Source: Alloscardovia omnicolens DSM 21503
GTDB taxonomy: Bacteria; Actinomycetota; Actinomycetes; Actinomycetales; Bifidobacteriaceae
Assembly (NCBI RefSeq): GCF_000420505.1
Contig: NZ_ATVB01000001.1
Coordinates: forward strand, 1 to 64,000
DNA: 64,000 nt
Direction of reading: 5' to 3'
This document shows positions 1 to 64,000 of this stretch, in pieces. The position numbers and the translations under genes were made by a program. The notes beneath the pieces are model-generated. The model was not told the DNA's origin. It ran no database searches and worked only from the letters and a program-made list of their open reading frames with translations. The stretch's first letter is position 1. Each line of letters opens with the position of its first letter.

Positions 1-362
1 TCTACCAAGTCACGCTTCACGAACCACCCCAGGACTCCTACACACCGCAATAATAACCAGATAAGCCCAACCACAACCAAAACCCCACGAAAACCCCAAA
101 AGACAGATTAAACCACGTCTTCTAAGAATATTTATTTGCTCAGGAATTGACATGAATAGTTTATGCATCTGACGCATCATCTCCCCTTATTCACAAAGGG
201 CTACAACATAATGTGTAGCCCTTTGTGAATCGAACAATGTCCGACTTCATCACATGCAAAAGCGTATCAAAAATATTCGTTCAAAAAGAAATTAATCTTT
301 GATGAGTATCACGGGTTGTACCTTTTCCAGCATCCTCCCCTCCTCGCGCTACCATCAAAACC
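1..362. other. Intergenic region with a perfect hairpin
   Basis: I see no convincing gene here. The clear structure is a perfect 17-bp inverted repeat (189-205 and 214-230) with an 8-nt loop. Neither strand has a T-tract after it, so it may be a factor-independent terminator of weak type, a leader structure of the following gene, or the end of a gene outside the window. A TTGACA hexamer lies at 147-152, but no good -10 box is spaced correctly from it. Confidence 0.5.
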
Positions 363-1223
363 ATGCAGATAATCCATGTTGACAGCCTAGAAGATAAGCG
401 TTTACACGCCTACATCAATTTAACCGAAGTTCAGCTGCGTAATCGTTTAGAGCCAGATGAGGGTATCTTTATTGCAGAAAGTCCTAAAGTTATTGATCGA
501 GCTTTAGCAGCCGACCGCGAGCCGCTTTCCTTCCTTGTCGAGGAGGCATGGCTCGAAGGCATGCGTTCAACTTTTGAGCTAGTCGATGCTCGCTGGGGCA
601 TGAATATTCCCGTTTTTGTGGCTTCTGAAGCTTTACTTAAACAATTGACTGGCTACCGTTTACACCGTGGCGCTATGTGTGCGATGCGTCGCTGGGAGTT
701 GCCAAGTGTTTCTGATATTTGTGCGCATGCTCGGCGAGTAGCTGTTATGGAAAATATTGTTGACTTTACAAATGTTGGTGCTCTCATGCGTTCAGCAGCT
801 GCTTTAGGTGTTGATGCTGTGCTCGCTACCCCATCATGTTTAGATCCGTTATATAGGCGTGCTATCCGGGTATCTATGGGAACTGTTTTTCAAGTTCCTT
901 GGACGCGCATTGGCGGAGATAATCGTAAGAATTGGCCAAATCCCTCTATTGAGGAGCTTAAAGATTTAGATTTTACTACTGTTGCTATGGCTTTGACCGA
1001 TGATTCTATAAGCATGCAAGAATTATCGGCACGTATACATAGCGCGCCTGAAGATCCGCAACATATTGAAAAAGTTGCTTTGATTTTTGGTACTGAAGGT
1101 GACGGATTGAGCCGATATACTTTAGCTGCCACAGATCTTACAGTAAAAATTCCTATGAGTCACGGTGTAGATAGTTTGAATGTAGCAGCTTCAAGTGCGG
1201 TAGCATTTTACGCAACCATGTAA
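363..1223 (+). CDS. TrmH/SpoU-family RNA 2'-O-methyltransferase
   Basis: This is a SAM-dependent SPOUT-class methyltransferase that would methylate a ribose 2'-hydroxyl in rRNA or tRNA in the cytosol. All three SpoU motifs are visible: NIVDFTNVGALMRSAAALG (about 131-149), IFGTEGDGLS (241-250) and IPMSHGVDSLNVAASSAVAF (263-282), which together form the knotted SAM and dimer interface. The N-terminal ~120 residues are the substrate-binding region typical of the longer (~280 aa) members. The exact target nucleotide cannot be read from the sequence. The gene stands alone and converges on uraA across a shared hairpin terminator. Family assignment is secure, substrate is not. Confidence 0.88.
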   Translation: MQIIHVDSLEDKRLHAYINLTEVQLRNRLEPDEGIFIAESPKVIDRALAADREPLSFLVEEAWLEGMRSTFELVDARWGMNIPVFVASEALLKQLTGYRLHRGAMCAMRRWELPSVSDICAHARRVAVMENIVDFTNVGALMRSAAALGVDAVLATPSCLDPLYRRAIRVSMGTVFQVPWTRIGGDNRKNWPNPSIEELKDLDFTTVAMALTDDSISMQELSARIHSAPEDPQHIEKVALIFGTEGDGLSRYTLAATDLTVKIPMSHGVDSLNVAASSAVAFYATM

Positions 1224-1226
1224 AAA

Positions 1227-1258
1227 AATAAAGCCGAGACCTGTGCCTCGGCTTTATT
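1227..1258. terminator. Bidirectional terminator between trmH-like gene and uraA
   Basis: A perfect 12-bp stem (1227-1238 with 1247-1258) with an 8-nt loop. It is flanked by an A-run on the left and ends in TTTATT, so it can work as an intrinsic terminator on both strands. It lies between two convergent stop codons. Confidence 0.85.
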
Positions 1259-1265
1259 CATGTCT

Positions 1266-2591
1266 TTAGTTTTCGTGGACGGAGTAAGGAGTATCTGGAT
1301 TTTCTCCAATATAATCATCTTGGTCCACAACAGCTCCGGTGAGCTTACCGAGATTCTTCAAACCGTGGTAAACAATCAAAGCTGCAAAAGAGCCGATAGC
1401 GATACCATTGAAGCTCACGCCTTGAACTGCGAAGGTAAAGTTTGCAATACCCACAATCATGACTACTGCTGCCACCATCATGTTTACGGTCTTACCAAAG
1501 TCAACCTTGTTTTCTACCCAAATGCGCACACCGAGCATACCAATCATGCCGTAAAGCAATGTGGTTACGCCGCCAAGAACGCCGGTTGGAATTGTGTTAA
1601 TAATAGCGCCAAACTTAGGGCACAAGCTCAAGATAAGAGCGAATCCTGCAGCAAACCAGTATGCCAATGTGGAATATACCTTCGTTGCTGCCATAACGCC
1701 AATATTTTCTGCGTATGTTGTGGTACCGGAACCGCCACCCAAACCGGCGAGCATAGTACCCAAACCATCAGCAAACAATGAGCGACCAATCTGTGGATCA
1801 TAGTCTCGACCAGTCATCAAGGACACAGACTTTACGTGACCAATATTCTCAGCAATAAGCACTAATACTACTGGCAGGAACATAAGCAAAATGGAGAAAT
1901 CAACTTCAGGAGTATGGAATTTAGGTAGACCAATCCACGCTGCTTCTTTTACCGGTTGGAAGTCAACTTGCTGACGTACAACAGCATAAATATAACCAAT
2001 CAAAACGCCGAGCAAAATATTCAAGCGACCAAGCATACCCTTAAACAAAACTGCGCACAGCATAACAGCAAGCAGAGTTACGAGAGCAGTATCTGGAGCG
2101 CTCTTAAAGTTATTCCATGCTGAAGGAGCTAAATTAAAGCCAATAATCGCTACAATAGCACCATTGACCACAGGAGGCATGATTTTATCAATCCATGCAG
2201 AGCCTGCGAAGTGCACGATAGCACCAACAAGGGCTAAAGCTAAACCTGTGCATAAAATACCAAAGCTAGCTACGCCCAAACCTTTATGAGCAGTAGTTAC
2301 CGCAGCAATAGGTGCTATAAAACCAAACGAGCTACCTAAATAACTAGGTAGCTTGTTGTTATTAATAAGAAGAAATAGTGCAGTCGACAATGCGGTGAAG
2401 AACAATGTTGTCGATGGATCAAAACCCGTCAAAATTGGAACGAGGAATGTTGCACCAAACATTGCAATCACATGCTGAGCACCTACGCTCATTGTACGAA
2501 TAATAGTTAAACGTTCTTCAGGCTCAATTACTTCGCCTGGAGCAATATGTTTTCCATCTCCATGGAGTTGCCATGTGAAATTCAACGACAT
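1266..2591 (-). CDS. uraA: Uracil permease (NCS2 family)
   Basis: This is an integral membrane nucleobase symporter, about 14 transmembrane segments, that imports uracil with protons. The 441-residue protein has the NCS2 core: a MSVGAQHVIAMFGATFLVP segment near the start, the AENIGHVKSVS stretch in the transport core, and GGSGTTTYAENIGVMAATKV, which carries the conserved substrate-site Glu. This pattern is closer to UraA/PyrP than to the xanthine carriers, one of which is encoded at 28982-30379. The gene reads leftward, 126 nt after the end of the SUF operon. An intrinsic terminator sits only about 20 nt ahead of its start codon, leaving little room for a private promoter. It may depend on read-through. 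Confidence 0.92.
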   Translation of the reverse strand: MSLNFTWQLHGDGKHIAPGEVIEPEERLTIIRTMSVGAQHVIAMFGATFLVPILTGFDPSTTLFFTALSTALFLLINNNKLPSYLGSSFGFIAPIAAVTTAHKGLGVASFGILCTGLALALVGAIVHFAGSAWIDKIMPPVVNGAIVAIIGFNLAPSAWNNFKSAPDTALVTLLAVMLCAVLFKGMLGRLNILLGVLIGYIYAVVRQQVDFQPVKEAAWIGLPKFHTPEVDFSILLMFLPVVLVLIAENIGHVKSVSLMTGRDYDPQIGRSLFADGLGTMLAGLGGGSGTTTYAENIGVMAATKVYSTLAYWFAAGFALILSLCPKFGAIINTIPTGVLGGVTTLLYGMIGMLGVRIWVENKVDFGKTVNMMVAAVVMIVGIANFTFAVQGVSFNGIAIGSFAALIVYHGLKNLGKLTGAVVDQDDYIGENPDTPYSVHEN

Positions 2592-2611
2592 AATCTCTCA
2601 ATCTTTCTCTC

Positions 2612-2670
2612 AAAAAAGCGCTCCCAATCAGCTCAAGCATTATGTTATTAGCCTAAGCTCACTAGGAGCG
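2612..2670 (-). terminator. Terminator after the SUF operon, immediately upstream of uraA
   Basis: On the minus strand a GGAGCG/CGCTCC stem (2665-2670 with 2619-2624) closes a loop that itself contains an imperfect AGCTTAGGC/GCTTGAGCT helix. It is followed by six T (2617-2612). It would end the SUF transcript, and its closeness to the uraA start makes regulated read-through possible. Confidence 0.7.
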
Positions 2671-2716
2671 TCTTTACTACATCGTTGAGATTTTATTGTA
2701 GCGCGAGCATGAGAAT

Positions 2717-3280
2717 TTATGCGTATGCACGCGGTAAATTATTGAGATTAAAGCCCAGAGCGGCGAGTTGCGCTGCGCCTTCTTCTGTAATCATGTCCAC
2801 ATTCCATGCAGGTGTCCACGTCCAATCAACACGGAATTCCTCTACTAATCCAGCAAGAACAGCAGCACATTCATCTTCAATAAGATCGGTTAATGGGCAT
2901 GCTGGTGTGGTAAGCGTCATAGTTAAAATAGCTCGGCCGAGTTCATCGATTTCAATGCCATAGACTAAACCGAGATCAACAACATCCACACCCAGTTCAG
3001 GATCAGTAACCTGATGGAGAGCTTCCTTTACATCTTTAGCCGTTACCCTACCGATTTCATCAATGAATGTTAAGGTAACGCCTTTAAATTCCTCTGTGTT
3101 TTGTGCCTCAGTCATTTGGGATGCCTCCTTGACCTGAGCTTTTTTATATGATTCTTCTAGCATACCTGCTGAGGAAGGATTCTGGGCAATTTGTTGTGCA
3201 AGCTGTGAGTCATCAAAAACACGTGACACTGCATCAAGAATACTGCCCGAAGGTTGTGGAACCAGATTGTTGGCTGCCAT
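2717..3280 (-). CDS. SufT-type Fe-S assembly factor (MIP18/DUF59 domain)
   Basis: This is the last gene of the SUF operon and a probable iron-sulfur cluster maturation or carrier protein. The C-terminal half (about 78-175) is a DUF59/MIP18 domain with DPELGVDVVDLGLVY (93-107) and TTPACPLTDLIEDE (124-137). The Cys at 128 is the residue implicated in function in this family. The 75-residue N-terminal extension (low complexity, Ala/Gln rich) is longer than in minimal SufT proteins. The chosen ATG at 3280 follows GGGAGAAA at good spacing. The gap to sufU is 20 nt, so it is co-transcribed with it. Confidence 0.85.
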   Translation of the reverse strand: MAANNLVPQPSGSILDAVSRVFDDSQLAQQIAQNPSSAGMLEESYKKAQVKEASQMTEAQNTEEFKGVTLTFIDEIGRVTAKDVKEALHQVTDPELGVDVVDLGLVYGIEIDELGRAILTMTLTTPACPLTDLIEDECAAVLAGLVEEFRVDWTWTPAWNVDMITEEGAAQLAALGFNLNNLPRAYA

Positions 3281-3300
3281 AATCTTGTTTCTCCCTGATT

Positions 3301-3873
3301 TTATTGATTGATATGAGTGAGCGCTTGAGCGGCTGAATCTTTAAGACCTTCCCATCCTAAAAGAGCGCATTTAATACGCATCGGATAGCGCGATACGCCT
3401 TGAAAAACTATGGCATCGTCGAGCGATTCGATTTCTTCTTCATTTTCTAGACCTGCTCCACGTGATTCCATGAGTTTATGGAAGGTTCGGAACAATTCCA
3501 TAGCCTCGTCGAGAGTTTTTCCAGCAACCAGATCATACATAATAGATAGGCTTGCTTGAGAAATAGAGCATCCTTGTCCGTCCCACATAAGTTTTTCAAT
3601 GCGGATAGGTTCGCCGTTTTTTCCATTCGTAAGCTCTACCCACACAGTTACTTCATCTCCACAGGTTGGATTGAATTGATGAGATTGTGCTGTAACGCAA
3701 TACTCATGTTCTGCACTCAAAGTTGCATGTGCTACAGCATTATCTGATTTTTCTGCGTCAGCACTGGTAATGTCCGCTGCAAACTTCTGCTTACCATGAG
3801 GCGCTTTCGATGCTTCGAGAATAACCTCTTGATACATCTGTTCCAGCTCAGCATTACTCATTGACTCGAACAT
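3301..3873 (-). CDS. sufU: SUF scaffold / sulfur-transfer protein SufU
   Basis: SufU accepts sulfur from SufS through a zinc-bound site and passes it to the SufBCD complex. The zinc ligands are visible: CGDE (Cys71 and Asp73), GQGCSIS (Cys102) and IKCALLGW (Cys169). At 190 residues it is longer than Firmicutes SufU (~147). The extra length is an insertion of about 30 residues between the first helix and CGDE (about 30-62), rich in Ala/Asp/Ser. The gene begins 12 nt after sufS ends. Confidence 0.92.
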   Translation of the reverse strand: MFESMSNAELEQMYQEVILEASKAPHGKQKFAADITSADAEKSDNAVAHATLSAEHEYCVTAQSHQFNPTCGDEVTVWVELTNGKNGEPIRIEKLMWDGQGCSISQASLSIMYDLVAGKTLDEAMELFRTFHKLMESRGAGLENEEEIESLDDAIVFQGVSRYPMRIKCALLGWEGLKDSAAQALTHINQ

Positions 3874-3885
3874 ACAACTCCTCGT

Positions 3886-5154
3886 TTAGCGGTGGAAGAA
3901 ACCGTATACTTCTGCAACAGCTTCTAAAAGACGGTCAATATCCTCATGCGTATTGTACACGCCTAGAGACACACGGTTAGACGCATACACGCCGAAATGA
4001 CGGTGAATTGGTTGAGCACAGTGGTGTCCCACACGAATAGCAATACCGCGAGAATCAATAAACTGCCCCACATCATGAGGATGAACATCGTCAATCTCAA
4101 ACGCTACTGTGCCTATGCGATCTGTTGTATCTGTTGGTCCTAAAATACGCACATGGTCAATATCTTGAATCTGCATAAGGTGTTCTACAAGCTCATGTTC
4201 ATGTGCGGCTAGGTTTTCCATACCTAAGTCCATCATCCAGTTAGCAGCAACTCCTGATGCCACAACTTGAGCAACCGGCTGTGTACCCGCTTCAAATTTA
4301 GCTGGAGGAGCCATATATTGTGCCGGCTTATCTAACCATGCAAGCTCCACCATAGACCCTCCGAAATTCATCGGAGGTAGTTTTTCGAGCATCTCGCGTT
4401 TGCCATAGAGGAAACCAACACCTGTAGGTCCATACATTTTATGCGCGCTAAAAGCGGCAAAATCAACATCAAGTTCATGTACATCGATAGGAAGATGAGG
4501 AACGCTTTGGCAGGCGTCGAGTACAACTATTGCACCAACTTCATGCGCCCTACGCACAATAGCTGGAATATCGGTGGTAGCTCCCGTCACATTCGATATA
4601 TGAGTAACAGCCACTATTTTCGTATGCTCAGTAATAACACGTGCAAGAGATTCAGAAGTAGTAACAATGCGTCCTGAATCATCTAAATCAAAGAAGTCTA
4701 AACGCGCACCTGTTCTACGAGCAAGCTCTTGGAAAGGTAAAAGAACTGAATGATGTTCTGCTCGAGAAGTTACAATGCTATCTGAAGGTCCTACAGCAAA
4801 AGGTTCTATACCGTCATGACTGGCATGATCAAAAGCATTAGCAAGCATATTCAGGCCAGCGGTTGCTCCCCCAGTTACAACGATTTCATCAGAACCTTCT
4901 CCATAATGCGCACCGATTAAACGTGCCACTGCGTAGCGGCCGTTTTCGTATTCATCCGTGCTCAATGATGCTAATTCGTGTGCACCGCGGTGAACGCCTG
5001 CATTAATTGTGCTGTAAAACGCGGATTCAGCATTAATAACAGCCTGAGGTTTTTGAGAAGTAGCGCCAGAATCTAAGTACACTAACGGATATCCATGCAC
5101 TTCCTGTGTGAGAAGAGGGAATTGAGAACGAATAGTGTTGCTATTAAATGACAT
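3886..5154 (-). CDS. sufS: Cysteine desulfurase (SufS type)
   Basis: A class V PLP-dependent enzyme that removes sulfur from cysteine to give alanine and an enzyme persulfide for SufU. SAHKMYGPTG carries the PLP lysine (Lys239), TRAEHHS lies in the cofactor pocket, and RVGHHCAQP carries the persulfide cysteine (Cys379) in the short active-site loop typical of group II (SufS) desulfurases. At 422 residues it is full length. It is separated from sufC by 92 nt containing a hairpin, the largest gap inside the operon. Confidence 0.95.
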   Translation of the reverse strand: MSFNSNTIRSQFPLLTQEVHGYPLVYLDSGATSQKPQAVINAESAFYSTINAGVHRGAHELASLSTDEYENGRYAVARLIGAHYGEGSDEIVVTGGATAGLNMLANAFDHASHDGIEPFAVGPSDSIVTSRAEHHSVLLPFQELARRTGARLDFFDLDDSGRIVTTSESLARVITEHTKIVAVTHISNVTGATTDIPAIVRRAHEVGAIVVLDACQSVPHLPIDVHELDVDFAAFSAHKMYGPTGVGFLYGKREMLEKLPPMNFGGSMVELAWLDKPAQYMAPPAKFEAGTQPVAQVVASGVAANWMMDLGMENLAAHEHELVEHLMQIQDIDHVRILGPTDTTDRIGTVAFEIDDVHPHDVGQFIDSRGIAIRVGHHCAQPIHRHFGVYASNRVSLGVYNTHEDIDRLLEAVAEVYGFFHR

Positions 5155-5190
5155 GGATAACTCCTCATAACGTACGTAAAAATAACAATA

Positions 5191-5230
5191 CAGCTTATGA
5201 CAACGTTATGAGGAACATCGCCATAAGCTG
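5191..5230 (-). other. Hairpin in the sufC-sufS gap
   Basis: A 9-bp inverted repeat (5191-5199 with 5222-5230). On the coding (minus) strand it is followed by a T-rich stretch. It could be a leaky terminator or an RNA processing site that lowers sufS-sufU-sufT expression relative to sufB-D-C. Confidence 0.45.
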
Positions 5231-5246
5231 AACAGTCTCTGGGTGT

Positions 5247-6023
5247 TTATGCCTGAGCAGACTCGGTTGTACCTTCTGGAAGATACTTGTCGTAACCGTG
5301 CTCTTCCAAATAATCAGCCAGTTCAGGACCTGCTGTTTCTACAATATGACCATCGGCAAATACATGCACAATATCTGGCTTAATGTACTTGAGAATACGG
5401 GTGTAATGGGTCACCATCATAATGCCTAAACCTGTATTATCTTTTGCACGGTTCACGCCTTCAGACACAATGCGCAAAGCATCCACATCCAAACCAGAAT
5501 CTGTTTCGTCTAAAATAGCGAACTTCGGCTTAAGTAGTTCAAGCTGGAGAACTTCTGCACGCTTCTTCTCACCGCCAGAAAATCCTTCGTTCACAGAACG
5601 AGTAGCGAACTTGGGATCCATACGAAGGTTCTTCATCGCTGCGTTAAGATCCTTGGTCCACTGGCGAATAGCTGGTGCTTCACCATCAATAGCGGTTTTA
5701 GCAGTGCGTAAGAAGTTAGTCATTGCCACGCCTGGAACCTCTACTGGATACTGCATAGCCAGGAACAAGCCTGCCTGTGCACGCTCATCTGGAGTCATTG
5801 GCAAAATATCAACGCCATCGAGCAGAACTTCACCAGAATCTACTTCATACTTAGGATGACCAGCTAAGGTATATGCCAAAGTGGATTTACCGGAACCGTT
5901 TGGTCCCATAATAGCGTGAGTTTCGTTGGAATTAATCGTTAGGTTAACGCCTTTAAGGATCTGCTTGCGACCCTCGTTTGTCTCCACGGATGCGTGAAGA
6001 TCTTTAATTTCAATAACAGACAT
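5247..6023 (-). CDS. sufC: SUF complex ATPase SufC
   Basis: The ABC-type ATPase of the SufBC2D Fe-S assembly scaffold; cytosolic and not a transporter. Walker A GPNGSGKST is at 40-48, the signature SGGEKKR at 149-155, and Walker B FAILDETDSGLD at 168-179. The ETDSGLD variant is typical of SufC. Length 258 aa is normal for the family. It lies 2 nt from sufD and so is translationally coupled. Confidence 0.96.
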   Translation of the reverse strand: MSVIEIKDLHASVETNEGRKQILKGVNLTINSNETHAIMGPNGSGKSTLAYTLAGHPKYEVDSGEVLLDGVDILPMTPDERAQAGLFLAMQYPVEVPGVAMTNFLRTAKTAIDGEAPAIRQWTKDLNAAMKNLRMDPKFATRSVNEGFSGGEKKRAEVLQLELLKPKFAILDETDSGLDVDALRIVSEGVNRAKDNTGLGIMMVTHYTRILKYIKPDIVHVFADGHIVETAGPELADYLEEHGYDKYLPEGTTESAQA

Positions 6024-6025
6024 GA

Positions 6026-7210
6026 TTACCTTTCAAGACGGGCGTGAACAGTGTTCATTAAGTGCTCGGAAATCGCTGGAATATCGATTTGTTCAATCAA
6101 TTCGTTGAAGAAGCCCGCAACCACAAGTTTTTGTGCTTCTTTCTCTGGAATACCGCGGCTCATAAGGTAGAACAGCTCTTCATCATCAAAACGTCCTACC
6201 GAGCTGGCATGTCCGGCGCCCACAATATTTCCATTTTCAATTTCCAAATTTGGTTCCGAATCTGCAATAGCGCCCGGCACCAAAATCAAGTTTCTGTTTA
6301 ACTCGTAGGAATCTGTCCCTGGAGCAGTTGGCTCAATCAAAGCATTACCCACCCACGTGGAGTGTGCATCCTTGCCTGACAAAGCTCCCTTATAAATAAC
6401 GCGAGACTTGCATTCAGGATGGTTATGTACCACCATAGTGCGATGCTCAATGTGCTCACCAGATTCAGAGAAGTAGATGCCAAGCATGGTTAAATCACCT
6501 TGCTCACCACCGAAATCCTGATCCATACGAATGCGAACCACATCGCCACCGAGGGTAACAACACTGTGACGCAAGGTAGCAGCTTTACCCACATGAATAC
6601 GATGATTACCCACATGCTTAGACTTATCAGACCATTCATGAATAAATGTGGTCGATACTTCAGAGAAATCACCAGTAGAAATCTCCACACCTTCAGCGAT
6701 ATGTGCATCACCAAAGTGCTCCACAACCACGTCAGCATGCACATTGGCAGCAGTGGTAATCACTAAATGGAAACTATCTAAATCAAAGCTGGAGCTCGTA
6801 ATCTTGAGCAAAACTGGCACAGCAGTATCTTCAGCAACATGCAAATGCACAGCGTTGTTGCCAGTATTCCATTCAACAGCAGAAACACGGTCATTCGGCT
6901 TAGACACGGTACCTGCAGGAGCCTGGCTCTTGCTGATAGTTTCAAGAGTAACCGATGCAGGAGCTTCAGACCCATCAATCGAACTGAGTTCATAGCTCAG
7001 CTGCTGAGCTGGTTCAAAAATCTCTGCAAACTCAGCGATGCGCTCGACTGGGGTAAAACGCCAATCTTCCTGCTTGCGCGTTGGCACAGCAAAATCAACA
7101 ACCTCAAAAGAGCGAGGGTTGCGGTCTGCGCTCGACGGCATTGCTGCAGGAATCGCATACGGATTATTGGGGTCTGCAACAGGAATCTGAATTTCTTTAC
7201 GTGTGTCCAC
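6026..7210 (-). CDS. sufD: SUF scaffold subunit SufD
   Basis: SufD partners SufB in the SufBC2D scaffold on which clusters are built. The 394-residue protein has the family's central beta-helix (about 120-330). Its C-terminus carries [26 protein letters not shown], which matches the corresponding SufB end and shows their common ancestry. The start is GTG at 7208-7210, and its first base is the last base of the sufB stop codon (TAGTG), so translation is tightly coupled. Confidence 0.94.
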   Translation of the reverse strand: MDTRKEIQIPVADPNNPYAIPAAMPSSADRNPRSFEVVDFAVPTRKQEDWRFTPVERIAEFAEIFEPAQQLSYELSSIDGSEAPASVTLETISKSQAPAGTVSKPNDRVSAVEWNTGNNAVHLHVAEDTAVPVLLKITSSSFDLDSFHLVITTAANVHADVVVEHFGDAHIAEGVEISTGDFSEVSTTFIHEWSDKSKHVGNHRIHVGKAATLRHSVVTLGGDVVRIRMDQDFGGEQGDLTMLGIYFSESGEHIEHRTMVVHNHPECKSRVIYKGALSGKDAHSTWVGNALIEPTAPGTDSYELNRNLILVPGAIADSEPNLEIENGNIVGAGHASSVGRFDDEELFYLMSRGIPEKEAQKLVVAGFFNELIEQIDIPAISEHLMNTVHARLER

Positions 7211-8685
7211 TATCCCACCGATCCTTCCATCTGCAGCTCGACCAAACGGTTCAGCTCCAAAGCGTATTCCATAGGAAGCTCACGCGAAATTGGTTCGACG
7301 AAGCCGCGCACAATCATGCCCATAGCTTCCTTCTCCTCAATACCGCGGCTCATAAGATAGAACAGCTGATCTTCGGATACCTTCGACACGGTTGCTTCGT
7401 GCGCCATCGACACATCGTCTTCGCGCACATCCACGTGTGGATAGGTGTCGGAACGAGAGAAATCGTCTACGAGCAAAGCATCGCACACAACGTTGGAGCT
7501 CGAACCTTCGGCGCCCTTCACAATCTTGACCAAACCGCGATAAGCAGAGCGACCACCGCCGCGCGAAATAGACTTCGCAACAATCGTGGAACTGGTATGA
7601 GGTGCCAGGTGAATCATCTTCGCACCTGTATCTTGGTACTGTCCCTTACCAGCAAAGCCCAAAGACATGGTTTCTGCCTTGGCATAAGGTTCTGCCAAAA
7701 TACATGCCGGATACTTCATGGTGGCCTTGGAACCGATATTTCCATCCACCCATTCCATGGTGCCTCCTTCGCGCACGTACGCACGCTGGGTAACCAGGTT
7801 GTACACGTTATTCGACCAGTTCTGCACCGTGGTGTAGCGCACGCGAGCATGCTTTTCTACAATAATTTCCACGATGGCAGCATGCAACGAATCCTCAGAA
7901 TAGATAGGAGCCGTACAGCCTTCTACATAATGCACGTAGGAGCCTTCGTCGGCAATAATAAGCGTGCGTTCGAACTGACCCATAGCAGGAGTATTAATAC
8001 GGAAGTACGCCTGCAGAGGAATTTCTACATGCACACCCTTTGGCACGTATACGAAGGAACCACCCGACCATGCTGCGGTATTCAACGCGCCAAACTTATT
8101 GTCTTCTGGAGAAACAACCGTACCGAAATACTTCTTTACGAGGTCTGGGTATTCGCGCACTGCCGTATCGGTATCGACGAAAATAACGCCCTGGGCAGCC
8201 AAATCGTCGCGAATGGAGTTGTAGATAACTTCTGATTCGTACTGTGCTGCCACGCCAGAGACCAGACGATTCTTTTCTGCTTCTGGAATACCTAAACGAT
8301 CGTATGTGGTGCGGATATCGTCGGGAAGCTCTTCCCAGCTCTTCGCCTGCTTTTCAATAGGCTTCACATAGTACTTAAAATCGTCGGCATCAAAACCAGA
8401 TAAGTCGACTCCCCAATCTGGCATTGGCTTGTCTACGAAAGCTTTATAGCCTCGCAAACGCATCTCCAGCATCCAATCAGGTTCACCCTTGTCTGCCGAA
8501 ATTTCTCGAACAACGTTCTCATCAATACCCTTTTTAGCAGCTTTACCTGCTTCGTCAGAGTCATGCCAACCGTAGCTGTATTCACCAAACTGAGAAATCA
8601 GCTCGTCATCTTGCTGAAGTTTCTCTGTGTTTACACCACCGCGGGCATCGATGTATTTATTCATCTCTACATCTTCGTGAGACAC
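7210..8685 (-). CDS. sufB: SUF scaffold subunit SufB
   Basis: First gene of the SUF operon and the main scaffold for nascent Fe-S clusters. Length 491 aa is typical. Recognisable stretches are [48 protein letters not shown] with its conserved Cys, and the C-terminal [25 protein letters not shown]. The start is GTG at 8683-8685, placed 6 nt after a near-perfect AAGGAGGTGA Shine-Dalgarno, which settles the start. The operon reads leftward to 2717. No SufR-type regulator is adjacent. A TACAAT -10-like box lies on the minus strand at 8719-8724, but I see no clear -35. Confidence 0.95.
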
Positions 8686-8761
8686 GCGTCACCTCCTTAA
8701 AACATCCTCTAAGTTCCCATTGTACGGGCGTTGAGAAGTCTTTTTCTTATAAGCGAACACA

Positions 8762-8801
8762 AAGCGCCACAGATGTGACAATACTCACAACCGTGGCGCT
8801 T
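8762..8801 (-). terminator. Terminator of pyrG
   Basis: An outer 9-bp stem (8762-8770 with 8793-8801) with an inner TGTGA/TCACA helix makes a long, nearly continuous hairpin. It lies between the pyrG stop and the sufB promoter region. The T content after the stem is modest. Confidence 0.7.
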
Positions 8802-8830
8802 GGCTCGTTCGAACACTTAAGAACACTTAA

Positions 8831-10525
<1,695 letters not shown>

Positions 10526-10767
10526 TCAAAGCCTAAACACGCTGCAACTTTTCAGCATACTTTCATTCTCTGTTCAATAGACAATAAGTTTATATTATGC
10601 TCGTTTAGATTTTACTTTCAGCAGTAAAAAAATCATTTAATCGCGTATTTTAACCATTCACTCTCATCATTTTTTGCTATATTGTAGAGCTTTAAGAAAA
10701 CGTTCAATCGTAGTCTGTGTTGCACAACTACTCATAAAATCAACTGAATCTACGCGAGGACATACAT

Positions 10768-11876
10768 ATGCCAGAAAAATAGCAAAGAAAGTCTCTGCTA
10801 CTGAGCTTTTCTATGATCTCGTTTTTGTCTACGCCGTATCTCAAATAACTGAGATTTTTGAACCTTTACGTCACCATGCCGTCACATGGATAACGGTCTT
10901 ACTATATATCACAGTCTTTATTAGCTTCATTGGATCATGGAATATTCAAAATATTTATTTTAATCGTTTCGGCGAGCACAATCTGAAAGATATTATTTCT
11001 ATGACTGTGCTGCAAATGCGTCTTCTGCTTTTATGGGACATTACGCAACCTCTGAATCTTTCGAAGACTTTAAGCTCTTTTCCTTTGGATTAATTGCTTT
11101 ATCAGTTATCCATATTGCTCAATATGCTTTTATTGCCTATTCTTGTGCGCACACCCCTGATGCGCAGGTGAGTTTAGTCCTCCTAAAAATGCTTGCTATG
11201 CGTCTTGCTGGGCTAGTTATTGGCACAGCTATAGGCGGCATTGCAGGAGTTATTATTGTATGCATATCGGTTACGATTTTCTTAATCTATCCACTCATTA
11301 TGAATAACCGTGTTTCCATCGTGCCGATTAATGCTCCGCATCTTATTGAACGTTTAGGATTATTAACTATTATTACGCTGGGTGAGCTTCTGGTAGGCAT
11401 TTCGCTCTATTTCGATGTGAAATCTTTCTCCATTGTTAATGTGCTTAGTTATCTGATTATTGTGAACCTCTTTGTGTTCTATTTTTGCTGAATTTGACCA
11501 TGCTATAGATGAAGAAGGAGATGGTCGTAAAGCAACAATTATGGTACATTTTCATTACTTGATTTGGTTCGGCATTAATCTCGTGACGATTGCTTATGAT
11601 TACATAAATATTGCGCATCCACGTAGCGCGCATATGTTTTTGATTAGTGGAGTCGGTCTGTTTTATATTGGCGTGCTACTACATACGATTTTTAATAAGA
11701 AAATCCATCGTCTCGATCGCGTAACCTCTGTTTCAATTGTCATAACCATTATTGCAGGAGAAATTATTGGTTTTATTTTTATCGATAGTATTCCGATAAG
11801 CACAAGTGTTCTACTGATTACAGGAATTATTGCCGATGCAATTTTTACGCGATTCAACTTTGCAAGACGTATCTAA
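10768..11876 (+). pseudogene. ltrA-like membrane protein, broken by frameshifts
   Basis: The pieces together read as one low-temperature-requirement A (LtrA) family membrane protein of about 370 codons, which is family length. ATELFYDLVFVYAVSQITE is the family's opening motif. Three frame changes are needed. The ATG at 10768 runs into a stop unless the A5 run at 10775-10779 gains a base. A base is missing near 11016-11022. The T5 run at 11482-11486 has one T too many, after which the AEFDHAIDEEGDGRKA segment continues in frame to 11876. LtrA function is poorly defined. The gene is either dead or the runs are sequencing errors, but the surrounding housekeeping genes show no such errors. Confidence 0.8.
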
Positions 11877-11899
11877 TAGCTGCGACTAACAGGTTGTAT

Positions 11900-11933
11900 A
11901 GTGAGGAGTTCCGTTACAGCAGAATTCCTCACT
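11900..11933. terminator. Hairpin after the ltrA relic
   Basis: A 12-bp inverted repeat with one mismatch (11900-11911 with 11922-11933). It lies just downstream of the ltrA relic and is a plausible terminator, although no strong T-tract follows. Confidence 0.45.
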
Positions 11934-11948
11934 ACCACTCCCCAGAGA

Positions 11949-12227
11949 GTGTCAGGGTTTTTGTGTAGGCGGTGGGTTGCCCTATGGTGAGTTATTTTTC
12001 AGGGTCTTGAGGCTGTTCGCAATGAGGTCGTACTTGACCTTAGGCTATCTTGGTTCATCGCACAGTTAATCAAAAAAGGCTAGCCGATATACTGTGCACA
12101 CCATAACCTTTCGTCTTTCTCGTACAGCACACACGACCATAAGAAGTATTACTCTTGATTTAAGAGTGCTACATGGCAACAAACCTCTCCCAGTCAGACT
12201 GCGTTGAACACGTCATGTCTGGGGGCA
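11949..12227 (+). repeat. Long intergenic repeat, copy 1
   Basis: About 280 bp that recur in inverted orientation at 35076-35352, very similar by eye along the whole length. Shared landmarks are GTGTCAGGGTTTTTG at one end, CACACCATAACCTTTCGTC and TCTTGATTTAAGAG in the middle, and a terminal hairpin unit (12186-12227) at the other end. I find no conserved reading frame, because the short frames differ between the copies. It is therefore more likely a non-autonomous mobile repeat or an RNA-encoding unit than a gene. Confidence 0.75.
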
Positions 12228-12277
12228 CACGAATCCACTAAAACCCCACGGAGAAGCCTGACACGCCCGCTCCCCAA

Positions 12278-12302
12278 CTTTATCGATACTATATCGATAA
12301 AG
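12278..12302. other. Perfect palindrome spanning the aldolase stop codon
   Basis: Arms of 11 bp (12278-12288 and 12292-12302) around a 3-nt loop, with the TAG stop of the aldolase gene in the loop. It probably protects the 3' end or terminates transcription. No T-run follows. Confidence 0.55.
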
Positions 12303-13335
12303 CTTTATCCAACTGGTCAATCATCTCTTCAGTCGTATCCCAGCCCGTCACCATACGCACAATATAGCGCCCATTACGAGGAGCCTCCCATAAACTCACC
12401 TGAGCTACTGCGCTTAACGCTTCAAACTGCTTTTTATTCATCACAAAAAACTGTTGATTCGTGGAGCTAATCAAATACTCTTCAAAACCATGAGAACGCA
12501 TAACACCTACCAGACGTTGTGCCAACTCATCTGCCTGAGTTCCGATGCGCTCATACAAGCTATCGGTAAATAGTGCGTCGAACTGTACTCCCATAGCACG
12601 CCCTTGAGCAAGTAGAGCGCCATGCTGCTTCATTTGAGTAATAAAATGTGCCGGAGAGCTACCACGCTCACCACGCCCTGCAGGGAAAATAACCGCTTCA
12701 CCTAGCAGCGCTCCAGCTTTTGTCCCGCCCGCATAAAAAGCGTCAGCTATCTGCGCCAACTGAGTCAAACTGAGATGCTCACTTGCAGAGCCAAGCGCAT
12801 ACGCTAAACGAGCGCCATCAATAAACAAGCACATATTGAACTCATCACAAATAGCACGAATCTCATGCAACTGGTCAGCGCTATACAGCGTGCCGTATTC
12901 CGATGGATAGCTCAAATACACCATGCCTGGAAAAACCATATGCTCATGATTAGGATCATCATAAAAGTTACGTGCTAACGAGCGAACATCGTTCGGATCC
13001 ATCAAACCGTTTTCGCTTGGCACAGTCAAAACTTTATGCCCGCAAAACTCAATAGCACCTGCTTCATGCACGCTCACATGACCGGTATCTGCGCTAATAA
13101 CGCCTTCCCAAGCAGATAGCATGGTATCAATAACCAGCTGATTCGTTTGCGTACCACCTGTTACAAAGAAAACTTCGGCTTGCTCATCCCCTATTGCGTG
13201 ACGAATACGCGCACGTGCGGATTCACTGTATTCATCTGCTCCGTAACCATCCTGAGCAGCACCATTCGTACTTACGAGAGCCTTCAAAACCTCAGGATGT
13301 GCGCCTGCATGGTAATCGTTGTGAAAAGCGAGCAT
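12289..13335 (-). CDS. Low-specificity L-threonine aldolase / beta-eliminating lyase
   Basis: A fold-type I PLP enzyme that probably cleaves L-threonine or L-allo-threonine to glycine and acetaldehyde. FFVTGGTQTNQLV is the phosphate-binding region, HEAGAIEFCGHKV and DGARLAYALGS are typical of the family, and GGTKAGALLGEAVIF carries the PLP lysine. I place the start at the ATG 13333-13335 (MLAFHNDYHAG), after GAGGA at 7-nt spacing, rather than at the longer frame to 13380, which would run into aroQ. It follows aroQ by 13 nt, so it is the last gene of the shikimate-side operon. The aldolase could supply glycine, but the link to the aromatic pathway is unknown. Confidence 0.85.
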   Translation of the reverse strand: MLAFHNDYHAGAHPEVLKALVSTNGAAQDGYGADEYSESARARIRHAIGDEQAEVFFVTGGTQTNQLVIDTMLSAWEGVISADTGHVSVHEAGAIEFCGHKVLTVPSENGLMDPNDVRSLARNFYDDPNHEHMVFPGMVYLSYPSEYGTLYSADQLHEIRAICDEFNMCLFIDGARLAYALGSASEHLSLTQLAQIADAFYAGGTKAGALLGEAVIFPAGRGERGSSPAHFITQMKQHGALLAQGRAMGVQFDALFTDSLYERIGTQADELAQRLVGVMRSHGFEEYLISSTNQQFFVMNKKQFEALSAVAQVSLWEAPRNGRYIVRMVTGWDTTEEMIDQLDKALSI

Positions 13336-13348
13336 ATCATTCCTCAAT

Positions 13349-13813
13349 TTAATCCTCGAGAGCATGAACAGCAGCGTCAACCGCTAACTTATATCCATAA
13401 AATCCCATGCCTGTAATAGTTCCCGTAGCAATAGGTGAAATAACAGAATGCTTACGGAAAGCTTCGCGCCCTGCAGGATTAGAAATATGCACCTCAATCA
13501 GTGGAATATGAACGTCTGTAACCTGAGCCGCAGCATCAGCTAAACCATAGGAATAATGCGTAAAAGCGGCAGGATTGAGAACAACAGGAGTTTTCTCATC
13601 AACAGCTTGATGCATCCAACCAATAACTTCTGCTTCGCTATCGCTTTGACGCACTTCTACGTCAATGCCCAGTTCCTGCCCCCACTGAGTACAAGCTGCA
13701 CGCAAGTCCTCTAAAGTAGCACTACCATAGATTTCTGGCTCGCGTACCCCTAAACGACCAAGATTAGGACCATTAATCACTACAATTTTCGAAACTTCTG
13801 CCCTTTTTACCAT
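13349..13813 (-). CDS. aroQ: Type II 3-dehydroquinate dehydratase
   Basis: Third step of the shikimate pathway, dehydrating 3-dehydroquinate to 3-dehydroshikimate. The dodecameric type II fold is recognised from NGPNLGRLGVREPEIYG (the usual form is NGPNLNLLGxREPxIYG, so the second Asn is replaced by Gly here). Further marks are RQSDSEAEVIGWMHQA, LNPAAFTHYSYGLADA, IEVHISN and FRKHSVISPIATGTI. The catalytic Tyr (in the REPEIYG motif) and His are present. Start follows AAGGAAG. Downstream of aroKB by 66 nt. Confidence 0.92.
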   Translation of the reverse strand: MVKRAEVSKIVVINGPNLGRLGVREPEIYGSATLEDLRAACTQWGQELGIDVEVRQSDSEAEVIGWMHQAVDEKTPVVLNPAAFTHYSYGLADAAAQVTDVHIPLIEVHISNPAGREAFRKHSVISPIATGTITGMGFYGYKLAVDAAVHALED

Positions 13814-13879
13814 ACCGCTTCCTTTACGTCTCTATATCGTTTCTCTTGTCACACTTTGAGCGTTTAGTGTGCGTTGCGA

Positions 13880-15541
13880 TTATTTATTATGATGGCTGCT
13901 TACTGCATGCAAGGCTTCTAAAACACTGCTTTCGCTTGGATCTTCCAAACGGCGAGCATGACCAATCTCATCGACAACTACAAAACGCAGCATATTGCCG
14001 CGTGCTTTCTTATCGCGATGCATAATTTGCAAAACAGTCTCATCATCAGGAGCGTCCCATACGGTTGGTAATCCTACTGATTCCAATATGTTGCGAGTAT
14101 CGCGCACAAAATCATCATTAACAATGCCATGAATACGAGCTAACTCGGCAGCAAATACCATGCCCACTGCAACCGCTTCACCGTGACGCCATGTAAAATG
14201 TTCAATCTTTTCAATAGCATGACCCAAGGTGTGCCCATAATTTAAGAACTCGCGCAAGCCCTGCTCTTTAAGGTCTGCACTCACATGACGTTCTTTCACG
14301 CGCACGCTGCGATCAATCAGTTCAATAATCACATCCATCTCATCATCACTTATCTGTGCGGGATCAAGATTTTTGAGCATATCAGCATGTGCGCGCACAA
14401 TACGAATAATCTGTGGGTCAGCAATATAGCCTGCTTTAATAACCTCACCAAGACCTTCAATAAAAATACGCTGATCGAGTGTGCGCAATGTATCAACATC
14501 AGCCAAAACGCCTGCGGGCGTGTAGAAACTACCCACGAGATTTTTACCGGCTTCCGTATTAATACCAGTTTTCCCACCGGTTGAGGCATCAACCATAGCG
14601 AGAAGCGATGTTGGGCAATTAACATAGCGAATGCCTCGTAACCATGTAGCAGCAATAAAACCAGCAACATCAGTTGCCGCACCACCACCTAAGCCAACAA
14701 TGGCATCTGAGCGAGTAAAGCCAATTTCGCCCAGAGTATTCCATGCCCTGGAAACGACGGGCAAAGTTTTGCCGTGTTCTGCATCAGGAATAACGATTTC
14801 TGTAACCTCGTAGCCTGCTCGACGCAAAATAGCGCGTGCTTTATCGCTGTGTCGTTGCACTTGAGTGGTGTGAATAAGAGCCGCACGTACTGTATTTTCA
14901 CCTAAAATTGCTGGTAAATGACGCATAGTTGATGTGCCAATACGCACATCATATTCAGGTTGAGCACCGCTGACGTGAATAACGTGTTCGTTGAGCATAT
15001 CTATAACTGTTTGAGCTGCCTGTCGAGGAGTTTTACCATGTGTGGAAAGAACGTAACTGGCTAAATCCATATATGTGTCGTGACGCTGAGCATATAAATC
15101 CATCCACACTTTTTCTGGATTATGCGCCAGCAAAGGTCTATTTCCTGAGCGGGTTGCATGTTCAATAGCTTCATCAGCTTGTGCATTCAAATACACAACG
15201 TGCCCACCTGCCTGGGTATACATACGCAAGTTTTCTTGAGTTTCTGGGCGCATAGGAGCACCGCCGCCCAAAGAAAGAACTCCATCAAAAATAATGCGCT
15301 CACCCTTGTGTACCGCGTCAGATACATCAACAAAATCAGCAATAATATCGCGTTCTATCCCTCGGAAACGGCGCTCACCCAGCTCCTCGAAAATATCGGG
15401 AATGCGCATGCCCTCGCTGCGTTCAATCTCATCGTCTGAATCATAAAAAGATACAGACATCAGAGATGAAATTTCCTTGCCAATACGAGTTTTGCCCGAA
15501 CCAGGCATACCAATAAATACTACTTGCGGAACACGCGCCAT
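13880..15541 (-). CDS. Fused shikimate kinase / 3-dehydroquinate synthase
   Basis: One 553-residue protein with two shikimate-pathway activities. The N-terminal ~180 residues are AroK: Walker A GMPGSGKT at 11-18, SFYDSDDEIE, ERRFRGIERD, and the GGGAPMRPE substrate loop. From about residue 198 the chain is AroB: GLGGGAATDVAGFIAATWLRGI (NAD site), PTSLLAMVDASTGGKTGIN, and REFLNYGHTLGHAIE with metal ligands. This AroK-AroB fusion is characteristic of bifidobacteria. Neighbours aroC and aroQ supply adjoining steps. aroE is not in this window. Confidence 0.95.
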   Translation of the reverse strand: MARVPQVVFIGMPGSGKTRIGKEISSLMSVSFYDSDDEIERSEGMRIPDIFEELGERRFRGIERDIIADFVDVSDAVHKGERIIFDGVLSLGGGAPMRPETQENLRMYTQAGGHVVYLNAQADEAIEHATRSGNRPLLAHNPEKVWMDLYAQRHDTYMDLASYVLSTHGKTPRQAAQTVIDMLNEHVIHVSGAQPEYDVRIGTSTMRHLPAILGENTVRAALIHTTQVQRHSDKARAILRRAGYEVTEIVIPDAEHGKTLPVVSRAWNTLGEIGFTRSDAIVGLGGGAATDVAGFIAATWLRGIRYVNCPTSLLAMVDASTGGKTGINTEAGKNLVGSFYTPAGVLADVDTLRTLDQRIFIEGLGEVIKAGYIADPQIIRIVRAHADMLKNLDPAQISDDEMDVIIELIDRSVRVKERHVSADLKEQGLREFLNYGHTLGHAIEKIEHFTWRHGEAVAVGMVFAAELARIHGIVNDDFVRDTRNILESVGLPTVWDAPDDETVLQIMHRDKKARGNMLRFVVVDEIGHARRLEDPSESSVLEALHAVSSHHNK

Positions 15542-15561
15542 ATATACTCCTCGAAACTCAA

Positions 15562-16752
15562 CTACTGCAAATATTCAGGCCAGCTTGCCAGATATGACTC
15601 AATATTACGGCGTGTTTCTGCTACGCTATCTCCACCGAACTTTTCGATAATAAACTGTGCCAAGGTTAAACGCACCATAGCTTCAGCTACTACAGATGCA
15701 GCAGGAACTGCGGTAGCATCCGAACGCTGATGGATTGCTGTTGCTTCTTCCCCCGTGAGCACATTAACAGTGCGTAAAGCACGAGGCAAGGAAGAAATCG
15801 GCTTCATTGCTGCGCGCACACGAATAGGTTCACCGTTAGACATCGATCCTTCAATACCGCCAGCACGATTTGTTAAACGGTAAATCTTGCCATCTTCACG
15901 AGCAATTTCATCGTGTGCTTCTGAACCTAAACGGTCTGCTTCTTTGAAGCCATCACCGATTTCCACACCTTTAATGGCTTGAATACTCATCACATTAGCA
16001 GCCAAAGCAGCATCCAAGCGACGTTCGGATTCCACGTAGGTTCCTACTCCTGCAGGCACATTATAGGCAATAACTTCAATTACTCCACCAAGAGTGTTTC
16101 CTTGCTTTTTTACCTCATCAATACGCTTTTTCATACGCTCAACGGCTTCAGCATCTAAACTACGTGTGGCGGATGCGTCAAGAGCTTCTACATCTGCTGG
16201 AGTTGGCAGTGGAGCGTCTTCACTGACGTATTCACCGCCGATAGAAATAACATGAGCCACAGTTTCAATGCCAGCAACTTGCTTCAAAAAGTTCGCAGCA
16301 ACCTGGCCAAGAGCTACCCGTGATGCGGTTTCGCGTGCCGAGGAACGTTCCAAAACTGGTCGAGCATCAGTAAAACCGTATTTGCGCATACCTGTTAAAT
16401 CAGCGTGTCCAGGACGAGGATTGCTCAGGGCTGCGTTGCGTCCGTTGTCAGGAAGTTCTACATCGTCTGGCAGAGGATCCGCGCTCATCACTTGCGTCCA
16501 TTTTGGCCATTCCGTATTACCAATTTCAATAGCAATCGGTGAACCTAAGGTTGAACCGTGACGAACACCCGTGAGCAAACGTACTTGATCTTGTTCAAAT
16601 TTCATGCGTGCTCCGCGACCATATCCCAGACGTCGGCGAGCTAAAGCTTGCTGAATGTCTTCACTGGTAATATCTACGCCGCTAGGAAGACCTTCAATCA
16701 TGGCAACAAGTGCCTCACCGTGAGATTCGCCTGCTGTCTGCCACCGTAACAT
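15562..16752 (-). CDS. aroC: Chorismate synthase
   Basis: Last common step of aromatic synthesis, converting EPSP to chorismate with reduced FMN. The 396-residue protein begins [25 protein letters not shown], the first family signature. [30 protein letters not shown] and [21 protein letters not shown] follow. It heads the leftward aroC-aroKB-aroQ-aldolase group with gaps of 20 to 66 nt. It is divergent from the prepilin-peptidase-like gene. Confidence 0.95.
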
Positions 16753-16886
16753 GTATGCTCCTCGCTATCCTCGTATGGTCAGCCTTCTCGCTCAAGTAGC
16801 TGAAGTTATTCACAGCGTACCTACTTATGCACAGTATCAGTACTGTTTTTTTGTTTGGCTGAACTTTCTAGGGTATATCTTACGGA

Positions 16887-17354
16887 ATGGACTACCTTTT
16901 ATATAGCTTTTATGTGCTTCCCTGTTTACTAGGCGGACTTTTCTTAAGTATTTACGATTTTTTGGCGCGTTCAGTACCTCGTTGGGCAGTACTCAGTGCT
17001 GTGTCCATTCAGTTGATATGGTTTTATGTTTTTCTAGGCGTTACAGCTGTGCGTACTGCTTCAGTTTTTATTCTGATTGCGTGTGGCACTCAGTTCGTTT
17101 TATTCCTGATTGCTCGAGGAGGATTAGGTCTGGGAGATGTGACGGCTATTGCCGTCAGCGTATTATTTTTTGTACCGACAGGACTGAGATCTTGGGTTTT
17201 GCTGATTATTTGGTGGCTGCTCATGTCTGCTGTTCTTTTGCTTCAAATTATGTTTTTACTGCTGAGAAAGAGGAAAACCTCGATAGCGTGTGTGCCCACT
17301 CAATTTTTCTGCGCGTTACTGACCATAGCATTATATTTCTTTGCATATAACTAA
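16887..17354 (+). CDS. Small A24-type prepilin peptidase-like membrane protein
   Basis: A 155-residue polytopic membrane protein resembling the C-terminal membrane domain of type IV prepilin peptidases (TadV/CpaA size class). The two expected aspartates are present: SIYDFLARSVPRW and RGGLGLGDVTAIAVS, the latter close to the family's GxGD motif. It would cleave leader peptides of Tad-type pilins at the membrane. No pilin or assembly gene is near. The Shine-Dalgarno is weak. It ends in a shared terminator with convergent mltG. Confidence 0.72.
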   Translation: MDYLLYSFYVLPCLLGGLFLSIYDFLARSVPRWAVLSAVSIQLIWFYVFLGVTAVRTASVFILIACGTQFVLFLIARGGLGLGDVTAIAVSVLFFVPTGLRSWVLLIIWWLLMSAVLLLQIMFLLLRKRKTSIACVPTQFFCALLTIALYFFAYN

Positions 17355-17381
17355 GGGCACAGCTATGCCACGCCCTTAGTT
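17349..17381. terminator. Bidirectional terminator
   Basis: Perfect 10-bp stem (17349-17358 with 17372-17381) and a 13-nt loop, followed by AGTTTT on the plus strand. It separates the convergent peptidase-like gene and mltG, overlapping the former's stop codon. Confidence 0.8.
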
Positions 17382-17385
17382 AGTT

Positions 17386-18618
17386 TTATCGTGGATTATC
17401 TACTTCCCACTGACGAAGTTCTTTCACGTATTCCTCGAACTGAGCATCTGAATCCGTAAACTTCGTTTCACCAGTATCGAGATTGACAGTAACGAAGTAC
17501 AACCAATTTCCTTCTTCAGGCTCCAGTACGGCTTTAATAGCAGAATCACCTGGATTGCCAATAGCACTTGGTGGTAATCCCTTATGAATACGCACATTAT
17601 ATGGATTACTTGAATCGTTCAGCTGAGCATTAGTCAGTTCTGTGCCGCGAATTCCCAAACCATAAGCCACCACAGAATCCATACCTAAACTCATATCTTG
17701 TGCTAAACGGTTTTCAATAACGCGAGATACCTTACCGTAATAATCCGACTTATTAACTTCAGCTTCCACAATTGATGCCTTAATCAGCACTGTGCGATAC
17801 TGATCTTCTGTTACATTCAACGCCTTTAGTTTAGCAATGCGCTTAGCTACCATTTGGCTAATAATTTCGCGAGCAGAGCTTGCATTCTTTGCATTGTAGG
17901 TGCCTGGTTCAAACCAGCCCTCATAGTTGCCCTGAGCCACTGCAGGCAGAATGCCCGCATTAGCATCATTGAGCACAGCATCAAAATCTTCTTGAGAGAA
18001 ATCTGTAATTTGCACTGCAGCTTTAATAATATCCGTATTGCGTTCACCCGGTTTGATAACAAGTGCGCCGCTAATTTGCGACGGATCAGTAATAATAGCG
18101 ACTACTTGAGCGGCAGACATCTTCTTCTTTAATTCGAAAGAACCAACTTGCAATTTTTTCGATGCATCTGCAAGCTCCACAGCTTTAAGGAAAGCTCCAG
18201 CACTGCGTACAACGCCAGCGTTCACCAAATTTTTCGCTATAACTGAGGTATCATCGCCCTCGTTAATTACGAAGAGAACATTTCCTTCTCCTGGTCCTGG
18301 ATAGTCAAGAGATTGAGATTCTTTTTGAACGGTGCTCTGCGTTGCGCGTTTAATAACGTTGAATACTTTATAACCGCCAAAACCTATGCCGGCAATCAAA
18401 GCCAAGATGAGAAGAAGCGCATATAAACGGCGGCGTTTCTTCTGACGAGCACGTTTACGTGCTAAACGTGCTTCACGGCGACGATGTGGTGGCAATGGAG
18501 GTGCAGAAGGATCAGATTGGATACTTATATCTGATGCAATCTGTCTCGCATTTTTTTCTTGGTCTTGATGTTCACCACCATTGGTGAACATATCGAACAA
18601 ATCATTATCGTTGGTCAT
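17386..18618 (-). CDS. mltG: Endolytic murein transglycosylase MltG (YceG)
   Basis: A single-pass membrane enzyme that cuts nascent glycan strands outside the membrane and so sets their length. About 64 cytoplasmic residues end in a basic stretch (RRREARLARKRARQKKRRR), followed by a transmembrane segment (about 65-86) and the LysM-like and YceG catalytic regions. The catalytic Glu is in ASIVEAEVNK (Glu285). AYGLGIRGTELTNAQLNDSSNPYN and GLPPSAIGNPG are family hallmarks. The next gene upstream is ruvX, 5 nt away, an arrangement common in Actinobacteria. Confidence 0.93.
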   Translation of the reverse strand: MTNDNDLFDMFTNGGEHQDQEKNARQIASDISIQSDPSAPPLPPHRRREARLARKRARQKKRRRLYALLLILALIAGIGFGGYKVFNVIKRATQSTVQKESQSLDYPGPGEGNVLFVINEGDDTSVIAKNLVNAGVVRSAGAFLKAVELADASKKLQVGSFELKKKMSAAQVVAIITDPSQISGALVIKPGERNTDIIKAAVQITDFSQEDFDAVLNDANAGILPAVAQGNYEGWFEPGTYNAKNASSAREIISQMVAKRIAKLKALNVTEDQYRTVLIKASIVEAEVNKSDYYGKVSRVIENRLAQDMSLGMDSVVAYGLGIRGTELTNAQLNDSSNPYNVRIHKGLPPSAIGNPGDSAIKAVLEPEEGNWLYFVTVNLDTGETKFTDSDAQFEEYVKELRQWEVDNPR

Positions 18619-18623
18619 TGAGT

Positions 18624-19082
18624 TTATCTCCGCATACGAGCTCTATGATCATCTAATGCCGATTGTAACAGGATTACAGCGGCCTGACTATCAATTATTG
18701 TTCTGTGGTGACGCATCGAAATACCTGCATCAAGCAACTGATCATGAGCTGCCACAGAACTCAATCGTTCATCTTTTAATTCTATCGTTACGTCATTCAA
18801 ACCATAGAGGTCGAGTTTTTTCCGTAGTGTCTGAGTCCAGCGCTTCGCTTTTTTAGCGCTTTTGCCCTCTTCCCCATTTAATTGTAGAGGATAACCGACA
18901 ACAATATGATTGACATCATAGTCGTCTACACATGCAATAACATCATCAAGAACGTAAAAATAGTCTCCAGAAGCATGAATATTATCTTCTGGATGTGCCA
19001 GGAGTAAATCAGGATCGCTCAGCGCAATACCTACGCGAGCGTTTCCTAAATCTACTCCCATCCACACGTTTTTATTCGTCAC
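18624..19082 (-). CDS. ruvX: YqgF/RuvX family pre-16S rRNA nuclease
   Basis: An RNase H-fold protein of 152 residues, known as YqgF or RuvX, involved in 16S rRNA 5'-end processing and once proposed as a Holliday junction resolvase. Conserved acidic motifs are present: MGVDLGNARVGIALSD (Asp11), HIVVGYPLQLNGEEG, KDERLSSVAA and IDSQAAVIILLQ-like IDSQAAVILLQ near the end. It sits 8 nt after alaS, as in many actinobacteria. Confidence 0.93.
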   Translation of the reverse strand: MTNKNVWMGVDLGNARVGIALSDPDLLLAHPEDNIHASGDYFYVLDDVIACVDDYDVNHIVVGYPLQLNGEEGKSAKKAKRWTQTLRKKLDLYGLNDVTIELKDERLSSVAAHDQLLDAGISMRHHRTIIDSQAAVILLQSALDDHRARMRR

Positions 19083-19090
19083 GTTAAGCC

Positions 19091-21766
19091 TTAACGTGAC
19101 TGTACTGCAGCAGTTAAATCTTCAAGTGCTGCGTCGATGCGCGATGCATCCTGACCGCCACCTTGAGCGAAATCAGGCTTACCGCCACCGCCACCGCCAA
19201 GCATCTTGGATGCATTGCGCACAAGATCTCCAGCTTTCAAACCTTTATCTCGTGCTGGGTCGTTAGTGGCCACAATAATCGATGGGCTACCAGATTCTCC
19301 TACACCAGCCAATGCAACAACAACTGGCTTGTTATCACCAATTTGTGCGCGCACATCCATTACTGCTGAACGCAAAGCATCTGTGGAGCCGAACTGGCCT
19401 ACATGAGAAGCCACAACAACCACATCATCGCTTGACAAGCGGGCAGATTCCACCAAAGCAGGAATTTGTGCTTTGAGCTGTGATTCATAAAGCGCAGCAA
19501 GCTTACGATCAGATTCCTTGAGCTTATCCATCAAGCTTGCAATACGATCTGCTAACTCGTCTGGACGAGCATGCAATACGTCAGACAACTGAGATACTAA
19601 AGCATGCTCGCGAGCATGGAAATCGTAAGCTTTTTGACCTACAACTGCATCCACTCGGCGCACACCAGTACCCACAGAAGACTCACTCATCAGGGTTACA
19701 ACACCAAGCTTACCCACGTGGTCTACGTGAGTACCGCCGCATAGTTCTCGGCTCCAACCATCTTCGCCAATAGATACGACGCGCACAATATCGCCGTACT
19801 TTTCACCGAACAAATGCATAGCACCCAAAGCGAGAGCATCGTCAAACTTCATCTCTTCAGTGGTTACAGACAAATTCTCACGCAATTTCTCGTTCACACG
19901 AGCTTCTACGGAATTCATTGCCTGATCTGACGGTGCCGATGCCCACTGGAAGTCAAAACGCAAACGATTTGGAGCATCTTCCGAACCGCGCTGTGTAGCC
20001 TGAGGCCCCAGTTCTTCACGCAAAGCCTTATGCACCATATGGGTAGCAGTATGAGAGCGAGCAATAGCTCCACGGCGTTCAACATCAATAGAAGCTGTAA
20101 CAGAAGCATCAACAGTTAAGGTACCTTCAACCAAACGGCACTGATGAACAATCAAATCCTTAACAGGCTTTTGCACATCATCTACTTCAAGTACTGCACC
20201 GTCATCAGAAAGAATCTCACCTTGATCAGCAAGCTGACCACCAGCTTCTGCATAGAAAGGTGTGCGGTCGAGAATAACTTCAACCTGAGCAGGAGCAGTA
20301 ACTGCTGGAACAGCACCTTTGCCCTCTTGGATAATGCCTAACACACGACCGCGTGCAGACATGTCTGTATATCCCAAGAAGTCGATAGGAGCTTCAAGTT
20401 CCTTCTTCACATCATCATAAACGCTCAGATCAACGTTTCCACGCTTCTTCAAAGCATCAGCACGAGCACGAGCCTTTTGCTCAGCCATCAGAGAGCGGAA
20501 GGATACCTCATCAACCTGCACACCCTGTTCAGCAGCCATTTCGAGAGTCAACTCAATCGGGAAGCCATAAGTATCGTGCAAGGAGAAAGCGTCTGCACCA
20601 GAAACGGCAGTACCATTCTTCTTTGCCTTAGACACAGCAACATCCAAAATGGTTGTACCGTTATCCAAAGTGCGGCGGAAAGCATCTTCTTCGCCGTACG
20701 CAGCGTTTTCGATGTCTGCGAAGGAGTCATTCAAGTCTGGGTAGCTTGCGCTCATTAAGCCCTTGGATACTGGCAGCAAGTGTGGAAGAACTTCCTCTTG
20801 CACACCCAAGGTCTTCATCGAACGCATAGTGCGACGCAGCAAACGACGCAAAACGTAGCCGCGGCCTTCGTTCGATGGTCGCACGCCGTCGCTCATAATC
20901 ATCAAAGCAGAACGAACATGATCTGCTACAACGCGGAAACGCACGTCGTTTTCTTCGTTCTCGCCATACGTGAGGCCAGAGAGCTTCTCGGCAGCTTCGA
21001 TAACTGGGAAGAGCTCATCGGTCTCATACATATTTTCCTTGCCTTGCAGCAAGTAAGCCACGCGCTCCAATCCCATGCCGGTATCGATATTCTTGTGTGC
21101 CAGTTCTCCCACAATATGCAGGTCGGTCTTCGACTTCACGTTATCGACTTCGTAGTTTTCGAACACCAAGTCCCAAATCTCGGTGTAGCGGTCTTCATCG
21201 GCAATCGGACCGCCCTCTTTACCGTACTGTGGTCCACGATCAACATAAATCTCCGAGCAAGGACCACCAGGACCAGGTCCGCCCATAGTCCAGAAATTGT
21301 CTTCCATGCCCATAACCTGCATGTGTTCTGGATCCATGCCCTCATTGCGCCAAATAGCACGTGCTTCTTCATCATCGGTGAAGGTGGTCACCCACAACTT
21401 CTCCACGTCAAAGCCGTAACCGCCCTGGTCTTGAGGCGTGGTGAGCAACTCCCATGCGTAGTGAATAGCTTCTTCCTTGAAGTAATCACCAAAGGAGAAG
21501 TTACCCAACATTTGGAAGAAGGTACCGTGTCGTGTTGTTTTACCTACTTCATCAATGTCGAGTGTGCGCACACACTTCTGATTGCTGGTAATGCGCTTGC
21601 TTGGAGGTGTTTGTTCACCCAGCAAATAAGGAACGAAAGGAACCATACCTGCAATAGTGAACAGTGTGGTTGGATTAGGGGAAATAAGTGAGGCAGATGG
21701 AACAACCAAATGACCATGTTTCTCAAAATATCCTGTATATCTCTGTGCAATTTCTGACGTGCGCAT
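19091..21766 (-). CDS. alaS: Alanyl-tRNA synthetase
   Basis: Charges tRNA-Ala in the cytosol. It is full length at 891 residues. The class II catalytic core begins with [18 protein letters not shown] and has [13 protein letters not shown]. The editing domain has the zinc-ligand motif [16 protein letters not shown] and the [13 protein letters not shown] motif. The C-terminal oligomerisation part ends with a glycine run, [19 protein letters not shown]. It lies downstream of two small membrane-protein genes, which in turn follow a phosphatase gene. Confidence 0.97.
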
Positions 21767-21830
21767 AAACGCATTACTCCTTGAATTACTATCTATCTAA
21801 AAAACTTGTATTAGTTGGTCTAAGTTCGTC

Positions 21831-22073
21831 TTAGTTCTCGCCAAACTTACGAGCGTACTTTTCGTTCATCTCAGCTTCTTTTTCGCTGCTGTACTTTCTA
21901 AAATCAGCAATCAAAGAGCCTAAAGTGCGCATCGCCACATTATCTTGATCCGGTCCCAGCACGAACTCGCGAGCCATGCGCGGCGTATGCGCGCGAACGT
22001 AGGCCTGCGCTTTACTAGCCACAACAAGTCCGGCGCCAAAGCCCACTAAAAACCAGAAGATTCGCTTAATCAT
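21831..22073 (-). CDS. Small membrane-anchored protein of unknown function
   Basis: Eighty residues with one N-terminal transmembrane segment (about 4-20, IFWFLVGFGAGLVVASKA) and a charged soluble tail ending in KEAEMNEKYARKFGEN. I cannot assign a function. It lies between a DUF948 protein (8 nt upstream) and alaS (64 nt downstream), a position where a protein of this kind is commonly found in bifidobacteria. A role in the cell envelope is only a guess. Confidence 0.75.
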   Translation of the reverse strand: MIKRIFWFLVGFGAGLVVASKAQAYVRAHTPRMAREFVLGPDQDNVAMRTLGSLIADFRKYSSEKEAEMNEKYARKFGEN

Positions 22074-22081
22074 CTACTCTC

Positions 22082-22477
22082 CTACTTGTTGTCGCTTGTC
22101 GTGCTACTTGTTGTGCTGCCATCGCTGTTCTTTACGAAACCGCTCACCGCCTGCTTCGCACCGTAAAACACAGCGGCCACCTTAATGAGTGGCTTACCCA
22201 GCACAGCACCATACAAATCTGTTAAAGCGCCCACATTATTTGCCGTTGTGGAGGCAGCCGAGGAAATCTGGTTAACATCCTCGAGAGACTGATTTACCTT
22301 CTGCACAGTCGTTACGCTCTCATCGAGGGCAGGAATGGCGTGATCGCCTGTTTCCTTTACGGTTTGCGCAATCTGATCGAACAGCTTACCCAAACGAATG
22401 AGCGGATAAATAAGGAAGCCTGCAAGAATAGCAAAAACGATTGCTGCAATTAGGCTCGCGACCTGTCCTAAATCCAT
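22082..22477 (-). CDS. DUF948-family membrane protein
   Basis: A 131-residue protein with an N-terminal transmembrane helix (VASLIAAIVFAILAGFLIYPLIRLG), followed by a coiled-coil-like stretch rich in Asp/Glu/Val/Thr (about 35-85), as in DUF948 general-stress-type proteins, and a Ser/Thr tail. I start it at the ATG 22475-22477 because AAAGGAGA precedes it. The reading frame is open to 22630, but the extra N-terminus is low in coding character. Likely same operon as the next two genes. Confidence 0.78.
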   Translation of the reverse strand: MDLGQVASLIAAIVFAILAGFLIYPLIRLGKLFDQIAQTVKETGDHAIPALDESVTTVQKVNQSLEDVNQISSAASTTANNVGALTDLYGAVLGKPLIKVAAVFYGAKQAVSGFVKNSDGSTTSSTTSDNK

Positions 22478-22673
22478 AGTCTCTCCTTTATGTGCAATTA
22501 TGTGCTGTGGCCTCATGTCCGCATAAAAGACATATGGCACTAGGCTACCACTAGGCGTAGGCGTAGGTATTGTAGGTATTTGTACTTGCGCTCGCGCACT
22601 ACTAAACGCTCGTGTTCGCACGCCACGCAAGCGTCTGTATTCGCGCTACGCAACATGTGCGCTTGAACGATAC

Positions 22674-23381
22674 TTACTCGTTATATCCCACAACTGTTAG
22701 CGCCGCCTCAAAATCAGAGCCGAGCTTATCTGCATCACAATCAATGCGCGTCACAGAACCGTTTGCCGGACGAACCGTTAAATCAAAACTGTGTGAACTG
22801 TTGGCATCTGTGTTAACAGTTAAGCGCTGCATAAGACTGAGTAGCGTGTTACCGTGAGAAATTAACAAAACGTGACTCTCATCGTCAACATTAGGCGAAT
22901 CAGCAATAATCTTAAAGCCGCGCTCGATACGCTGCCAATACTCTTCGTTATTTTCTGCGTGATGGAAGGGATCGGCTTCCTTCAAAAAGTCGCGCGTCGC
23001 TTGCGGACCAAATTTTTCTAGGATTTGAGCGTAGGTTGATGCTCCGTGTGGCGCTCCAGCTGCCCACCATGCTTCGCTCATATCGCGCCCTTCGAAATAC
23101 CCGTAAAATTGCTCGCGGAACTCCATATGCGCTTCTGGCTCAGTTATGTTCGCATCGAGTGAGTGCGTATTGAGCTGCAAAATCGCGCGAGCGGTATCTT
23201 GAGCGCGCGTCGTATCTGAACAGAATGCTGCACTGAGCGGAACTTTTGCTAGCTTGTTTCCAGCTTTCACTGCGTCTGCTCGGCCAGCCTCGGTCAGCGG
23301 TGAATTTGACCAGCCTTGCAGACGGTTATACAGATTAAAATAGGTTTGACCATGTCGTACCAGATATAAATGAATAGTCAT
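22674..23381 (-). CDS. Histidine phosphatase (phosphoglycerate mutase family)
   Basis: A branch-1 histidine phosphatase of 235 residues. YLVRHGQTYFN carries the phospho-accepting His10, and LLISHGNTLLSLM carries the second catalytic His. AFCSDTTRAQDTARAIL holds a third conserved segment. The substrate cannot be told from sequence; it could be a phosphosugar or phosphorylated metabolite. It is separated from the DUF948 gene by about 195 nt, in which I see only short GGCGTAGGTA-like repeats. Confidence 0.86.
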   Translation of the reverse strand: MTIHLYLVRHGQTYFNLYNRLQGWSNSPLTEAGRADAVKAGNKLAKVPLSAAFCSDTTRAQDTARAILQLNTHSLDANITEPEAHMEFREQFYGYFEGRDMSEAWWAAGAPHGASTYAQILEKFGPQATRDFLKEADPFHHAENNEEYWQRIERGFKIIADSPNVDDESHVLLISHGNTLLSLMQRLTVNTDANSSHSFDLTVRPANGSVTRIDCDADKLGSDFEAALTVVGYNE

Positions 23382-23484
23382 GCTACTACTCTAGTTCATT
23401 GGCTAACTTTCTTCCGGCTGTTTAGTTCCGCTCTACCATGCTTAAGCTCTGCAAAGCCTACGCCCTCTCGTTTATACTGTACAT

Positions 23485-23850
23485 ATGAAAAGATTTCTGT
23501 TGAATTGGCTTGTTCTCACCATTGCTACAAGTGTTACTGTATGGCTCGTTCCTGGTCTGCATATTATCGGCGATTATTCGTGGGTTGCGTATGGAACTTT
23601 CGCGCTCTTTTTGGCCTTTATTAACGTTTCGATTAAACCTATCCTACATATTTTTATGTTGCCGCTCACGGTGCTGACCTTTGGTTTGGCTGCTTTGATT
23701 GTCAACACTTTTTGCTTCGAAATCGCCTCGCTCATGTCGCACTCTTTGTTTGGCACCGGCGTTATATCAGACGGTTTCGGATGGTCTCTGCTTGGCGCGA
23801 TAGTCGTTTCCATCGTTTCGAATATTTTGAATATGTTGGCTATGGATTAA
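23485..23850 (+). CDS. PF04020/YvlD-type four-helix membrane protein
   Basis: A 121-residue protein with four hydrophobic segments that matches the mycobacterial 4-TM phage holin superfamily (YvlD, DUF360). The family core is seen in FLAFINVSIKPILHIFMLPLTVLTFGLAALIVNTFCFEIAS and the C-terminal FGWSLLGAIVVSIVSNILNMLAMD. Despite the name there is no phage context here, and its function is unknown. Transcribed opposite to its neighbours on both sides. Confidence 0.82.
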   Translation: MKRFLLNWLVLTIATSVTVWLVPGLHIIGDYSWVAYGTFALFLAFINVSIKPILHIFMLPLTVLTFGLAALIVNTFCFEIASLMSHSLFGTGVISDGFGWSLLGAIVVSIVSNILNMLAMD

Positions 23851-24023
23851 TCCTGATTAACTTTTACTGTGCTCTTGGGGCTTAGCGGGGTTGAGCAATG
23901 AGGTGCAGACAGGACGAGCAAGATTCCAAACAATTATGAGCGAGGTTCTGATTGAGATTGACGCAGTTACGGTGTTTTAGGCTTTACATCTTCGCTTGTC
24001 TGTGCCGCTCCACTTTCACTAGG

Positions 24024-24053
24024 ACTGATTTACACTGATTTACACTGATTTAC
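24024..24053. repeat. 10-bp tandem repeat, three units
   Basis: Three perfect copies of ACTGATTTAC in a row, one per helical turn. It could be a binding array or simple slippage. Confidence 0.9.
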
Positions 24054-24147
24054 ATGGAGAAACAGCTGTAAGACGTGACGTATTCGATAGATGTACGCTG
24101 AAAACCTCACCACGTTGCTTTTGAGAGTTCTGACTGTGGTAAGTGAG

Positions 24148-24176
24148 GACACGTTCAACGTGTCATAATCTACAAC
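24148..24176. repeat. Dispersed palindromic repeat, copy near rpsD
   Basis: GACACGTTCAACGTGTC followed by ATAATCTACAAC. It is nearly identical to the right half of the perfect palindrome at 35407-35447 and to 35492-35519. Confidence 0.75.
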
Positions 24177-24195
24177 ACATGAATTTACAAACGAA

Positions 24196-24251
24196 AAACC
24201 ACCGCCTTGTATGACGCTCTCTTCGAAGAGAATGCCATGTGGCGATGGTTT
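24196..24251 (-). terminator. Second terminator after rpsD
   Basis: An 11-bp stem with one G-T pair (24196-24206 with 24241-24251) and an inner CTCTTCGAAGAG helix. On the minus strand it is followed by a T-run. Confidence 0.75.
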
Positions 24252-24279
24252 CCGTGTATGTATGCCGTAAATTGTTTCG

Positions 24280-24315
24280 TTTCTGCTGCGTGTATTGCCG
24301 TGTAAACAGCAGAAA
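24280..24315 (-). terminator. First terminator after rpsD
   Basis: A perfect 9-bp stem (24280-24288 with 24307-24315) about 12 nt downstream of the rpsD stop. Confidence 0.75.
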
Positions 24316-24326
24316 CACAGTTCTTT

Positions 24327-24953
24327 TTAGCGAGAGTAGTGTTCGACCACGTACTGAATGTTAACAGTTACTGGGATTTCTTCTACTTCTGGCTTACGGG
24401 TCAAGGTAGCCTTGAGAGCTGCCAAGTTGACGTCAAGATAGCCTGGAACTGCTGGGAGAACGTCGCGGTGTACGCCTTCAGCTGCTGCCTGGAATGGCTC
24501 CATGGTCTGACTCTTTGGCTTAACCTGAATGGTCTGACCTGGCTTTACATGGTAGCTTGGGCGATCCACGATGTTTCCATCAACGAGGATGTGACGGTGA
24601 ACAACGAACTGACGAGCCTGTGCAGATGTGCGAGCAAAGCCAGCACGAAGCACGAGAGCATCGAGACGAGATTCGAGGTTAACCAACATTGCGTTACCGG
24701 TCTGACCAGCTTCGCGACGTGACTTTTCATAAATCGCACGCATCTGCTTTTCAGAGATGCCGTACTGTGCGCGGAGACGCTGCTTTTCGCGCAAACGTAC
24801 TGCGTAATCGGACTCTGCACGACGACGATCGCGACCATGTTCACCTGGACCGTATGGACGCTTTTCGAAGATACGCTGAGCCTTTGGGGTCAAAGCGATG
24901 CCGAGGGAGCGGGAAAGACGCACCTGACGGCGTGCACGCTGTACCTTAGTCAT
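24327..24953 (-). CDS. rpsD: 30S ribosomal protein S4
   Basis: An early-assembling small-subunit protein that binds 16S rRNA. The 208-residue sequence has the N-terminal RARRQVRLSRSLG region without the zinc-binding cysteines, so it is the zinc-independent form. The S4 RNA-binding domain is LESRLDALVLRAGFARTSAQARQFVVHRHILVDGNIVDRPSYHVKPGQTI (about 93-142). The gene is monocistronic between the helicase gene and tandem terminators. Its 232-nt upstream region (24954-25185) contains some self-complementary stretches that could be an autoregulatory leader, but I cannot define one. Confidence 0.97.
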   Translation of the reverse strand: MTKVQRARRQVRLSRSLGIALTPKAQRIFEKRPYGPGEHGRDRRRAESDYAVRLREKQRLRAQYGISEKQMRAIYEKSRREAGQTGNAMLVNLESRLDALVLRAGFARTSAQARQFVVHRHILVDGNIVDRPSYHVKPGQTIQVKPKSQTMEPFQAAAEGVHRDVLPAVPGYLDVNLAALKATLTRKPEVEEIPVTVNIQYVVEHYSR

Positions 24954-25185
24954 TTAATTTCCTTCTGTTGTAGATATGCAAGGTGGATAAACCGTCTGTT
25001 TATTCACCGAGTCAGCCACTCCTGCGCTTAGCGCTGAACATCGTCTACTCGTTCAACGTTTAACAGTGCTGTGCACTGCCGACCCGCAGATGGGCCAAGA
25101 CTCCAGAGTTATGCACGCAATGCATGAAGCATTACGCACACAACGTTCATGAGTCTACACCTGCATATCTACAAAAGCTTGAGGA

Positions 25186-27840
25186 TTAGAGTTTTTCGAT
25201 AGGTGATAAACGAATAAGCAACCGTTTTGTTCCTGAAGAACCGAAGTTCACCACGAGAACGGAATTTGTTCCTTTATCTTCCATAGAAACGATTGTTCCT
25301 AAGCCGTGCTTTTCATGGATGATTTTTTCACCCACACAAAAGTCAGCAATAGTAAAGGAGTTTTCCTTGACTGAAGAAGACGCAGCGGTTTTCGTTGCGC
25401 TAACACGCTTCGTTGTTATTTGACCGCTACGCGCGGAGGAGAAGGCTCCAGAACTTTGATTACGTCGAGACGTTGACCGTGTTCCCACAGAACTCGTACC
25501 GTAATGCATGTGTGGGGATGATGATCCGCCTCCGAAAGTCGAGCGTGAAGAAGAACGCGCAGATCCATAAGTTGATTTCGGTGATGGACGTGACGACCAG
25601 CTACCGTAATCAGTAAAATCATCGAAATCATCGCTGCCGAACTCATCTCCCCCTGCCCAGCTGCTACGCATCTTCTCTACCGTTGCTTCACGGCGTTCCC
25701 AGCGCATCAAATTATCAGGAATTTCATCTAAAAACTGGCTTGGCATCATTTCGCTAGCCTGCCCCCATTGCGAGCGAACTGCTGCACGCGTCACGTACAG
25801 TTTTCGCTGAGCTCGAGTAATACCCACATAAGCTAAACGTCGTTCTTCAGAAAGCTCTTTTTCGTCTTCAATACTGCGTGAATGAGGGAAGGTTCCTTGC
25901 TCCATACCAGGCAAGAAGACCACAGGATATTCCAATCCTTTCGCGGTATGTAGAGTCATTAAAGTAACAGTGCCGTGGTCTTCGCCTTCTCCCGGTAACT
26001 GGTCAGAATCAGCAACCAAAGCAGTAGTCTCCAAGAAACCAGCTAAAGTAGCGTCAGGCGTGTTCTGCTCGTATTCAGCAGCCACGGACTGCAACTGACT
26101 GAGATTATCTACGCGCGTAGCATCCTGAGGGTCTTCTGATTGTCTTAGAGTCTCAAGCAATCCTGACTTGTTAAGCACTTCAGCAATAATTTCGCTTGGC
26201 TTATTGTCATGTTCCACAGCAAAAGCACGCAACGAACGCATTAAATCACGGAAAGCAACAATCCCCTTCTTACTACGCGCAGAAATTGCACTATTGCGCT
26301 CAATAAACTCAATTGCACTCCAAAACGTATCGCCACGTGAAGCAGCATCCTCGTTAAGTAACGCTTCCGCGCGCGCACCCAAACCTCGCTTAGGCACGTT
26401 CAAAATACGCCGCGTACTCACATCATCAGCTGGATTTGCAATGGCATGCACATAAGCCATAGCATCCTTAATTTCAGCACGCTCGTAGAAACGTGTTCCT
26501 CCCACTATCTGATATGGAATATGCTCATTAATCAGCCCTTCTTCTAAGGAACGCGACTGAGCATTCGCACGATACATAATAGCCATCTGGGAATATGGGA
26601 ATTCGCCTTCAGCTTCCATACGCGCAATTTCCTGCGCTATCCACTGTGCTTCCTGCTGGGCATTATCTGCAGCATAACCAGTAATCAAAGCACCTTCACC
26701 TAAATCAGTCCATAATTTCTTTGGCGTGCGATTCGAATTTTGAGAAATCACTGCATTGGCAGCGTTCAAAATATTTTGAGTAGACCGATAATTCTGTTCG
26801 AGCATAATAGTTCGAGCATTATCGAAGTCTTTCTCAAAATCCAAAATATTCGAAATATCTGCGCCACGGAAAGCATAAATTGACTGATCAGAATCACCCA
26901 CAACTGTTACCCACGCAGGACGAGCCATTGGCGTAGCGTCAGGTAATTCCTTGCTTGCCAATAAACGGATAAGCACATACTGAGCGTGGTTGGTATCCTG
27001 ATACTCATCTACAAAAATAAAGCTGAAACGCCTGCGGTAAAACTCCAAAGCCTGCATATCTGTGCGGAAAAGTTCTACAGTGCGCACAAGTAAATCATCA
27101 AAGTCAACAGAATTTGCAGCCTTCAAACGATGCTGATACTCTGCATAGCACACTGCAAAAACTTCTTCTTTATTGCCTAAATTAGCAATATGTTGACCGC
27201 GCTTTCCGGGCGCATAATCGCTGGCAGCATGTGCTAAAGCTTCACGCCAACCAATCAGCTGATTCTTATAATCCGAAATAGCGCCCAAAATACTGCGCGG
27301 AGTATAACGCTTCGTGTCAATATTGAGTTCACCTGCAATCAGGTTTACCAAGCGCTGGCAGTCAGCAGTATCGTAAATGGTAAAACCTGATTTCAAACCA
27401 ATAGATTCTCCGTGGCGACGTAAAATACGCACACAAGCGGAGTGGAAAGTCGATACCCACATCTTTTGTGCAACCGGACCAATAAGAGAACCCAAACGTT
27501 CCTTCATTTCAGCTGCAGCCTTGTTCGTAAAGGTAATAGCCAGAATTTGGCTTGGATAAGCACGCCATTGCGTTAAAGCCCATGCAATACGGCGCGTTAA
27601 CACGCGCGTTTTACCTGAACCAGCACCCGCACCAATCAACAGTGCAGGCCCCTCGTATTGTACGGCTTCGAGCTGATGAGCGTTCAGACCGCCAAGCAGA
27701 TCCTGAGCTGTGCGAGCATACACTCCTGTTTCTGTAAGGCTCTGACTATCAGCATTAGTATGCGTATTGTTCGTGCCTTCGTGTGCATAACCTTCGTGTG
27801 CATAACCATCAAAATCGAAACCCGACTGCGAAAAACTCAT
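25186..27840 (-). CDS. pcrA: UvrD/PcrA-type DNA helicase
   Basis: An 884-residue superfamily 1A 3'-5' helicase for repair and for clearing replication conflicts. Motifs in order: LNAHQLEAVQYEGPALLIGAGAGSGKT (Q motif and Walker A), FVDEYQDTNHAQY (II), VVGDSDQSIYAFRGADI (III), EQNYRST (IV), VTLMTLHTAKGLEYPVVFLPG (V) and EERRLAYVGITRAQ (VI). After a Ser-rich linker the C-terminus (about 815-884) forms the Tudor-like GEKIIHEKHGLGTIVSMEDKG domain known in PcrA/UvrD to contact RNA polymerase. The N-terminus has a short duplicated YAHEG unit. Confidence 0.94.
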   Translation of the reverse strand: MSFSQSGFDFDGYAHEGYAHEGTNNTHTNADSQSLTETGVYARTAQDLLGGLNAHQLEAVQYEGPALLIGAGAGSGKTRVLTRRIAWALTQWRAYPSQILAITFTNKAAAEMKERLGSLIGPVAQKMWVSTFHSACVRILRRHGESIGLKSGFTIYDTADCQRLVNLIAGELNIDTKRYTPRSILGAISDYKNQLIGWREALAHAASDYAPGKRGQHIANLGNKEEVFAVCYAEYQHRLKAANSVDFDDLLVRTVELFRTDMQALEFYRRRFSFIFVDEYQDTNHAQYVLIRLLASKELPDATPMARPAWVTVVGDSDQSIYAFRGADISNILDFEKDFDNARTIMLEQNYRSTQNILNAANAVISQNSNRTPKKLWTDLGEGALITGYAADNAQQEAQWIAQEIARMEAEGEFPYSQMAIMYRANAQSRSLEEGLINEHIPYQIVGGTRFYERAEIKDAMAYVHAIANPADDVSTRRILNVPKRGLGARAEALLNEDAASRGDTFWSAIEFIERNSAISARSKKGIVAFRDLMRSLRAFAVEHDNKPSEIIAEVLNKSGLLETLRQSEDPQDATRVDNLSQLQSVAAEYEQNTPDATLAGFLETTALVADSDQLPGEGEDHGTVTLMTLHTAKGLEYPVVFLPGMEQGTFPHSRSIEDEKELSEERRLAYVGITRAQRKLYVTRAAVRSQWGQASEMMPSQFLDEIPDNLMRWERREATVEKMRSSWAGGDEFGSDDFDDFTDYGSWSSRPSPKSTYGSARSSSRSTFGGGSSSPHMHYGTSSVGTRSTSRRNQSSGAFSSARSGQITTKRVSATKTAASSSVKENSFTIADFCVGEKIIHEKHGLGTIVSMEDKGTNSVLVVNFGSSGTKRLLIRLSPIEKL

Positions 27841-28231
27841 TGCTCTTTTTTAGCACACGCGGCTTACAGACCAGAAATGTACATATTTATTCATCACGGA
27901 TTAAAGCGGCGTTGCGCACAACATGCATTCGCTTTTGCGCCCGACCGCGCCCCAAAACCAGCCAAATCCGATTACCACCACCGCAGACTACCCAGCCCCG
28001 TTCAACACAACCTCACCCCCAATTCCACCTCACCACCCCAACCCCGCTCACGTCACACGCGCGCGTTATGCTATGTGGGCGCATACTTATGTTGCGCACA
28101 CACTATCCGACACAACTTGTTAGCGCTGTTCGCGTGCTTGCTTTCAGCGGGTCAGTTCGCTTTAAGCAGACCGTCTTGCTTTAAGCAGGTCATGTTGACG
28201 CCAGACAAGTGTATGAAGAATTGGATTTTCC
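27841..28231. other. Intergenic region upstream of xpt
   Basis: No convincing gene. The left part is unusually C-rich on the plus strand. The right part has a direct repeat of GCTTTAAGCAG (28159-28169 and 28178-28188), 19 bp apart, each containing a small palindrome, 40-70 nt before the xpt start. This could be an operator. I see no purine riboswitch core. Confidence 0.5.
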
Positions 28232-28810
28232 ATGAAGCTTCTTGAAGATCGCATACGCGAAGAGGGAACTGTTAAGCCTGGCGACGTGCTCAAAGTAGAT
28301 GCGTTTTTGAATCACCAGTGCGATATTACGTTATTCGATAAAATGGGCGAAGAATGGGCGCGTTTATTCGAAGGCACGCGCATCGATAAGATTCTGACCA
28401 TCGAAGCTTCTGGCATTGGCATCGCGTGCATGGCTGCACGTCACTTCCAGAACGTCCCTGTTGTTTTCGCAAAGAAAGCTCAGTCCATTAACCTTGATGG
28501 CGAGCAGTATTCCACGTCAATTTATTCCTTTACAAAACAAAAGGAATTCCCTGTGATTGTGGGAAAGAAGTTCCTTACTGAAGGTGAGCATGTGCTTATT
28601 ATCGATGACTTCTTAGCCAATGGTAATGCTCTCAATGGTTTACTTCATATTTGCGAAAGCGCCGGAGTTGTTGTTGAAGGCTTCGGTATTGCTGTGGAAA
28701 AAGGCTTCCAAGGCGGTGGCGATGCGTTACGTCAACGTGGGTATCGCGTGGAATCTTTAGCGAGAATCCGCACTATGGATGCCACCGATGGAAGCATTGA
28801 GTTTTATTAA
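28232..28810 (+). CDS. xpt: Xanthine phosphoribosyltransferase
   Basis: Salvages xanthine to XMP using PRPP in the cytosol. Length 192 aa matches Bacillus Xpt. [11 protein letters not shown] (121-131) is the PRPP-binding motif, and [15 protein letters not shown] and [13 protein letters not shown] are typical of Xpt. It is followed 171 nt later by the xanthine permease gene, so uptake and phosphoribosylation are encoded together, though a hairpin lies between them. Confidence 0.95.
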
Positions 28811-28820
28811 AATGTAGGCT

Positions 28821-28864
28821 AAGGCTGTACGAGCGCAATCACACGAAAGCAATCGCACAGCCTT
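28821..28864 (+). terminator. Hairpin between xpt and pbuX
   Basis: An 8-bp stem AAGGCTGT/ACAGCCTT (28821-28828 with 28857-28864) with some inner pairing. It may be a terminator or attenuator. The downstream sequence has a CAACTCAGG direct repeat, but no long T-run. Confidence 0.45.
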
Positions 28865-28981
28865 AACTATTTATCTTCTTGATGTGCGGCGCAACTCAGG
28901 TGACAACACAAGGTAACAACTCAGGCTCGCCCTACGTGCTACACGTCAAGAAGAACTGTAAGAGAGAAAGAGAGATTACAG

Positions 28982-30379
28982 ATGACGAGTACGTCTTCTG
29001 CTGAGACAAACAGCACTACTCCTCCATCGAGTTTAGGCTCAACTGAAGCTGCTTTGCGTCAGCTCGATGGCAAGATTTCCCTATGGACTGGCATTCCTTT
29101 TGGTATTCAGCATGTGCTCGCCATGTTCGTTGCCAACCTTGCGCCTATTGCGATTGTGGTTGCTGCTGCTCAACTCACCGCAGAGCAAAGTGCATGGATT
29201 ATTAGTTCCGCTCTGCTTGTGGCCGGTTTGGGCACATGTTTGCAGCTTTACCCTTTATGGCGAATTGGCGGTCGTCTACCAATCGTTACGGGCATATCTT
29301 TTACCTATGTAGCCGCAGCAACTTTAGTCGCTTCTGACCCTAAGTTAGGTTATGGAGCAGTAATTGGTGCTGTGATTGTGGGCGGCTTTGTTGAGTTGCT
29401 TTTGGGGCTTACCGCACAATATTGGAAACCATTTATTAATCCGATTGTTTCTGCAGTAGTGGTAACAACTATTGGTTTTTCTTTGCTGTCTGTGGGCGCT
29501 ACCTCTTTTGGTGGCGGATCTGGAACGAAAGATTTTGGTTCGTGGCAGAACCTCACCGTCGCTACTATCACTTTGGTTGCTTGCCTTGCTTTCCAAGTTT
29601 TAACTCGAGGTATTGCTAAACAATTATCCGTGCTTTTCGGTCTTGTTGTTGGCTATATTATTGCTTTGATTTTTACTCTCAGCGGCATTGCTCCTCATAT
29701 GGTAGATTTTAGTAATTTCCAAGGCTTGAGCATTGTATCTTTACCTCATATTGCTCCACTTATGCCTTTTGGTATTAAGTTTGATGTGAATGCGATTGTA
29801 TCTTTCACTTTGCTGTATGTAGTTTCTTCTGTAGAAGTTTTGGGTAATACCTCGTCTTTAACTCAGGTTGGTTTTAACCGTGAACCAACAGACCGCGAAA
29901 CTGCTGGAGCTATTGCCGGTGACGGTTTTATCTCTTCTGTTGCAGGTTTCTTTGGCGCTTTGCCATTAACTTCTTTTGCGCAGAACGTTGGCTTGGTGGC
30001 TATTACCAGGGTAGTAAACCGTAAAGTTATTTTGACCGGTGGTTTGATTTTGATTCTGGCAAGCTTCTTCCCTTGTTTAGCTGCAGTATTTAATTCGCTT
30101 CCTCAGGCTGTTTTGGGCGGCTGCACGATTATGATGTTCGGCTCGATTGTGTTGGCAGGCATTCAGATGATTGCCAAAGCCGGTTTTACGCAACGCAATA
30201 TTACTATTGTGACTTTGGCTTTAACCATCGGTATTGGTTTTACTCAGGCTCAGGGTATTTTCCAGTACTTCCCTGCTCTCTTCCAGTCAGTCTTCTCTAA
30301 TGCGATTGCTATTGCCTTTGTGGTAGCGCTCATCCTTAGTTGGGTACTGCCAGACGAGAAACACTTCTTATCAGAGTAA
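28982..30379 (+). CDS. pbuX: Xanthine permease (NCS2 family)
   Basis: A 465-residue membrane symporter for xanthine, or for xanthine and uric acid. The NCS2 core is visible: GIPFGIQHVLAMFVANLAPI, IVTGISFTYVAAATLVA, the SVEVLGNTSSLTQVGFNREPTDRE stretch of the transport site, and SVAGFFGALPLTSFAQNVGLVAITRV. The Q/N residues after SFA differ from the uracil carriers (TTTYAEN). Its place behind xpt supports xanthine as substrate. Confidence 0.9.
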   Translation: MTSTSSAETNSTTPPSSLGSTEAALRQLDGKISLWTGIPFGIQHVLAMFVANLAPIAIVVAAAQLTAEQSAWIISSALLVAGLGTCLQLYPLWRIGGRLPIVTGISFTYVAAATLVASDPKLGYGAVIGAVIVGGFVELLLGLTAQYWKPFINPIVSAVVVTTIGFSLLSVGATSFGGGSGTKDFGSWQNLTVATITLVACLAFQVLTRGIAKQLSVLFGLVVGYIIALIFTLSGIAPHMVDFSNFQGLSIVSLPHIAPLMPFGIKFDVNAIVSFTLLYVVSSVEVLGNTSSLTQVGFNREPTDRETAGAIAGDGFISSVAGFFGALPLTSFAQNVGLVAITRVVNRKVILTGGLILILASFFPCLAAVFNSLPQAVLGGCTIMMFGSIVLAGIQMIAKAGFTQRNITIVTLALTIGIGFTQAQGIFQYFPALFQSVFSNAIAIAFVVALILSWVLPDEKHFLSE

Positions 30380-30383
30380 ATAT

Positions 30384-30420
30384 AAAAGTTGGTCGGCAGT
30401 TCACATGCCGACCAACTTTT
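30384..30420. terminator. Bidirectional terminator after pbuX
   Basis: A perfect 15-bp stem (30384-30398 with 30406-30420) with a 7-nt loop and flanking A and T runs. It serves both pbuX and the convergent membrane-protein gene. Confidence 0.92.
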
Positions 30421-31476
30421 TTACTTCACAGCAATAATTGCTTCTCGATCGAATTCATCAACGCGAGCATTCGCCTTTTCAAAGTCACGAGTTCCCGTAA
30501 AGACTTCATGCGTGTACGGGTTAACCTGCAACTTGTGTGCACGGTAGGCAATATAACCAATGGCTGCAATATTTGCGAGTAAGGCAAGAACAGATACCCA
30601 CAGATTTGCTGTAGCATTCATTGTGGAATTAACTGCGAATGGACTATCTACTCCCAGCTCAGGCATGGATGTTTGGAATTGTGGGAAGACCTGAGCAAAC
30701 ATGCACCAGATAGCCAAGGTATTAGCACGATTTTGAATCCATCCTCCCTTATTCCATAGCATATTTGCCACGGTTGGAGCCAACAACAAAGCAAAACCGC
30801 AATACCAAGAATGATTTGGCAAATTATTGTAAGTGTAGCAGAAGTTCCACAAATCGTAAGATACGATGAATACCCATGTCATATCTGCCCAAATCATATC
30901 GTCTTTTTTCTTTGACGAGTAGACTGCCCACCAGCCAGTCATGCACATGATGTTAATCAAACCTGCCACACCATTAAATACATTGTGCCAGCCAGTAACC
31001 ACGGTAATATGCTCGGATGTGGTCCATACTGGAGAACCGTTCATCATGGTGTAGTTGCCGGTAAAGAAGTGCGCTGCTGATTCAAAATCAGAAATAACTG
31101 CAATTAAAATATTTAACGCAACAATAGCGAAAGGAAAAGCTCTAAACCAACGGGCTTTACCAAGCTTTCCCCAGCGATATTTAATCACCATAAAGCCGAG
31201 GCATCCTGCTAGAGCTGCGTAAACTTTAGCGTAGTGGAACCATCCATTAGCAAAAACATTCGTTGGATTGTTCACAGCCCAGTCAGCTCCCATAGCTGCT
31301 CCACTAATAACAGCTATACAGTAGACGGTCATTGCTGCTGGTAAAGCGGCAAACATAATCAAACCGCCAGCTTTCGAACGGCGAGATAACTCGTTCAAAG
31401 CAATCAGTGCCACAAAAACCATAATCCAACCCAACCATTGGGTGGCGGCATGTGCCCCATATACTTGGAATAACAT
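30421..31476 (-). CDS. Polytopic membrane protein, possibly DUF5692 family
   Basis: A 351-residue protein with about nine to ten hydrophobic segments. Aromatic residues are frequent in the loops (ADMTWVFIVSYDLWNFCYTYNNLPNHSWYCGFALLLAP), which is the most recognisable stretch. I recall similar bifidobacterial proteins as DUF5692, but this is from memory. Function unknown. The start is the ATG 31474-31476, preceded by GGGGGG at 5-nt spacing. An in-frame start at 31509 has no such site. It is separated from the next leftward genes by about 130 nt and so is probably its own unit. Confidence 0.72.
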   Translation of the reverse strand: MLFQVYGAHAATQWLGWIMVFVALIALNELSRRSKAGGLIMFAALPAAMTVYCIAVISGAAMGADWAVNNPTNVFANGWFHYAKVYAALAGCLGFMVIKYRWGKLGKARWFRAFPFAIVALNILIAVISDFESAAHFFTGNYTMMNGSPVWTTSEHITVVTGWHNVFNGVAGLINIMCMTGWWAVYSSKKKDDMIWADMTWVFIVSYDLWNFCYTYNNLPNHSWYCGFALLLAPTVANMLWNKGGWIQNRANTLAIWCMFAQVFPQFQTSMPELGVDSPFAVNSTMNATANLWVSVLALLANIAAIGYIAYRAHKLQVNPYTHEVFTGTRDFEKANARVDEFDREAIIAVK

Positions 31477-31605
31477 AATAACCCCCCTATGCACTACAGT
31501 GTGCTGCATGTCTTTCTCAATCCCATCCCGTTATGGAATCGTTGCCATCGATATTATGCGAGTGAACTCCTACTCAATAATAAAGATGACAAAATAGAGA
31601 AAATG

Positions 31606-31839
31606 TCACAAATCTATCTGTTCAAATCTATACTCTTGCTCAGCATGAGGGTATTTCTGCCTATCAACAGCAGATAAAAACATACTTAACGGACGCACCC
31701 ACAGACGACGCTCACCATATAAAGGCCTATAAATCACGACCGTTTCACCGCTTTCGCTGTCTGTAGCGCAGTCTTCTACGTAATAATAATTACCCTTAAA
31801 ATGACGGTATACACTGTACAGTTGAATCTCGCGAGTCAT
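31606..31839 (-). CDS. DUF1653 family protein
   Basis: A 77-residue protein matching DUF1653: YRHFKGNYYYVEDCATDSESGETVVIYRPLYGERRLWVRPLSMFL is the full motif of this small family of unknown function. Its start codon overlaps the stop of the upstream MFS transporter gene (TAATG), so the two are translationally coupled. Confidence 0.85.
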   Translation of the reverse strand: MTREIQLYSVYRHFKGNYYYVEDCATDSESGETVVIYRPLYGERRLWVRPLSMFLSAVDRQKYPHAEQEYRFEQIDL

Positions 31840-33128
31840 TAGTGCTTCTCCTGTGTGTTACGAACGCTGAACACATTCATACGAATAACATGCCATGAAC
31901 ACCACGCATTAATCACGACAACTAAAATCATGGCAAAAACGAAGGATACGCCTGGCATAGCATCTCCATACATCCAGCCGTACAAAACAGGACCTGTTGC
32001 TGCAATAAGATAGCCCACTGATTGAGACATGCCGGAAATCTCTGCAGCATCTGCAGCAGTAGCAGCCTTAATCGGATAAAAGGTCAAAACCATCACGAAA
32101 ATAGTCGTAAAGAAGGCGCAGGTAACCGTAGCAAAAACGTACCAGTATGAGATGCCCAAAACTGAGTGCAGAGGGAAAAGAGCAGCTACGCCAACCTGTA
32201 AAGCTGTTAAAGCCGTTACCGCAATAATATGATAACGACGTGAAGTACGTGCTACGAAGAATGGAATGCCCACAGAAATAGGTAAACCGATTGCATTAAA
32301 AATAAGCATAATAATGGTGTTATGCACAGACTGAACATCGTCTGCGTTCAAAATACTGGGAAGCCATGCGCTCATCGTATAGCTCAAGAACGATTGACCA
32401 GCGAACATGCCAATAAAAAGCCATATGCGCACATCTCGAAGAAGGCTCAGATCAATAACCGAGTTATGCATCCCTTTGTTCTCAGAGTCCGTTGCCTCAG
32501 GAGTTTCTACTGTTAGTTGAGGTAAAAAGAACGACAAAAGCATCGGACACGCGGTCATAGCAGCCATCACCCACAGCATAGCTTGCCAGCCAATCGTTGC
32601 AGATACGAAAGGTGAGAGAAGAACGAGGACAATAGCGCCCACAACTATGGCAGCGCAGTATCGCATGGTATACAGCCCAGGCTGTTGTGAGAATTTCTCA
32701 GACACTAAAGTTGGCATACCAATGTTCAAAATAGCTATACCAATGCCCACTAAAACCGTGCCAGCAAGCATGGTATTCCACGTTAGTACTCCACGCAGCA
32801 TAGAGCCAACAAAAATAAAAACAGATGCTACTTGGAATGTGCGCGTGAGATTGATCTTTTGCACTAACCATGGCACAAGAAGTGAGACCACAACAAACAT
32901 AACTAAAGGAAGGCTCGTAATAATACCGAAACTTCCCACATCACGATGCATGTGCTCTGCCATAGGCTCAATATAAATTGGCAAAACTACTATGGGTGCT
33001 CGCATGATGAGGCCTGCGAGCATAAGAAACAGCGAAAACAGTATGTGTGAGGAATCACGCGCGTGTACTAACTGTGCTCCCTCGCCTATCTCAATGTTTC
33101 CAGGCTCGCTGCTCAGGTGTTGTGTCAT
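31839..33128 (-). CDS. MFS transporter, CynX/NimT type
   Basis: A 429-residue, 12-helix major facilitator resembling the CynX (cyanate) and NimT group, with AGLIMRAPIVVLPIYIEPMAEHMH at the first helix pair and VGIGIAILNIGMPTLVSEKF later. The substrate is unknown, since the group includes exporters of several small compounds. Coupled to the DUF1653 gene downstream. Confidence 0.8.
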   Translation of the reverse strand: MTQHLSSEPGNIEIGEGAQLVHARDSSHILFSLFLMLAGLIMRAPIVVLPIYIEPMAEHMHRDVGSFGIITSLPLVMFVVVSLLVPWLVQKINLTRTFQVASVFIFVGSMLRGVLTWNTMLAGTVLVGIGIAILNIGMPTLVSEKFSQQPGLYTMRYCAAIVVGAIVLVLLSPFVSATIGWQAMLWVMAAMTACPMLLSFFLPQLTVETPEATDSENKGMHNSVIDLSLLRDVRIWLFIGMFAGQSFLSYTMSAWLPSILNADDVQSVHNTIIMLIFNAIGLPISVGIPFFVARTSRRYHIIAVTALTALQVGVAALFPLHSVLGISYWYVFATVTCAFFTTIFVMVLTFYPIKAATAADAAEISGMSQSVGYLIAATGPVLYGWMYGDAMPGVSFVFAMILVVVINAWCSWHVIRMNVFSVRNTQEKH

Positions 33129-33269
33129 CAGACCTCATCCACACTTTCATGCTCTCTTCTCGTTCGTGGCGACAGTTCGTGGCAAAGGTTCATATTAAAC
33201 GTCCGTGGTATTCTTTCGCTACGTTCTGCTCTCTACCGCTGCGCTTACATGTGCGAGCCTGAAGTCTTC

Positions 33270-34178
33270 CTAATAGCCTGCGTTGAGGTTAAGAATATGC
33301 TTTTTCGGCTGTCCGTCGCATGCAAACGAATTAAGATTATCAAGAAAAGAATTCAACACGCGCTGAGTGTACATATCACTATAACCAGCTGTATGTGGAG
33401 TGCATATAACATTAGGCAGAGTCCATAAAATATCGCTGTGCGGTAATGGCTCAGTATCGAATACGTCTAAAGCAGCGCCAGCAATATTGCCCGATTGAAT
33501 AGCGCTTACTAAATCACGGCTCACAGTAGTTTTTCCACGACCTACGTTGATGTAATATGCGCTACTTTTCATCGCTTGAAATACCTGAGCATTCACACAA
33601 TCTGCTGTATCGGCAGTCAAAGGCAAAGCGTTCACCACATAATCAGCCTGCGCAATCGCCTCTCTCATATGTGTAAGGTCTAGGCATGAATCAAAATTCT
33701 CACTGCTATGCCCTGACCTATTAACGCCGATGGTTGTCATGGACATAGCATGGCATAAACGTGCTGTTTCTGTGCCAATTTCTCCTGTTCCAAGAACGCA
33801 GACGGTTTTACCGGTCAACTCACCCCAACCGCCCCACTGCGTCCATAAACCCAGCTGAGCTTCGCGCACATGTAAGTGCAAGCGCCTCTCGAACATCAGC
33901 ATATATGCAAGAACTTGCTGTGCAATATTTGGAGCATTTGCACCGCTTGCCGTGGTTACTATGATGTTATTGTGACGCATACAGTCCAAAGGAACGTAAT
34001 CAGCGCCTGCGCTAAACAACTGTATCCAGCAAATCTGAGAGCCAGGCATAGCAACAGCCTGAGCAAGATGGGGATGCCAACCAAAAATAATATCGCAGTG
34101 TGCTAAATCATTCACATCCAGCTGCACGGATGAAACTGCACGAGGTGTACGCGCGTTCTCATCGTCTTGAACAGGCAT
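33270..34178 (-). CDS. D-2-hydroxyacid dehydrogenase, N-terminus apparently shifted out of frame
   Basis: An NAD(P)-dependent D-2-hydroxyacid dehydrogenase. VLGTGEIGTETARLCHAMSMTTIGVNRSG is the Rossmann dinucleotide site, NVGRGKTTVSRDLV follows, and FDTEPLPHSDILWTLPNVICTPHTAG holds the catalytic Glu and His. At 302 residues it lacks the first beta-strand and helix usual in the family. A 47-codon frame directly upstream (34183-34326) encodes a matching TIGLLVSLKRGEVEQIAE segment one base out of frame, so the intact gene probably spanned 33270-34326. Whether this shortened form is active is unclear. Confidence 0.75.
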   Translation of the reverse strand: MPVQDDENARTPRAVSSVQLDVNDLAHCDIIFGWHPHLAQAVAMPGSQICWIQLFSAGADYVPLDCMRHNNIIVTTASGANAPNIAQQVLAYMLMFERRLHLHVREAQLGLWTQWGGWGELTGKTVCVLGTGEIGTETARLCHAMSMTTIGVNRSGHSSENFDSCLDLTHMREAIAQADYVVNALPLTADTADCVNAQVFQAMKSSAYYINVGRGKTTVSRDLVSAIQSGNIAGAALDVFDTEPLPHSDILWTLPNVICTPHTAGYSDMYTQRVLNSFLDNLNSFACDGQPKKHILNLNAGY

Positions 34179-34182
34179 AAAA

Positions 34183-34326
34183 CTACGCTATTATGCCCGA
34201 ACGCTCTGCAATCTGCTCGACTTCACCACGCTTCAAGCTGACGAGCAGACCGATGGTTAGAGTATGAGGGTTTGAGGGTGATAGTTCTTCGTGCGCGTTG
34301 GTTTCATGTGTTGTGTGAGTGGTCAT
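34183..34326 (-). pseudogene. Detached N-terminus of the D-2-hydroxyacid dehydrogenase
   Basis: ATG at 34324-34326 to TAG at 34183-34185 (47 residues). The second half, LTIGLLVSLKRGEVEQIAERSGIIA, looks like the opening strand and helix of the dehydrogenase fold. The stop is followed by TTTT and the ATG of the downstream frame, one nucleotide out of phase. No Shine-Dalgarno is visible before it. Confidence 0.5.
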
Positions 34327-34405
34327 AGGAGTAGTACTTTGTTAAGTTTCCGTAGAGTTGCGTGCTAATTATCTTTGTTTGCTAAGCATACTAACTGCGT
34401 GTTTC

Positions 34406-34888
34406 CTATTTATGGTATGCCTGATGATTCATGATTCTGTATGCGCGATAAATCTGCTCGCTAAGCACAACACGAGCTAACTGATGAGGCAAAGTAATAC
34501 GTCCGAAAGAAATAAGTTCATTGGCGCGTTGCTTGACCTGAGGAGATAAACCAAGTGACCCACCAATAACAAAAGTAATTTTGCTTGTTCCATGCACACT
34601 GAGTTTTTCTAGTTGGGATGCTAAAGCTTCGCTTGTAATCAGTGTGCCTTCAATCGCGAGAGCAATAACATAATCATCATGACCGATTTTGCCTAGAATG
34701 CGTTCACCTTCTGTTGCGAGAATATGTTCATCTTCTTTAGCGCTGGCTTTATCAGGTGTTTTTTCGTCCGACAGCTCCACAATATCTATAGTGCAGTAAG
34801 CACCCAGTCTCTTCACATACTCGTCGATGGCTTGTTTCCAATATTTTTCTTTCAGTTTGCCCACTGCAATAATTTTGATTTTCATCAT
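34406..34888 (-). CDS. rlmH: 23S rRNA pseudouridine-1915 N3-methyltransferase
   Basis: A small SPOUT methyltransferase that modifies Psi1915 in helix 69 of 23S rRNA on assembled ribosomes. It is 160 residues long. KIIAVGKLKEKYWKQAIDEYVKRL begins the protein, TFVIGGSLGLS is the SAM-site loop, and the conserved C-terminus ISFGRITLPHQLARVVLSEQIYRAYRI ending in YHK is complete. Probably monocistronic. Confidence 0.95.
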   Translation of the reverse strand: MMKIKIIAVGKLKEKYWKQAIDEYVKRLGAYCTIDIVELSDEKTPDKASAKEDEHILATEGERILGKIGHDDYVIALAIEGTLITSEALASQLEKLSVHGTSKITFVIGGSLGLSPQVKQRANELISFGRITLPHQLARVVLSEQIYRAYRIMNHQAYHK

Positions 34889-34914
34889 GTTTTTATTGTA
34901 GGGCGAGGCGTGAG

Positions 34915-34952
34915 TTTTAGGTTAAAATCGCGGGTTTTAGGTTAAAGTCGCA
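34915..34952. repeat. 20-bp tandem duplication
   Basis: GTTTTAGGTTAAAATCGC and GTTTTAGGTTAAAGTCGC in direct tandem, 20 bp apart, just upstream of rlmH. Confidence 0.85.
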
Positions 34953-34971
34953 CATAGATGGGCACACACGG

Positions 34972-35046
34972 GCGTGTCAGGTTTTTGTGTATGTGGTTTT
35001 GTATGTTCCCAGACATGACGTGTTGAACGCGGACTTACTGGGAACA
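34972..35046. repeat. Short (internally deleted) form of the intergenic repeat
   Basis: GGGCGTGTCAGG-TTTTTGTGTA at 34972-34992 matches the outer end of the long repeat. It is followed almost at once by a 43-bp hairpin unit (35004-35046) with TGTTCCCAG/CTGGGAACA arms, which matches the other end of the long repeat. The two ends without the middle suggest a deleted or minimal form of the same element. Confidence 0.6.
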
Positions 35047-35075
35047 CATTTGAGTCTGATTATTGCTTGTTTTTC

Positions 35076-35352
35076 TGTTCTCAAACATGGCGTGTTCAAC
35101 GCAGTCTGACTGGGAGCAGTGTGTTGCCATGCAGCACTCTTAAATCAAGAGCAATACCCCTTATGGTTGTGTGTGCTGCACGAGAAAGACGAAAGGTTAT
35201 GGTGTGCACAGCATACTGGCTAACCTTTTTTGGTTGACTGTGTGATGAACCAAAAATATCCCCAGGTCAAGTACAACCTCATTGCGACCAGCCTCAAGAC
35301 CCCAAAAATAACTCGCCATAGGGCAACCCACCATCTGCAAAAACCCTGACAC
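35076..35352 (-). repeat. Long intergenic repeat, copy 2 (inverted)
   Basis: Reverse complement of the repeat at 11949-12227, again about 280 bp. Its hairpin end is at 35076-35118 and its GTGTCAGGGTTTTTG end at 35338-35352. Both copies are in intergenic DNA and face opposite ways across about 22.8 kb. Confidence 0.75.
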
Positions 35353-35406
35353 ACCCTAGTTGCGTGTGCTATTGCTTTTACTAGGGCTGACTTAAAGGTT
35401 TTGGCT

Positions 35407-35447
35407 GTTGTAGTTTATGACACGTTGGACGTGTCATAAACTACAAC
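35407..35447. repeat. Perfect 19-bp-arm palindrome
   Basis: Arms 35407-35425 and 35429-35447 with a 3-nt loop. The arm reads GTTGTAGTTTATGACACGT. Partial copies occur at 35492-35519 and 24148-24176. There is no T-run, so this is more likely a repeat element or protein-binding site than a terminator. Confidence 0.9.
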
Positions 35448-35491
35448 AGTGAACACGCCACTTTTCAGTGTTCTACCCGTTGCAAGAGAGA

Positions 35492-35519
35492 ACCCGTTCA
35501 ACGTGTCGTCAACTACAAC
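35492..35519. repeat. Degenerate copy of the palindromic repeat
   Basis: ACCCGTTCAACGTGTCGTC followed by AACTACAAC, a slightly diverged right half of the palindrome 45 bp to its left. Confidence 0.65.
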
Positions 35520-35603
35520 GTAGCTATATAATTTCTCAGCGACATTACTCCCGCTACTCCCCCTTACGCCACTACTCACCGGCACACCGGCTACTCCCGC
35601 TGT

Positions 35604-36785
35604 TCACTCTATTCCCCCCCCCTGCTGCGCCACAAAACACGCAGCTAATTGCGCACGCTGCACATAAGATGCCACCTGAGAGTATTCTTCTGTACTGCTA
35701 TGTGCGCCTGTACCGCGAGCGCCGAGAGCGCATAATGTAGGAATACCTAATGAGCTGGTAATACCTGCGTCAGATACACCATTCACATGGCTAGCGTGGA
35801 TTGAGCCGTAGCCTATACGTCGTGCTGTTGCACTGAGTTTCTCAAAGAGTTTTTCGCTTTCGTCTGTGCACATCATGGCGTCCATAATGGTGCGAATATT
35901 CATGTGTGTGCGCGTATCTTCTACGTATGCAGTCTCAGATAGTTGTGTAAGCTCGTTAATAATGTAATCGCGTTGTTCTACCGTATCGAATCGTGCGCCG
36001 ATACTAACTTTTGCGTAGTCTGGTATGACGTTTTCGCCAATTCCGCCTTCTATTTTTCCACAGTTAAGAAGTATGCCATTATCTATATCGTTGAGTGCTT
36101 CTATAGCGATGATTTTGTGTGCTATATCGAGAATGGCTGATCGTCCTTCGCGCACTGCCATACCTGAGTGTGCTGCTTTACCGAAAACTTCAATGTCTAC
36201 AATCATGCCGCCTTTTCGGCTGAGCACAATGCCATCATCAAGCTGTCCAGTTTCAAAGTTGAGCACGTATTGGCTCGTTTGTGTGTGTTGTTGGATGATT
36301 TCTCGAGCGTTAGAAAACATATGGAGGTTTTCTTCATCACTGACTAACACGAGCTGCACTGGTTGTGTAAAAGTGCTGAGTTGGTTCAGAGCAATCAGTG
36401 TATAGACGGCGATGACTGCGCCTGGTTTCATATCGACAACGCCTGGCCCGTGCGCATTGCCATTATCGTCGATACTGAACGGGTGTTCAGCTGCTGTGCC
36501 GTCTGGGAAAACAGTATCCATATGTCCCAGGAAGCTGATGGGAGCTTGGCTCGTGTTGTCTTGATTAATATGCGCAACAAGTAGAGGCCCTGCTCCTTGA
36601 CTTGGTTCGAGTTGTACCTCAATTCCGTACTGTGCGAGCCGTTCGCTCAAAACTGTGGCGACCGCGGTTGTTCCTTCAATATTCCTCGATCCGCTATCTA
36701 TGTTGACGATGTTTTCAACAGTATCGATGATTTCTTGTTCGCGCTCGTGAAGAAAAGCGCTGATGATTGCGTCTGTTACGTTCAT
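35604..36785 (-). CDS. M20-family metallopeptidase (ArgE/DapE/CPG2 type)
   Basis: A cytosolic zinc amidohydrolase/peptidase of 393 residues. Metal-site motifs are complete: SFLGHMDTVFPDG (His88, Asp90), GPGVVDMKPG (Asp118), SDEENLHM (Glu151/152) and NFETGQLDD (Glu178). A dimerisation lid domain begins around FGKAAHSGMAVREGRSA (His206). It resembles carboxypeptidase G2 and N-acyl-amino-acid hydrolases. It is the third gene of the trpB operon, 20 nt behind the transporter. This suggests a substrate that yields tryptophan, such as a Trp peptide or N-acyl-Trp, but that is inferred only from context. Confidence 0.85.
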   Translation of the reverse strand: MNVTDAIISAFLHEREQEIIDTVENIVNIDSGSRNIEGTTAVATVLSERLAQYGIEVQLEPSQGAGPLLVAHINQDNTSQAPISFLGHMDTVFPDGTAAEHPFSIDDNGNAHGPGVVDMKPGAVIAVYTLIALNQLSTFTQPVQLVLVSDEENLHMFSNAREIIQQHTQTSQYVLNFETGQLDDGIVLSRKGGMIVDIEVFGKAAHSGMAVREGRSAILDIAHKIIAIEALNDIDNGILLNCGKIEGGIGENVIPDYAKVSIGARFDTVEQRDYIINELTQLSETAYVEDTRTHMNIRTIMDAMMCTDESEKLFEKLSATARRIGYGSIHASHVNGVSDAGITSSLGIPTLCALGARGTGAHSSTEEYSQVASYVQRAQLAACFVAQQGGGIE

Positions 36786-36805
36786 TGGTTTATCTTTTTA
36801 TAGGT

Positions 36806-37972
36806 TTAGAAATAGTTGACGACTGCGCCAGCCATAAGTACTGAGGCTATGGTGACGGTGATGATTCCAGCTACCAGCATTTTTGGTACGAGATAGTTTT
36901 CGATAGCTTGTTTCTGTGTGTCGTTGCTTGCTACGCTCGATGCCACTTCTTGAGGCATCACGAGTGTGGTTGGGAATCCGAATGTGCAGCTGATACCTAG
37001 GGTCATGGCGAGATATGGGCTGACGTGCAGGAGTTTACCTGTGAGGTAACTGAGTGCGAGCACCCCGATAACACCCATGCTCATAAAAAGGATGAGGGGA
37101 CCAACAATATGTGCAATCATGGCTGGGGTTACCGATGCCAGATTGGAGAAGATAAGCACTGTGACCAAGAACATGATTAGCCCATTAGATTGTGCTTTCT
37201 GCAGAATACCGGATTCGAGAAAACCTAGAGCGTATGCGATTGCTCCCACAATCAAGCACATCACAAAATAGTGCACTACCCCATGCGTTAAGCCTGCAAG
37301 CACATAACTGATTGCTGCGATCAATGAAAGTTTTGCTAAATATGTAGAAGCTTTCTGTTCTTTTTCAGGAATCTGTAACAGTTTAGGTTTTGTTGCACTG
37401 TCTGACTGGTTATCATGCGCGTACTGGGCAACAGCATTATTATCAGCTATAAAAGCGCGTGCTTCTTTCTTTAAGAAGTATGATGCTATAGGAATACCCA
37501 CGAACTTTTGGAAAATAAGTAGCCCCAAGCAGAAAGTAATAATTAATTCATACCCTTTTCCATCTAAAGCAGTGGTTATCAGCAGTGTTGCCGCACTTCC
37601 GCCCGCAAAAATCGGACTTCCCGCCAGTGCAAAATCAAACATATGGAAAGCGTAACCTGCAGCAAAAATCAAAGCTGTTCCACCCGCAACTCCTACTAGC
37701 GCAATAATAATAACCTTGATTTGTCGTTTCATTTCCGCAAAATCAAGCGTGGTAGCAAGCGATGTAATTAATAAACCGGCAATCAACGTACCAAAAGTTT
37801 TAATGCCTGTCGTTTCAAAAATATCTTTTGGCAATATTCCTGTCCAAAATCCTGCTAGCATGAGCACAGCTAGAGCGAGAACGCTCGAAATAGTTGCCCG
37901 AGTTTTGGACGCAATATACTCACTGAAGGCGAATAGTATCATTAATGCAGCCAGAGCGATAGTAGGAGCCAT
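36806..37972 (-). CDS. Multi-pass membrane transporter of unknown substrate
   Basis: A 388-residue protein with about ten to eleven hydrophobic segments and a charged central loop (about 170-200). Small-residue motifs such as SPIFAGGSAATLLITTALDGKG and a re-entrant-like FGFPTTLVMPQEVA near the C-terminus suggest a secondary transporter with inverted repeats, somewhat like GltS or related anion/amino-acid carriers. I cannot name the family. It lies between trpB and an M20 peptidase in one operon, with 31- and 20-nt gaps, under the trp attenuator. It therefore probably imports tryptophan, an aromatic precursor, or a Trp conjugate. Confidence 0.75.
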   Translation of the reverse strand: MAPTIALAALMILFAFSEYIASKTRATISSVLALAVLMLAGFWTGILPKDIFETTGIKTFGTLIAGLLITSLATTLDFAEMKRQIKVIIIALVGVAGGTALIFAAGYAFHMFDFALAGSPIFAGGSAATLLITTALDGKGYELIITFCLGLLIFQKFVGIPIASYFLKKEARAFIADNNAVAQYAHDNQSDSATKPKLLQIPEKEQKASTYLAKLSLIAAISYVLAGLTHGVVHYFVMCLIVGAIAYALGFLESGILQKAQSNGLIMFLVTVLIFSNLASVTPAMIAHIVGPLILFMSMGVIGVLALSYLTGKLLHVSPYLAMTLGISCTFGFPTTLVMPQEVASSVASNDTQKQAIENYLVPKMLVAGIITVTIASVLMAGAVVNYF

Positions 37973-38003
37973 AGTAGTGTCTTTCGTATTGTAGGTTTAG
38001 GAT

Positions 38004-39206
38004 TTATGCGCGTTGAGCCAAATAATCTTTTACTTGCTGTACGTCTTTGTCGCCACGCCCTGAAACGTTCACGATAATAATCTGGTCAGGGCTCATGTGT
38101 GGCGCGCGTTTGATAGCTTCTGCCAAAGCGTGAGAACTTTCAATGGCTGGCAAAATACCTTCAGTTTTGCTCAAGGTAACAAGAGCATCCACAGCTTCAT
38201 CATCGGTAGCTCCTGTATATTCAACGCGACCTGAATCTTTAAGGAAAGCGTGTTCTGGTCCTACTCCTGGATAATCTAATCCAGCAGAAATGGAATATAC
38301 TTCTGCAATCTCACCATTATCGTCAAACAGTGAGTAGGTTTTCATGCCGTCAATAATACCAATGCGTCCTTTTTCCATGGTTGCAGCGTGAAGAGGAGTA
38401 TCTAAACCTTTACCTGTTGCTTCCACGCCAATGAGACTAACGTTTTCATCGTCAATATATTGCGAGAATGCACCAATAGCATTCGAGCCTCCACCTACGC
38501 AGGCAATAACAGCGTCTGGCAAGCGACCTTCTTGTTCAAGAATTTGACGACGTGATTCCACAGAAATAATCTTTTGGAACTCGTGCACAATGCTTGGGTA
38601 AGGATGTGGACCTACTGCAGATCCGAGCACATAGAAGGCGTCGAGATCGTTCATCCATGCGGCGAATGCTGCGTCTACAGCATTTTTCAGTGTGGCTGTT
38701 CCATCCTCAACAGCATGTACGGTTGCGCCCATGAGTTCCATGCGGAAAACATTGAGTTGCTGACGTTGAGCATCGACTGCTCCCATATAAATATCGCATT
38801 GCATGCCGAAACGTGCTGCCGCTGCGGCTGTTGCTACGCCGTGTTGTCCTGCTCCAGTTTCAGCAATAACGCGGGTTTTGCCCATCCGTTTCGCTAATAA
38901 AATCTGACCGAGAACATTATTAAGTTTGTGAGAACCTAAATGATTGAGGTCTTCGCGCTTTAAGTACACGCGCGCGCCACCAAGATAGCGTGTGAGAGAC
39001 TCAGCATAATACAGTGGTGTTTCACGACCAGCATACTGCGCAAGTAATTGATGATATTGCGCAATGAATTCTGGATCATCCTTGGAAGCGTTGAAAGTTG
39101 TTTCTAACTCATCGAGCAGTTTTTGGATTGGCTCAGGAACGAAGCTGCCTCCAAATTCGCCGAAGTATCCTGCTGATGTGATTGGTTGAGCTGCTGTAGT
39201 GGTCAT
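38004..39206 (-). CDS. trpB: Tryptophan synthase beta chain
   Basis: Condenses indole and serine to tryptophan with PLP. The protein starts MTTTAAQPITSAGYFGEFGGSFVPEPIQ. EDLNHLGSHKLNN holds the PLP lysine, and GAGQHGVATAAAAARFGM and CVGGGSNAIGAF are the phosphate-binding loops. This is the TrpB1-type sequence, which normally partners TrpA. No trpA is next to it, so it either pairs with a TrpA encoded elsewhere or uses free indole. The ATG 39204-39206 is the likely start. The 30 extra upstream codons in frame overlap the attenuator and are not translated in my view. Confidence 0.94.
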   Translation of the reverse strand: MTTTAAQPITSAGYFGEFGGSFVPEPIQKLLDELETTFNASKDDPEFIAQYHQLLAQYAGRETPLYYAESLTRYLGGARVYLKREDLNHLGSHKLNNVLGQILLAKRMGKTRVIAETGAGQHGVATAAAAARFGMQCDIYMGAVDAQRQQLNVFRMELMGATVHAVEDGTATLKNAVDAAFAAWMNDLDAFYVLGSAVGPHPYPSIVHEFQKIISVESRRQILEQEGRLPDAVIACVGGGSNAIGAFSQYIDDENVSLIGVEATGKGLDTPLHAATMEKGRIGIIDGMKTYSLFDDNGEIAEVYSISAGLDYPGVGPEHAFLKDSGRVEYTGATDDEAVDALVTLSKTEGILPAIESSHALAEAIKRAPHMSPDQIIIVNVSGRGDKDVQQVKDYLAQRA

Positions 39207-39283
39207 CTTATGTTCTTTCTGTTCGTTATGTATTGGTTGTGTATGAGTGAAGGATTCATCAGAACCATTTAGAGAGAACATAT

Positions 39284-39413
39284 AAAAAATTCTCATCGTC
39301 TATCTAGATGAGAATTCTGCTGAGCCAAACAGTGGAGTGTAGCTTTCGAGTATCTCACATAGATACAGGTCCTGCTGAGGAATATGCATCTATGTGAGGA
39401 ACATACATGCAAT
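39284..39413 (-). promoter_or_regulatory. Tryptophan attenuator upstream of trpB
   Basis: On the minus strand, in order after the leader peptide stop: segment 0 (39413-39402), segment 1 (39398-39388), segment 2 (39364-39354), segment 3 (39316-39302) and segment 4 (39297-39288) followed by T6 (39289-39284). Pairing 1:2 is a perfect 11 bp. Pairing 3:4 is a perfect 10-bp intrinsic terminator. The alternative pairings are 0:1 (8 of 9) and 2:3 (9 of 11 plus a wobble). With Trp plentiful the ribosome reaches the stop, masks segment 0, and 1:2 plus 3:4 form, ending transcription. A ribosome stalled at the Trp codons leaves 0:1 and 2:3 free to form, so transcription continues. Confidence 0.88.
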
Positions 39414-39476
39414 CTATCCTTGCCAAGTGCGCCAAGCACGCCAGCTACGCCATGCGATGAGGGACAGATTACGCAT
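39414..39476 (-). CDS. trp leader peptide
   Basis: A 20-residue frame, ATG at 39474-39476 to TAG at 39414-39416, with four Trp codons in its second half (AWRSWRAWRTW, positions 9, 12, 15 and 18, each Trp two residues after the last). AAGGAG lies 6 nt before the ATG. No function as a protein is expected, since its translation reports charged tRNA-Trp to the attenuator that begins one base after its stop codon. It is too short for usual gene finding. Confidence 0.92.
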   Translation of the reverse strand: MRNLSLIAWRSWRAWRTWQG

Positions 39477-39674
39477 GCCATGCTCCTTTCTTGTTTGTGC
39501 GTTGCTATGAAGTTACCATAAGCCTTAGGAAAATAAAAATCATGTCGTCCACGATATGGGAATACCGTGTGTCGTAGGTATGAGTTCGCAGGGAATATCA
39601 ACACACCATACTCAACTTTTCAACGCCACTGCTTAGAGTAGTACTCGCAAACATTTAATTCAGAGAGGACTTAA

Positions 39675-42053
39675 ATGACTAGCAACGACGCACCTAACAC
39701 AACAGAAGCAAACAACACAGAAGCGTATTGGGATTCTCAGCTCAGTGTGGATGAGCGTGTGGCTGATCTGCTTTCACGCATGACATTGCGCGAGAAAATT
39801 GGTCAGATGTTACAACTCAATGCTCAGGATGATTTGGATGATATAGTTCTTGGCAAAACCGCTGGTTCTATTTTGCATACATCTCCCGCTGACTTATATC
39901 GAGCAAACGATTTAGTTCAACGCACTCGTTTGCGAATTCCTCTGCTAGTGGGTGATGATCTTATTCACGGTTATTCTTTCTATCCTGGTGCAACGATTTT
40001 CCCTGAACAGCTTGGTATGGCGTGCAGCTGGGATAGCGAAAAGATTGAGGAAGCTGCTCGCATTACTGCGCGAGAAGCTGTGACGACTGGCGTGCAGTGG
40101 ACTTTCTCCCCTGTCTTATGTATTTCTCGCGACACACGATGGGGTCGTGTAGGAGAAACTTTCGGAGAAGACCCTTATCTCATCGGCGAATTAGCTTCTG
40201 CTATGACTCGCGGATACCAAGGCGGCAGCATGACCAACTCCGACAAGCCGCTGGGAAAGAACTCGATTTTGGCTACTGCAAAGCATTTTGCCGGATATTC
40301 CGAAACTCAAGGCGGACGCGATGCTTCTGAAGCAGATTTATCTCACCGCAAGCTCGCCTCATGGTTCCTTCCTCCTTTTGAACGTGTGGCAAAAGAAGGT
40401 ATTGGCACGTTTATGCTGGGTTACGAGTCGATTGAAGGCGTACCTATTACCGTGAATAAATGGTTACTCAACGATGTTTTGCGCAATCAGTGGGGTTATA
40501 AGGGCACGCTTATTACTGATTGGGCTAATGTGAGCCGTTTAGTATGGGAGCAGCGCGTAATGCAAAATCCTGTGCAAGCAGCGGTTGCAGCAGTACGTGC
40601 AGGCAATGATTTGATTATGACTTCCCCTGAGTTCTTTGAAGCTACGTATGAGGCTGTTCAGCGAGGTCTGCTCGATGAAAGTGAGTTAGATGATCCAGTC
40701 AGCCGCATTTTGGCTTTGAAGTTCCGTATGGGATTATTTGAAGATCCTCGTCTGCCAGATGCGGATGCTGCTGCTCGTATTATTGGTAACGATGAACATG
40801 CTCAAGCTAATCTTGAACTAACCCGCGAAAGCATTACTCTGTTACGCAATGACGGTACTTTACCTCTTGAAGCTGCATATGGTTCTATCGCTTTGATTGG
40901 ATCGCTGATTGATGATGCTCAAACACAGTTGGGCGATTGGGCAGGAAGCTCAGGTCAAGTTGAGTGGATTAAAGATGGTCATCCACGCGAGAAAATTACA
41001 ACTATTAAAGACGGTTTAGAAAAACTTCTACCTGAAGGTTGGAGCATGACCACTGCTCAGGGAGCGAATATTATTGACCTCGTTCCAGATCCAGATGGCG
41101 AGTTTTATCCTGATGGGCAGCCTCGTCCTCTTGTAGGTCAAAGCGCTGCAATTGATCAACATCTTATTGATGAAGCCGTAGAGAACGCGAAGAACGCTGA
41201 TGTTGCCGTCGTTGTTGTTGGCGACGTTATACAGCTTATTGGCGAAGGCTGCTCTACAGCCACGTTAGAACTGTTAGGCGGTCAAAACGCGCTCATTGAT
41301 GCAGTAACTGCTACCGGCACTCCAACAGTTATTGTTCTTATGTCGAGTAAGCCTCAAGTTCTGCCTGACAGCGCTCTACAAGCTAACGCTCTGTTATGGG
41401 CTCCAAGTCCGGGCATGAAGGGTGGCCAAGCGCTCGCCGAAATCGTCTATGGTGTGGTTAATCCATCAGGTCGTTTACCTATTACTTTCCCTCGTCATGC
41501 TGGTCAATTGCCTGTATATTACAACCAGATTCGCGGTCAGCATGGTAACCGTTATGCAGATTTGACGCAAGACCCAGCTTTCGCTTTTGGAGAAGGTTTA
41601 TCGTATACGAGTTTTGAATATGGCGATATTACCCTATTGGGCACTCATCGTGCTCAAGAAAGTGTCGAAGATATTTCGAGTACTGTATGGGCTATGCCAG
41701 ATGAGAATACTCCACAAGTAACTGTTCCTGCGTATGCTCATGGAGAAGTAATTCATGCACAGATTGACGTAACCAATACAGGTAAACGCTCAGGCACGGA
41801 AATCGTGCAACTGTATATTGGCGATATTGTAACGTCAGTGAGCTGGACAGATCGTGAACTGAAAGCATTTAAGCGCATTACTTTAGAAGCCGGAGAAACT
41901 CGCACTGTGGAGTTCAATATTCCGGTGTCTGACTGCTCTATTGTAGATGCTCAAGGTCATCGAATTGTAGAAAATGGCGAATTTGAAGTTCTTATTGGTC
42001 ATTCTTCTTGGCGAAGTGATCTTCAGCGAGCAGTTTTCGCAGTCCACGATTAA
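39675..42053 (+). CDS. GH3 family beta-glucosidase
   Basis: A 792-residue glycoside hydrolase family 3 enzyme without a signal peptide, so probably cytosolic, acting on beta-gluco-oligosaccharides or glycosides after import. The N-terminal TIM barrel has SRDTRWGRVGETFGEDPYL (about 151-169), the KHFAGY motif, and GTLITDWANV with the nucleophile Asp282. The alpha/beta sandwich follows (ESITLLRNDGTLPLE, GYxxGQ-like region), and a fibronectin III-like C-terminal domain contains VTNTGKRSGTEIVQLYIGD. It converges with a GH5 gene across a hairpin terminator. Confidence 0.9.
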   Translation: MTSNDAPNTTEANNTEAYWDSQLSVDERVADLLSRMTLREKIGQMLQLNAQDDLDDIVLGKTAGSILHTSPADLYRANDLVQRTRLRIPLLVGDDLIHGYSFYPGATIFPEQLGMACSWDSEKIEEAARITAREAVTTGVQWTFSPVLCISRDTRWGRVGETFGEDPYLIGELASAMTRGYQGGSMTNSDKPLGKNSILATAKHFAGYSETQGGRDASEADLSHRKLASWFLPPFERVAKEGIGTFMLGYESIEGVPITVNKWLLNDVLRNQWGYKGTLITDWANVSRLVWEQRVMQNPVQAAVAAVRAGNDLIMTSPEFFEATYEAVQRGLLDESELDDPVSRILALKFRMGLFEDPRLPDADAAARIIGNDEHAQANLELTRESITLLRNDGTLPLEAAYGSIALIGSLIDDAQTQLGDWAGSSGQVEWIKDGHPREKITTIKDGLEKLLPEGWSMTTAQGANIIDLVPDPDGEFYPDGQPRPLVGQSAAIDQHLIDEAVENAKNADVAVVVVGDVIQLIGEGCSTATLELLGGQNALIDAVTATGTPTVIVLMSSKPQVLPDSALQANALLWAPSPGMKGGQALAEIVYGVVNPSGRLPITFPRHAGQLPVYYNQIRGQHGNRYADLTQDPAFAFGEGLSYTSFEYGDITLLGTHRAQESVEDISSTVWAMPDENTPQVTVPAYAHGEVIHAQIDVTNTGKRSGTEIVQLYIGDIVTSVSWTDRELKAFKRITLEAGETRTVEFNIPVSDCSIVDAQGHRIVENGEFEVLIGHSSWRSDLQRAVFAVHD

Positions 42054-42094
42054 AACTATAGGAAAACTCAACAGCAAGATATGAAAAGGATGAA

Positions 42095-42123
42095 GGGGAG
42101 AATCGATGCTATCGGTTCTCCCC
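42095..42123. terminator. Bidirectional terminator between GH3 and GH5 genes
   Basis: GGGGAGAA/TTCTCCCC stem (42095-42102 with 42116-42123) with an inner CGAT/ATCG helix, between convergent stop codons. Confidence 0.75.
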
Positions 42124-42139
42124 ATACTATATGTTCATT

Positions 42140-43258
42140 CTAGTTCTCGTTTCCCCTATGCCAATAACGCCAGTCCCAAAATCTCCTCCACGATGTTGCT
42201 AATCGCTCTCGTTTTTTCTCATCTCTTTCTGTCTGGTAGCTCCACATAAATTCAGCGCTCACGCCTGCAGACTCATACGCAGATAACTGCATATCCTCAA
42301 AATCATGCGTATATTCTTCAAGAACTAAACTTTCTTGATTTTCTACGCACCACTCGCCCACTATCACATCTGCACCGGCCGCACGCACACAACGAATACG
42401 TAACTGTTGCATATCATAAAAGAACCGATAAAAATTACGCCGCCATGACGCATACTGCACAAGCCGCGCAATCCATGCAGGCATTGAACGTTCTATAAAG
42501 GTAGAATAAATATGCGTATCGAAAGCAATATTATGCATTGTTCTCAAGCGCGTTATGCGTATCCACGGCCAAGACATCAAACGAAAACCATCATGAAAAA
42601 CTATGACTTTATCGTTTCCTAATACGCGACGCAATCTGCTGTATGCCGCTTTGTAAAAACGTATGAGAAACTTTATAGGAACATGCGCTGAACCTTCTGC
42701 TTCTTGAGGATCGCGCGCCACATATGTCTTCTTATTCGCACGCCATACACTCCAACTCGCAGGTTCGTTCAAAACTTCAATACCATAGAGGCCAGCCCGT
42801 TTACCGTAGCGTATGCCCAAACGTTCAATAACAGACAAGGCGAAGAGCACTTCTTCTTCATTGCTATGCCATCGTGCTACTCCAGATAATCCACCATTAT
42901 CAAAACCGTTTTGACTGCCTGGCACGGTATGTAAGTCTAAAAGAATACGCATAGCACGTTTTTCTGCCCATTCAAAAGCACGGTCAATATATTCAATACA
43001 GCCAAGGTATGGATCACGGTCACCAAAAACGAAATATGGAACAGGAATACGGACGAGCTCAACCCCTGCACCATGCAAAGATTCAAAATCTTCCTCAGTA
43101 ATATACGTGTCACGATGTTTGCGAAGCACATCATGTACAGAGTGACCGTAGTCACGATGGAGCCATACTTCATCTGCAGCTTCACTCCCGTGAAAAGGCG
43201 TGGAATCCATCCACTTTTCCAGAACCAACCAGTTACCTAAATTTATTCCGCGAAGCAT
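42140..43258 (-). CDS. GH5-family glucanase/beta-glucosidase-like hydrolase
   Basis: A 372-residue TIM-barrel hydrolase without a signal peptide. LRGINLGNWLVLEKWM at the start recalls exo-beta-1,3-glucanases. LVRIPVPYFVFGD, LLDLHTVPGSQNGFDNGG, EVLNEP (acid/base Glu165) and VGEWCVEN (nucleophile Glu302) complete the clan A active site. A cytosolic enzyme acting on short beta-glucans is likely. It begins 2 nt after the start-side neighbour mntH ends, so the two are co-transcribed. Confidence 0.85.
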   Translation of the reverse strand: MLRGINLGNWLVLEKWMDSTPFHGSEAADEVWLHRDYGHSVHDVLRKHRDTYITEEDFESLHGAGVELVRIPVPYFVFGDRDPYLGCIEYIDRAFEWAEKRAMRILLDLHTVPGSQNGFDNGGLSGVARWHSNEEEVLFALSVIERLGIRYGKRAGLYGIEVLNEPASWSVWRANKKTYVARDPQEAEGSAHVPIKFLIRFYKAAYSRLRRVLGNDKVIVFHDGFRLMSWPWIRITRLRTMHNIAFDTHIYSTFIERSMPAWIARLVQYASWRRNFYRFFYDMQQLRIRCVRAAGADVIVGEWCVENQESLVLEEYTHDFEDMQLSAYESAGVSAEFMWSYQTERDEKKRERLATSWRRFWDWRYWHRGNEN

Positions 43259-43259
43259 C

Positions 43260-44630
43260 TTACATCACCACAGACACTATGAGCTGAAGATTTAATATAG
43301 TAAGTACTGTTGCCACCACATAGCCAAGAATGGTGTTCCATCGCGCATTAGCATAACGCCCCATAATAGACTTTTTAGACGTGAAATAAATCAGCGGGTA
43401 GATAGAGAACGGCAGAGCAAGTGAAAGGAATACCTGAGAATACACAATTAAATCGTCCAAACTATGCTCGGAACCATTGCTCAGAACTGCTACAACTATA
43501 ACTGGCACAAGAGTAATAGCACGAGTCAGTAAACGGATAATCCATTGTGGCGCTTTAATATGCATAAAGCCTTCTAAAACAATCTGACCAGTCAAAGTAC
43601 CCGTAATTGTTGAATTCTGACCGCTCGCCAGCAAAGCGACTGCAAAAAGAGTTGCCACAAATTTACTAGCAATAACCCCCGCGATGTGAGGATTTGCCAG
43701 AGCATTGTACATTTGTTCGAAAGCCATAACATCCTGAGCATGACCATAAAAAACAGAAGCTCCCAAAATCAATAAAAGCGAATTAACTACAAAAGCCATG
43801 CTTAACTGTACGTTTGAATCTAAAGTCATAAAACGCACAGCTTTATCCAGCTCCTGCTCATTGCGAGAATCAACATCTCGTGTCTGCACAATCGAAGAAT
43901 GTAAATATAAGTTATGCGGCATAACTGTTGCACCGATAATACCCAAACTCAGCGCCAAAATTGTTGCTGAATCCTTACCGCTCATAAAAGTTCCAGGATT
44001 AGGAATATATCCGCGCATAATATCGCCAAAATCTGGTCCAGACAAAGCAACCAAATAACCAAAAATAACTACAATCGTAAAGATAAGAGCCGACACAACA
44101 GCTTCTATCTTTCTAAAGCCCAAATGCATAAGCCCCAGCAAAATAATCACATCGAGAACAGTAATAATAATCGCAATCAATATAGGAATATCAAAAAGCA
44201 GATGAAGAGCAATAGCCGAGCCTAATACTTCTGCTAAATCAGTGGCAACCAGAGCAAGTTCAATCACAACGAAAAGTATCCAACGCAGCCATTTTGGAGA
44301 ACGCGCAGCCAGATGCTGGGCTAAATCCTGATGGGTTACTAATCCCAGTTTCCCACACATATGCTGAAGCTGCATAGCAACCAGAGATGACAGCAAAATA
44401 ACGCTGAGCAAAGCATATTTATAAGTTGCACCGCCTACAACACTGGTAATCCAATTTCCTGGATCCATATATCCCACTGCCACAAGAGCACCCGGACCAG
44501 AGAAAGTAAAAAAGTTTCGCCAGAACGACTGTGACTGCGTAACGGTAATACTGCGATTAACCTCCGACAATGAGGCGCGTTTATTATGCAACGATGCCTG
44601 TGTTTTGTCGGATTTGTCGCGATTAGTCAT
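43260..44630 (-). CDS. mntH: Nramp-family divalent metal transporter
   Basis: A proton-coupled Mn(II)/Fe(II) importer with about 11 transmembrane helices. FSGPGALVAVGYMDPGNWITS carries the metal-binding Asp-Pro-Gly-Asn of helix 1. ATVMPHNLYLHSSIVQTRD carries the helix 6 Met-Pro-His motif. I start it at the ATG 44628-44630, preceded by AAAGGAG at 8-nt spacing, rather than at the in-frame GTG at 44651. Its direct tail-to-head link with a GH5 gene is unusual. Confidence 0.9.
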   Translation of the reverse strand: MTNRDKSDKTQASLHNKRASLSEVNRSITVTQSQSFWRNFFTFSGPGALVAVGYMDPGNWITSVVGGATYKYALLSVILLSSLVAMQLQHMCGKLGLVTHQDLAQHLAARSPKWLRWILFVVIELALVATDLAEVLGSAIALHLLFDIPILIAIIITVLDVIILLGLMHLGFRKIEAVVSALIFTIVVIFGYLVALSGPDFGDIMRGYIPNPGTFMSGKDSATILALSLGIIGATVMPHNLYLHSSIVQTRDVDSRNEQELDKAVRFMTLDSNVQLSMAFVVNSLLLILGASVFYGHAQDVMAFEQMYNALANPHIAGVIASKFVATLFAVALLASGQNSTITGTLTGQIVLEGFMHIKAPQWIIRLLTRAITLVPVIVVAVLSNGSEHSLDDLIVYSQVFLSLALPFSIYPLIYFTSKKSIMGRYANARWNTILGYVVATVLTILNLQLIVSVVM

Positions 44631-44721
44631 ATCCTCTGCTCCTTTATGCACATGCTTTACAGCAGTGCCCTCATTTACTCTTTTCCCATTCTAATGAGAA
44701 TGCACAGAGTACACTAGCACT

Positions 44722-45273
44722 ATGAGCATAGGTATGAGCAAAAAAGAAATTCGCGCCCATGTTTTACAGGCTATGAAAGCGCTAGATAGGAAGAAGAAAG
44801 GTCGCGACGACAAGTATCTTCTCGAGAAGTTGTGCAACACGCCTGAATATGTGCATGCTAGGGTTATAGCCACATATATGGCTCTGCCTCACGAATATAA
44901 TACGCAAGATTTTATTGAACGAGCGTTAAAGGATGGCAAGCAGGTGCTTATCCCCCGTACCTTAGCTCACCGAGGTATGGAGTTTTGCGATATAACTAGC
45001 AGTGATTTAGTGCGCTCATCTTTTGGAATTCTTGAGCCGCTTGCGCATACTGCAGACAGTATAGTGAGCATTGATTCGATTGACATGATTCATGTGCCAC
45101 TCGTTGCCGTCAATCACAACGGCTTTCGTATCGGCTATGGCGGCGGGTATTACGATCGTTTTTTGAGCGGTTTTGCTGGCTCAACGATCAGCACGGCATA
45201 TGGCTGTCAGGTATGCGATTTTACGCCCGATAGTTTTGATATAGCCGTGCAGACCGTGCTCGTTGCGCGTTGA
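44722..45273 (+). CDS. 5-formyltetrahydrofolate cyclo-ligase
   Basis: Converts 5-formyl-THF to 5,10-methenyl-THF with ATP. The 183-residue protein has the family's ATYMALPHEYNT, VLIPRT and the phosphate-binding GFRIGYGGGYYDRFL near the C-terminus. The start could be the ATG at 44722 or the second Met at 44734. Neither has a strong Shine-Dalgarno. Divergent from mntH. Confidence 0.9.
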   Translation: MSIGMSKKEIRAHVLQAMKALDRKKKGRDDKYLLEKLCNTPEYVHARVIATYMALPHEYNTQDFIERALKDGKQVLIPRTLAHRGMEFCDITSSDLVRSSFGILEPLAHTADSIVSIDSIDMIHVPLVAVNHNGFRIGYGGGYYDRFLSGFAGSTISTAYGCQVCDFTPDSFDIAVQTVLVAR

Positions 45274-45284
45274 AAACGTTTCGA

Positions 45285-45982
45285 CTAAGATTGCTGACGA
45301 TATTGAGCAAGTATGCGCTTATTATATCCACGCAAATAGCGTCTAATTAGTATTCTGCGTTTCCAGTGCCCATCTCGACGGTAATCCAAGGTATTACCAA
45401 TATTCGTGGTAGAAGGAACATGTTCAGCGAGCTGTGAATGATATTTTTTCACTACATGATTAAATAATCTCTGCCCACAGTTGAGCCATACAAACTTCTG
45501 AGTTCCATACACGGTCTGCGATTTGGCAGGCTGATTGCACACAAGATCATTAAAAGCGTAACAACTGTTGTTCTAGGATATGGCAGATTGTATTGCTCAC
45601 ACATCGCATAGAACTGTGGCTTATCGGAAATACGTAATCCTAGGTCTTTCTGAGCATACGGAATAATGTAATATTGTGATAGCTCATCACGAACCGATAA
45701 AATCCGATGCACATACTCTTCACTCGCAGCAAAAAGAACCAAACGCGCCTGAGCATGCTGCTGTGCGTATTCAATCAAAGTACGCACAAGCACAGCGTCA
45801 TCAGCGAAATCAGGAATAACACTCACATCGCAAATCTTGGAGTGAGCAACCATAAGCAGCTCAGATTTGCAGAAAACCTTCGTTACCCCACCCTATACAG
45901 AGTGAAAAGATCGTGCCACATTGTATGCATTCGTATCGCTACCGACAACAACCGGTCAAAAACTTGGTAAATCCGTTTTCAT
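45285..45982 (-). pseudogene. D-aspartate ligase-like (Asl type) ATP-grasp relic
   Basis: Reading from the ATG at 45980-45982, the frame encodes a short leader, a TGA (45956-45958), PVVVGSDTNAYNVARSF, a TAG (45893-45895), then KICDVSVIPDF through LSQYYIIPYAQKDLGLRISDKPQFYAMCEQYNLPYPRTTVV. The sequence then jumps, out of frame, to a C-terminal piece with NTLDYRRDGHWKRRILIRRYL ending at 45285. As I remember it, the Enterococcus faecium D-aspartate ligase Aslfm has closely matching N- and C-terminal segments with the ATP-grasp core between them. So this is that type of gene with two stops and an internal deletion of roughly 200 codons. It cannot be functional. Confidence 0.8.
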
Positions 45983-46090
45983 TTTACCCTTAAACGTCTT
46001 GAATTCTTCAGACTAGCATTCTTACATAAGCAAGCTGAAAAATTCCTGAATATTCTCAGGGCAAAATATTAGGGGGGGCAGCAAAATATT

Positions 46091-46134
46091 CATGCTGTGA
46101 CTATCGTCATGTCCACAAGATAAGCCACAGCATG
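46091..46134 (-). terminator. Hairpin after the racemase gene
   Basis: CATGCTGTG/CACAGCATG stem (46091-46099 with 46126-46134), followed on the minus strand by AATATTTTGCTG. It would end the asnB-ATP-grasp-racemase transcript. A G7 run and a repeated GCAAAATATT lie just beyond. Confidence 0.55.
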
Positions 46135-46151
46135 AAAGATAAAGTGGTAAT

Positions 46152-46835
46152 CTACTTCGTTTCATACAGATACTCTAATGTGCGTGCAACCAACACATCG
46201 AGAGCATCCAACGCCAAAGGCTTATTCGCCTCGTTTAAATCAATCAAACTTAACTCGGTACACGCAATAATACCCACAGTCTGAGCGTCACAGTATTGGG
46301 AGATAACATCGTTGAGCTTCTCCCCTTCTGTAGAATTTTTTGCCTTAATGGAATAAATCGTGTCCATCATAGCTGTACGATCAGCCTCGTCCAGCTCAAC
46401 AATAGTCAGACCATGTTTGAGCGCATACTTTTCATAAATACCTGACGATGCTGTTCCTTCTGTGCAGAAAACACAAGCACGAGTGAACCCACGTTTTTTC
46501 GCTTCAATAATGGAACTTTCCACCATATTGACAATGGGAATATCTGTGAATTCGCACAGCTTATCGTAATAGTAATGACTGGTATTACATGGAATAGCAA
46601 TAACCTTAACACCTAAAGAATTCAGCAAATCAAAATCAGGACGGATTGCATTAAGAAAATCATCATCACGATGATTCGTAATGCATCGTGTGCGATCAGG
46701 AATGGTTGCATGATTCAGAATAATTATATCAGCATGCTCATTATCAGAGTTCGCGGGACTCTTACGCACCAGTCGGTTATAAAATTCGACCGTAGCTAAT
46801 GGGCCCATGCCACCAATAACTCCACCTTTATACAT
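46152..46835 (-). CDS. Aspartate/glutamate racemase
   Basis: A PLP-independent racemase of 227 residues with the two catalytic cysteines in AIPCNTSHYYYDKL and GIIACTELSLIDL. The start MYKGGVIGGMGPLATVEFYNRL is typical of aspartate racemases. It would supply D-Asp (or D-Glu) in the cytosol. It lies 3 nt after an ATP-grasp ligase gene, which overlaps an asparagine-synthase-like gene. Together with the neighbouring D-Asp-ligase relic this points to peptidoglycan cross-bridge metabolism. Confidence 0.87.
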   Translation of the reverse strand: MYKGGVIGGMGPLATVEFYNRLVRKSPANSDNEHADIIILNHATIPDRTRCITNHRDDDFLNAIRPDFDLLNSLGVKVIAIPCNTSHYYYDKLCEFTDIPIVNMVESSIIEAKKRGFTRACVFCTEGTASSGIYEKYALKHGLTIVELDEADRTAMMDTIYSIKAKNSTEGEKLNDVISQYCDAQTVGIIACTELSLIDLNEANKPLALDALDVLVARTLEYLYETK

Positions 46836-46838
46836 GCA

Positions 46839-48020
46839 TTATCTCCTTGTTATCTTGCGCCACGCCCTGCCCATAAGCATAGCGTTAAAAGCACACCACG
46901 GTTTAAGATCCGACCATGAGAATATTGCAGGTGCGAGTTTCTTCGTGAAAATCTGGAAGAATCCCTTCCAGAAAGACAGCTGCTTTGTTTTCGAATAAGC
47001 AAGCAAAGCAAAGAAGTCTTCTAAACCATAAATAAAGGCATAATTTGTATTGTGCTCAAGGAACTTTGTTTCGTTGAGTTGTCCCGTTACATCTAGGTAT
47101 GCTACATACGGCATATTGAGACCAACTTTATAAATAAGATTATTAAAGTTGGTTGTTCGCGCGTTAATTTCAATCAAATAGATTTCTTTGGTGTTCTCGT
47201 GTTCTTTGAACTCAATCTCGCCAAAACCACGATAGCCAATTTTTTCTACGAAGTCTTTGCCAATTTCCACTAAGCGCTTGTCATACTTCTGCTCCGTAAA
47301 AACAGAGGCACCGAAATTAATCGGCCACTGCCTAAACTTATGAGCAGTCATGTAATGTGTGGTCTTACCTTCTCTGTTAATGTAAAAATCATATGTCAAC
47401 ATATGATCATCAAAACCTGGCACAAGTTCTTGAACAAAAACATCAATATTATGTTCAGCACACGCAGCAATCCTACTTTTCAGGCTTTCCATATCATTGC
47501 ATAAGAAAATCTTCTGTCTAAAAACTTTCGTAAACACAACTGTATCTACTGGTTTAATCATGCAAGGAAAACCAATACCGAGCACTTTGCTCTCAAATTG
47601 CTCATCGTTAACGCTAATAGTTGCCGGAATACGCACGTCATGTTCTTGAGCAAGCTTACCTAAAGTCCACTTATCAAGAACACGAGAGTTCAAACCGTTC
47701 TCTGCTTGGCTTACTAAGAAATACTCAGACAGCTGATCATAATATGTGTCGATAAACTCCACATATTTATCATGAGTAGGAAAAAGCACAGGTTTTTCTG
47801 ACTGTTTTTTGCCATACTCTATAAGGTCAGCACATGCTTGAGCGTCGAACTTATTCAAGCTCGGCACGTTCAAACGTTCACTCACATACTTCGATCGGGC
47901 AGCATAAGCCTTCTTAAAGTTGTAATCACATGCGACCACAGGCACACCTTCGGAGCCTAAGCATCGAATAATACTTAAACCAATATAGTAGTTACAGCCT
48001 AAAACAACGGCTTTATTCAT
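46839..48020 (-). CDS. ATP-grasp carboxylate-amine ligase
   Basis: A 393-residue ATP-grasp enzyme. The N-terminal domain begins NKAVVLGCNYYIGLSIIRCLGSEGVPVVACDY. The ATP-binding core includes GFPCMIKPVDTVVFTKVFRQKIFL and FVQELVPGFDD. GYRGFGEIEFKEHENTKEIYLIEINARTTNFNNLIYKVG carries the metal-binding Glu and Asn. It probably joins an amino acid to a carboxylate. From its partners (racemase, amidotransferase) I infer a role like D-aspartate ligase, possibly replacing the broken Asl-type gene next door, but a peptide antibiotic or capsule role cannot be excluded. It overlaps asnB by 8 nt. Confidence 0.78.
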   Translation of the reverse strand: MNKAVVLGCNYYIGLSIIRCLGSEGVPVVACDYNFKKAYAARSKYVSERLNVPSLNKFDAQACADLIEYGKKQSEKPVLFPTHDKYVEFIDTYYDQLSEYFLVSQAENGLNSRVLDKWTLGKLAQEHDVRIPATISVNDEQFESKVLGIGFPCMIKPVDTVVFTKVFRQKIFLCNDMESLKSRIAACAEHNIDVFVQELVPGFDDHMLTYDFYINREGKTTHYMTAHKFRQWPINFGASVFTEQKYDKRLVEIGKDFVEKIGYRGFGEIEFKEHENTKEIYLIEINARTTNFNNLIYKVGLNMPYVAYLDVTGQLNETKFLEHNTNYAFIYGLEDFFALLAYSKTKQLSFWKGFFQIFTKKLAPAIFSWSDLKPWCAFNAMLMGRAWRKITRR

Positions 48021-49884
48021 GGCTTACTCCCGCGTTCTGTACAGAGTTTTCTACCGTGTTATGAACAAAGTAAATGCTATACCACACTAAGAAAGTATAA
48101 ATTGTATAGACTTTACGTCCATTATTTTTCACACCATGGTAATGATCATCAAGCAAGGCATTAATCTTGTCTACATCGAAGAATCGACCCACAAATGGCT
48201 CATTAAACATGCTCTTAACGATGTTATAGTACTTGTCTTGTTCAATGTACTTAATAAACGGCACCAAGAAACCAACTTTACGGCGCTTCGACCAAGCTTC
48301 AGGTAATGCTCGACGAGCAGCCTCTCTAAAGGCGTACTTTGTTGTAGTGTTATGCACTTTATACTTTGGTGGAATACGGCGTGCAAGATTCCACATCTCC
48401 TTGTCGAGCAAAGGAACGCGAAGCTCAAGCGAATTAGCCATGGTCATTTTATCGGCCTTAAGAAGAATATCTTCTACTATCCACATATTCATATCTAAGT
48501 ACACACGCTTAGATACTTCATCCATGTCTTTAACATCGTCATAATATTTACGAGTTAAATCGCTTGCCTTCACAGGATTCTTGTACTGTGACGTCACAAT
48601 ATCATTTGCTTCGTCATCGCTCATAATCTTTGCTAAACCAATATAGGAATCCTCGAGTTTTTCACCAAACTTGGTAATAATCGTCTTGCCGTGGAAATGC
48701 GGTAAATCCTTGGTTTTCTTATACAACCAGTTGCGCAACCAGAATGGCAAAACACGATATGCTCGGTTTAACCATGGCATCTCATAGTCGTTATATCCAG
48801 CAAAAAGCTCATCTGCACCTTCACCTGAAAGCACCACTTTCACTTGCTCTCTTGCCATACGAGCTAAGAAATACAATGGTACAGCAGACAGGTTGGCATG
48901 TGGCTCATCGGAATAATACTGTACTTTTTGAACACCTTCGAAGAACTCATCTGGCGTAATCATCTTCGTAAAATTATCGATGTTCAAGTCTTTTGAGAGC
49001 TCGCGCGCATACATCGTTTCGTCAAAACCTTTATTCTCAAAACCAACTGAGAAGGTTTTATCAACATGTGCTTTAGCTACAACATAGCTTGAGTCCACTC
49101 CACCAGATAGAAAAGCTCCCACTTCCACATCGCTACGCTTATGGTAGCGAATGGAATCTTCAACTTCCTTATCTATATTGGCAACCGTTTGCTCAAAACC
49201 CTCGTCTTTATAGTCGAGTTCAATCTTAAAGTATTGCTTAATAGTCAGTTTGTTGTTTTTGAAGATGAAGTAGTGACCTGGACGTAGCTTGTGAACTCCC
49301 TTGAAGAAGGTTTCGTCCAGAGGATTGTATTGGAATACCAGATAATTTTTGAGAGCTTGAGGATTTACTTCCTTCTTAAACGTAGGATATGGCAAGAAAG
49401 ATTTGATTTCGGAACCAAATACAAAGTCATCACCAATCTGCGTGTAGTAGAACGGTTTAATGCCGAAATGATCACGAGCACCAAACAGTTTTTTCTCGTT
49501 ATCATCCCAAATAGTAAAAGCAAACATACCGCGTAATTTGGAAAGAACGCCTTCTTCTCCCCATGCTTCGTAACCATGCAGAATAACTTCTGTATCAGTA
49601 TGTGTTTTAAAAGTGTAGCCTTCTTCAATCAGCTCTGAACGCAGTTCTTTGTAATTGTAAATTTCGCCGTTAAAAATAATAACAATATCATTTGTAGCGT
49701 TATAAATAGGCTGAGCACCTTCTTGCACATCAATAATACTGAGGCGACGGAAGCCGAAATGCGCGTATCCGTTATCGTAATAACCGCAGTCATCCGGGCC
49801 ACGATGAGCAATAACGTCACTCATAGTCTTAATAACTTGAGCATCAGTAACGCTTGAACTGAGATATCCTACAAAACCGCACAT
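48013..49884 (-). CDS. Asparagine synthase-like glutamine amidotransferase (AsnB/AsnH)
   Basis: A 623-residue glutamine-hydrolysing amidotransferase. The Ntn glutaminase domain starts MCGFVGYLSS with Cys2 as nucleophile and has HRGPDDCGYYDNG and FNGEIYNYKELR. The synthetase domain has the pyrophosphate loop FLSGGVDSSYVVA. It can make asparagine from aspartate. However, as first gene of a unit with an ATP-grasp ligase and a racemase, it may instead amidate D-Asp in the peptidoglycan bridge, as AsnH does in Lactococcus. That is inference. Confidence 0.88.
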   Translation of the reverse strand: MCGFVGYLSSSVTDAQVIKTMSDVIAHRGPDDCGYYDNGYAHFGFRRLSIIDVQEGAQPIYNATNDIVIIFNGEIYNYKELRSELIEEGYTFKTHTDTEVILHGYEAWGEEGVLSKLRGMFAFTIWDDNEKKLFGARDHFGIKPFYYTQIGDDFVFGSEIKSFLPYPTFKKEVNPQALKNYLVFQYNPLDETFFKGVHKLRPGHYFIFKNNKLTIKQYFKIELDYKDEGFEQTVANIDKEVEDSIRYHKRSDVEVGAFLSGGVDSSYVVAKAHVDKTFSVGFENKGFDETMYARELSKDLNIDNFTKMITPDEFFEGVQKVQYYSDEPHANLSAVPLYFLARMAREQVKVVLSGEGADELFAGYNDYEMPWLNRAYRVLPFWLRNWLYKKTKDLPHFHGKTIITKFGEKLEDSYIGLAKIMSDDEANDIVTSQYKNPVKASDLTRKYYDDVKDMDEVSKRVYLDMNMWIVEDILLKADKMTMANSLELRVPLLDKEMWNLARRIPPKYKVHNTTTKYAFREAARRALPEAWSKRRKVGFLVPFIKYIEQDKYYNIVKSMFNEPFVGRFFDVDKINALLDDHYHGVKNNGRKVYTIYTFLVWYSIYFVHNTVENSVQNAGVSHE

Positions 49885-49965
49885 ACCATTTCCTTGGAAT
49901 AATCCATCTTTATCACATAGCTATACTAACCAGAGTGCTACCCACTGGCAAACTGTATGAAACTT

Positions 49966-50652
49966 TTAGAATACCTTATCCTTCAAATTTTCTCGCAAAA
50001 CCGAGGTGGCATACAGATATGAAACAACAAGTAATGCAAGGGTTACAAGCCATACAGCATACGCTCCACATACATGCACTGCAACAGCACTAACAAAAGC
50101 TCCTGCTAAGAAACTAAGCACAATAATTACATAATTACTCACATCGCGACGAACTTGTGCACTACGTTTTTTTGCTGGCGTAGTGACGAAAGCATAGATG
50201 CTGCTGAGCATGCGGCGGAAATTTCCTGAGGTCATCATGATGGTATAGGGAACGGTTTCAATCTTTGTGCCAGCATAAGAATTCATTACAATTCCGGTGC
50301 CAAAAGACAATACCATTATGCTCAGTACGGTATGCGAATGAATAAAAGGCAAAATAACAGTGGCAACTGTCATGGGAATAAGTGCGTAAATGCGCCATAA
50401 TGCTGTGCGAGCATGCTGCTTTATGTATATGCCCGCTACAAAACCAATAGCAAAAAGGATAATAGCAACGAGTTTAGCAATAAAAAACGAGTACTTTTTA
50501 TCAAAAATATCGCTTGCCATCATCACAACATTTCCTGTTTGCGTAGCAACAAGAGTTTTGAATTGAGTGTGGCAATAGACGTCAATGGCGCCACCGATAA
50601 ATCCTAGGGTTATAGCTATATTTCGGCGATGATGCGGTGGGATAATATCCAA
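49966..50652 (-). CDS. DUF1275 (YoaK) family membrane protein
   Basis: A 228-residue protein with six predicted transmembrane helices. The family pattern is clear: FIGGAIDVYCHTQFKTLVATQTGNVVMMASDI, with the TGN motif, and later PYTIMMTSGNFRRMLSS. Function is unknown in the family. It is divergent from the TPP riboswitch region. Confidence 0.85.
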   Translation of the reverse strand: MDIIPPHHRRNIAITLGFIGGAIDVYCHTQFKTLVATQTGNVVMMASDIFDKKYSFFIAKLVAIILFAIGFVAGIYIKQHARTALWRIYALIPMTVATVILPFIHSHTVLSIMVLSFGTGIVMNSYAGTKIETVPYTIMMTSGNFRRMLSSIYAFVTTPAKKRSAQVRRDVSNYVIIVLSFLAGAFVSAVAVHVCGAYAVWLVTLALLVVSYLYATSVLRENLKDKVF

Positions 50653-50711
50653 ACGAAAGCTCCTTTAATACATTATGAAAACAAACTCATGTCATCTTTC
50701 TATGTTACGCT

Positions 50712-50792
50712 TACCGAGTCCTGGGGAGTCGCGTGACTGAGAATAAAACCCATTGAACCTGATCTGATTAATACCAGCGAAGGAAGTGACGA
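50712..50792 (+). ncRNA. TPP riboswitch (THI element)
   Basis: The conserved core is present in order: CTGGGGAG, ACTGAGAATAAAACCC, GAACCTGATCTG-TTAATACC and AGCGAAGGAAGT. These are the P2/P3 and P4/P5 elements that bind thiamine pyrophosphate. It precedes ykoF by about 80 nt, where a hairpin can hide the ribosome-binding site. It therefore represses ykoF translation, and formerly the whole transporter operon, when TPP is abundant. Confidence 0.93.
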
Positions 50793-50829
50793 GCACAAAA
50801 CGAGTGTACACCACTCAAGGAGTGCAACG

Positions 50830-50866
50830 AGTCTCCTGGATCATAGAAGGTCTAGAAAAGGAGACT
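50830..50866 (+). promoter_or_regulatory. Shine-Dalgarno sequestering hairpin of ykoF
   Basis: AGTCTCCT (50830-50837) pairs perfectly with AGGAGACT (50859-50866), which contains the ykoF ribosome-binding site. This is the expected off-state of a translationally acting TPP riboswitch. A GAGTG/CACTC helix just upstream could compete. Confidence 0.7.
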
Positions 50867-50872
50867 ACAACC

Positions 50873-51181
50873 ATGACCACCTCCACTGAACATGTTACGT
50901 ATGGCAATGCTGTCTGCGGTATCGATGGAGCAAGTTTGCAGATTACTGGTTGTCGTTTTTCAGCCTCCCCGATGTGCGATAATTTCGTTGATATTCTTAT
51001 GAACGCTATCGCTCAGACAGATACTTCAAAGATCTGGTCAGATACAGATGGGATGTCTACTGTTTATCGTGGTCGCGATATTCATGTAGTAGATGCAGTT
51101 CGAGCATTTTTCACAGGTGCCGAGCAGCCAAACGTTCACATGACTATGGAGGCAACCTTCTCCAAAGGCTGGGTTGCATAA
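50873..51181 (+). pseudogene. ykoF: Truncated YkoF-like thiamine/HMP-binding protein
   Basis: About 102 residues from the ATG at 50873 (after AAAAGGAG). SLQITGCRFSASPMCDNFVDILMNAIAQTDTSKIWSDTDGMSTVYRGRDIHVVDAVRAFF matches the first of the two ferredoxin-like repeats of YkoF, which binds thiamine in Bacillus. The usual protein is about 200 residues with two repeats. Here the second is missing, and the frame ends in EATFSKGWVA right where A/T-rich foreign DNA begins. Under a TPP riboswitch it would have led a ykoFEDC-type ECF transport operon. The shortened protein might still fold, but its partners are gone. Confidence 0.82.
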
Positions 51182-51238
51182 TATTAACTGAACAGGAGTG
51201 ATATATAGACACGAGAAAAGGAGGATATTGCATGATAG

Positions 51239-53074
51239 AATATCATATATAAAATTACAGCGCTATACTCCCGCCTTTCAGTTGGTGATGAAGATAGAGA
51301 TGGTGGCGAGAGTAATAGTATTGTCAATCAAAAAGCCTTTTTAGAAAGATATGCAAGAGATAAAAAGCTGATAAACATTCGCCACTATATTGACGATGAC
51401 GAAAGTGGTAGGTTCTTTGACCGTTCAGCTTATACACAGATGATAAGCGATGTAGAGCAAGGCAAAATCGGTATTGTCATCATGAAAGATATGACGAGAT
51501 AGGGAAGAGATTATCTTCAAGTCGGTAATGCGATGGAGATATTTAGAAGAAACAATGTACGCTTTATCGCCATCAATAACGGTATAGACAGTATTGACCA
51601 AAACACATTGGAATTTGCTCCCTTTATCAACATCATGTCAGAGTGGTATGCAAGAGACATCAGCAAGAAAGTAAAAACAGGAATTAAAACCAAAGGAGCA
51701 AACGGAAAACCTGTCGCAACAGAAGCTCCATACGGCTATATAAAAGACCCTGAGAACAAAGATTATTGGATGGTCGATAAAGAAGCTGCCGAAGTTGTAA
51801 AACTCATTTTTAGGCTATTTATGGAGGGGAAAAACAGAAATCAGATAGCCGTTTATCTGAAAGAAAAAGAAATACTAACCCCAACCTTTTATATGAAACA
51901 ACAAGGCAGAGGAACAGCCAAAAGCAAACCTCTCAATGAAGAAAATCGCTATAACTGGAACAAAGCAACCATAACACGCATACTGAAAAGACAAGAGTAT
52001 TGTGGTGATGTAGTCAACTTCAAGACCGAAAAGCATTACAGAGATAAGAGAAACCATTATGTAGATAAAAGCAAATGGCAAATAACAGAAAATGCCCATG
52101 AGCCGATAATAGATAGAACTACCTTTGAAAATGTAGAGCGTATGTTAAAAAACGCACCTGTCAAAAGACCAAACGGAGACGGAGAAATTCACGCACTATC
52201 AGGACTGATGTACTGTAAGGATTGCGGAACAAAAATGCACATTCGCACCATACACAAAAACAAAAAGTACAGCATGTAACCTATTACAGTGAATATGCCA
52301 AAGGAAAAGCAAAGCACCCTAAATGCAATTCCCCACACCGCATTGATGTAGATGAGGTAATGGAAACGCTCAAAGAGGTTTTGCGAAAGATAGCACAGTA
52401 TTCCTTAGAAAACAAAGCAGAGTTTGAGAAACTTGTAAAGAAAAGTCTGTATAAAGAGCAGACCGAAGAAGTCAAGAGAAATCAAAAGCGTATGCCACAA
52501 ATCACAGAACGAATGGAACAGATAGAAAGAGTGATGAATAAACTCTATGAAGATAATGCACTTGGAAATATGGATACAGAACGCTATGAGCAGTTATCAA
52601 GAAAGTATGCAGAAGAATACTACACCTTAAAAGCAGAAAAAGAAGAAATCAAAGAACGCTTATCCGAATGTGAAAATGCAACCCAAAGAGCAAAGAAGTT
52701 TATCAGACTTGCAGAAAGCTATTCCAACTTTGAAGAACCTACCCCCTACAATTATCAATGAGTTTATCAGTAAAATCATAGTGCATGAAAGAGATGTAAA
52801 AAGAGCAAAATATGTCGTTCAGCGAATAGAGGTTTATTTTAACTATATAGGCAAATTTGAAAATGAACTTACAAAACAGATAGAGCCGACAGAACAAGAA
52901 ATGCTACAGATGAGGGAAGAAATAGAAGAAGCAAAGAAAGAAAAAGCCAGAGCATATCGTAGGGCATATTACAAAGAATACCGAGCCAAAAACCTTGAAA
53001 AGTGCCGAGAGTATGAAAAATTAAAAGCAAGAGAATATCGAGCAAAAAAGAAGCTACAACAAGCAACAAGCTAA
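51239..53074 (+). pseudogene. Large serine recombinase, inactivated
   Basis: A Tn4451 TnpX-like recombinase. The resolvase domain (ALYSRLSVGDEDRDGG with the catalytic Ser, DDDESGRFFDRSAY, GIVIMKDMTR-GRDYLQVG) is followed by the Recombinase domain (APYGYIKDPEN ... GMYRILKRQEYCGDVVNF-like TITRILKRQEYCGDVV), a zinc ribbon YCKDCGTKMHIR, and a C-terminal coiled coil ending in a basic RAYRRAYYKEYRAKN tail. Lesions are a lost start frame (TGA and TAG at 51233-51238), a TAG for a conserved Trp/Phe position at 51500-51502, a frameshift in the A-run near 52262-52266, and another near 52735-52752 at a C5 run. A GGAGG site lies upstream at the expected place. Confidence 0.88.
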
Positions 53075-53151
53075 AATTAAATATCAACCAAACAAAAGAG
53101 GTTTCCTAATTACAGGAAATCTTTTTTGTGTAAGTCGAAAGGAGGAACTAA

Positions 53152-53349
53152 ATGGCAGAAAATGAGAAAAAAGATATTAAAGAAATACAGGCAGAAGAAC
53201 AACCACAACGAAAGCCTGACGGTATTCTTACAAAAAAGATAAATGGAAAGATCTTTGTAACAGAGATATATTCTGATAAAAAAGGAAAAGAAACATTTCA
53301 AGATAAGCTGTTTAAGGTAATACATTCTAAAAAGAATGAAAAACAATAA
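53152..53349 (+). CDS. tnpW: Transposon protein TnpW
   Basis: A 65-residue protein matching the small TnpW family found next to TnpX-type recombinases: ERKPDGILTKKI-like RKPDGILTKKINGKIFVTEIYSDKKGKETFQDKLFKVI. Its function is not well known. It is intact, has an AAAGGAGG site before it, and lies directly behind the recombinase. Confidence 0.85.
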   Translation: MAENEKKDIKEIQAEEQPQRKPDGILTKKINGKIFVTEIYSDKKGKETFQDKLFKVIHSKKNEKQ

Positions 53350-53481
53350 ATAGGTATACCACTCCTAAAATATGAAAGACAAAAATAATTGAATCCAGAT
53401 AAAAAGTGATAAAAAACAACTAAAAAGTAGTATAATAAAGCATAATTATATTCAAAAACAAAATGAACGGAGGAACAAAAA

Positions 53482-53997
53482 ATGGGTCTATTCGGACTGT
53501 TTGGAGGAAAAAAAGAAGTTGAACTAGATAAAGCAAAGAGTGATGGAAACAAGTCGTTGATGAGAGAAATCTTTGATAGGAAAGTAGATAATGGCTCAGA
53601 ATATAAAATAATCTATGCTTATTCAGAAGATATAGGTGGAGCTAATTTCGCGGTACTTCGTACTGTTTCCTATAAGTACAGAAGTTTTATACTTGGCTAT
53701 AAAAAAAGCGATTTAAGTTTAGTTTTTCTTGAGGTAAGCCCTGATTTAACTCAGGTTGGTGAAGCACTTCTTTATAGACCACAAGATGTAAAGAGAACTA
53801 ATTTCACCAAGATGGTAGGTTCCTATTATCTACAATACGGAAACTCATTCAAAAAAGAATTTTTCAACTTTTTTGTTCCTAAGACTATTGACGATATAGT
53901 AAATCACGATTGGTATGACGAAGAAACATTCACTTACGTTGACCAAAGAGAAGAACACAGTGACTGGGTTGAGTTTTGGAATAAATTTTGCAACTAA
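53482..53997 (+). CDS. Cargo protein of unknown function
   Basis: A 171-residue soluble protein starting MGLFGLFGGKKEVELDKAK, with a Phe/Gly-rich N-terminus, many aromatic residues and an acidic C-terminus (DQREEHSDWVEFWNKFCN). I do not recognise it. It is intact, has GGAGG before it, and sits with the following membrane protein gene as a pair between tnpW and the mobilisation genes. That is the place where such elements carry accessory genes. Confidence 0.65.
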   Translation: MGLFGLFGGKKEVELDKAKSDGNKSLMREIFDRKVDNGSEYKIIYAYSEDIGGANFAVLRTVSYKYRSFILGYKKSDLSLVFLEVSPDLTQVGEALLYRPQDVKRTNFTKMVGSYYLQYGNSFKKEFFNFFVPKTIDDIVNHDWYDEETFTYVDQREEHSDWVEFWNKFCN

Positions 53998-54010
53998 AAG
54001 GTAAAGTACA

Positions 54011-54232
54011 ATGAGTATGTTACCAAATTATATTTTGACTTTTATAATTGCAATATTTCTCATATATAGCTATATAAATATAAAAGTTGAAAAAGCTAAA
54101 GCTAGTAACGGATGTCTTTATGGAATAGGCATAGTTGTTGCAGTATTGCTACTTGGAATGTCTATTTACGGTATAATATTTAATATCCCATTAGGGCAAG
54201 TGCAGATGCTAATAGAAAATAGCTTCAAATAA
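54011..54232 (+). CDS. Small two-helix membrane protein (cargo)
   Basis: Seventy-three residues with two hydrophobic segments (about 8-23 and 40-60) joined by a basic loop. No family recognised. It follows the unknown 171-residue protein gene by 13 nt and is closed by a terminator, so the two form one transcription unit within the mobile element. Confidence 0.6.
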   Translation: MSMLPNYILTFIIAIFLIYSYINIKVEKAKASNGCLYGIGIVVAVLLLGMSIYGIIFNIPLGQVQMLIENSFK

Positions 54233-54247
54233 AAAATAGATATATGA

Positions 54248-54279
54248 AACAGTAAATCAAATTCGGTTTACTGTTTTTT
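54248..54279 (+). terminator. Intrinsic terminator after the cargo genes
   Basis: AACAGTAAA/TTTACTGTT stem (54248-54256 with 54267-54275) running into a T-tract. Confidence 0.85.
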
Positions 54280-54314
54280 CTTTGCTCAAAAATAAAAAGA
54301 GAGGAAACAAAAAA

Positions 54315-54634
54315 ATGAAAAACATAGAAGAAAAAATCTTAATGGCAGATGAAGAAATTAAGCAGTTACAAAACAAAAGAAAAAACTCATAAGTCAGCAG
54401 AAACAGGAAGAAAGAAAAAAGAGAGATAAAAGAATATATGAAAAAGGAGCAGTCTTTGAAAGTATCTTTACAGAAAGCAAGAACTTAAGCAAAGATGAAT
54501 TTTATCAGTTAATCACATCTCTAATTCGTAAAGAAGAAGCCAATATCAAAATACAGAAAATCATAGAGAAAAGAGAACAAATAGAAGTAGAAAATACAGG
54601 AAAAGAAGATGAAGAAATGGACATCGAAGAATAG
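54315..54634 (+). pseudogene. DUF3847 mobilisation-associated protein, frameshifted
   Basis: MKNIEEKILMADEEIKQLQNKRK continues after a one-base shift in the A6 run near 54383-54388 into QKQEERKKRDKRIYEKGAVFESIFTESKNLSKDEFYQLITSLIRKEEA and stops at 54634. The DUF3847 family of small coiled-coil proteins is encoded just upstream of MobA/MobL relaxases in mobilizable elements, like an auxiliary MobC/MobS factor. Here only the shift breaks it. Confidence 0.75.
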
Positions 54635-54635
54635 T

Positions 54636-54656
54636 CCCTTGTTTACAAGGGCGCAC
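54636..54656 (-). other. Candidate oriT/nic site
   Basis: On the minus strand this reads GTGCGCCCTTG followed by a small inverted repeat (CCTTG/CAAGG). It closely resembles the nic region of IncQ/MOBQ plasmids (TGCGCCCT). It lies between the DUF3847 gene and the relaxase gene, the expected position. Confidence 0.65.
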
Positions 54657-54786
54657 ATATACACCTTAACAGGTGCGTGCGTTCTCCGAAGGCTCTTAGC
54701 AGAGAGCATATCAGCTAACGCTGATACAGGGGAACTACATTCCCCTACGAAAATAAATTTCCTACCACTTGTGTACTTCCCAAAAG

Positions 54787-54815
54787 AAATCGGATAAAAA
54801 GCTATCCGATTTTTT
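54787..54815 (+). terminator. Intrinsic terminator before the relaxase gene
   Basis: A 10-bp stem AAATCGGATA/TATCCGATTT (54787-54796 with 54803-54812) and a T-run. Confidence 0.8.
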
Positions 54816-54873
54816 GGAAGTCTTATCTATCGCCACATCAAAGTATCAGAAAAACGAAAGGAGGTTTTTTCTT

Positions 54874-55980
54874 ATGGCGATATATCATCTTTGCATAAAG
54901 ATTATTTCAAGAGGCAAAGGCAAAAGTGCAGTAGCAGCTTCCACTTATCGCAGTGGCGAAAAGATAAAAAACGAATATGACGGTATTGTCCATGACTTTA
55001 CAAGAAAAGGCGGAATAGCACATACAGAAATTCTTTTACCACAAAATGCACCACAGGAATTTGTAAACCGTTCTGTATTATGGAACAGTGTTGAGAAAAT
55101 AGAAAAGAGTAAAAACTCACAGCTTGCAAGAGAAATTGAAGTTGCCTTACCCAAAGAATTAGACAGAGAAAAACAAATAGAACTTATTAGAGAATATGTA
55201 AAAGAAAATTTTGTAAAAGTCGGTATGTGTGCCGATATTGCCCTACATGATAAAAATGATGGAAACCCACATTGCCATATCTTACTTACTATGCGACCAC
55301 TAAATGAAGATACAACATGGGGAGCAAAATCAAAAAAGGAATATATCATTGATGAAAATGGCGAGAAAGTAAAACTTAGAAATGGCAATTACAAAACAAG
55401 AAAGATAAATACAACAGATTGGAACGAGCAAGAGAAAGCGGAACACTGGAGAAAAAGCATGGGCAGACATTACAAACAAATATCTTGAAGAAAACAGCAT
55501 ACAGGACAAAGTGGATCATCGTTCTTATCAAAGACAAGGTATAGAACAAATACCGACCATTCATTTAGGAGTCTCAGCAACACAAATGGAGAAGAAAGGC
55601 ATAGCCACAGATAGAGGAAATATCAACCGAGAAATCAAACATCAAAATGCGATTTTAAGAGAAATTTCAAGAAGAATAAAGGCCTTACTAAATTGGATAA
55701 GGGGAATAGGAAAAGAAGAAAAGCAGAGAGCGAAAATACAAAATCCACCCTCTCACAAAAAGAAAATCTGTTATCAGTTTTTGAAAATCTTATCCGCAAA
55801 AACACAGATAAGAATAATGCAGACTTAGAGAAATATATTGAAAGTTATCAGCTACTCAAAGAGAAAAACATCACTTCATTATCCGAGCTTAAAGAAAATA
55901 TAGTTATCCTTAGAGATAAGAATTATAAGACTACAAGAGCCTTAAAAGATACCGAAAAGAAATTTGATGAAAAAAACACA
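54874..55980 (+). pseudogene. MobA/MobL (MOBQ) relaxase, frameshifted and truncated
   Basis: The start is the ATG at 54874 after AAAGGAGG. MAIYHLCIKIISRGKGKSAVAASTYRSG opens the relaxase domain, and GNPHCHILLTMRP holds the metal-binding histidines. Frame is lost at the A5 run 55452-55456, after which NKYLEENSIQDKVDHRSYQRQGIEQIPTIHLGVSATQMEKKG continues. Frame is lost again near 55715-55725, and the protein ends abruptly after KDTEKKFDEKN where host DNA resumes. The family would nick oriT for conjugal mobilisation. This copy cannot. Confidence 0.85.
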
Positions 55981-55982
55981 AC

Positions 55983-56207
55983 TCATCGGCTCGCGGCATA
56001 CGCATGAGCAAGCTTTCCTTGAAACCGCTTGCTCCTATGCTCGTTCATTCCATGAGAACGTCGGAGCTACTTGCTGAAGCCATGCAATCCAAAGGCTTTG
56101 ATGAAGACGCATCTCGCTCTCGTCACACAATAATTCATGTTCACGCATACGATTTTATATATGCAGTGTTCATGATAGCTCCAGCAATAATGGCGTATTT
56201 TTTCTAG
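55983..56207 (+). pseudogene. 3' remnant of an EcfT/YkoC transmembrane component
   Basis: In the frame ending at 56207 the sequence reads SSARGIRMSKLSLKPLAPMLVHSMRTSELLAEAMQSKGFD and ends in a hydrophobic segment. The ARG and the later (A)xxSKG motifs are the coupling-helix motifs of the energy-coupling factor T component. Only about the last 75 residues of a ~250-residue protein remain, and base composition returns to that of the host. With ykoF and the TPP riboswitch on the other side of the mobile element, it is best read as the end of ykoC. Confidence 0.78.
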
Positions 56208-56208
56208 A

Positions 56209-56844
56209 TTACTCACCTAGTACGCTAATACGCTCGCGAATATGATTACCCTTTTCAATCTCATCAGCAAAAGCAATAGCATAGTCAGCGTAGCTCAGCA
56301 CGCTTTCTCCCTTGCTGTTGACAGTAAACTTCTCACCCGCAAGAATATAGCGTCCCGCACGTTCACCATTAGCTTGGAAATCAGCCGCAGGGCTCACAAA
56401 AGTCCAGCGCACATCATCGCGCTTGCGCAACTGCTCTAAAGCATCAGTTTGAGCTTGAGCCAAAGGACGGAATTGCACTGGAAATTCTGGAGTGTTAAGC
56501 AACTGTACGGTATGAGCATCATCAACATATAAGCTACCAGCACCGCCTACAACCAAGAAACGCTTATCTGTGCCCGACAATAAATCAGAAATATGATTCA
56601 CAACCTTTACATGCAAAGGCAAAGTTCCTTCAGTCCATGTACCAAAAGCACTGACTACTACATCTGCATGTGCCACATCTTCCTTAGTGAGGTCAAACAA
56701 ATCTTTGCTCACATAATGCTGTGCCTGGGACTTGTTCTCATTACCATGGCTAATACCTGTAACATCGAAGCCACGATTTACAAGTTCTTCTACGATAAGA
56801 CGTCCAGATTTACCATTCGAACCAATTACTACTACGTTTTTCAT
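56209..56844 (-). CDS. NAD(P)-binding oxidoreductase, YwnB type
   Basis: A 211-residue atypical short-chain dehydrogenase/NmrA-like protein. VVVIGSNGKSGRLIVEELVNRG is the dinucleotide-binding site, and VVSAFGTW, FLVVGGAGSLYV and WTFVSPAADF follow the pattern of YwnB. Substrate unknown. Upstream lies an Rrf2 gene, the same pairing as Bacillus ywnA-ywnB, and shared ACATGTAA motifs lie ahead of both. A redox or electrophile-stress role is likely by analogy. Confidence 0.85.
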   Translation of the reverse strand: MKNVVVIGSNGKSGRLIVEELVNRGFDVTGISHGNENKSQAQHYVSKDLFDLTKEDVAHADVVVSAFGTWTEGTLPLHVKVVNHISDLLSGTDKRFLVVGGAGSLYVDDAHTVQLLNTPEFPVQFRPLAQAQTDALEQLRKRDDVRWTFVSPAADFQANGERAGRYILAGEKFTVNSKGESVLSYADYAIAFADEIEKGNHIRERISVLGE

Positions 56845-56863
56845 CTCAGTATCTCCATTTCAT

Positions 56864-56931
56864 ACATGTAACTATAATAATTACATGTCTATTTATAAAC
56901 CCTTTTACTTGTAACGTCAATGCTTACATGT
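56864..56931. promoter_or_regulatory. Candidate Rrf2 operators before the oxidoreductase gene
   Basis: ACATGTAA (56864-56871) and TTACATGT (56881-56888) form an inverted repeat. A near-palindrome TTACTTGTAA is at 56905-56914 and another TTACATGT at 56924-56931. The same octamer occurs ahead of the Rrf2 gene. Confidence 0.6.
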
Positions 56932-56966
56932 TTTCGGCGTGTTACGTGATACTTCGCATAAAAACA

Positions 56967-56994
56967 ACGGCTCTTACCTAAAGGTAAGAGCCGT
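56967..56994 (-). terminator. Terminator after the Rrf2 gene
   Basis: A perfect 12-bp stem (56967-56978 with 56983-56994) and TAAA loop directly downstream of the regulator gene. It insulates the regulator from the oxidoreductase gene, which must then have its own promoter. Confidence 0.8.
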
Positions 56995-57010
56995 ATAGAT
57001 AAAACAAACT

Positions 57011-57445
57011 TTAGCGCCACACATAAGAAGCAGTATCTTTAAACACATCCGCCAAAGTCACAGATTGCAGACTATTTTCCATCGCCCGTTGCACATCAAG
57101 AAGTTGATCATCAAGCACCGCATGAATATTGCGTCCCACTGGGCACTCAGTCGAAGGATTACTGTGATATCCAAAAAGTCTATCTTCGCGCATCATATCG
57201 AGAGCACGAAAAATATCGAGAAGTGTAATATCTTCAGGATTCTTAGCAATTTCAATGTGCGAACTTCCCTGACTACTATTAAGCAACCCCGCAGCTTTGA
57301 GCTTAGAGAGAATCTGACGAATCACTACTGGATTAACATTAACACTGCGAGCAAGATTGGCGCTCGTCATTTTCTCTTCGCCTTCATATGTATGAATGTA
57401 TGCAAACATATGAATAGCAATGGCAAAGCGGTTTGAAAATTGCAT
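57011..57445 (-). CDS. Rrf2 family transcriptional regulator (YwnA-like)
   Basis: A 144-residue winged-helix regulator. FAIAIHMFAYIHTYEGEEKMTSANLARSVNVNPVVIRQILSKLKAAGLLNSSQGSSH is the DNA-binding domain. STECPVGRNIHAVLDDQLLDVQRAMENSL is the dimerisation helix. Only one Cys is left in the sensor position, so it does not hold a three-Cys Fe-S cluster like IscR. A thiol-based or Fe-S-free sensing mode as in YwnA is more likely. It is probably autoregulated through the ACATGTAA site at 57464-57471. Confidence 0.88.
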   Translation of the reverse strand: MQFSNRFAIAIHMFAYIHTYEGEEKMTSANLARSVNVNPVVIRQILSKLKAAGLLNSSQGSSHIEIAKNPEDITLLDIFRALDMMREDRLFGYHSNPSTECPVGRNIHAVLDDQLLDVQRAMENSLQSVTLADVFKDTASYVWR

Positions 57446-57463
57446 AGCACACTCCCTTACTCA

Positions 57464-57471
57464 ACATGTAA
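57464..57471. promoter_or_regulatory. Candidate Rrf2 operator before the regulator gene
   Basis: ACATGTAA, flanked by an ACTCA ... TGAGT inverted repeat, 18 nt before the regulator start. It shares the octamer with the sites at 56864-56931. Confidence 0.5.
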
Positions 57472-57589
57472 TAGTGAGTATAACATGCGCATCTGCATCT
57501 CATCGACCAAACCTAAATAAGCAAAGGCTCAAAATCACATAAACAACTTCGAGCCAGAGTCAATACTCAATTAATACTTTACTTAGCTT

Positions 57590-58561
57590 TTACAAGGAAT
57601 GTGCACGCAAATCTTCTGCAGAACGTGCAGAAAGCTCTGCCAAGCTCAGATCGAAAACAGAGTATGCGCCAGTCAATCCTGCTGCTGACTTCTTAGCGCA
57701 AGCGCGAGCGGTTGCTACAAGCACAGAACCAGTAAATTCTGGATTAGAATCCAAAGCCAGCTCGAAGTGAATTGCATGGTTAACATCTTCAGCAGTGCTT
57801 CCCGTGCGAATCACTTGACCGCCATGAGGAATACCGTTGTGTTTTTCTGCGAGTTCCTCAGCAGGAATAAAGTGCACAGTAGTGTTATAGTCTGCGAAAT
57901 AGTTTGGCATAGTCACGATTTCGCGTTCAATACGCTCTAAATCAGCACCCTGTTCTGCCACAACATAGCATTCACGAGTATGCATAGTACGTGCAGTCAG
58001 TTCTACATCTTTACCCGCCTTCACAGCCTCTACTGTTTCTTCTACAGGAACTGTGTATTGGCGAGCATCGAGAACGCCCTCAATACGGCGAATAGCGTCA
58101 GAATGGCCTTGAGAAACACCACGTCCCCAGAAGGTTGTTGAACACCCCTGAGGCAAAACTGCTTCACCAAGCACACGAATCATAGAAAACAGACCTGGAT
58201 CCCAACCCACAGAAATAATTGCCGTTGTACCTGCTTCTCGAGCAGTTGCATCTACAGTTGCAAAATGCTGTGGAATCTTTGCATGAGTATCGAAGGAATC
58301 AACAACATTAAACAACTTGGCTACTTGCGGAGTCTGCACTTCCAAATCAGTAGCAGATCCACCGCAATTAATAACTACGTCAATCTTACCCTTGAACTCG
58401 CTAAGCTGCTCGAGCGCATACACAGAAGCTCCGTAAGTAGTAACACTTGCAGGGTCACGACGAGTAAAAACACCCACACATTCCATATCTGGAGCCAGAG
58501 CGAGAGCACGTTCTACACCACGTCCCAAATTTCCATAACCATTGATTGCTACTGCGACCAT
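57590..58561 (-). CDS. ddh: meso-Diaminopimelate D-dehydrogenase
   Basis: An NADPH-dependent enzyme that makes meso-DAP from tetrahydrodipicolinate in one step for lysine and cell-wall synthesis. VAVAINGYGNLGRGVERAL is the cofactor site. FTRRDP, SVGWDPGLFSMIRVLGEA, FWGRGVSQGHSDAIRRI and NPEFTGSVLVATARA are strongly conserved in Ddh. Start is the ATG 58559-58561 after GGGAGGAAG. A TTG further up would add five residues. It has no operon partner. Confidence 0.93.
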   Translation of the reverse strand: MVAVAINGYGNLGRGVERALALAPDMECVGVFTRRDPASVTTYGASVYALEQLSEFKGKIDVVINCGGSATDLEVQTPQVAKLFNVVDSFDTHAKIPQHFATVDATAREAGTTAIISVGWDPGLFSMIRVLGEAVLPQGCSTTFWGRGVSQGHSDAIRRIEGVLDARQYTVPVEETVEAVKAGKDVELTARTMHTRECYVVAEQGADLERIEREIVTMPNYFADYNTTVHFIPAEELAEKHNGIPHGGQVIRTGSTAEDVNHAIHFELALDSNPEFTGSVLVATARACAKKSAAGLTGAYSVFDLSLAELSARSAEDLRAHSL

Positions 58562-58642
58562 TACTTCCTCCCCCAATTAAGCTAACTTTAAAGAATACCC
58601 TAACGAATATTACCGCGTAAATATATCTCACATAGAAAACTA

Positions 58643-58843
58643 TTACTGTTCTGGCGGTTCATAGCCACAGAAGCGGTAAAGTTTCTCAATGTCCCCAGAA
58701 GTCAGCTCTTCACCATTTTTCTCATTATAATTTGCGATATTTTCTGGCTTCACTTTCACCTTGTTTATAGTAGCAAATGCCTGCAAAGACATTATGGCAA
58801 TTCCTAAATAACCCTTATGCCCGCCAGTACCAAAGAATCCCAT
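58643..58843 (-). CDS. Small protein of unknown function
   Basis: Sixty-six residues with a Gly-rich start (MGFFGTGGHKGYLGIAIMSLQAFATI) and a soluble charged tail ending in RFCGYEPPEQ. No family recognised. The nearest ribosome-binding sequence is too far upstream, so either the start is wrong or this is a fragment. It sits between pdxT and ddh with no strong operon signal. Confidence 0.4.
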   Translation of the reverse strand: MGFFGTGGHKGYLGIAIMSLQAFATINKVKVKPENIANYNEKNGEELTSGDIEKLYRFCGYEPPEQ

Positions 58844-58895
58844 AGGTTGTCGAGCTATTTTTACCCCTCTTCTTGTAATTATGGTGCCTCACAGT

Positions 58896-59474
58896 TTACT
58901 CATAGCTCAAGAACTGCTCATAGATACTCAGATCCTCATCTAACTCTGGATGAAAACTTAATCCAATCAGATTTTTGTAGCGCACGCCCGCAATAGTTCC
59001 ATCTTCTAGCTCAACAAGAGGCTGCACCTCGTTATCGAGAAGAGCGCTTATGCGCGGCGCGCGAATAAACGTTGCTGGTATGTCGCGCGAACCATCAGTA
59101 CTGTTTAAGCGCGCGACTGTATGGAAGCTGCCGAGCTGACGTCCATATGCATTGCGCTGCACGCGCACGGGCAGACTTGCAAAACCGTCAACCGCATCGT
59201 TTTCTATTTCGCGAGCTAATAAAATCAAACCCGCGCATGTACCCAGAACAGGCAAACCGCTGTCAATCAGTTCGCGTAACGGTTCGAACATGTTCAGCTC
59301 TCGCAGCAGTTTTGATTGAACCGTACTTTCACCGCCCGGCAAGATAAGACCGTCGAAACCCTCCGAGATATCGCTGGCTTGGCGCAGCTCGAGCGCAGAA
59401 ATACCCAGCTGAGCTAAGCGCTGCTCATGCTCGATAAACGCGCCCTGAACGGCGAGAACTCCTACTTTCTTCAT
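58896..59474 (-). CDS. pdxT: Pyridoxal 5'-phosphate synthase glutaminase subunit
   Basis: Provides ammonia from glutamine to PdxS for PLP synthesis. The protein starts MKKVGVLAVQGAFIEHEQRL (ATG 59472-59474, after GGGAGAAA). LILPGGEST and LGTCAGLILLA (nucleophile Cys), and LSFHPELDED with the His/Glu pair, are the class I glutaminase triad motifs. Its start lies 20 nt after pdxS ends. Confidence 0.94.
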   Translation of the reverse strand: MKKVGVLAVQGAFIEHEQRLAQLGISALELRQASDISEGFDGLILPGGESTVQSKLLRELNMFEPLRELIDSGLPVLGTCAGLILLAREIENDAVDGFASLPVRVQRNAYGRQLGSFHTVARLNSTDGSRDIPATFIRAPRISALLDNEVQPLVELEDGTIAGVRYKNLIGLSFHPELDEDLSIYEQFLSYE

Positions 59475-59493
59475 GCTTTCTCCCTCGACCGCG

Positions 59494-60387
59494 CTATTCG
59501 CCGCGCTGAGCCATGAGCAGCTCAATCTCCTGCTCGTTTATACCCACCATTGCTTCACCTAGATCTTCAGAAAGTTCAGCAATAAGCGTTGCATCCGTAT
59601 AGTTTGTTACAGACTTCACGATAGCCGCTGCACGCTTGTGAGGGTTACCCGACTTGAAAATGCCCGAGCCCACGAACACACCTTCAGCGCCCAACTGCAT
59701 CATTAAGGCAGCATCGGCAGGAGTTGCTACTCCACCAGCAGCAAAATTGACCACTGGAAGCTTGCCGTTGTCATGTACAAAACGCAGCAGGTCTACTACT
59801 ACACCAAGCTTCTTAGCCTCTTCAAACAACTCGTCGTCGCGCAAAGACGCAACGTGACGAATTTGCGACTGAATAAGGCGCATATGCGTTACAGCCTGCA
59901 CAACATCACCCGTGCCCGGCTCCCCCTTCGTACGAATCATGGACGCCCCCTCGCTAATACGACGCAAAGCCTCGCCCAAATCCTTAGCACCACAGACGAA
60001 TGGAACATCGAAATCGTTCTTATTAATATGAAAAACGTTATCTGCCGGCGAAAGCACCTCAGACTCGTCGATGTAGTCAATTTCAAGAGCCTGCAAAACT
60101 TGCGCTTCCACAAAATGGCCAATACGCACCTTCGCCATAACTGGAATACTCACAGCATTTTGAATCTCTTTAATCAGTCGTGGATCACTCATGCGCGAAA
60201 CACCGCCCGCCGCGCGAATATCTGCTGGAATACGCTCCAACGCCATAACCGCACAAGCACCCGCATCCTGAGCAATACGAGCTTGTTCGGCATTGGTAAC
60301 GTCCATAATGACGCCACCTTTAAGCATTTGAGCCAGCTGCTTGTTGAGAGCCACACGTGATTGAGTATCGTTGTGATTGTCGGTCAT
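59494..60387 (-). CDS. pdxS: Pyridoxal 5'-phosphate synthase subunit PdxS
   Basis: Builds PLP from ribose 5-phosphate, glyceraldehyde 3-phosphate and ammonia. It is among the most conserved proteins known: [50 protein letters not shown] with a catalytic Lys, [13 protein letters not shown], and [33 protein letters not shown] start it at the ATG 60385-60387 (MTDNHND) behind AGGTGGGG. It is first of the pdxST operon and divergent from pdxR. Confidence 0.96.
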
Positions 60388-60445
60388 TTTCCCCACCTTT
60401 TTCTTATGCATCGAACTTTTCCGTCCACAATTCAGACTATTAGCC

Positions 60446-60503
60446 TTGTGACTTTGTGAAAATACTCAATTTATGAAATATTTATAAGGTCACAATAAGG
60501 TCA
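60446..60503. promoter_or_regulatory. Candidate PdxR operator in the pdxS-pdxR intergenic region
   Basis: AAGGTCA repeats directly at 60486-60492 and 60497-60503, 11 bp apart. TTGTGAC (60446-60452) and GTCACAA (60489-60495) form an inverted pair across the region. Such repeat arrays between the divergent genes fit MocR-type regulation of pdxST. Confidence 0.5.
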
Positions 60504-60511
60504 GGAAGAAC

Positions 60512-61954
60512 ATGCTCACCTACGATTTATCTGCGCGTGGCGATTGCACGCGCTACATGTATTTATACGAGCTCATCCGCGCTGATATTACGCAAGGCGC
60601 CCTGCCTGCACACACGAAGCTGCCTGCCAAGCGCGCTTTTGCACAGCATCTGGGCGTTTCTGTTATTACTGTGGAGAACGCATACGTGCAGCTTGCTTCC
60701 GAAGGCTATATTTATTCGAAGCCTCGTCAGGGCTTTTATGTGGCGAAGATTTCTGTGCCTGCGCCAGTGCAGATTGCTCAACTCCAGCCTGAACACACCG
60801 CCCCTACTCACACCGCGAAAACCTGGCGTATTAACCTCAGCTCCAATGCTCTCCCTCAAGGAATTTTCCCTTACCAAACATGGTTGAGCACCATGCGTTC
60901 GGTTATTGCTGACCTCGACCATCAAGGACCACCTGACTCTGAGCCGTTTGGCTGTTTACCACTGCGTCAGGCGATTTCCGAACAACTACACACCACGCGC
61001 GGAATGAACGTATCCGCCAACAATATTGTGGTGGCTGCCGGCTCACAAATCCTGTACAATCTGCTCATTCAGTTCCTAGGTCGCTCCGCCATGTATGCCG
61101 TGGAAGATCCAGGTTACCCACGTTTGGCCGATATATATTCCGCGCACGAAGTGCACACCGCACATATTCCCATGGATGAGCATGGCATTCGCACCGACAT
61201 TCTCGACATGACAGGCGCGCGCATCGCCCACGTTATGCCCTCGCACCAGTTCCCTACCGGCCGCATCACTTCGGTTCCGCGCCGTTATGAGCTACTCGCT
61301 TGGGCTGCGAGCGCACCGAACCGCTTGATTATTGAAGACGATTATGATGCAGAGTTTCGTTTTTCCGGACCGCCACTGGCCAGCCTGTTTAGCATCGATA
61401 CTACGCAGAGTGTTATTTATATGAACACGTTTTCACACACGCTCGGTTCGCTTTTCCGCGTGGGTTATATGGTTTTGCCCGATTCTCTACGTGACGAGTT
61501 TTTCGAGAAAATGGGTTTTTATTCTTCTACTGTCTCAACCGTAGAGCAGCTGACTTTAGCGAAATTTATGCGTTCGGGAGCGTATGAGCGGCACGTGAAC
61601 CGTTTGCGCAAACATCATCGCGAGGTACGTGACACTTTGATTGACTCTTTTGAGAGCACTTCCCTCGCCAGCCCTTTCCGTTTCGTCGGCTCTGACGCGG
61701 GCTTACACTGCGTTCTTGAGCTGACCGACAGCGAGCATATGCCAGATGGTTTTACTCGTAACGTGTCTGCTCGACTAGCTCAGCGAGGGATTTTACTTCA
61801 ACCGATTGATCGGTATATACGCCATGAGAACGCGAAAAGCTCTGAGGGTTTTGTTGTGCAATACAGTTCGCTCACCGTTGAGGATGTTCGAAAGTTTGTA
61901 CGGGAGTTTGTGGACTTGTGCGAAGAAGAGCTACTTACTTCTATATCGAAATAA
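60512..61954 (+). CDS. pdxR: MocR/PdxR-type transcriptional regulator, PLP lysine missing
   Basis: A 480-residue GntR-type winged helix (about 10-78, LGVSVITVENAYVQLASEGYIYSKPRQGFYV) fused to a fold-type I aminotransferase-like domain. It lies divergent to pdxST, as PdxR activators do. RLIIEDDYDAEFRFSGPP carries the Asp that contacts PLP. The usual GTFSKxLxPxLRxGY motif reads NTFSHTLGSLFRVGY, with His at 309 where the PLP-binding Lys is expected. It may bind PLP non-covalently or sense another ligand. Confidence 0.85.
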   Translation: MLTYDLSARGDCTRYMYLYELIRADITQGALPAHTKLPAKRAFAQHLGVSVITVENAYVQLASEGYIYSKPRQGFYVAKISVPAPVQIAQLQPEHTAPTHTAKTWRINLSSNALPQGIFPYQTWLSTMRSVIADLDHQGPPDSEPFGCLPLRQAISEQLHTTRGMNVSANNIVVAAGSQILYNLLIQFLGRSAMYAVEDPGYPRLADIYSAHEVHTAHIPMDEHGIRTDILDMTGARIAHVMPSHQFPTGRITSVPRRYELLAWAASAPNRLIIEDDYDAEFRFSGPPLASLFSIDTTQSVIYMNTFSHTLGSLFRVGYMVLPDSLRDEFFEKMGFYSSTVSTVEQLTLAKFMRSGAYERHVNRLRKHHREVRDTLIDSFESTSLASPFRFVGSDAGLHCVLELTDSEHMPDGFTRNVSARLAQRGILLQPIDRYIRHENAKSSEGFVVQYSSLTVEDVRKFVREFVDLCEEELLTSISK

Positions 61955-62241
61955 CCGTCGATTTCCATTCAAAAGTAAAAGTCATATTTTAATTACTCTG
62001 CAGTATTTTTAAGCACTAGTTCAGTCATGCGATCGAAGCACACGACCTGGCACGCAAAAACAGGATGAATAGCAAGTCATAGTGTTCGTTCGGGGAAACT
62101 TATCAATCATACTTTTTAACGATATGACAAGGCTATCGTTAAAAGGTTTAAGCTGGCTTGAGAACGGGGATTTACTAACACCTTTATTTCTTCTTAATTT
62201 CCTTCGGTGCGAACTTGTCGGAATTTCCGACAAGTTGCATT
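61955..62241. other. Intergenic region with two hairpins
   Basis: No gene seen. There are two perfect stem-loops: TTTTAACGAT/ATCGTTAAAA (62114-62123 with 62135-62144), probably the pdxR terminator region, and AACTTGTCGGA/TCCGACAAGTT (62212-62222 with 62226-62236), right after the SMI1/KNR4 gene stop. Base composition turns A/T rich to the right of here. Confidence 0.6.
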
Positions 62242-62763
62242 TTATTCAAGTTCTTCCTCTGATATTAGCATCCCTATAAATTCTTCAAAATTATTTGCAA
62301 GGACTTGAACTTCATAATCATATTCTTGAAAACAAACGGATACTTTGGGTTCTCCATCTTTTCCACATTCACGATAATCTAAATAAATCATATCATGTCC
62401 ACCAGATTCTGTATCTGCAATAACAATTCCTATATCTCGTGGATATTCCCATTCATTAAAGCAAAATTCATTTCCAAATTTTCCAAATAAAGAGTTGTGC
62501 TTGTTACCCCCTATTCCAAAAAATCCAACAAGCCCAATTGTGTTTACCTCATTTCTTTTAGCATGTTCATTAAACCAATAAGATTTATTTGGATGACCGC
62601 CATTTTGTGTTTTCATAAGTTGAATATAAGACTGAGGAAATTTAAGCCCCAATTTATTTTCATAAAATGCTATTATTTCATCAGTTAATGCTTCTTCTAC
62701 ATAGTTTTCGGTATAGTATTCATGACTATTCCAAAAATCCTTTAAATCACCATTTTCAAACAT
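62242..62763 (-). CDS. SMI1/KNR4 (SUKH) family protein, probable immunity protein
   Basis: A 173-residue SUKH-superfamily protein. ALTDEIIAFYENKLGLKFPQSYIQLMKTQNGG is the family's opening helix-loop, GFFGIGG follows, and RDIGIVIADTESGGHDMIYLDYRE is the conserved core. Such proteins often neutralise toxin nucleases. The start is the ATG 62761-62763 after GAAGGAGA, not the long frame to 62946. It is the last of a leftward string of small A/T-rich genes. Confidence 0.85.
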   Translation of the reverse strand: MFENGDLKDFWNSHEYYTENYVEEALTDEIIAFYENKLGLKFPQSYIQLMKTQNGGHPNKSYWFNEHAKRNEVNTIGLVGFFGIGGNKHNSLFGKFGNEFCFNEWEYPRDIGIVIADTESGGHDMIYLDYRECGKDGEPKVSVCFQEYDYEVQVLANNFEEFIGMLISEEELE

Positions 62764-62839
62764 TGTTAGTTTCTCCTTCGTCCTACACCAGACTTCGGGA
62801 GAAAATGTCCCAAACCATTTTGATAAACAAGCGCACTTG

Positions 62840-63118
62840 TCAACCTTTACCCTTTTTGAAAGAACCACTACCACGATAAGTGTTGACAACACAGGTAAAG
62901 ACTTGTCCACAGTGTTTGCACCGTACCATGTGAACCATAATTTCATCTGCCCATCCGTCTTCGGTCTTTACCTGATTCAACGGGCAAGTGGATTCTTCCT
63001 CAAGCAGTTCAAAACCGCCATTCGTCACAAGTTGTTGGATGTATTCAATACACGCCAGATAATCTCTCGGTGCCTTAAATCTCTTCCATTTCTGAATATT
63101 ATGGCAGTAGTCACACAT
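62840..63118 (-). CDS. Small Cys-rich (zinc-ribbon-like) protein
   Basis: About 92 residues from the ATG 63116-63118 (after GGGAGGGAG). MCDYCHN at the N-terminus and VRCKHCGQVFTCVVN near the C-terminus suggest a single zinc site formed by two CxxC pairs, with another Cys in STCPLNQ. I do not know its function. Proteins of this kind occur among toxin-immunity gene arrays of Firmicutes, and its neighbours fit that. Confidence 0.65.
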   Translation of the reverse strand: MCDYCHNIQKWKRFKAPRDYLACIEYIQQLVTNGGFELLEEESTCPLNQVKTEDGWADEIMVHMVRCKHCGQVFTCVVNTYRGSGSFKKGKG

Positions 63119-63166
63119 TGCAACTCCCTCCCTACACAAATTTTTCTAAATTTTGAAATTGTACAG

Positions 63167-63658
63167 TTAATAGATTGACACTAAAACGGCGCTCTCTTGT
63201 GCTGCCATTTTCTCATAAAATTTTTTCAAACTTTCAAATGAGGTTCTTAAATCATTTTTAATTTCATCAGCTTCATCTTCGTATTCCCAAATATTAGGGT
63301 AAATATCGTTTTGGCGAAACGCACTCATATCAAATTTATCAATATATGTTTCAAAATCAAGCTCGTGCAATGCCTTTGCAATTTCTTTCACTCTATCACT
63401 TTTCGTTCCAGATATAAATTCTTCGATTTCTTCCCCAGAAATATTAAACTGTCCTACAATCGCTTCGCTGATTAAATTATCTTCAATCGCTTCGCTGGCA
63501 GATTTTCCTGTCAACAAAAAATGAAGTGCGTCCCACATTTTATCTATATCACAAATTTCTAAGTTCTCATTTTCCTGTGCGTCTTCCACATCATCAAGAC
63601 ACATAAATTTTTCTAATTCAATGTCAGTAGTTGACTGATAATTTGCAATCATTCCCAT
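63167..63658 (-). CDS. DUF1877 (YfbM) family protein
   Basis: A 163-residue protein starting MGMIANYQSTTDIELEKFM. MWDALHFLLTGKSASEAI and the C-terminal FESLKKFYEKMAAQESAVLVSIY match DUF1877/YfbM. The family is of unknown function but is often found in immunity-protein arrays. A/T-rich composition matches its neighbours. Confidence 0.82.
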   Translation of the reverse strand: MGMIANYQSTTDIELEKFMCLDDVEDAQENENLEICDIDKMWDALHFLLTGKSASEAIEDNLISEAIVGQFNISGEEIEEFISGTKSDRVKEIAKALHELDFETYIDKFDMSAFRQNDIYPNIWEYEDEADEIKNDLRTSFESLKKFYEKMAAQESAVLVSIY

Positions 63659-63784
63659 TTATTTTTCCTCCATATTTTACTGTATTGTTCTTTACTTCCG
63701 CCCCGCTGTGGGTTGGATTTTTCAGATTGTCGTTGACTGGCTTGGCTGGCTTTGCTATCTGGCTGATAAATGAAAGGTTATTGC

Positions 63785-64000
63785 TCAACGAATTACATCA
63801 ATATTTTTCAATAAAGTACCTGCTCGCAAATAATCTGTAACCTGCTCATTAACAACCTTATATGGGTGATAATCGGCGTTACAAATATCATGAAGAATTT
63901 CTTCTTCCAACTCATCTAATGGCTTATTGACCTTTCCATATAGGTGTGCAAATCGATAACAAAAGGAACGCAAAAGGTCAAATATAATTGAATAATTTCC
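63785..64000 (-). CDS. Unknown protein, partial (continues past the window)
   Basis: The C-terminal 71 residues of a frame open to the right edge. It has a charged stretch GKVNKPLDELEEEILHDICNADYHPYKVVNEQVTDYL. A TTG at 63971-63973 could start a 62-residue protein, but the frame stays open to the window end, so it is more likely a longer gene. No family recognised. The 126 nt between it and the DUF1877 gene are visibly richer in G and C. Confidence 0.5.
   Translation of the reverse strand, partial: GNYSIIFDLLRSFCYRFAHLYGKVNKPLDELEEEILHDICNADYHPYKVVNEQVTDYLRAGTLLKNIDVIR

Follow-up and report, generated by a model that had tools for sequence, protein, structure and literature searches.

Results

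On the minus strand of the window, by which we mean the whole 64,000-nt stretch of DNA analysed, a leader peptide, an attenuator, trpB, a transporter gene and an M20 hydrolase gene follow one another, with gaps of 31 nt between trpB and the transporter and 20 nt between the transporter and the hydrolase. All coordinates were verified, and the spacing and the placement of the three genes behind a Trp attenuator agree with an earlier note on this DNA. Inside the gene run, a consensus scan gave a single minus-strand terminator-like site, a weak one of five pairs at 36830-36817, in the terminal part of the transporter gene. Across 35200-39700, the numbers of terminator-like sites (4 vs. 3.5 expected) and promoter-like sites (8 vs. 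7.6 expected) were at chance level, and the scan is a weak test, as the attenuator's own terminator, with a 9-nt loop, was missed by it.

The leader peptide, MRNLSLIAWRSWRAWRTWQG* (39414..39476, minus strand, as are all features below), is 20 amino acids long; TGG accounts for four of its last 12 sense codons, and AAAGGAG precedes it. It thus has the clustered Trp codons and the ribosome-binding site of a Trp attenuator. The leader ORF is found in all five species of the genus, with one pattern match in each of the five genomes. It is followed by segment A (39401..39411), proposed from computed pairing to bind segment B while the ribosome is stalled on the Trp codons; by segment B itself (39385..39398), for which folding, covariation and computed pairing indicate a 14-pair hairpin with segment C, the OFF state; and by segment C (39354..39367), which in folding and computed pairing binds either B or, in the proposed ON state, the 5' arm of the terminator. 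The intrinsic terminator (segment D, 39284..39318), recognised from sequence reading and folding as a 12-pair stem with a T run, lies between the leader and the first gene, as it would in an attenuator, and TCTAGATA in its 5' arm and loop is complementary to part of segment C.

The fold of the leader RNA was better than that of 200/200 dinucleotide shuffles (z -4.0). With A covered, the computed structures contained the B:C hairpin and the terminator in all six leaders folded; with A:B imposed on an RNA that stops within the terminator loop, C bound the 5' arm of the terminator, again in 6/6. In the full-length RNA, imposing A:B did not keep the terminator from forming in five of the six; only in the leader of genome G029 did C retain the 5' arm. 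The ON state must therefore depend on co-transcriptional kinetics. In an alignment of 35 sequences fitted to the model, the B:C helix was 88.6% paired and its covariation score was reached by 0/500 shuffles; two covariation measures from the same model-fitted alignment, double-change pairs (224/500) and pair types (138/500), did not exceed the shuffles. Rfam, searched at gathering thresholds, did not report the window leader.

The first gene, trpB (38004..39206), encodes a tryptophan synthase beta subunit of 400 aa that passes the curated equivalog model TIGR00263 with 601.9 bits (cut-off 392.45). The earlier note had seen no trpA or other trp gene, which is right for the window; the wider idea that the genome misses the rest of the pathway is not supported, as trpE, G, D, C, F, B and A are all present on contig C5 of the same genome, trpF being named from matches under the cut-off. 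The window trpB is therefore a second copy, 59% identical to that on C5, and with the whole pathway in the genome the host need not depend on the cassette. In three congeners, the leader and trpB are present and neither trpA nor trpC is.

The last gene (35604..36785, 393 aa) had been called a zinc M20 hydrolase, and its product does pass the M20 gathering scores of PF01546 (80.9 vs. 24.6 bits) and PF07687 (56.9 vs. 21 bits). Its closest solved relative is carboxypeptidase G2, a folate/glutamate enzyme (E 3e-34), with an alignment that spans residues 14-391, nearly the whole length, and conserves the residues that we take to be the metal ligands and the catalytic Glu. The best NCBIfam match, the glutamate carboxypeptidase subfamily model NF004788, stays under its cut-off (214.2 vs. 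349 bits).

The transporter between them (36806..37972, 388 aa) is, as suspected earlier, of no recognised sequence family. The Pfam search returned no family at E 1, nor at E 10, and NCBIfam gave no convincing match for five family members at E 10 or for the Streptococcus moroccensis member at E 1e-25. When 57 relatives were searched at E 0.1, 11 Pfam families were matched in all, the 2-hydroxycarboxylate transporter (2HCT) family not among them; the matches were weak and disagreed with one another (PF09574 in nine, best 0.0057; PF03547 in one, 0.0012). The record of one distant plasmid relative (Enterococcus, 33% identical) names it a 'DUF819 family protein'; we rejected this membership, finding no DUF819 match among the 57 relatives at E 0.1. 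The AlphaFold (AF2) model of the protein (pLDDT 88.4), on the other hand, matched over its whole length the fold of CitS (9lsk_A, Z 27.1, rmsd 4.0, 357 residues aligned) and, second best, that of AspT (Z 23.0), at 13-16% identity. Judged by this model, the transporter shares the CitS elevator fold without a 2HCT sequence match. Between the window genome and that of congener G017, both it (pN 0.13, pS 0.75) and the M20 enzyme (0.18, 0.78) evolve under purifying selection.

While a scan of genome contigs with the single protein found no relative of the transporter, one profile scan found 156 stretches, of which we examined 80 loci, from many groups by their record titles. Neighbours were counted at 76 of these (L042, L059, L074 and L103 had no ORF called over the match and were left out), taking as beside the transporter any gene that lay no more than three genes downstream (same strand, no gap above 350 nt) or no more than two genes upstream (either strand). 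By this measure, a metallohydrolase gene, M20 or M38-like, stands beside it in 69/76 loci, a count over interrelated loci and without a random-gene control. The hydrolase classes were assigned by blastp to five representatives; the M20-dipeptidase and Xaa-Pro labels are NCBIfam matches under their cut-offs, and one further class is presumably M38. The family is thus regularly found next to amidases and peptidases of several classes.

T-boxes are rare at these loci. Rfam, run at the gathering threshold on 65 of the 80 (omitting L059, L065, L068, L074, L077, L080, L086, L091, L093-L095, L099, L103, L110 and L116), placed one directly upstream of the transporter in only two, L045 and L053, whose specifiers we read as CUC (Leu) on an assumed specifier position; those at L061 and L118 lie downstream of the transporter. 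With T-boxes at only 2/65 loci, and these read as Leu, the transporter family is not Trp-specific. A motif scan of the 700 nt upstream at all 80 loci additionally flagged L041, L047 and L081, where Rfam gave no T-box, and L103, outside the Rfam scan, where the flagged stretch resembles coding sequence by eye. At the L. plantarum locus L115, the order is trpB-trpA-transporter-M20D; we discarded it as independent support, since about 370 nt with a terminator-like hairpin, read by eye, part trpA from the transporter and the arrangement is mere proximity.

Leaders of the same type are found with other gene sets. In congener G017, a four-Trp leader and terminator lie immediately before the transporter and M20 genes, with no trpB at that locus; in S. 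moroccensis, from what we take to be a different phylum than the Bifidobacteriaceae host, the leader MHLSTGFSWQSWHR* and an attenuator stand directly before a transporter (61%) and an M20 gene (55%), again without trpB. The grouping of transporter and hydrolase in a Trp-leader unit, proposed earlier, is upheld by these loci, and a survey of co-occurrence, as suggested with it, found Trp leader, transporter and M20 together in a total of only three genomes. Of five congeners, three carry leader and trpB but no transporter; a close M20 homologue is missing as well, the nearest being, in one, a partial match of no more than 25%. The next closest pairs, in Anaerotruncus (51%) and Acidaminococcus (45%), have no Trp leader of the window type. 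Among 25 genomes of transporter relatives, only S. moroccensis gave a strong match to such a leader; leader searches that spanned more than 40 genomes ran under stricter filters, with no more than 30 or 16 candidates scored per genome, and absence of the leader in them is thus soft.

A covariance model trained on six leaders, including those of the window, G017 and S. moroccensis, matched 54/284 Streptococcus genomes, namely S. moroccensis and 53 of the 283 others. At all 29 loci examined of the 53, the longest downstream ORF is TrpX-like and is preceded by a leader with at least two Trp; one of the 29 ORFs passes the TrpX model NF041285 (466.7 vs. 390 bits). The trpX product is the binding protein of a Trp ABC transporter. 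The motif TAGATA, found inside the terminator in 5/5 leaders of the window genus, was considered as a general antiterminator partner, TAGATA(C), and rejected: it lies downstream of C in only 2/29 trpX loci, at other spacings, and the streptococcal leaders must use other sequence. The S. moroccensis leader has a mean identity of 0.74 (0.63-0.82, n=29) to the trpX leaders versus 0.61-0.66 to the five leaders of the window genus, in an alignment fitted to a model trained on the S. moroccensis leader too. We had first supposed that leader, transporter and M20 travelled together between Streptococcus and the window genus; on these identities, local capture of a leader in S. moroccensis is at least as likely.

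Discussion

We read the cassette as a tryptophan-scavenging operon under ribosome-mediated attenuation, which would import N-blocked Trp and release Trp in the cytosol, and put the probability of this reading at roughly 0.65. When charged tRNA-Trp is scarce, the ribosome would stall on the Trp codons of the leader, A would pair with B, and C would take the emerging 5' arm of the terminator, allowing trpB, the transporter and M20 to be transcribed; with ample Trp, the ribosome at the stop codon would cover A, B would pair with C, and the terminator would form. The CitS-fold transporter may then bring in Trp in an N-blocked, carboxylate-bearing form (N-acyl-Trp or a Trp dipeptide) for hydrolysis to Trp by the cytosolic M20 enzyme, and TrpB may add Trp made from indole and serine. 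The response to Trp, antitermination in the living cell, the direction of transport, the substrate and the use of indole by TrpB are predictions. Comparison between genomes supports both the regulation of the pair by a Trp leader and the pairing of the transporter with M20.

The leader could instead serve trpB only, with the transporter and M20 as read-through passengers engaged in general peptide or amide scavenging. Three congeners with leader and trpB but without the pair would suit this, as would the strong leader match confined to S. moroccensis among the 25 genomes and the scarcity of T-boxes; we nevertheless consider it unlikely, given that the leader is retained before the pair without trpB in G017, and that such a leader precedes the pair without trpB in S. 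moroccensis. These two loci tie transporter and M20 to Trp independently of trpB.

Similarly doubtful is import of free Trp, or of another indole compound, by the transporter, with M20 acting on a different intracellular Trp conjugate: while in Streptococcus the same leader type precedes trpX, a gene of a free-Trp ABC importer, and the related fold of AspT carries amino acids, the family-wide pairing with several classes of amidases and peptidases suggests that the enzyme cuts the transported molecule. In E. coli, AbgT and AbgAB import and split p-aminobenzoyl-glutamate, and a similar salvage of folate fragments by our transporter and M20 would fit carboxypeptidase G2 as the closest solved relative; a Trp attenuator would, however, be an odd sensor for it, the glutamate carboxypeptidase model is far under its cut-off and no folate gene was recognised in the gene run, making this highly improbable. 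Export or exchange of a Trp-derived conjugate by the transporter, in place of import, is the least plausible, for although sequence gives no direction and AspT is an exchanger, genes that are induced by Trp shortage, if these are, should serve the gain of Trp and not its loss.

The scavenging operon that we favour has partial parallels. The streptococcal trpX leaders found here share its covariance model, Trp-codon leader peptide and A/B/C segments and likewise lie upstream of a Trp uptake gene, whereas trpB and the genes for a secondary carrier and an M20 hydrolase stand behind the leader of the window; a study of trpX in S. suis describes a Trp T-box and not a leader peptide (PMC9382623). 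The classical actinobacterial attenuators of Corynebacterium and Streptomyces, according to the accessible part of their survey, also combine a Trp-codon leader peptide and a terminator, with an antiterminator like the one proposed here, and in C. diphtheriae one such attenuator likewise lies before a trpB2A operon; they precede trp biosynthesis operons or trpS, however, that part naming no Bifidobacterium Trp attenuator, transporter or hydrolase (PMC1262725). A further parallel is the C. difficile operon lysine riboswitch-yfcC-M20D amidohydrolase, where an amino-acid-sensing RNA switch likewise precedes transporter and M20-family amidohydrolase genes, although the transporter is YfcC, the M20 branch another and the switch a lysine riboswitch rather than peptide attenuation (PMC11477304). 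Searches among open-licence papers turned up none on this transporter-M20-Trp arrangement.

If the reading is true, these bacteria can draw on conjugated or peptide-bound Trp by a regulated route, in addition to making Trp and taking it up free. Such a route could be important where there is competition for Trp, for example in the gut or on mucosa. More generally, a tRNA-sensing leader can reveal the product of a transporter-amidase pair, and a substrate prediction is gained for a widespread transporter family without a convincing Pfam or NCBIfam match. At about even odds, we would extend this to the whole family: the transporter may found an unnamed group of CitS-fold importers for N-blocked amino acids or dipeptides, each with a dedicated cytosolic amidase and repeatedly placed under interchangeable tRNA-sensing leaders, the leader naming the amino acid delivered. 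For the window genus and for Streptococcus, this leader would be the Trp peptide attenuator; for Clostridium and Marinisporobacter, it would be the T-boxes that we read as Leu.

Gene Order and Leader

A cassette on the minus strand runs 5′ to 3′ from 39476 to 35604. It opens with a leader ORF of 20 aa, four of whose codons are for Trp, and continues through a hairpin region and an intrinsic terminator to trpB, the gene for a 388-aa membrane protein (the transporter) and that for a 393-aa M20 hydrolase. The last three genes are separated by gaps of only 31 and 20 nt, and the consecutive arrangement behind a Trp attenuator described in an earlier note is borne out. We favor, with a probability of roughly 0.65, the explanation that this is a Trp-scavenging operon under ribosome-mediated attenuation, in which the M20 hydrolase would free Trp from imported N-blocked Trp. 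The leader RNA has a folding energy of −71.9 kcal/mol, against −54.2 ± 4.4 for shuffles, and TrpB and the M20 hydrolase score above the cut-offs of curated models. A consensus scan of the gene run returned a single weak terminator-like site, within the 3′ end of the transporter gene, the scan as a whole being at chance level and not picking up the attenuator's own terminator. Between the M20 gene and the next gene (35398–35456 and 35492–35519) lie a long inverted repeat, with 28-nt arms that are 89% complementary and spaced by 3 nt, and a further partial copy; the repeat is possibly a mobile element or one that resembles a terminator. Elsewhere in the window, a TPP riboswitch is found at 50712–50803 on the plus strand (Rfam RF00059, 56.1 bits).

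The statement that no trpA or other trp gene is present does not hold for the genome: trpE, trpG, trpD, trpC, trpF, trpB and trpA are consecutive on another contig, C5 (the name trpF resting on matches below cut-off), and the trpB in the window is an extra copy, sharing 59% identity with the one on C5. In this genome, the leader covariance model matches only the window leader and, on the other strand, a weak and incomplete echo of that leader, and inspection of the sequence upstream of the C5 trpE revealed no Trp-rich ORF. A short ORF (MTAQSSQPRFALSS...) without Trp codons and a terminator-like hairpin lie there (L005, 13147–13025, minus strand).

The leader pattern occurs once per genome in all five species of the genus. 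In the congeners G029, G041 and G001, it is followed by a trpB 86, 87 and 84% identical to that of the window, respectively, and, about 500–750 nt beyond, by what we take by eye to be an aldo/keto-reductase-like ORF, together with an antiporter-like ORF; in G029, the latter matches PF03553 and the former has no NCBIfam match at E 1e-25. Neither the transporter nor a close M20 gene was found in these three genomes, and a profile search found no trpA or trpC, so their trpB could yield Trp only from indole of other origin. The same three carry, between the attenuator terminator and trpB, a conserved second short ORF, MKRWRIL(V/S)AQEM*, that has an RBS-like sequence of its own (L029, 6187–6225, plus; L030, 7902–7864, minus; L031, 6607–6645, plus); none was seen in the window. 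Compared with leader–trpB–transporter–M20 in the window's genome, the order in the congener G017 is leader–transporter–M20 with no trpB there and about 105 nt from terminator to transporter, and in this one genome the leader is thus retained ahead of the pair without trpB. The trp genes of G017 are at another site, and frameshifts, which may be assembly errors, split its trpE and trpB as well as bglX. Between these two genomes, the transporter is 81% identical (pN 0.13, pS 0.75) and the M20 hydrolase 74% (pN 0.18, pS 0.78).

The Leader in Streptococcus

Scanning GTDB genomes with a profile gave 156 relatives of the transporter, and among the 80 loci retained the closest, from Streptococcus moroccensis, is 61% identical to the window protein and is followed by an M20 gene whose product is 55% identical. 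Upstream of it stand MHLSTGFSWQSWHR*, the same attenuator segments A, B and C, and a terminator; a survey for Trp leaders such as the earlier note had proposed finds them directly ahead of the pair in G017 and S. moroccensis. Within the window's family, a covariance model built from six leaders, that of S. moroccensis included, has matches in 5 of 151 genomes, every one from the window's own genus; it also matches 54 of 284 Streptococcus genomes, among them S. moroccensis, the only one of the 284 with the transporter. Downstream genes were counted in 29 of the other 53 matching Streptococcus genomes: the longest downstream ORF is TrpX-like in every case (55–91% identical by blastp to the ORF of locus L142, or L142 itself, which passes NF041285), and at the leader all 29 loci have an ORF containing two or more Trp codons. 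In 27 loci, the TrpX ORF starts at most 210 nt from where the leader match starts; in the others it starts 411 nt (L142) and 875 nt (L147) past that point. From these data, an RNA switch that elsewhere stands ahead of a Trp uptake gene also precedes the transporter and M20 genes in two distant groups, or two phyla if the window's family is taken as Bifidobacteriaceae. In S. suis, a Trp T-box is reported for trpX (PMC9382623). Weak matches to the leader model were also seen in Pediococcus ethanolidurans (L126, 29.7 bits), upstream of a TrpX-like ORF (42% identical) but without a two-Trp leader ORF, and in Clostridium tetanomorphum (L127, 24.7 bits).

Computed Attenuator Structures

In the proposed switch, B:C with the terminator is the OFF state, and A:B with C on the terminator 5′ arm is the ON state. 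With A held unpaired, B:C and the terminator are computed in all six leaders; for a transcript that stops within the terminator loop and has A:B enforced, all six place C on the 5′ arm. When the full-length RNA is folded with A:B enforced, five of the six keep the terminator, G029 being the exception, and the ON state is therefore a kinetic, co-transcriptional proposal; this result lowered our confidence in the scavenging explanation from 0.66 to 0.65. Without constraints, five leaders have the OFF state as their minimum, and the S. moroccensis leader has A:B together with the terminator. In an alignment of 35 sequences fitted to the model, the B:C helix is 88.6% paired, and none of 500 shuffles reaches the structure's covariation score; double-change pairs are no more numerous than by chance (224 of 500 shuffles reach the count), and the same is true of pair types (138 of 500).

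Transporter, Hydrolase Partners and Proposed Substrate

The transporter matched no Pfam and no NCBIfam family at E 10. Its AlphaFold model (57 sequences, pLDDT 88.4) has CitS as best fold (9lsk_A; Z 27.1, rmsd 4.0, 357 residues) and reaches Z 23.0 with the Asp:Ala exchanger AspT, Na+/H+ antiporter folds ranking below both at Z 13.5 and less, which suggests an elevator carrier of a carboxylate. A metallohydrolase gene adjoins the transporter in 69 of 76 loci (a raw count; four of the 80 dropped), the remaining 7 having no such neighbor by this adjacency test. The partner classes, whose counts overlap, are the M20D amidohydrolase type (51 loci), carbamoylase type (24), Xaa-Pro/M38-like (15), carboxypeptidase-G2-like (3) and M20 dipeptidase-like (3). 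The window M20 hydrolase aligns with carboxypeptidase G2 across residues 14–391 and retains what we take to be the metal ligands and catalytic Glu of that enzyme.

Judged from these sequences, the leader would make Trp the product of the pair and the partner class would give the imported molecule an amide or peptide bond, while a carboxylate is probable from the modeled fold. A candidate that fits all three is N-acyl-Trp or a Trp dipeptide. The lysine riboswitch–yfcC–M20D operon of C. difficile, as outlined in PMC11477304, has the same logic with different parts, and T-box specificity is described as an established means of inferring transporter substrates (PMC2494555); on these accounts, the window cassette varies a known logic and is no new category. 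Among 65 loci scanned, an Rfam T-box lies just upstream of the transporter–hydrolase pair in two, each time ahead of transporter plus M20D: L045 of Clostridium tetanomorphum (4695–4933) and L053 of Marinisporobacter (4682–4916), the specifier of both being read as CUC (Leu). In Lactiplantibacillus plantarum (L115, 2615–7379), trpB–trpA precedes a transporter of this family and an M20D amidohydrolase, with about 370 nt and a terminator-like hairpin between trpA and the transporter.
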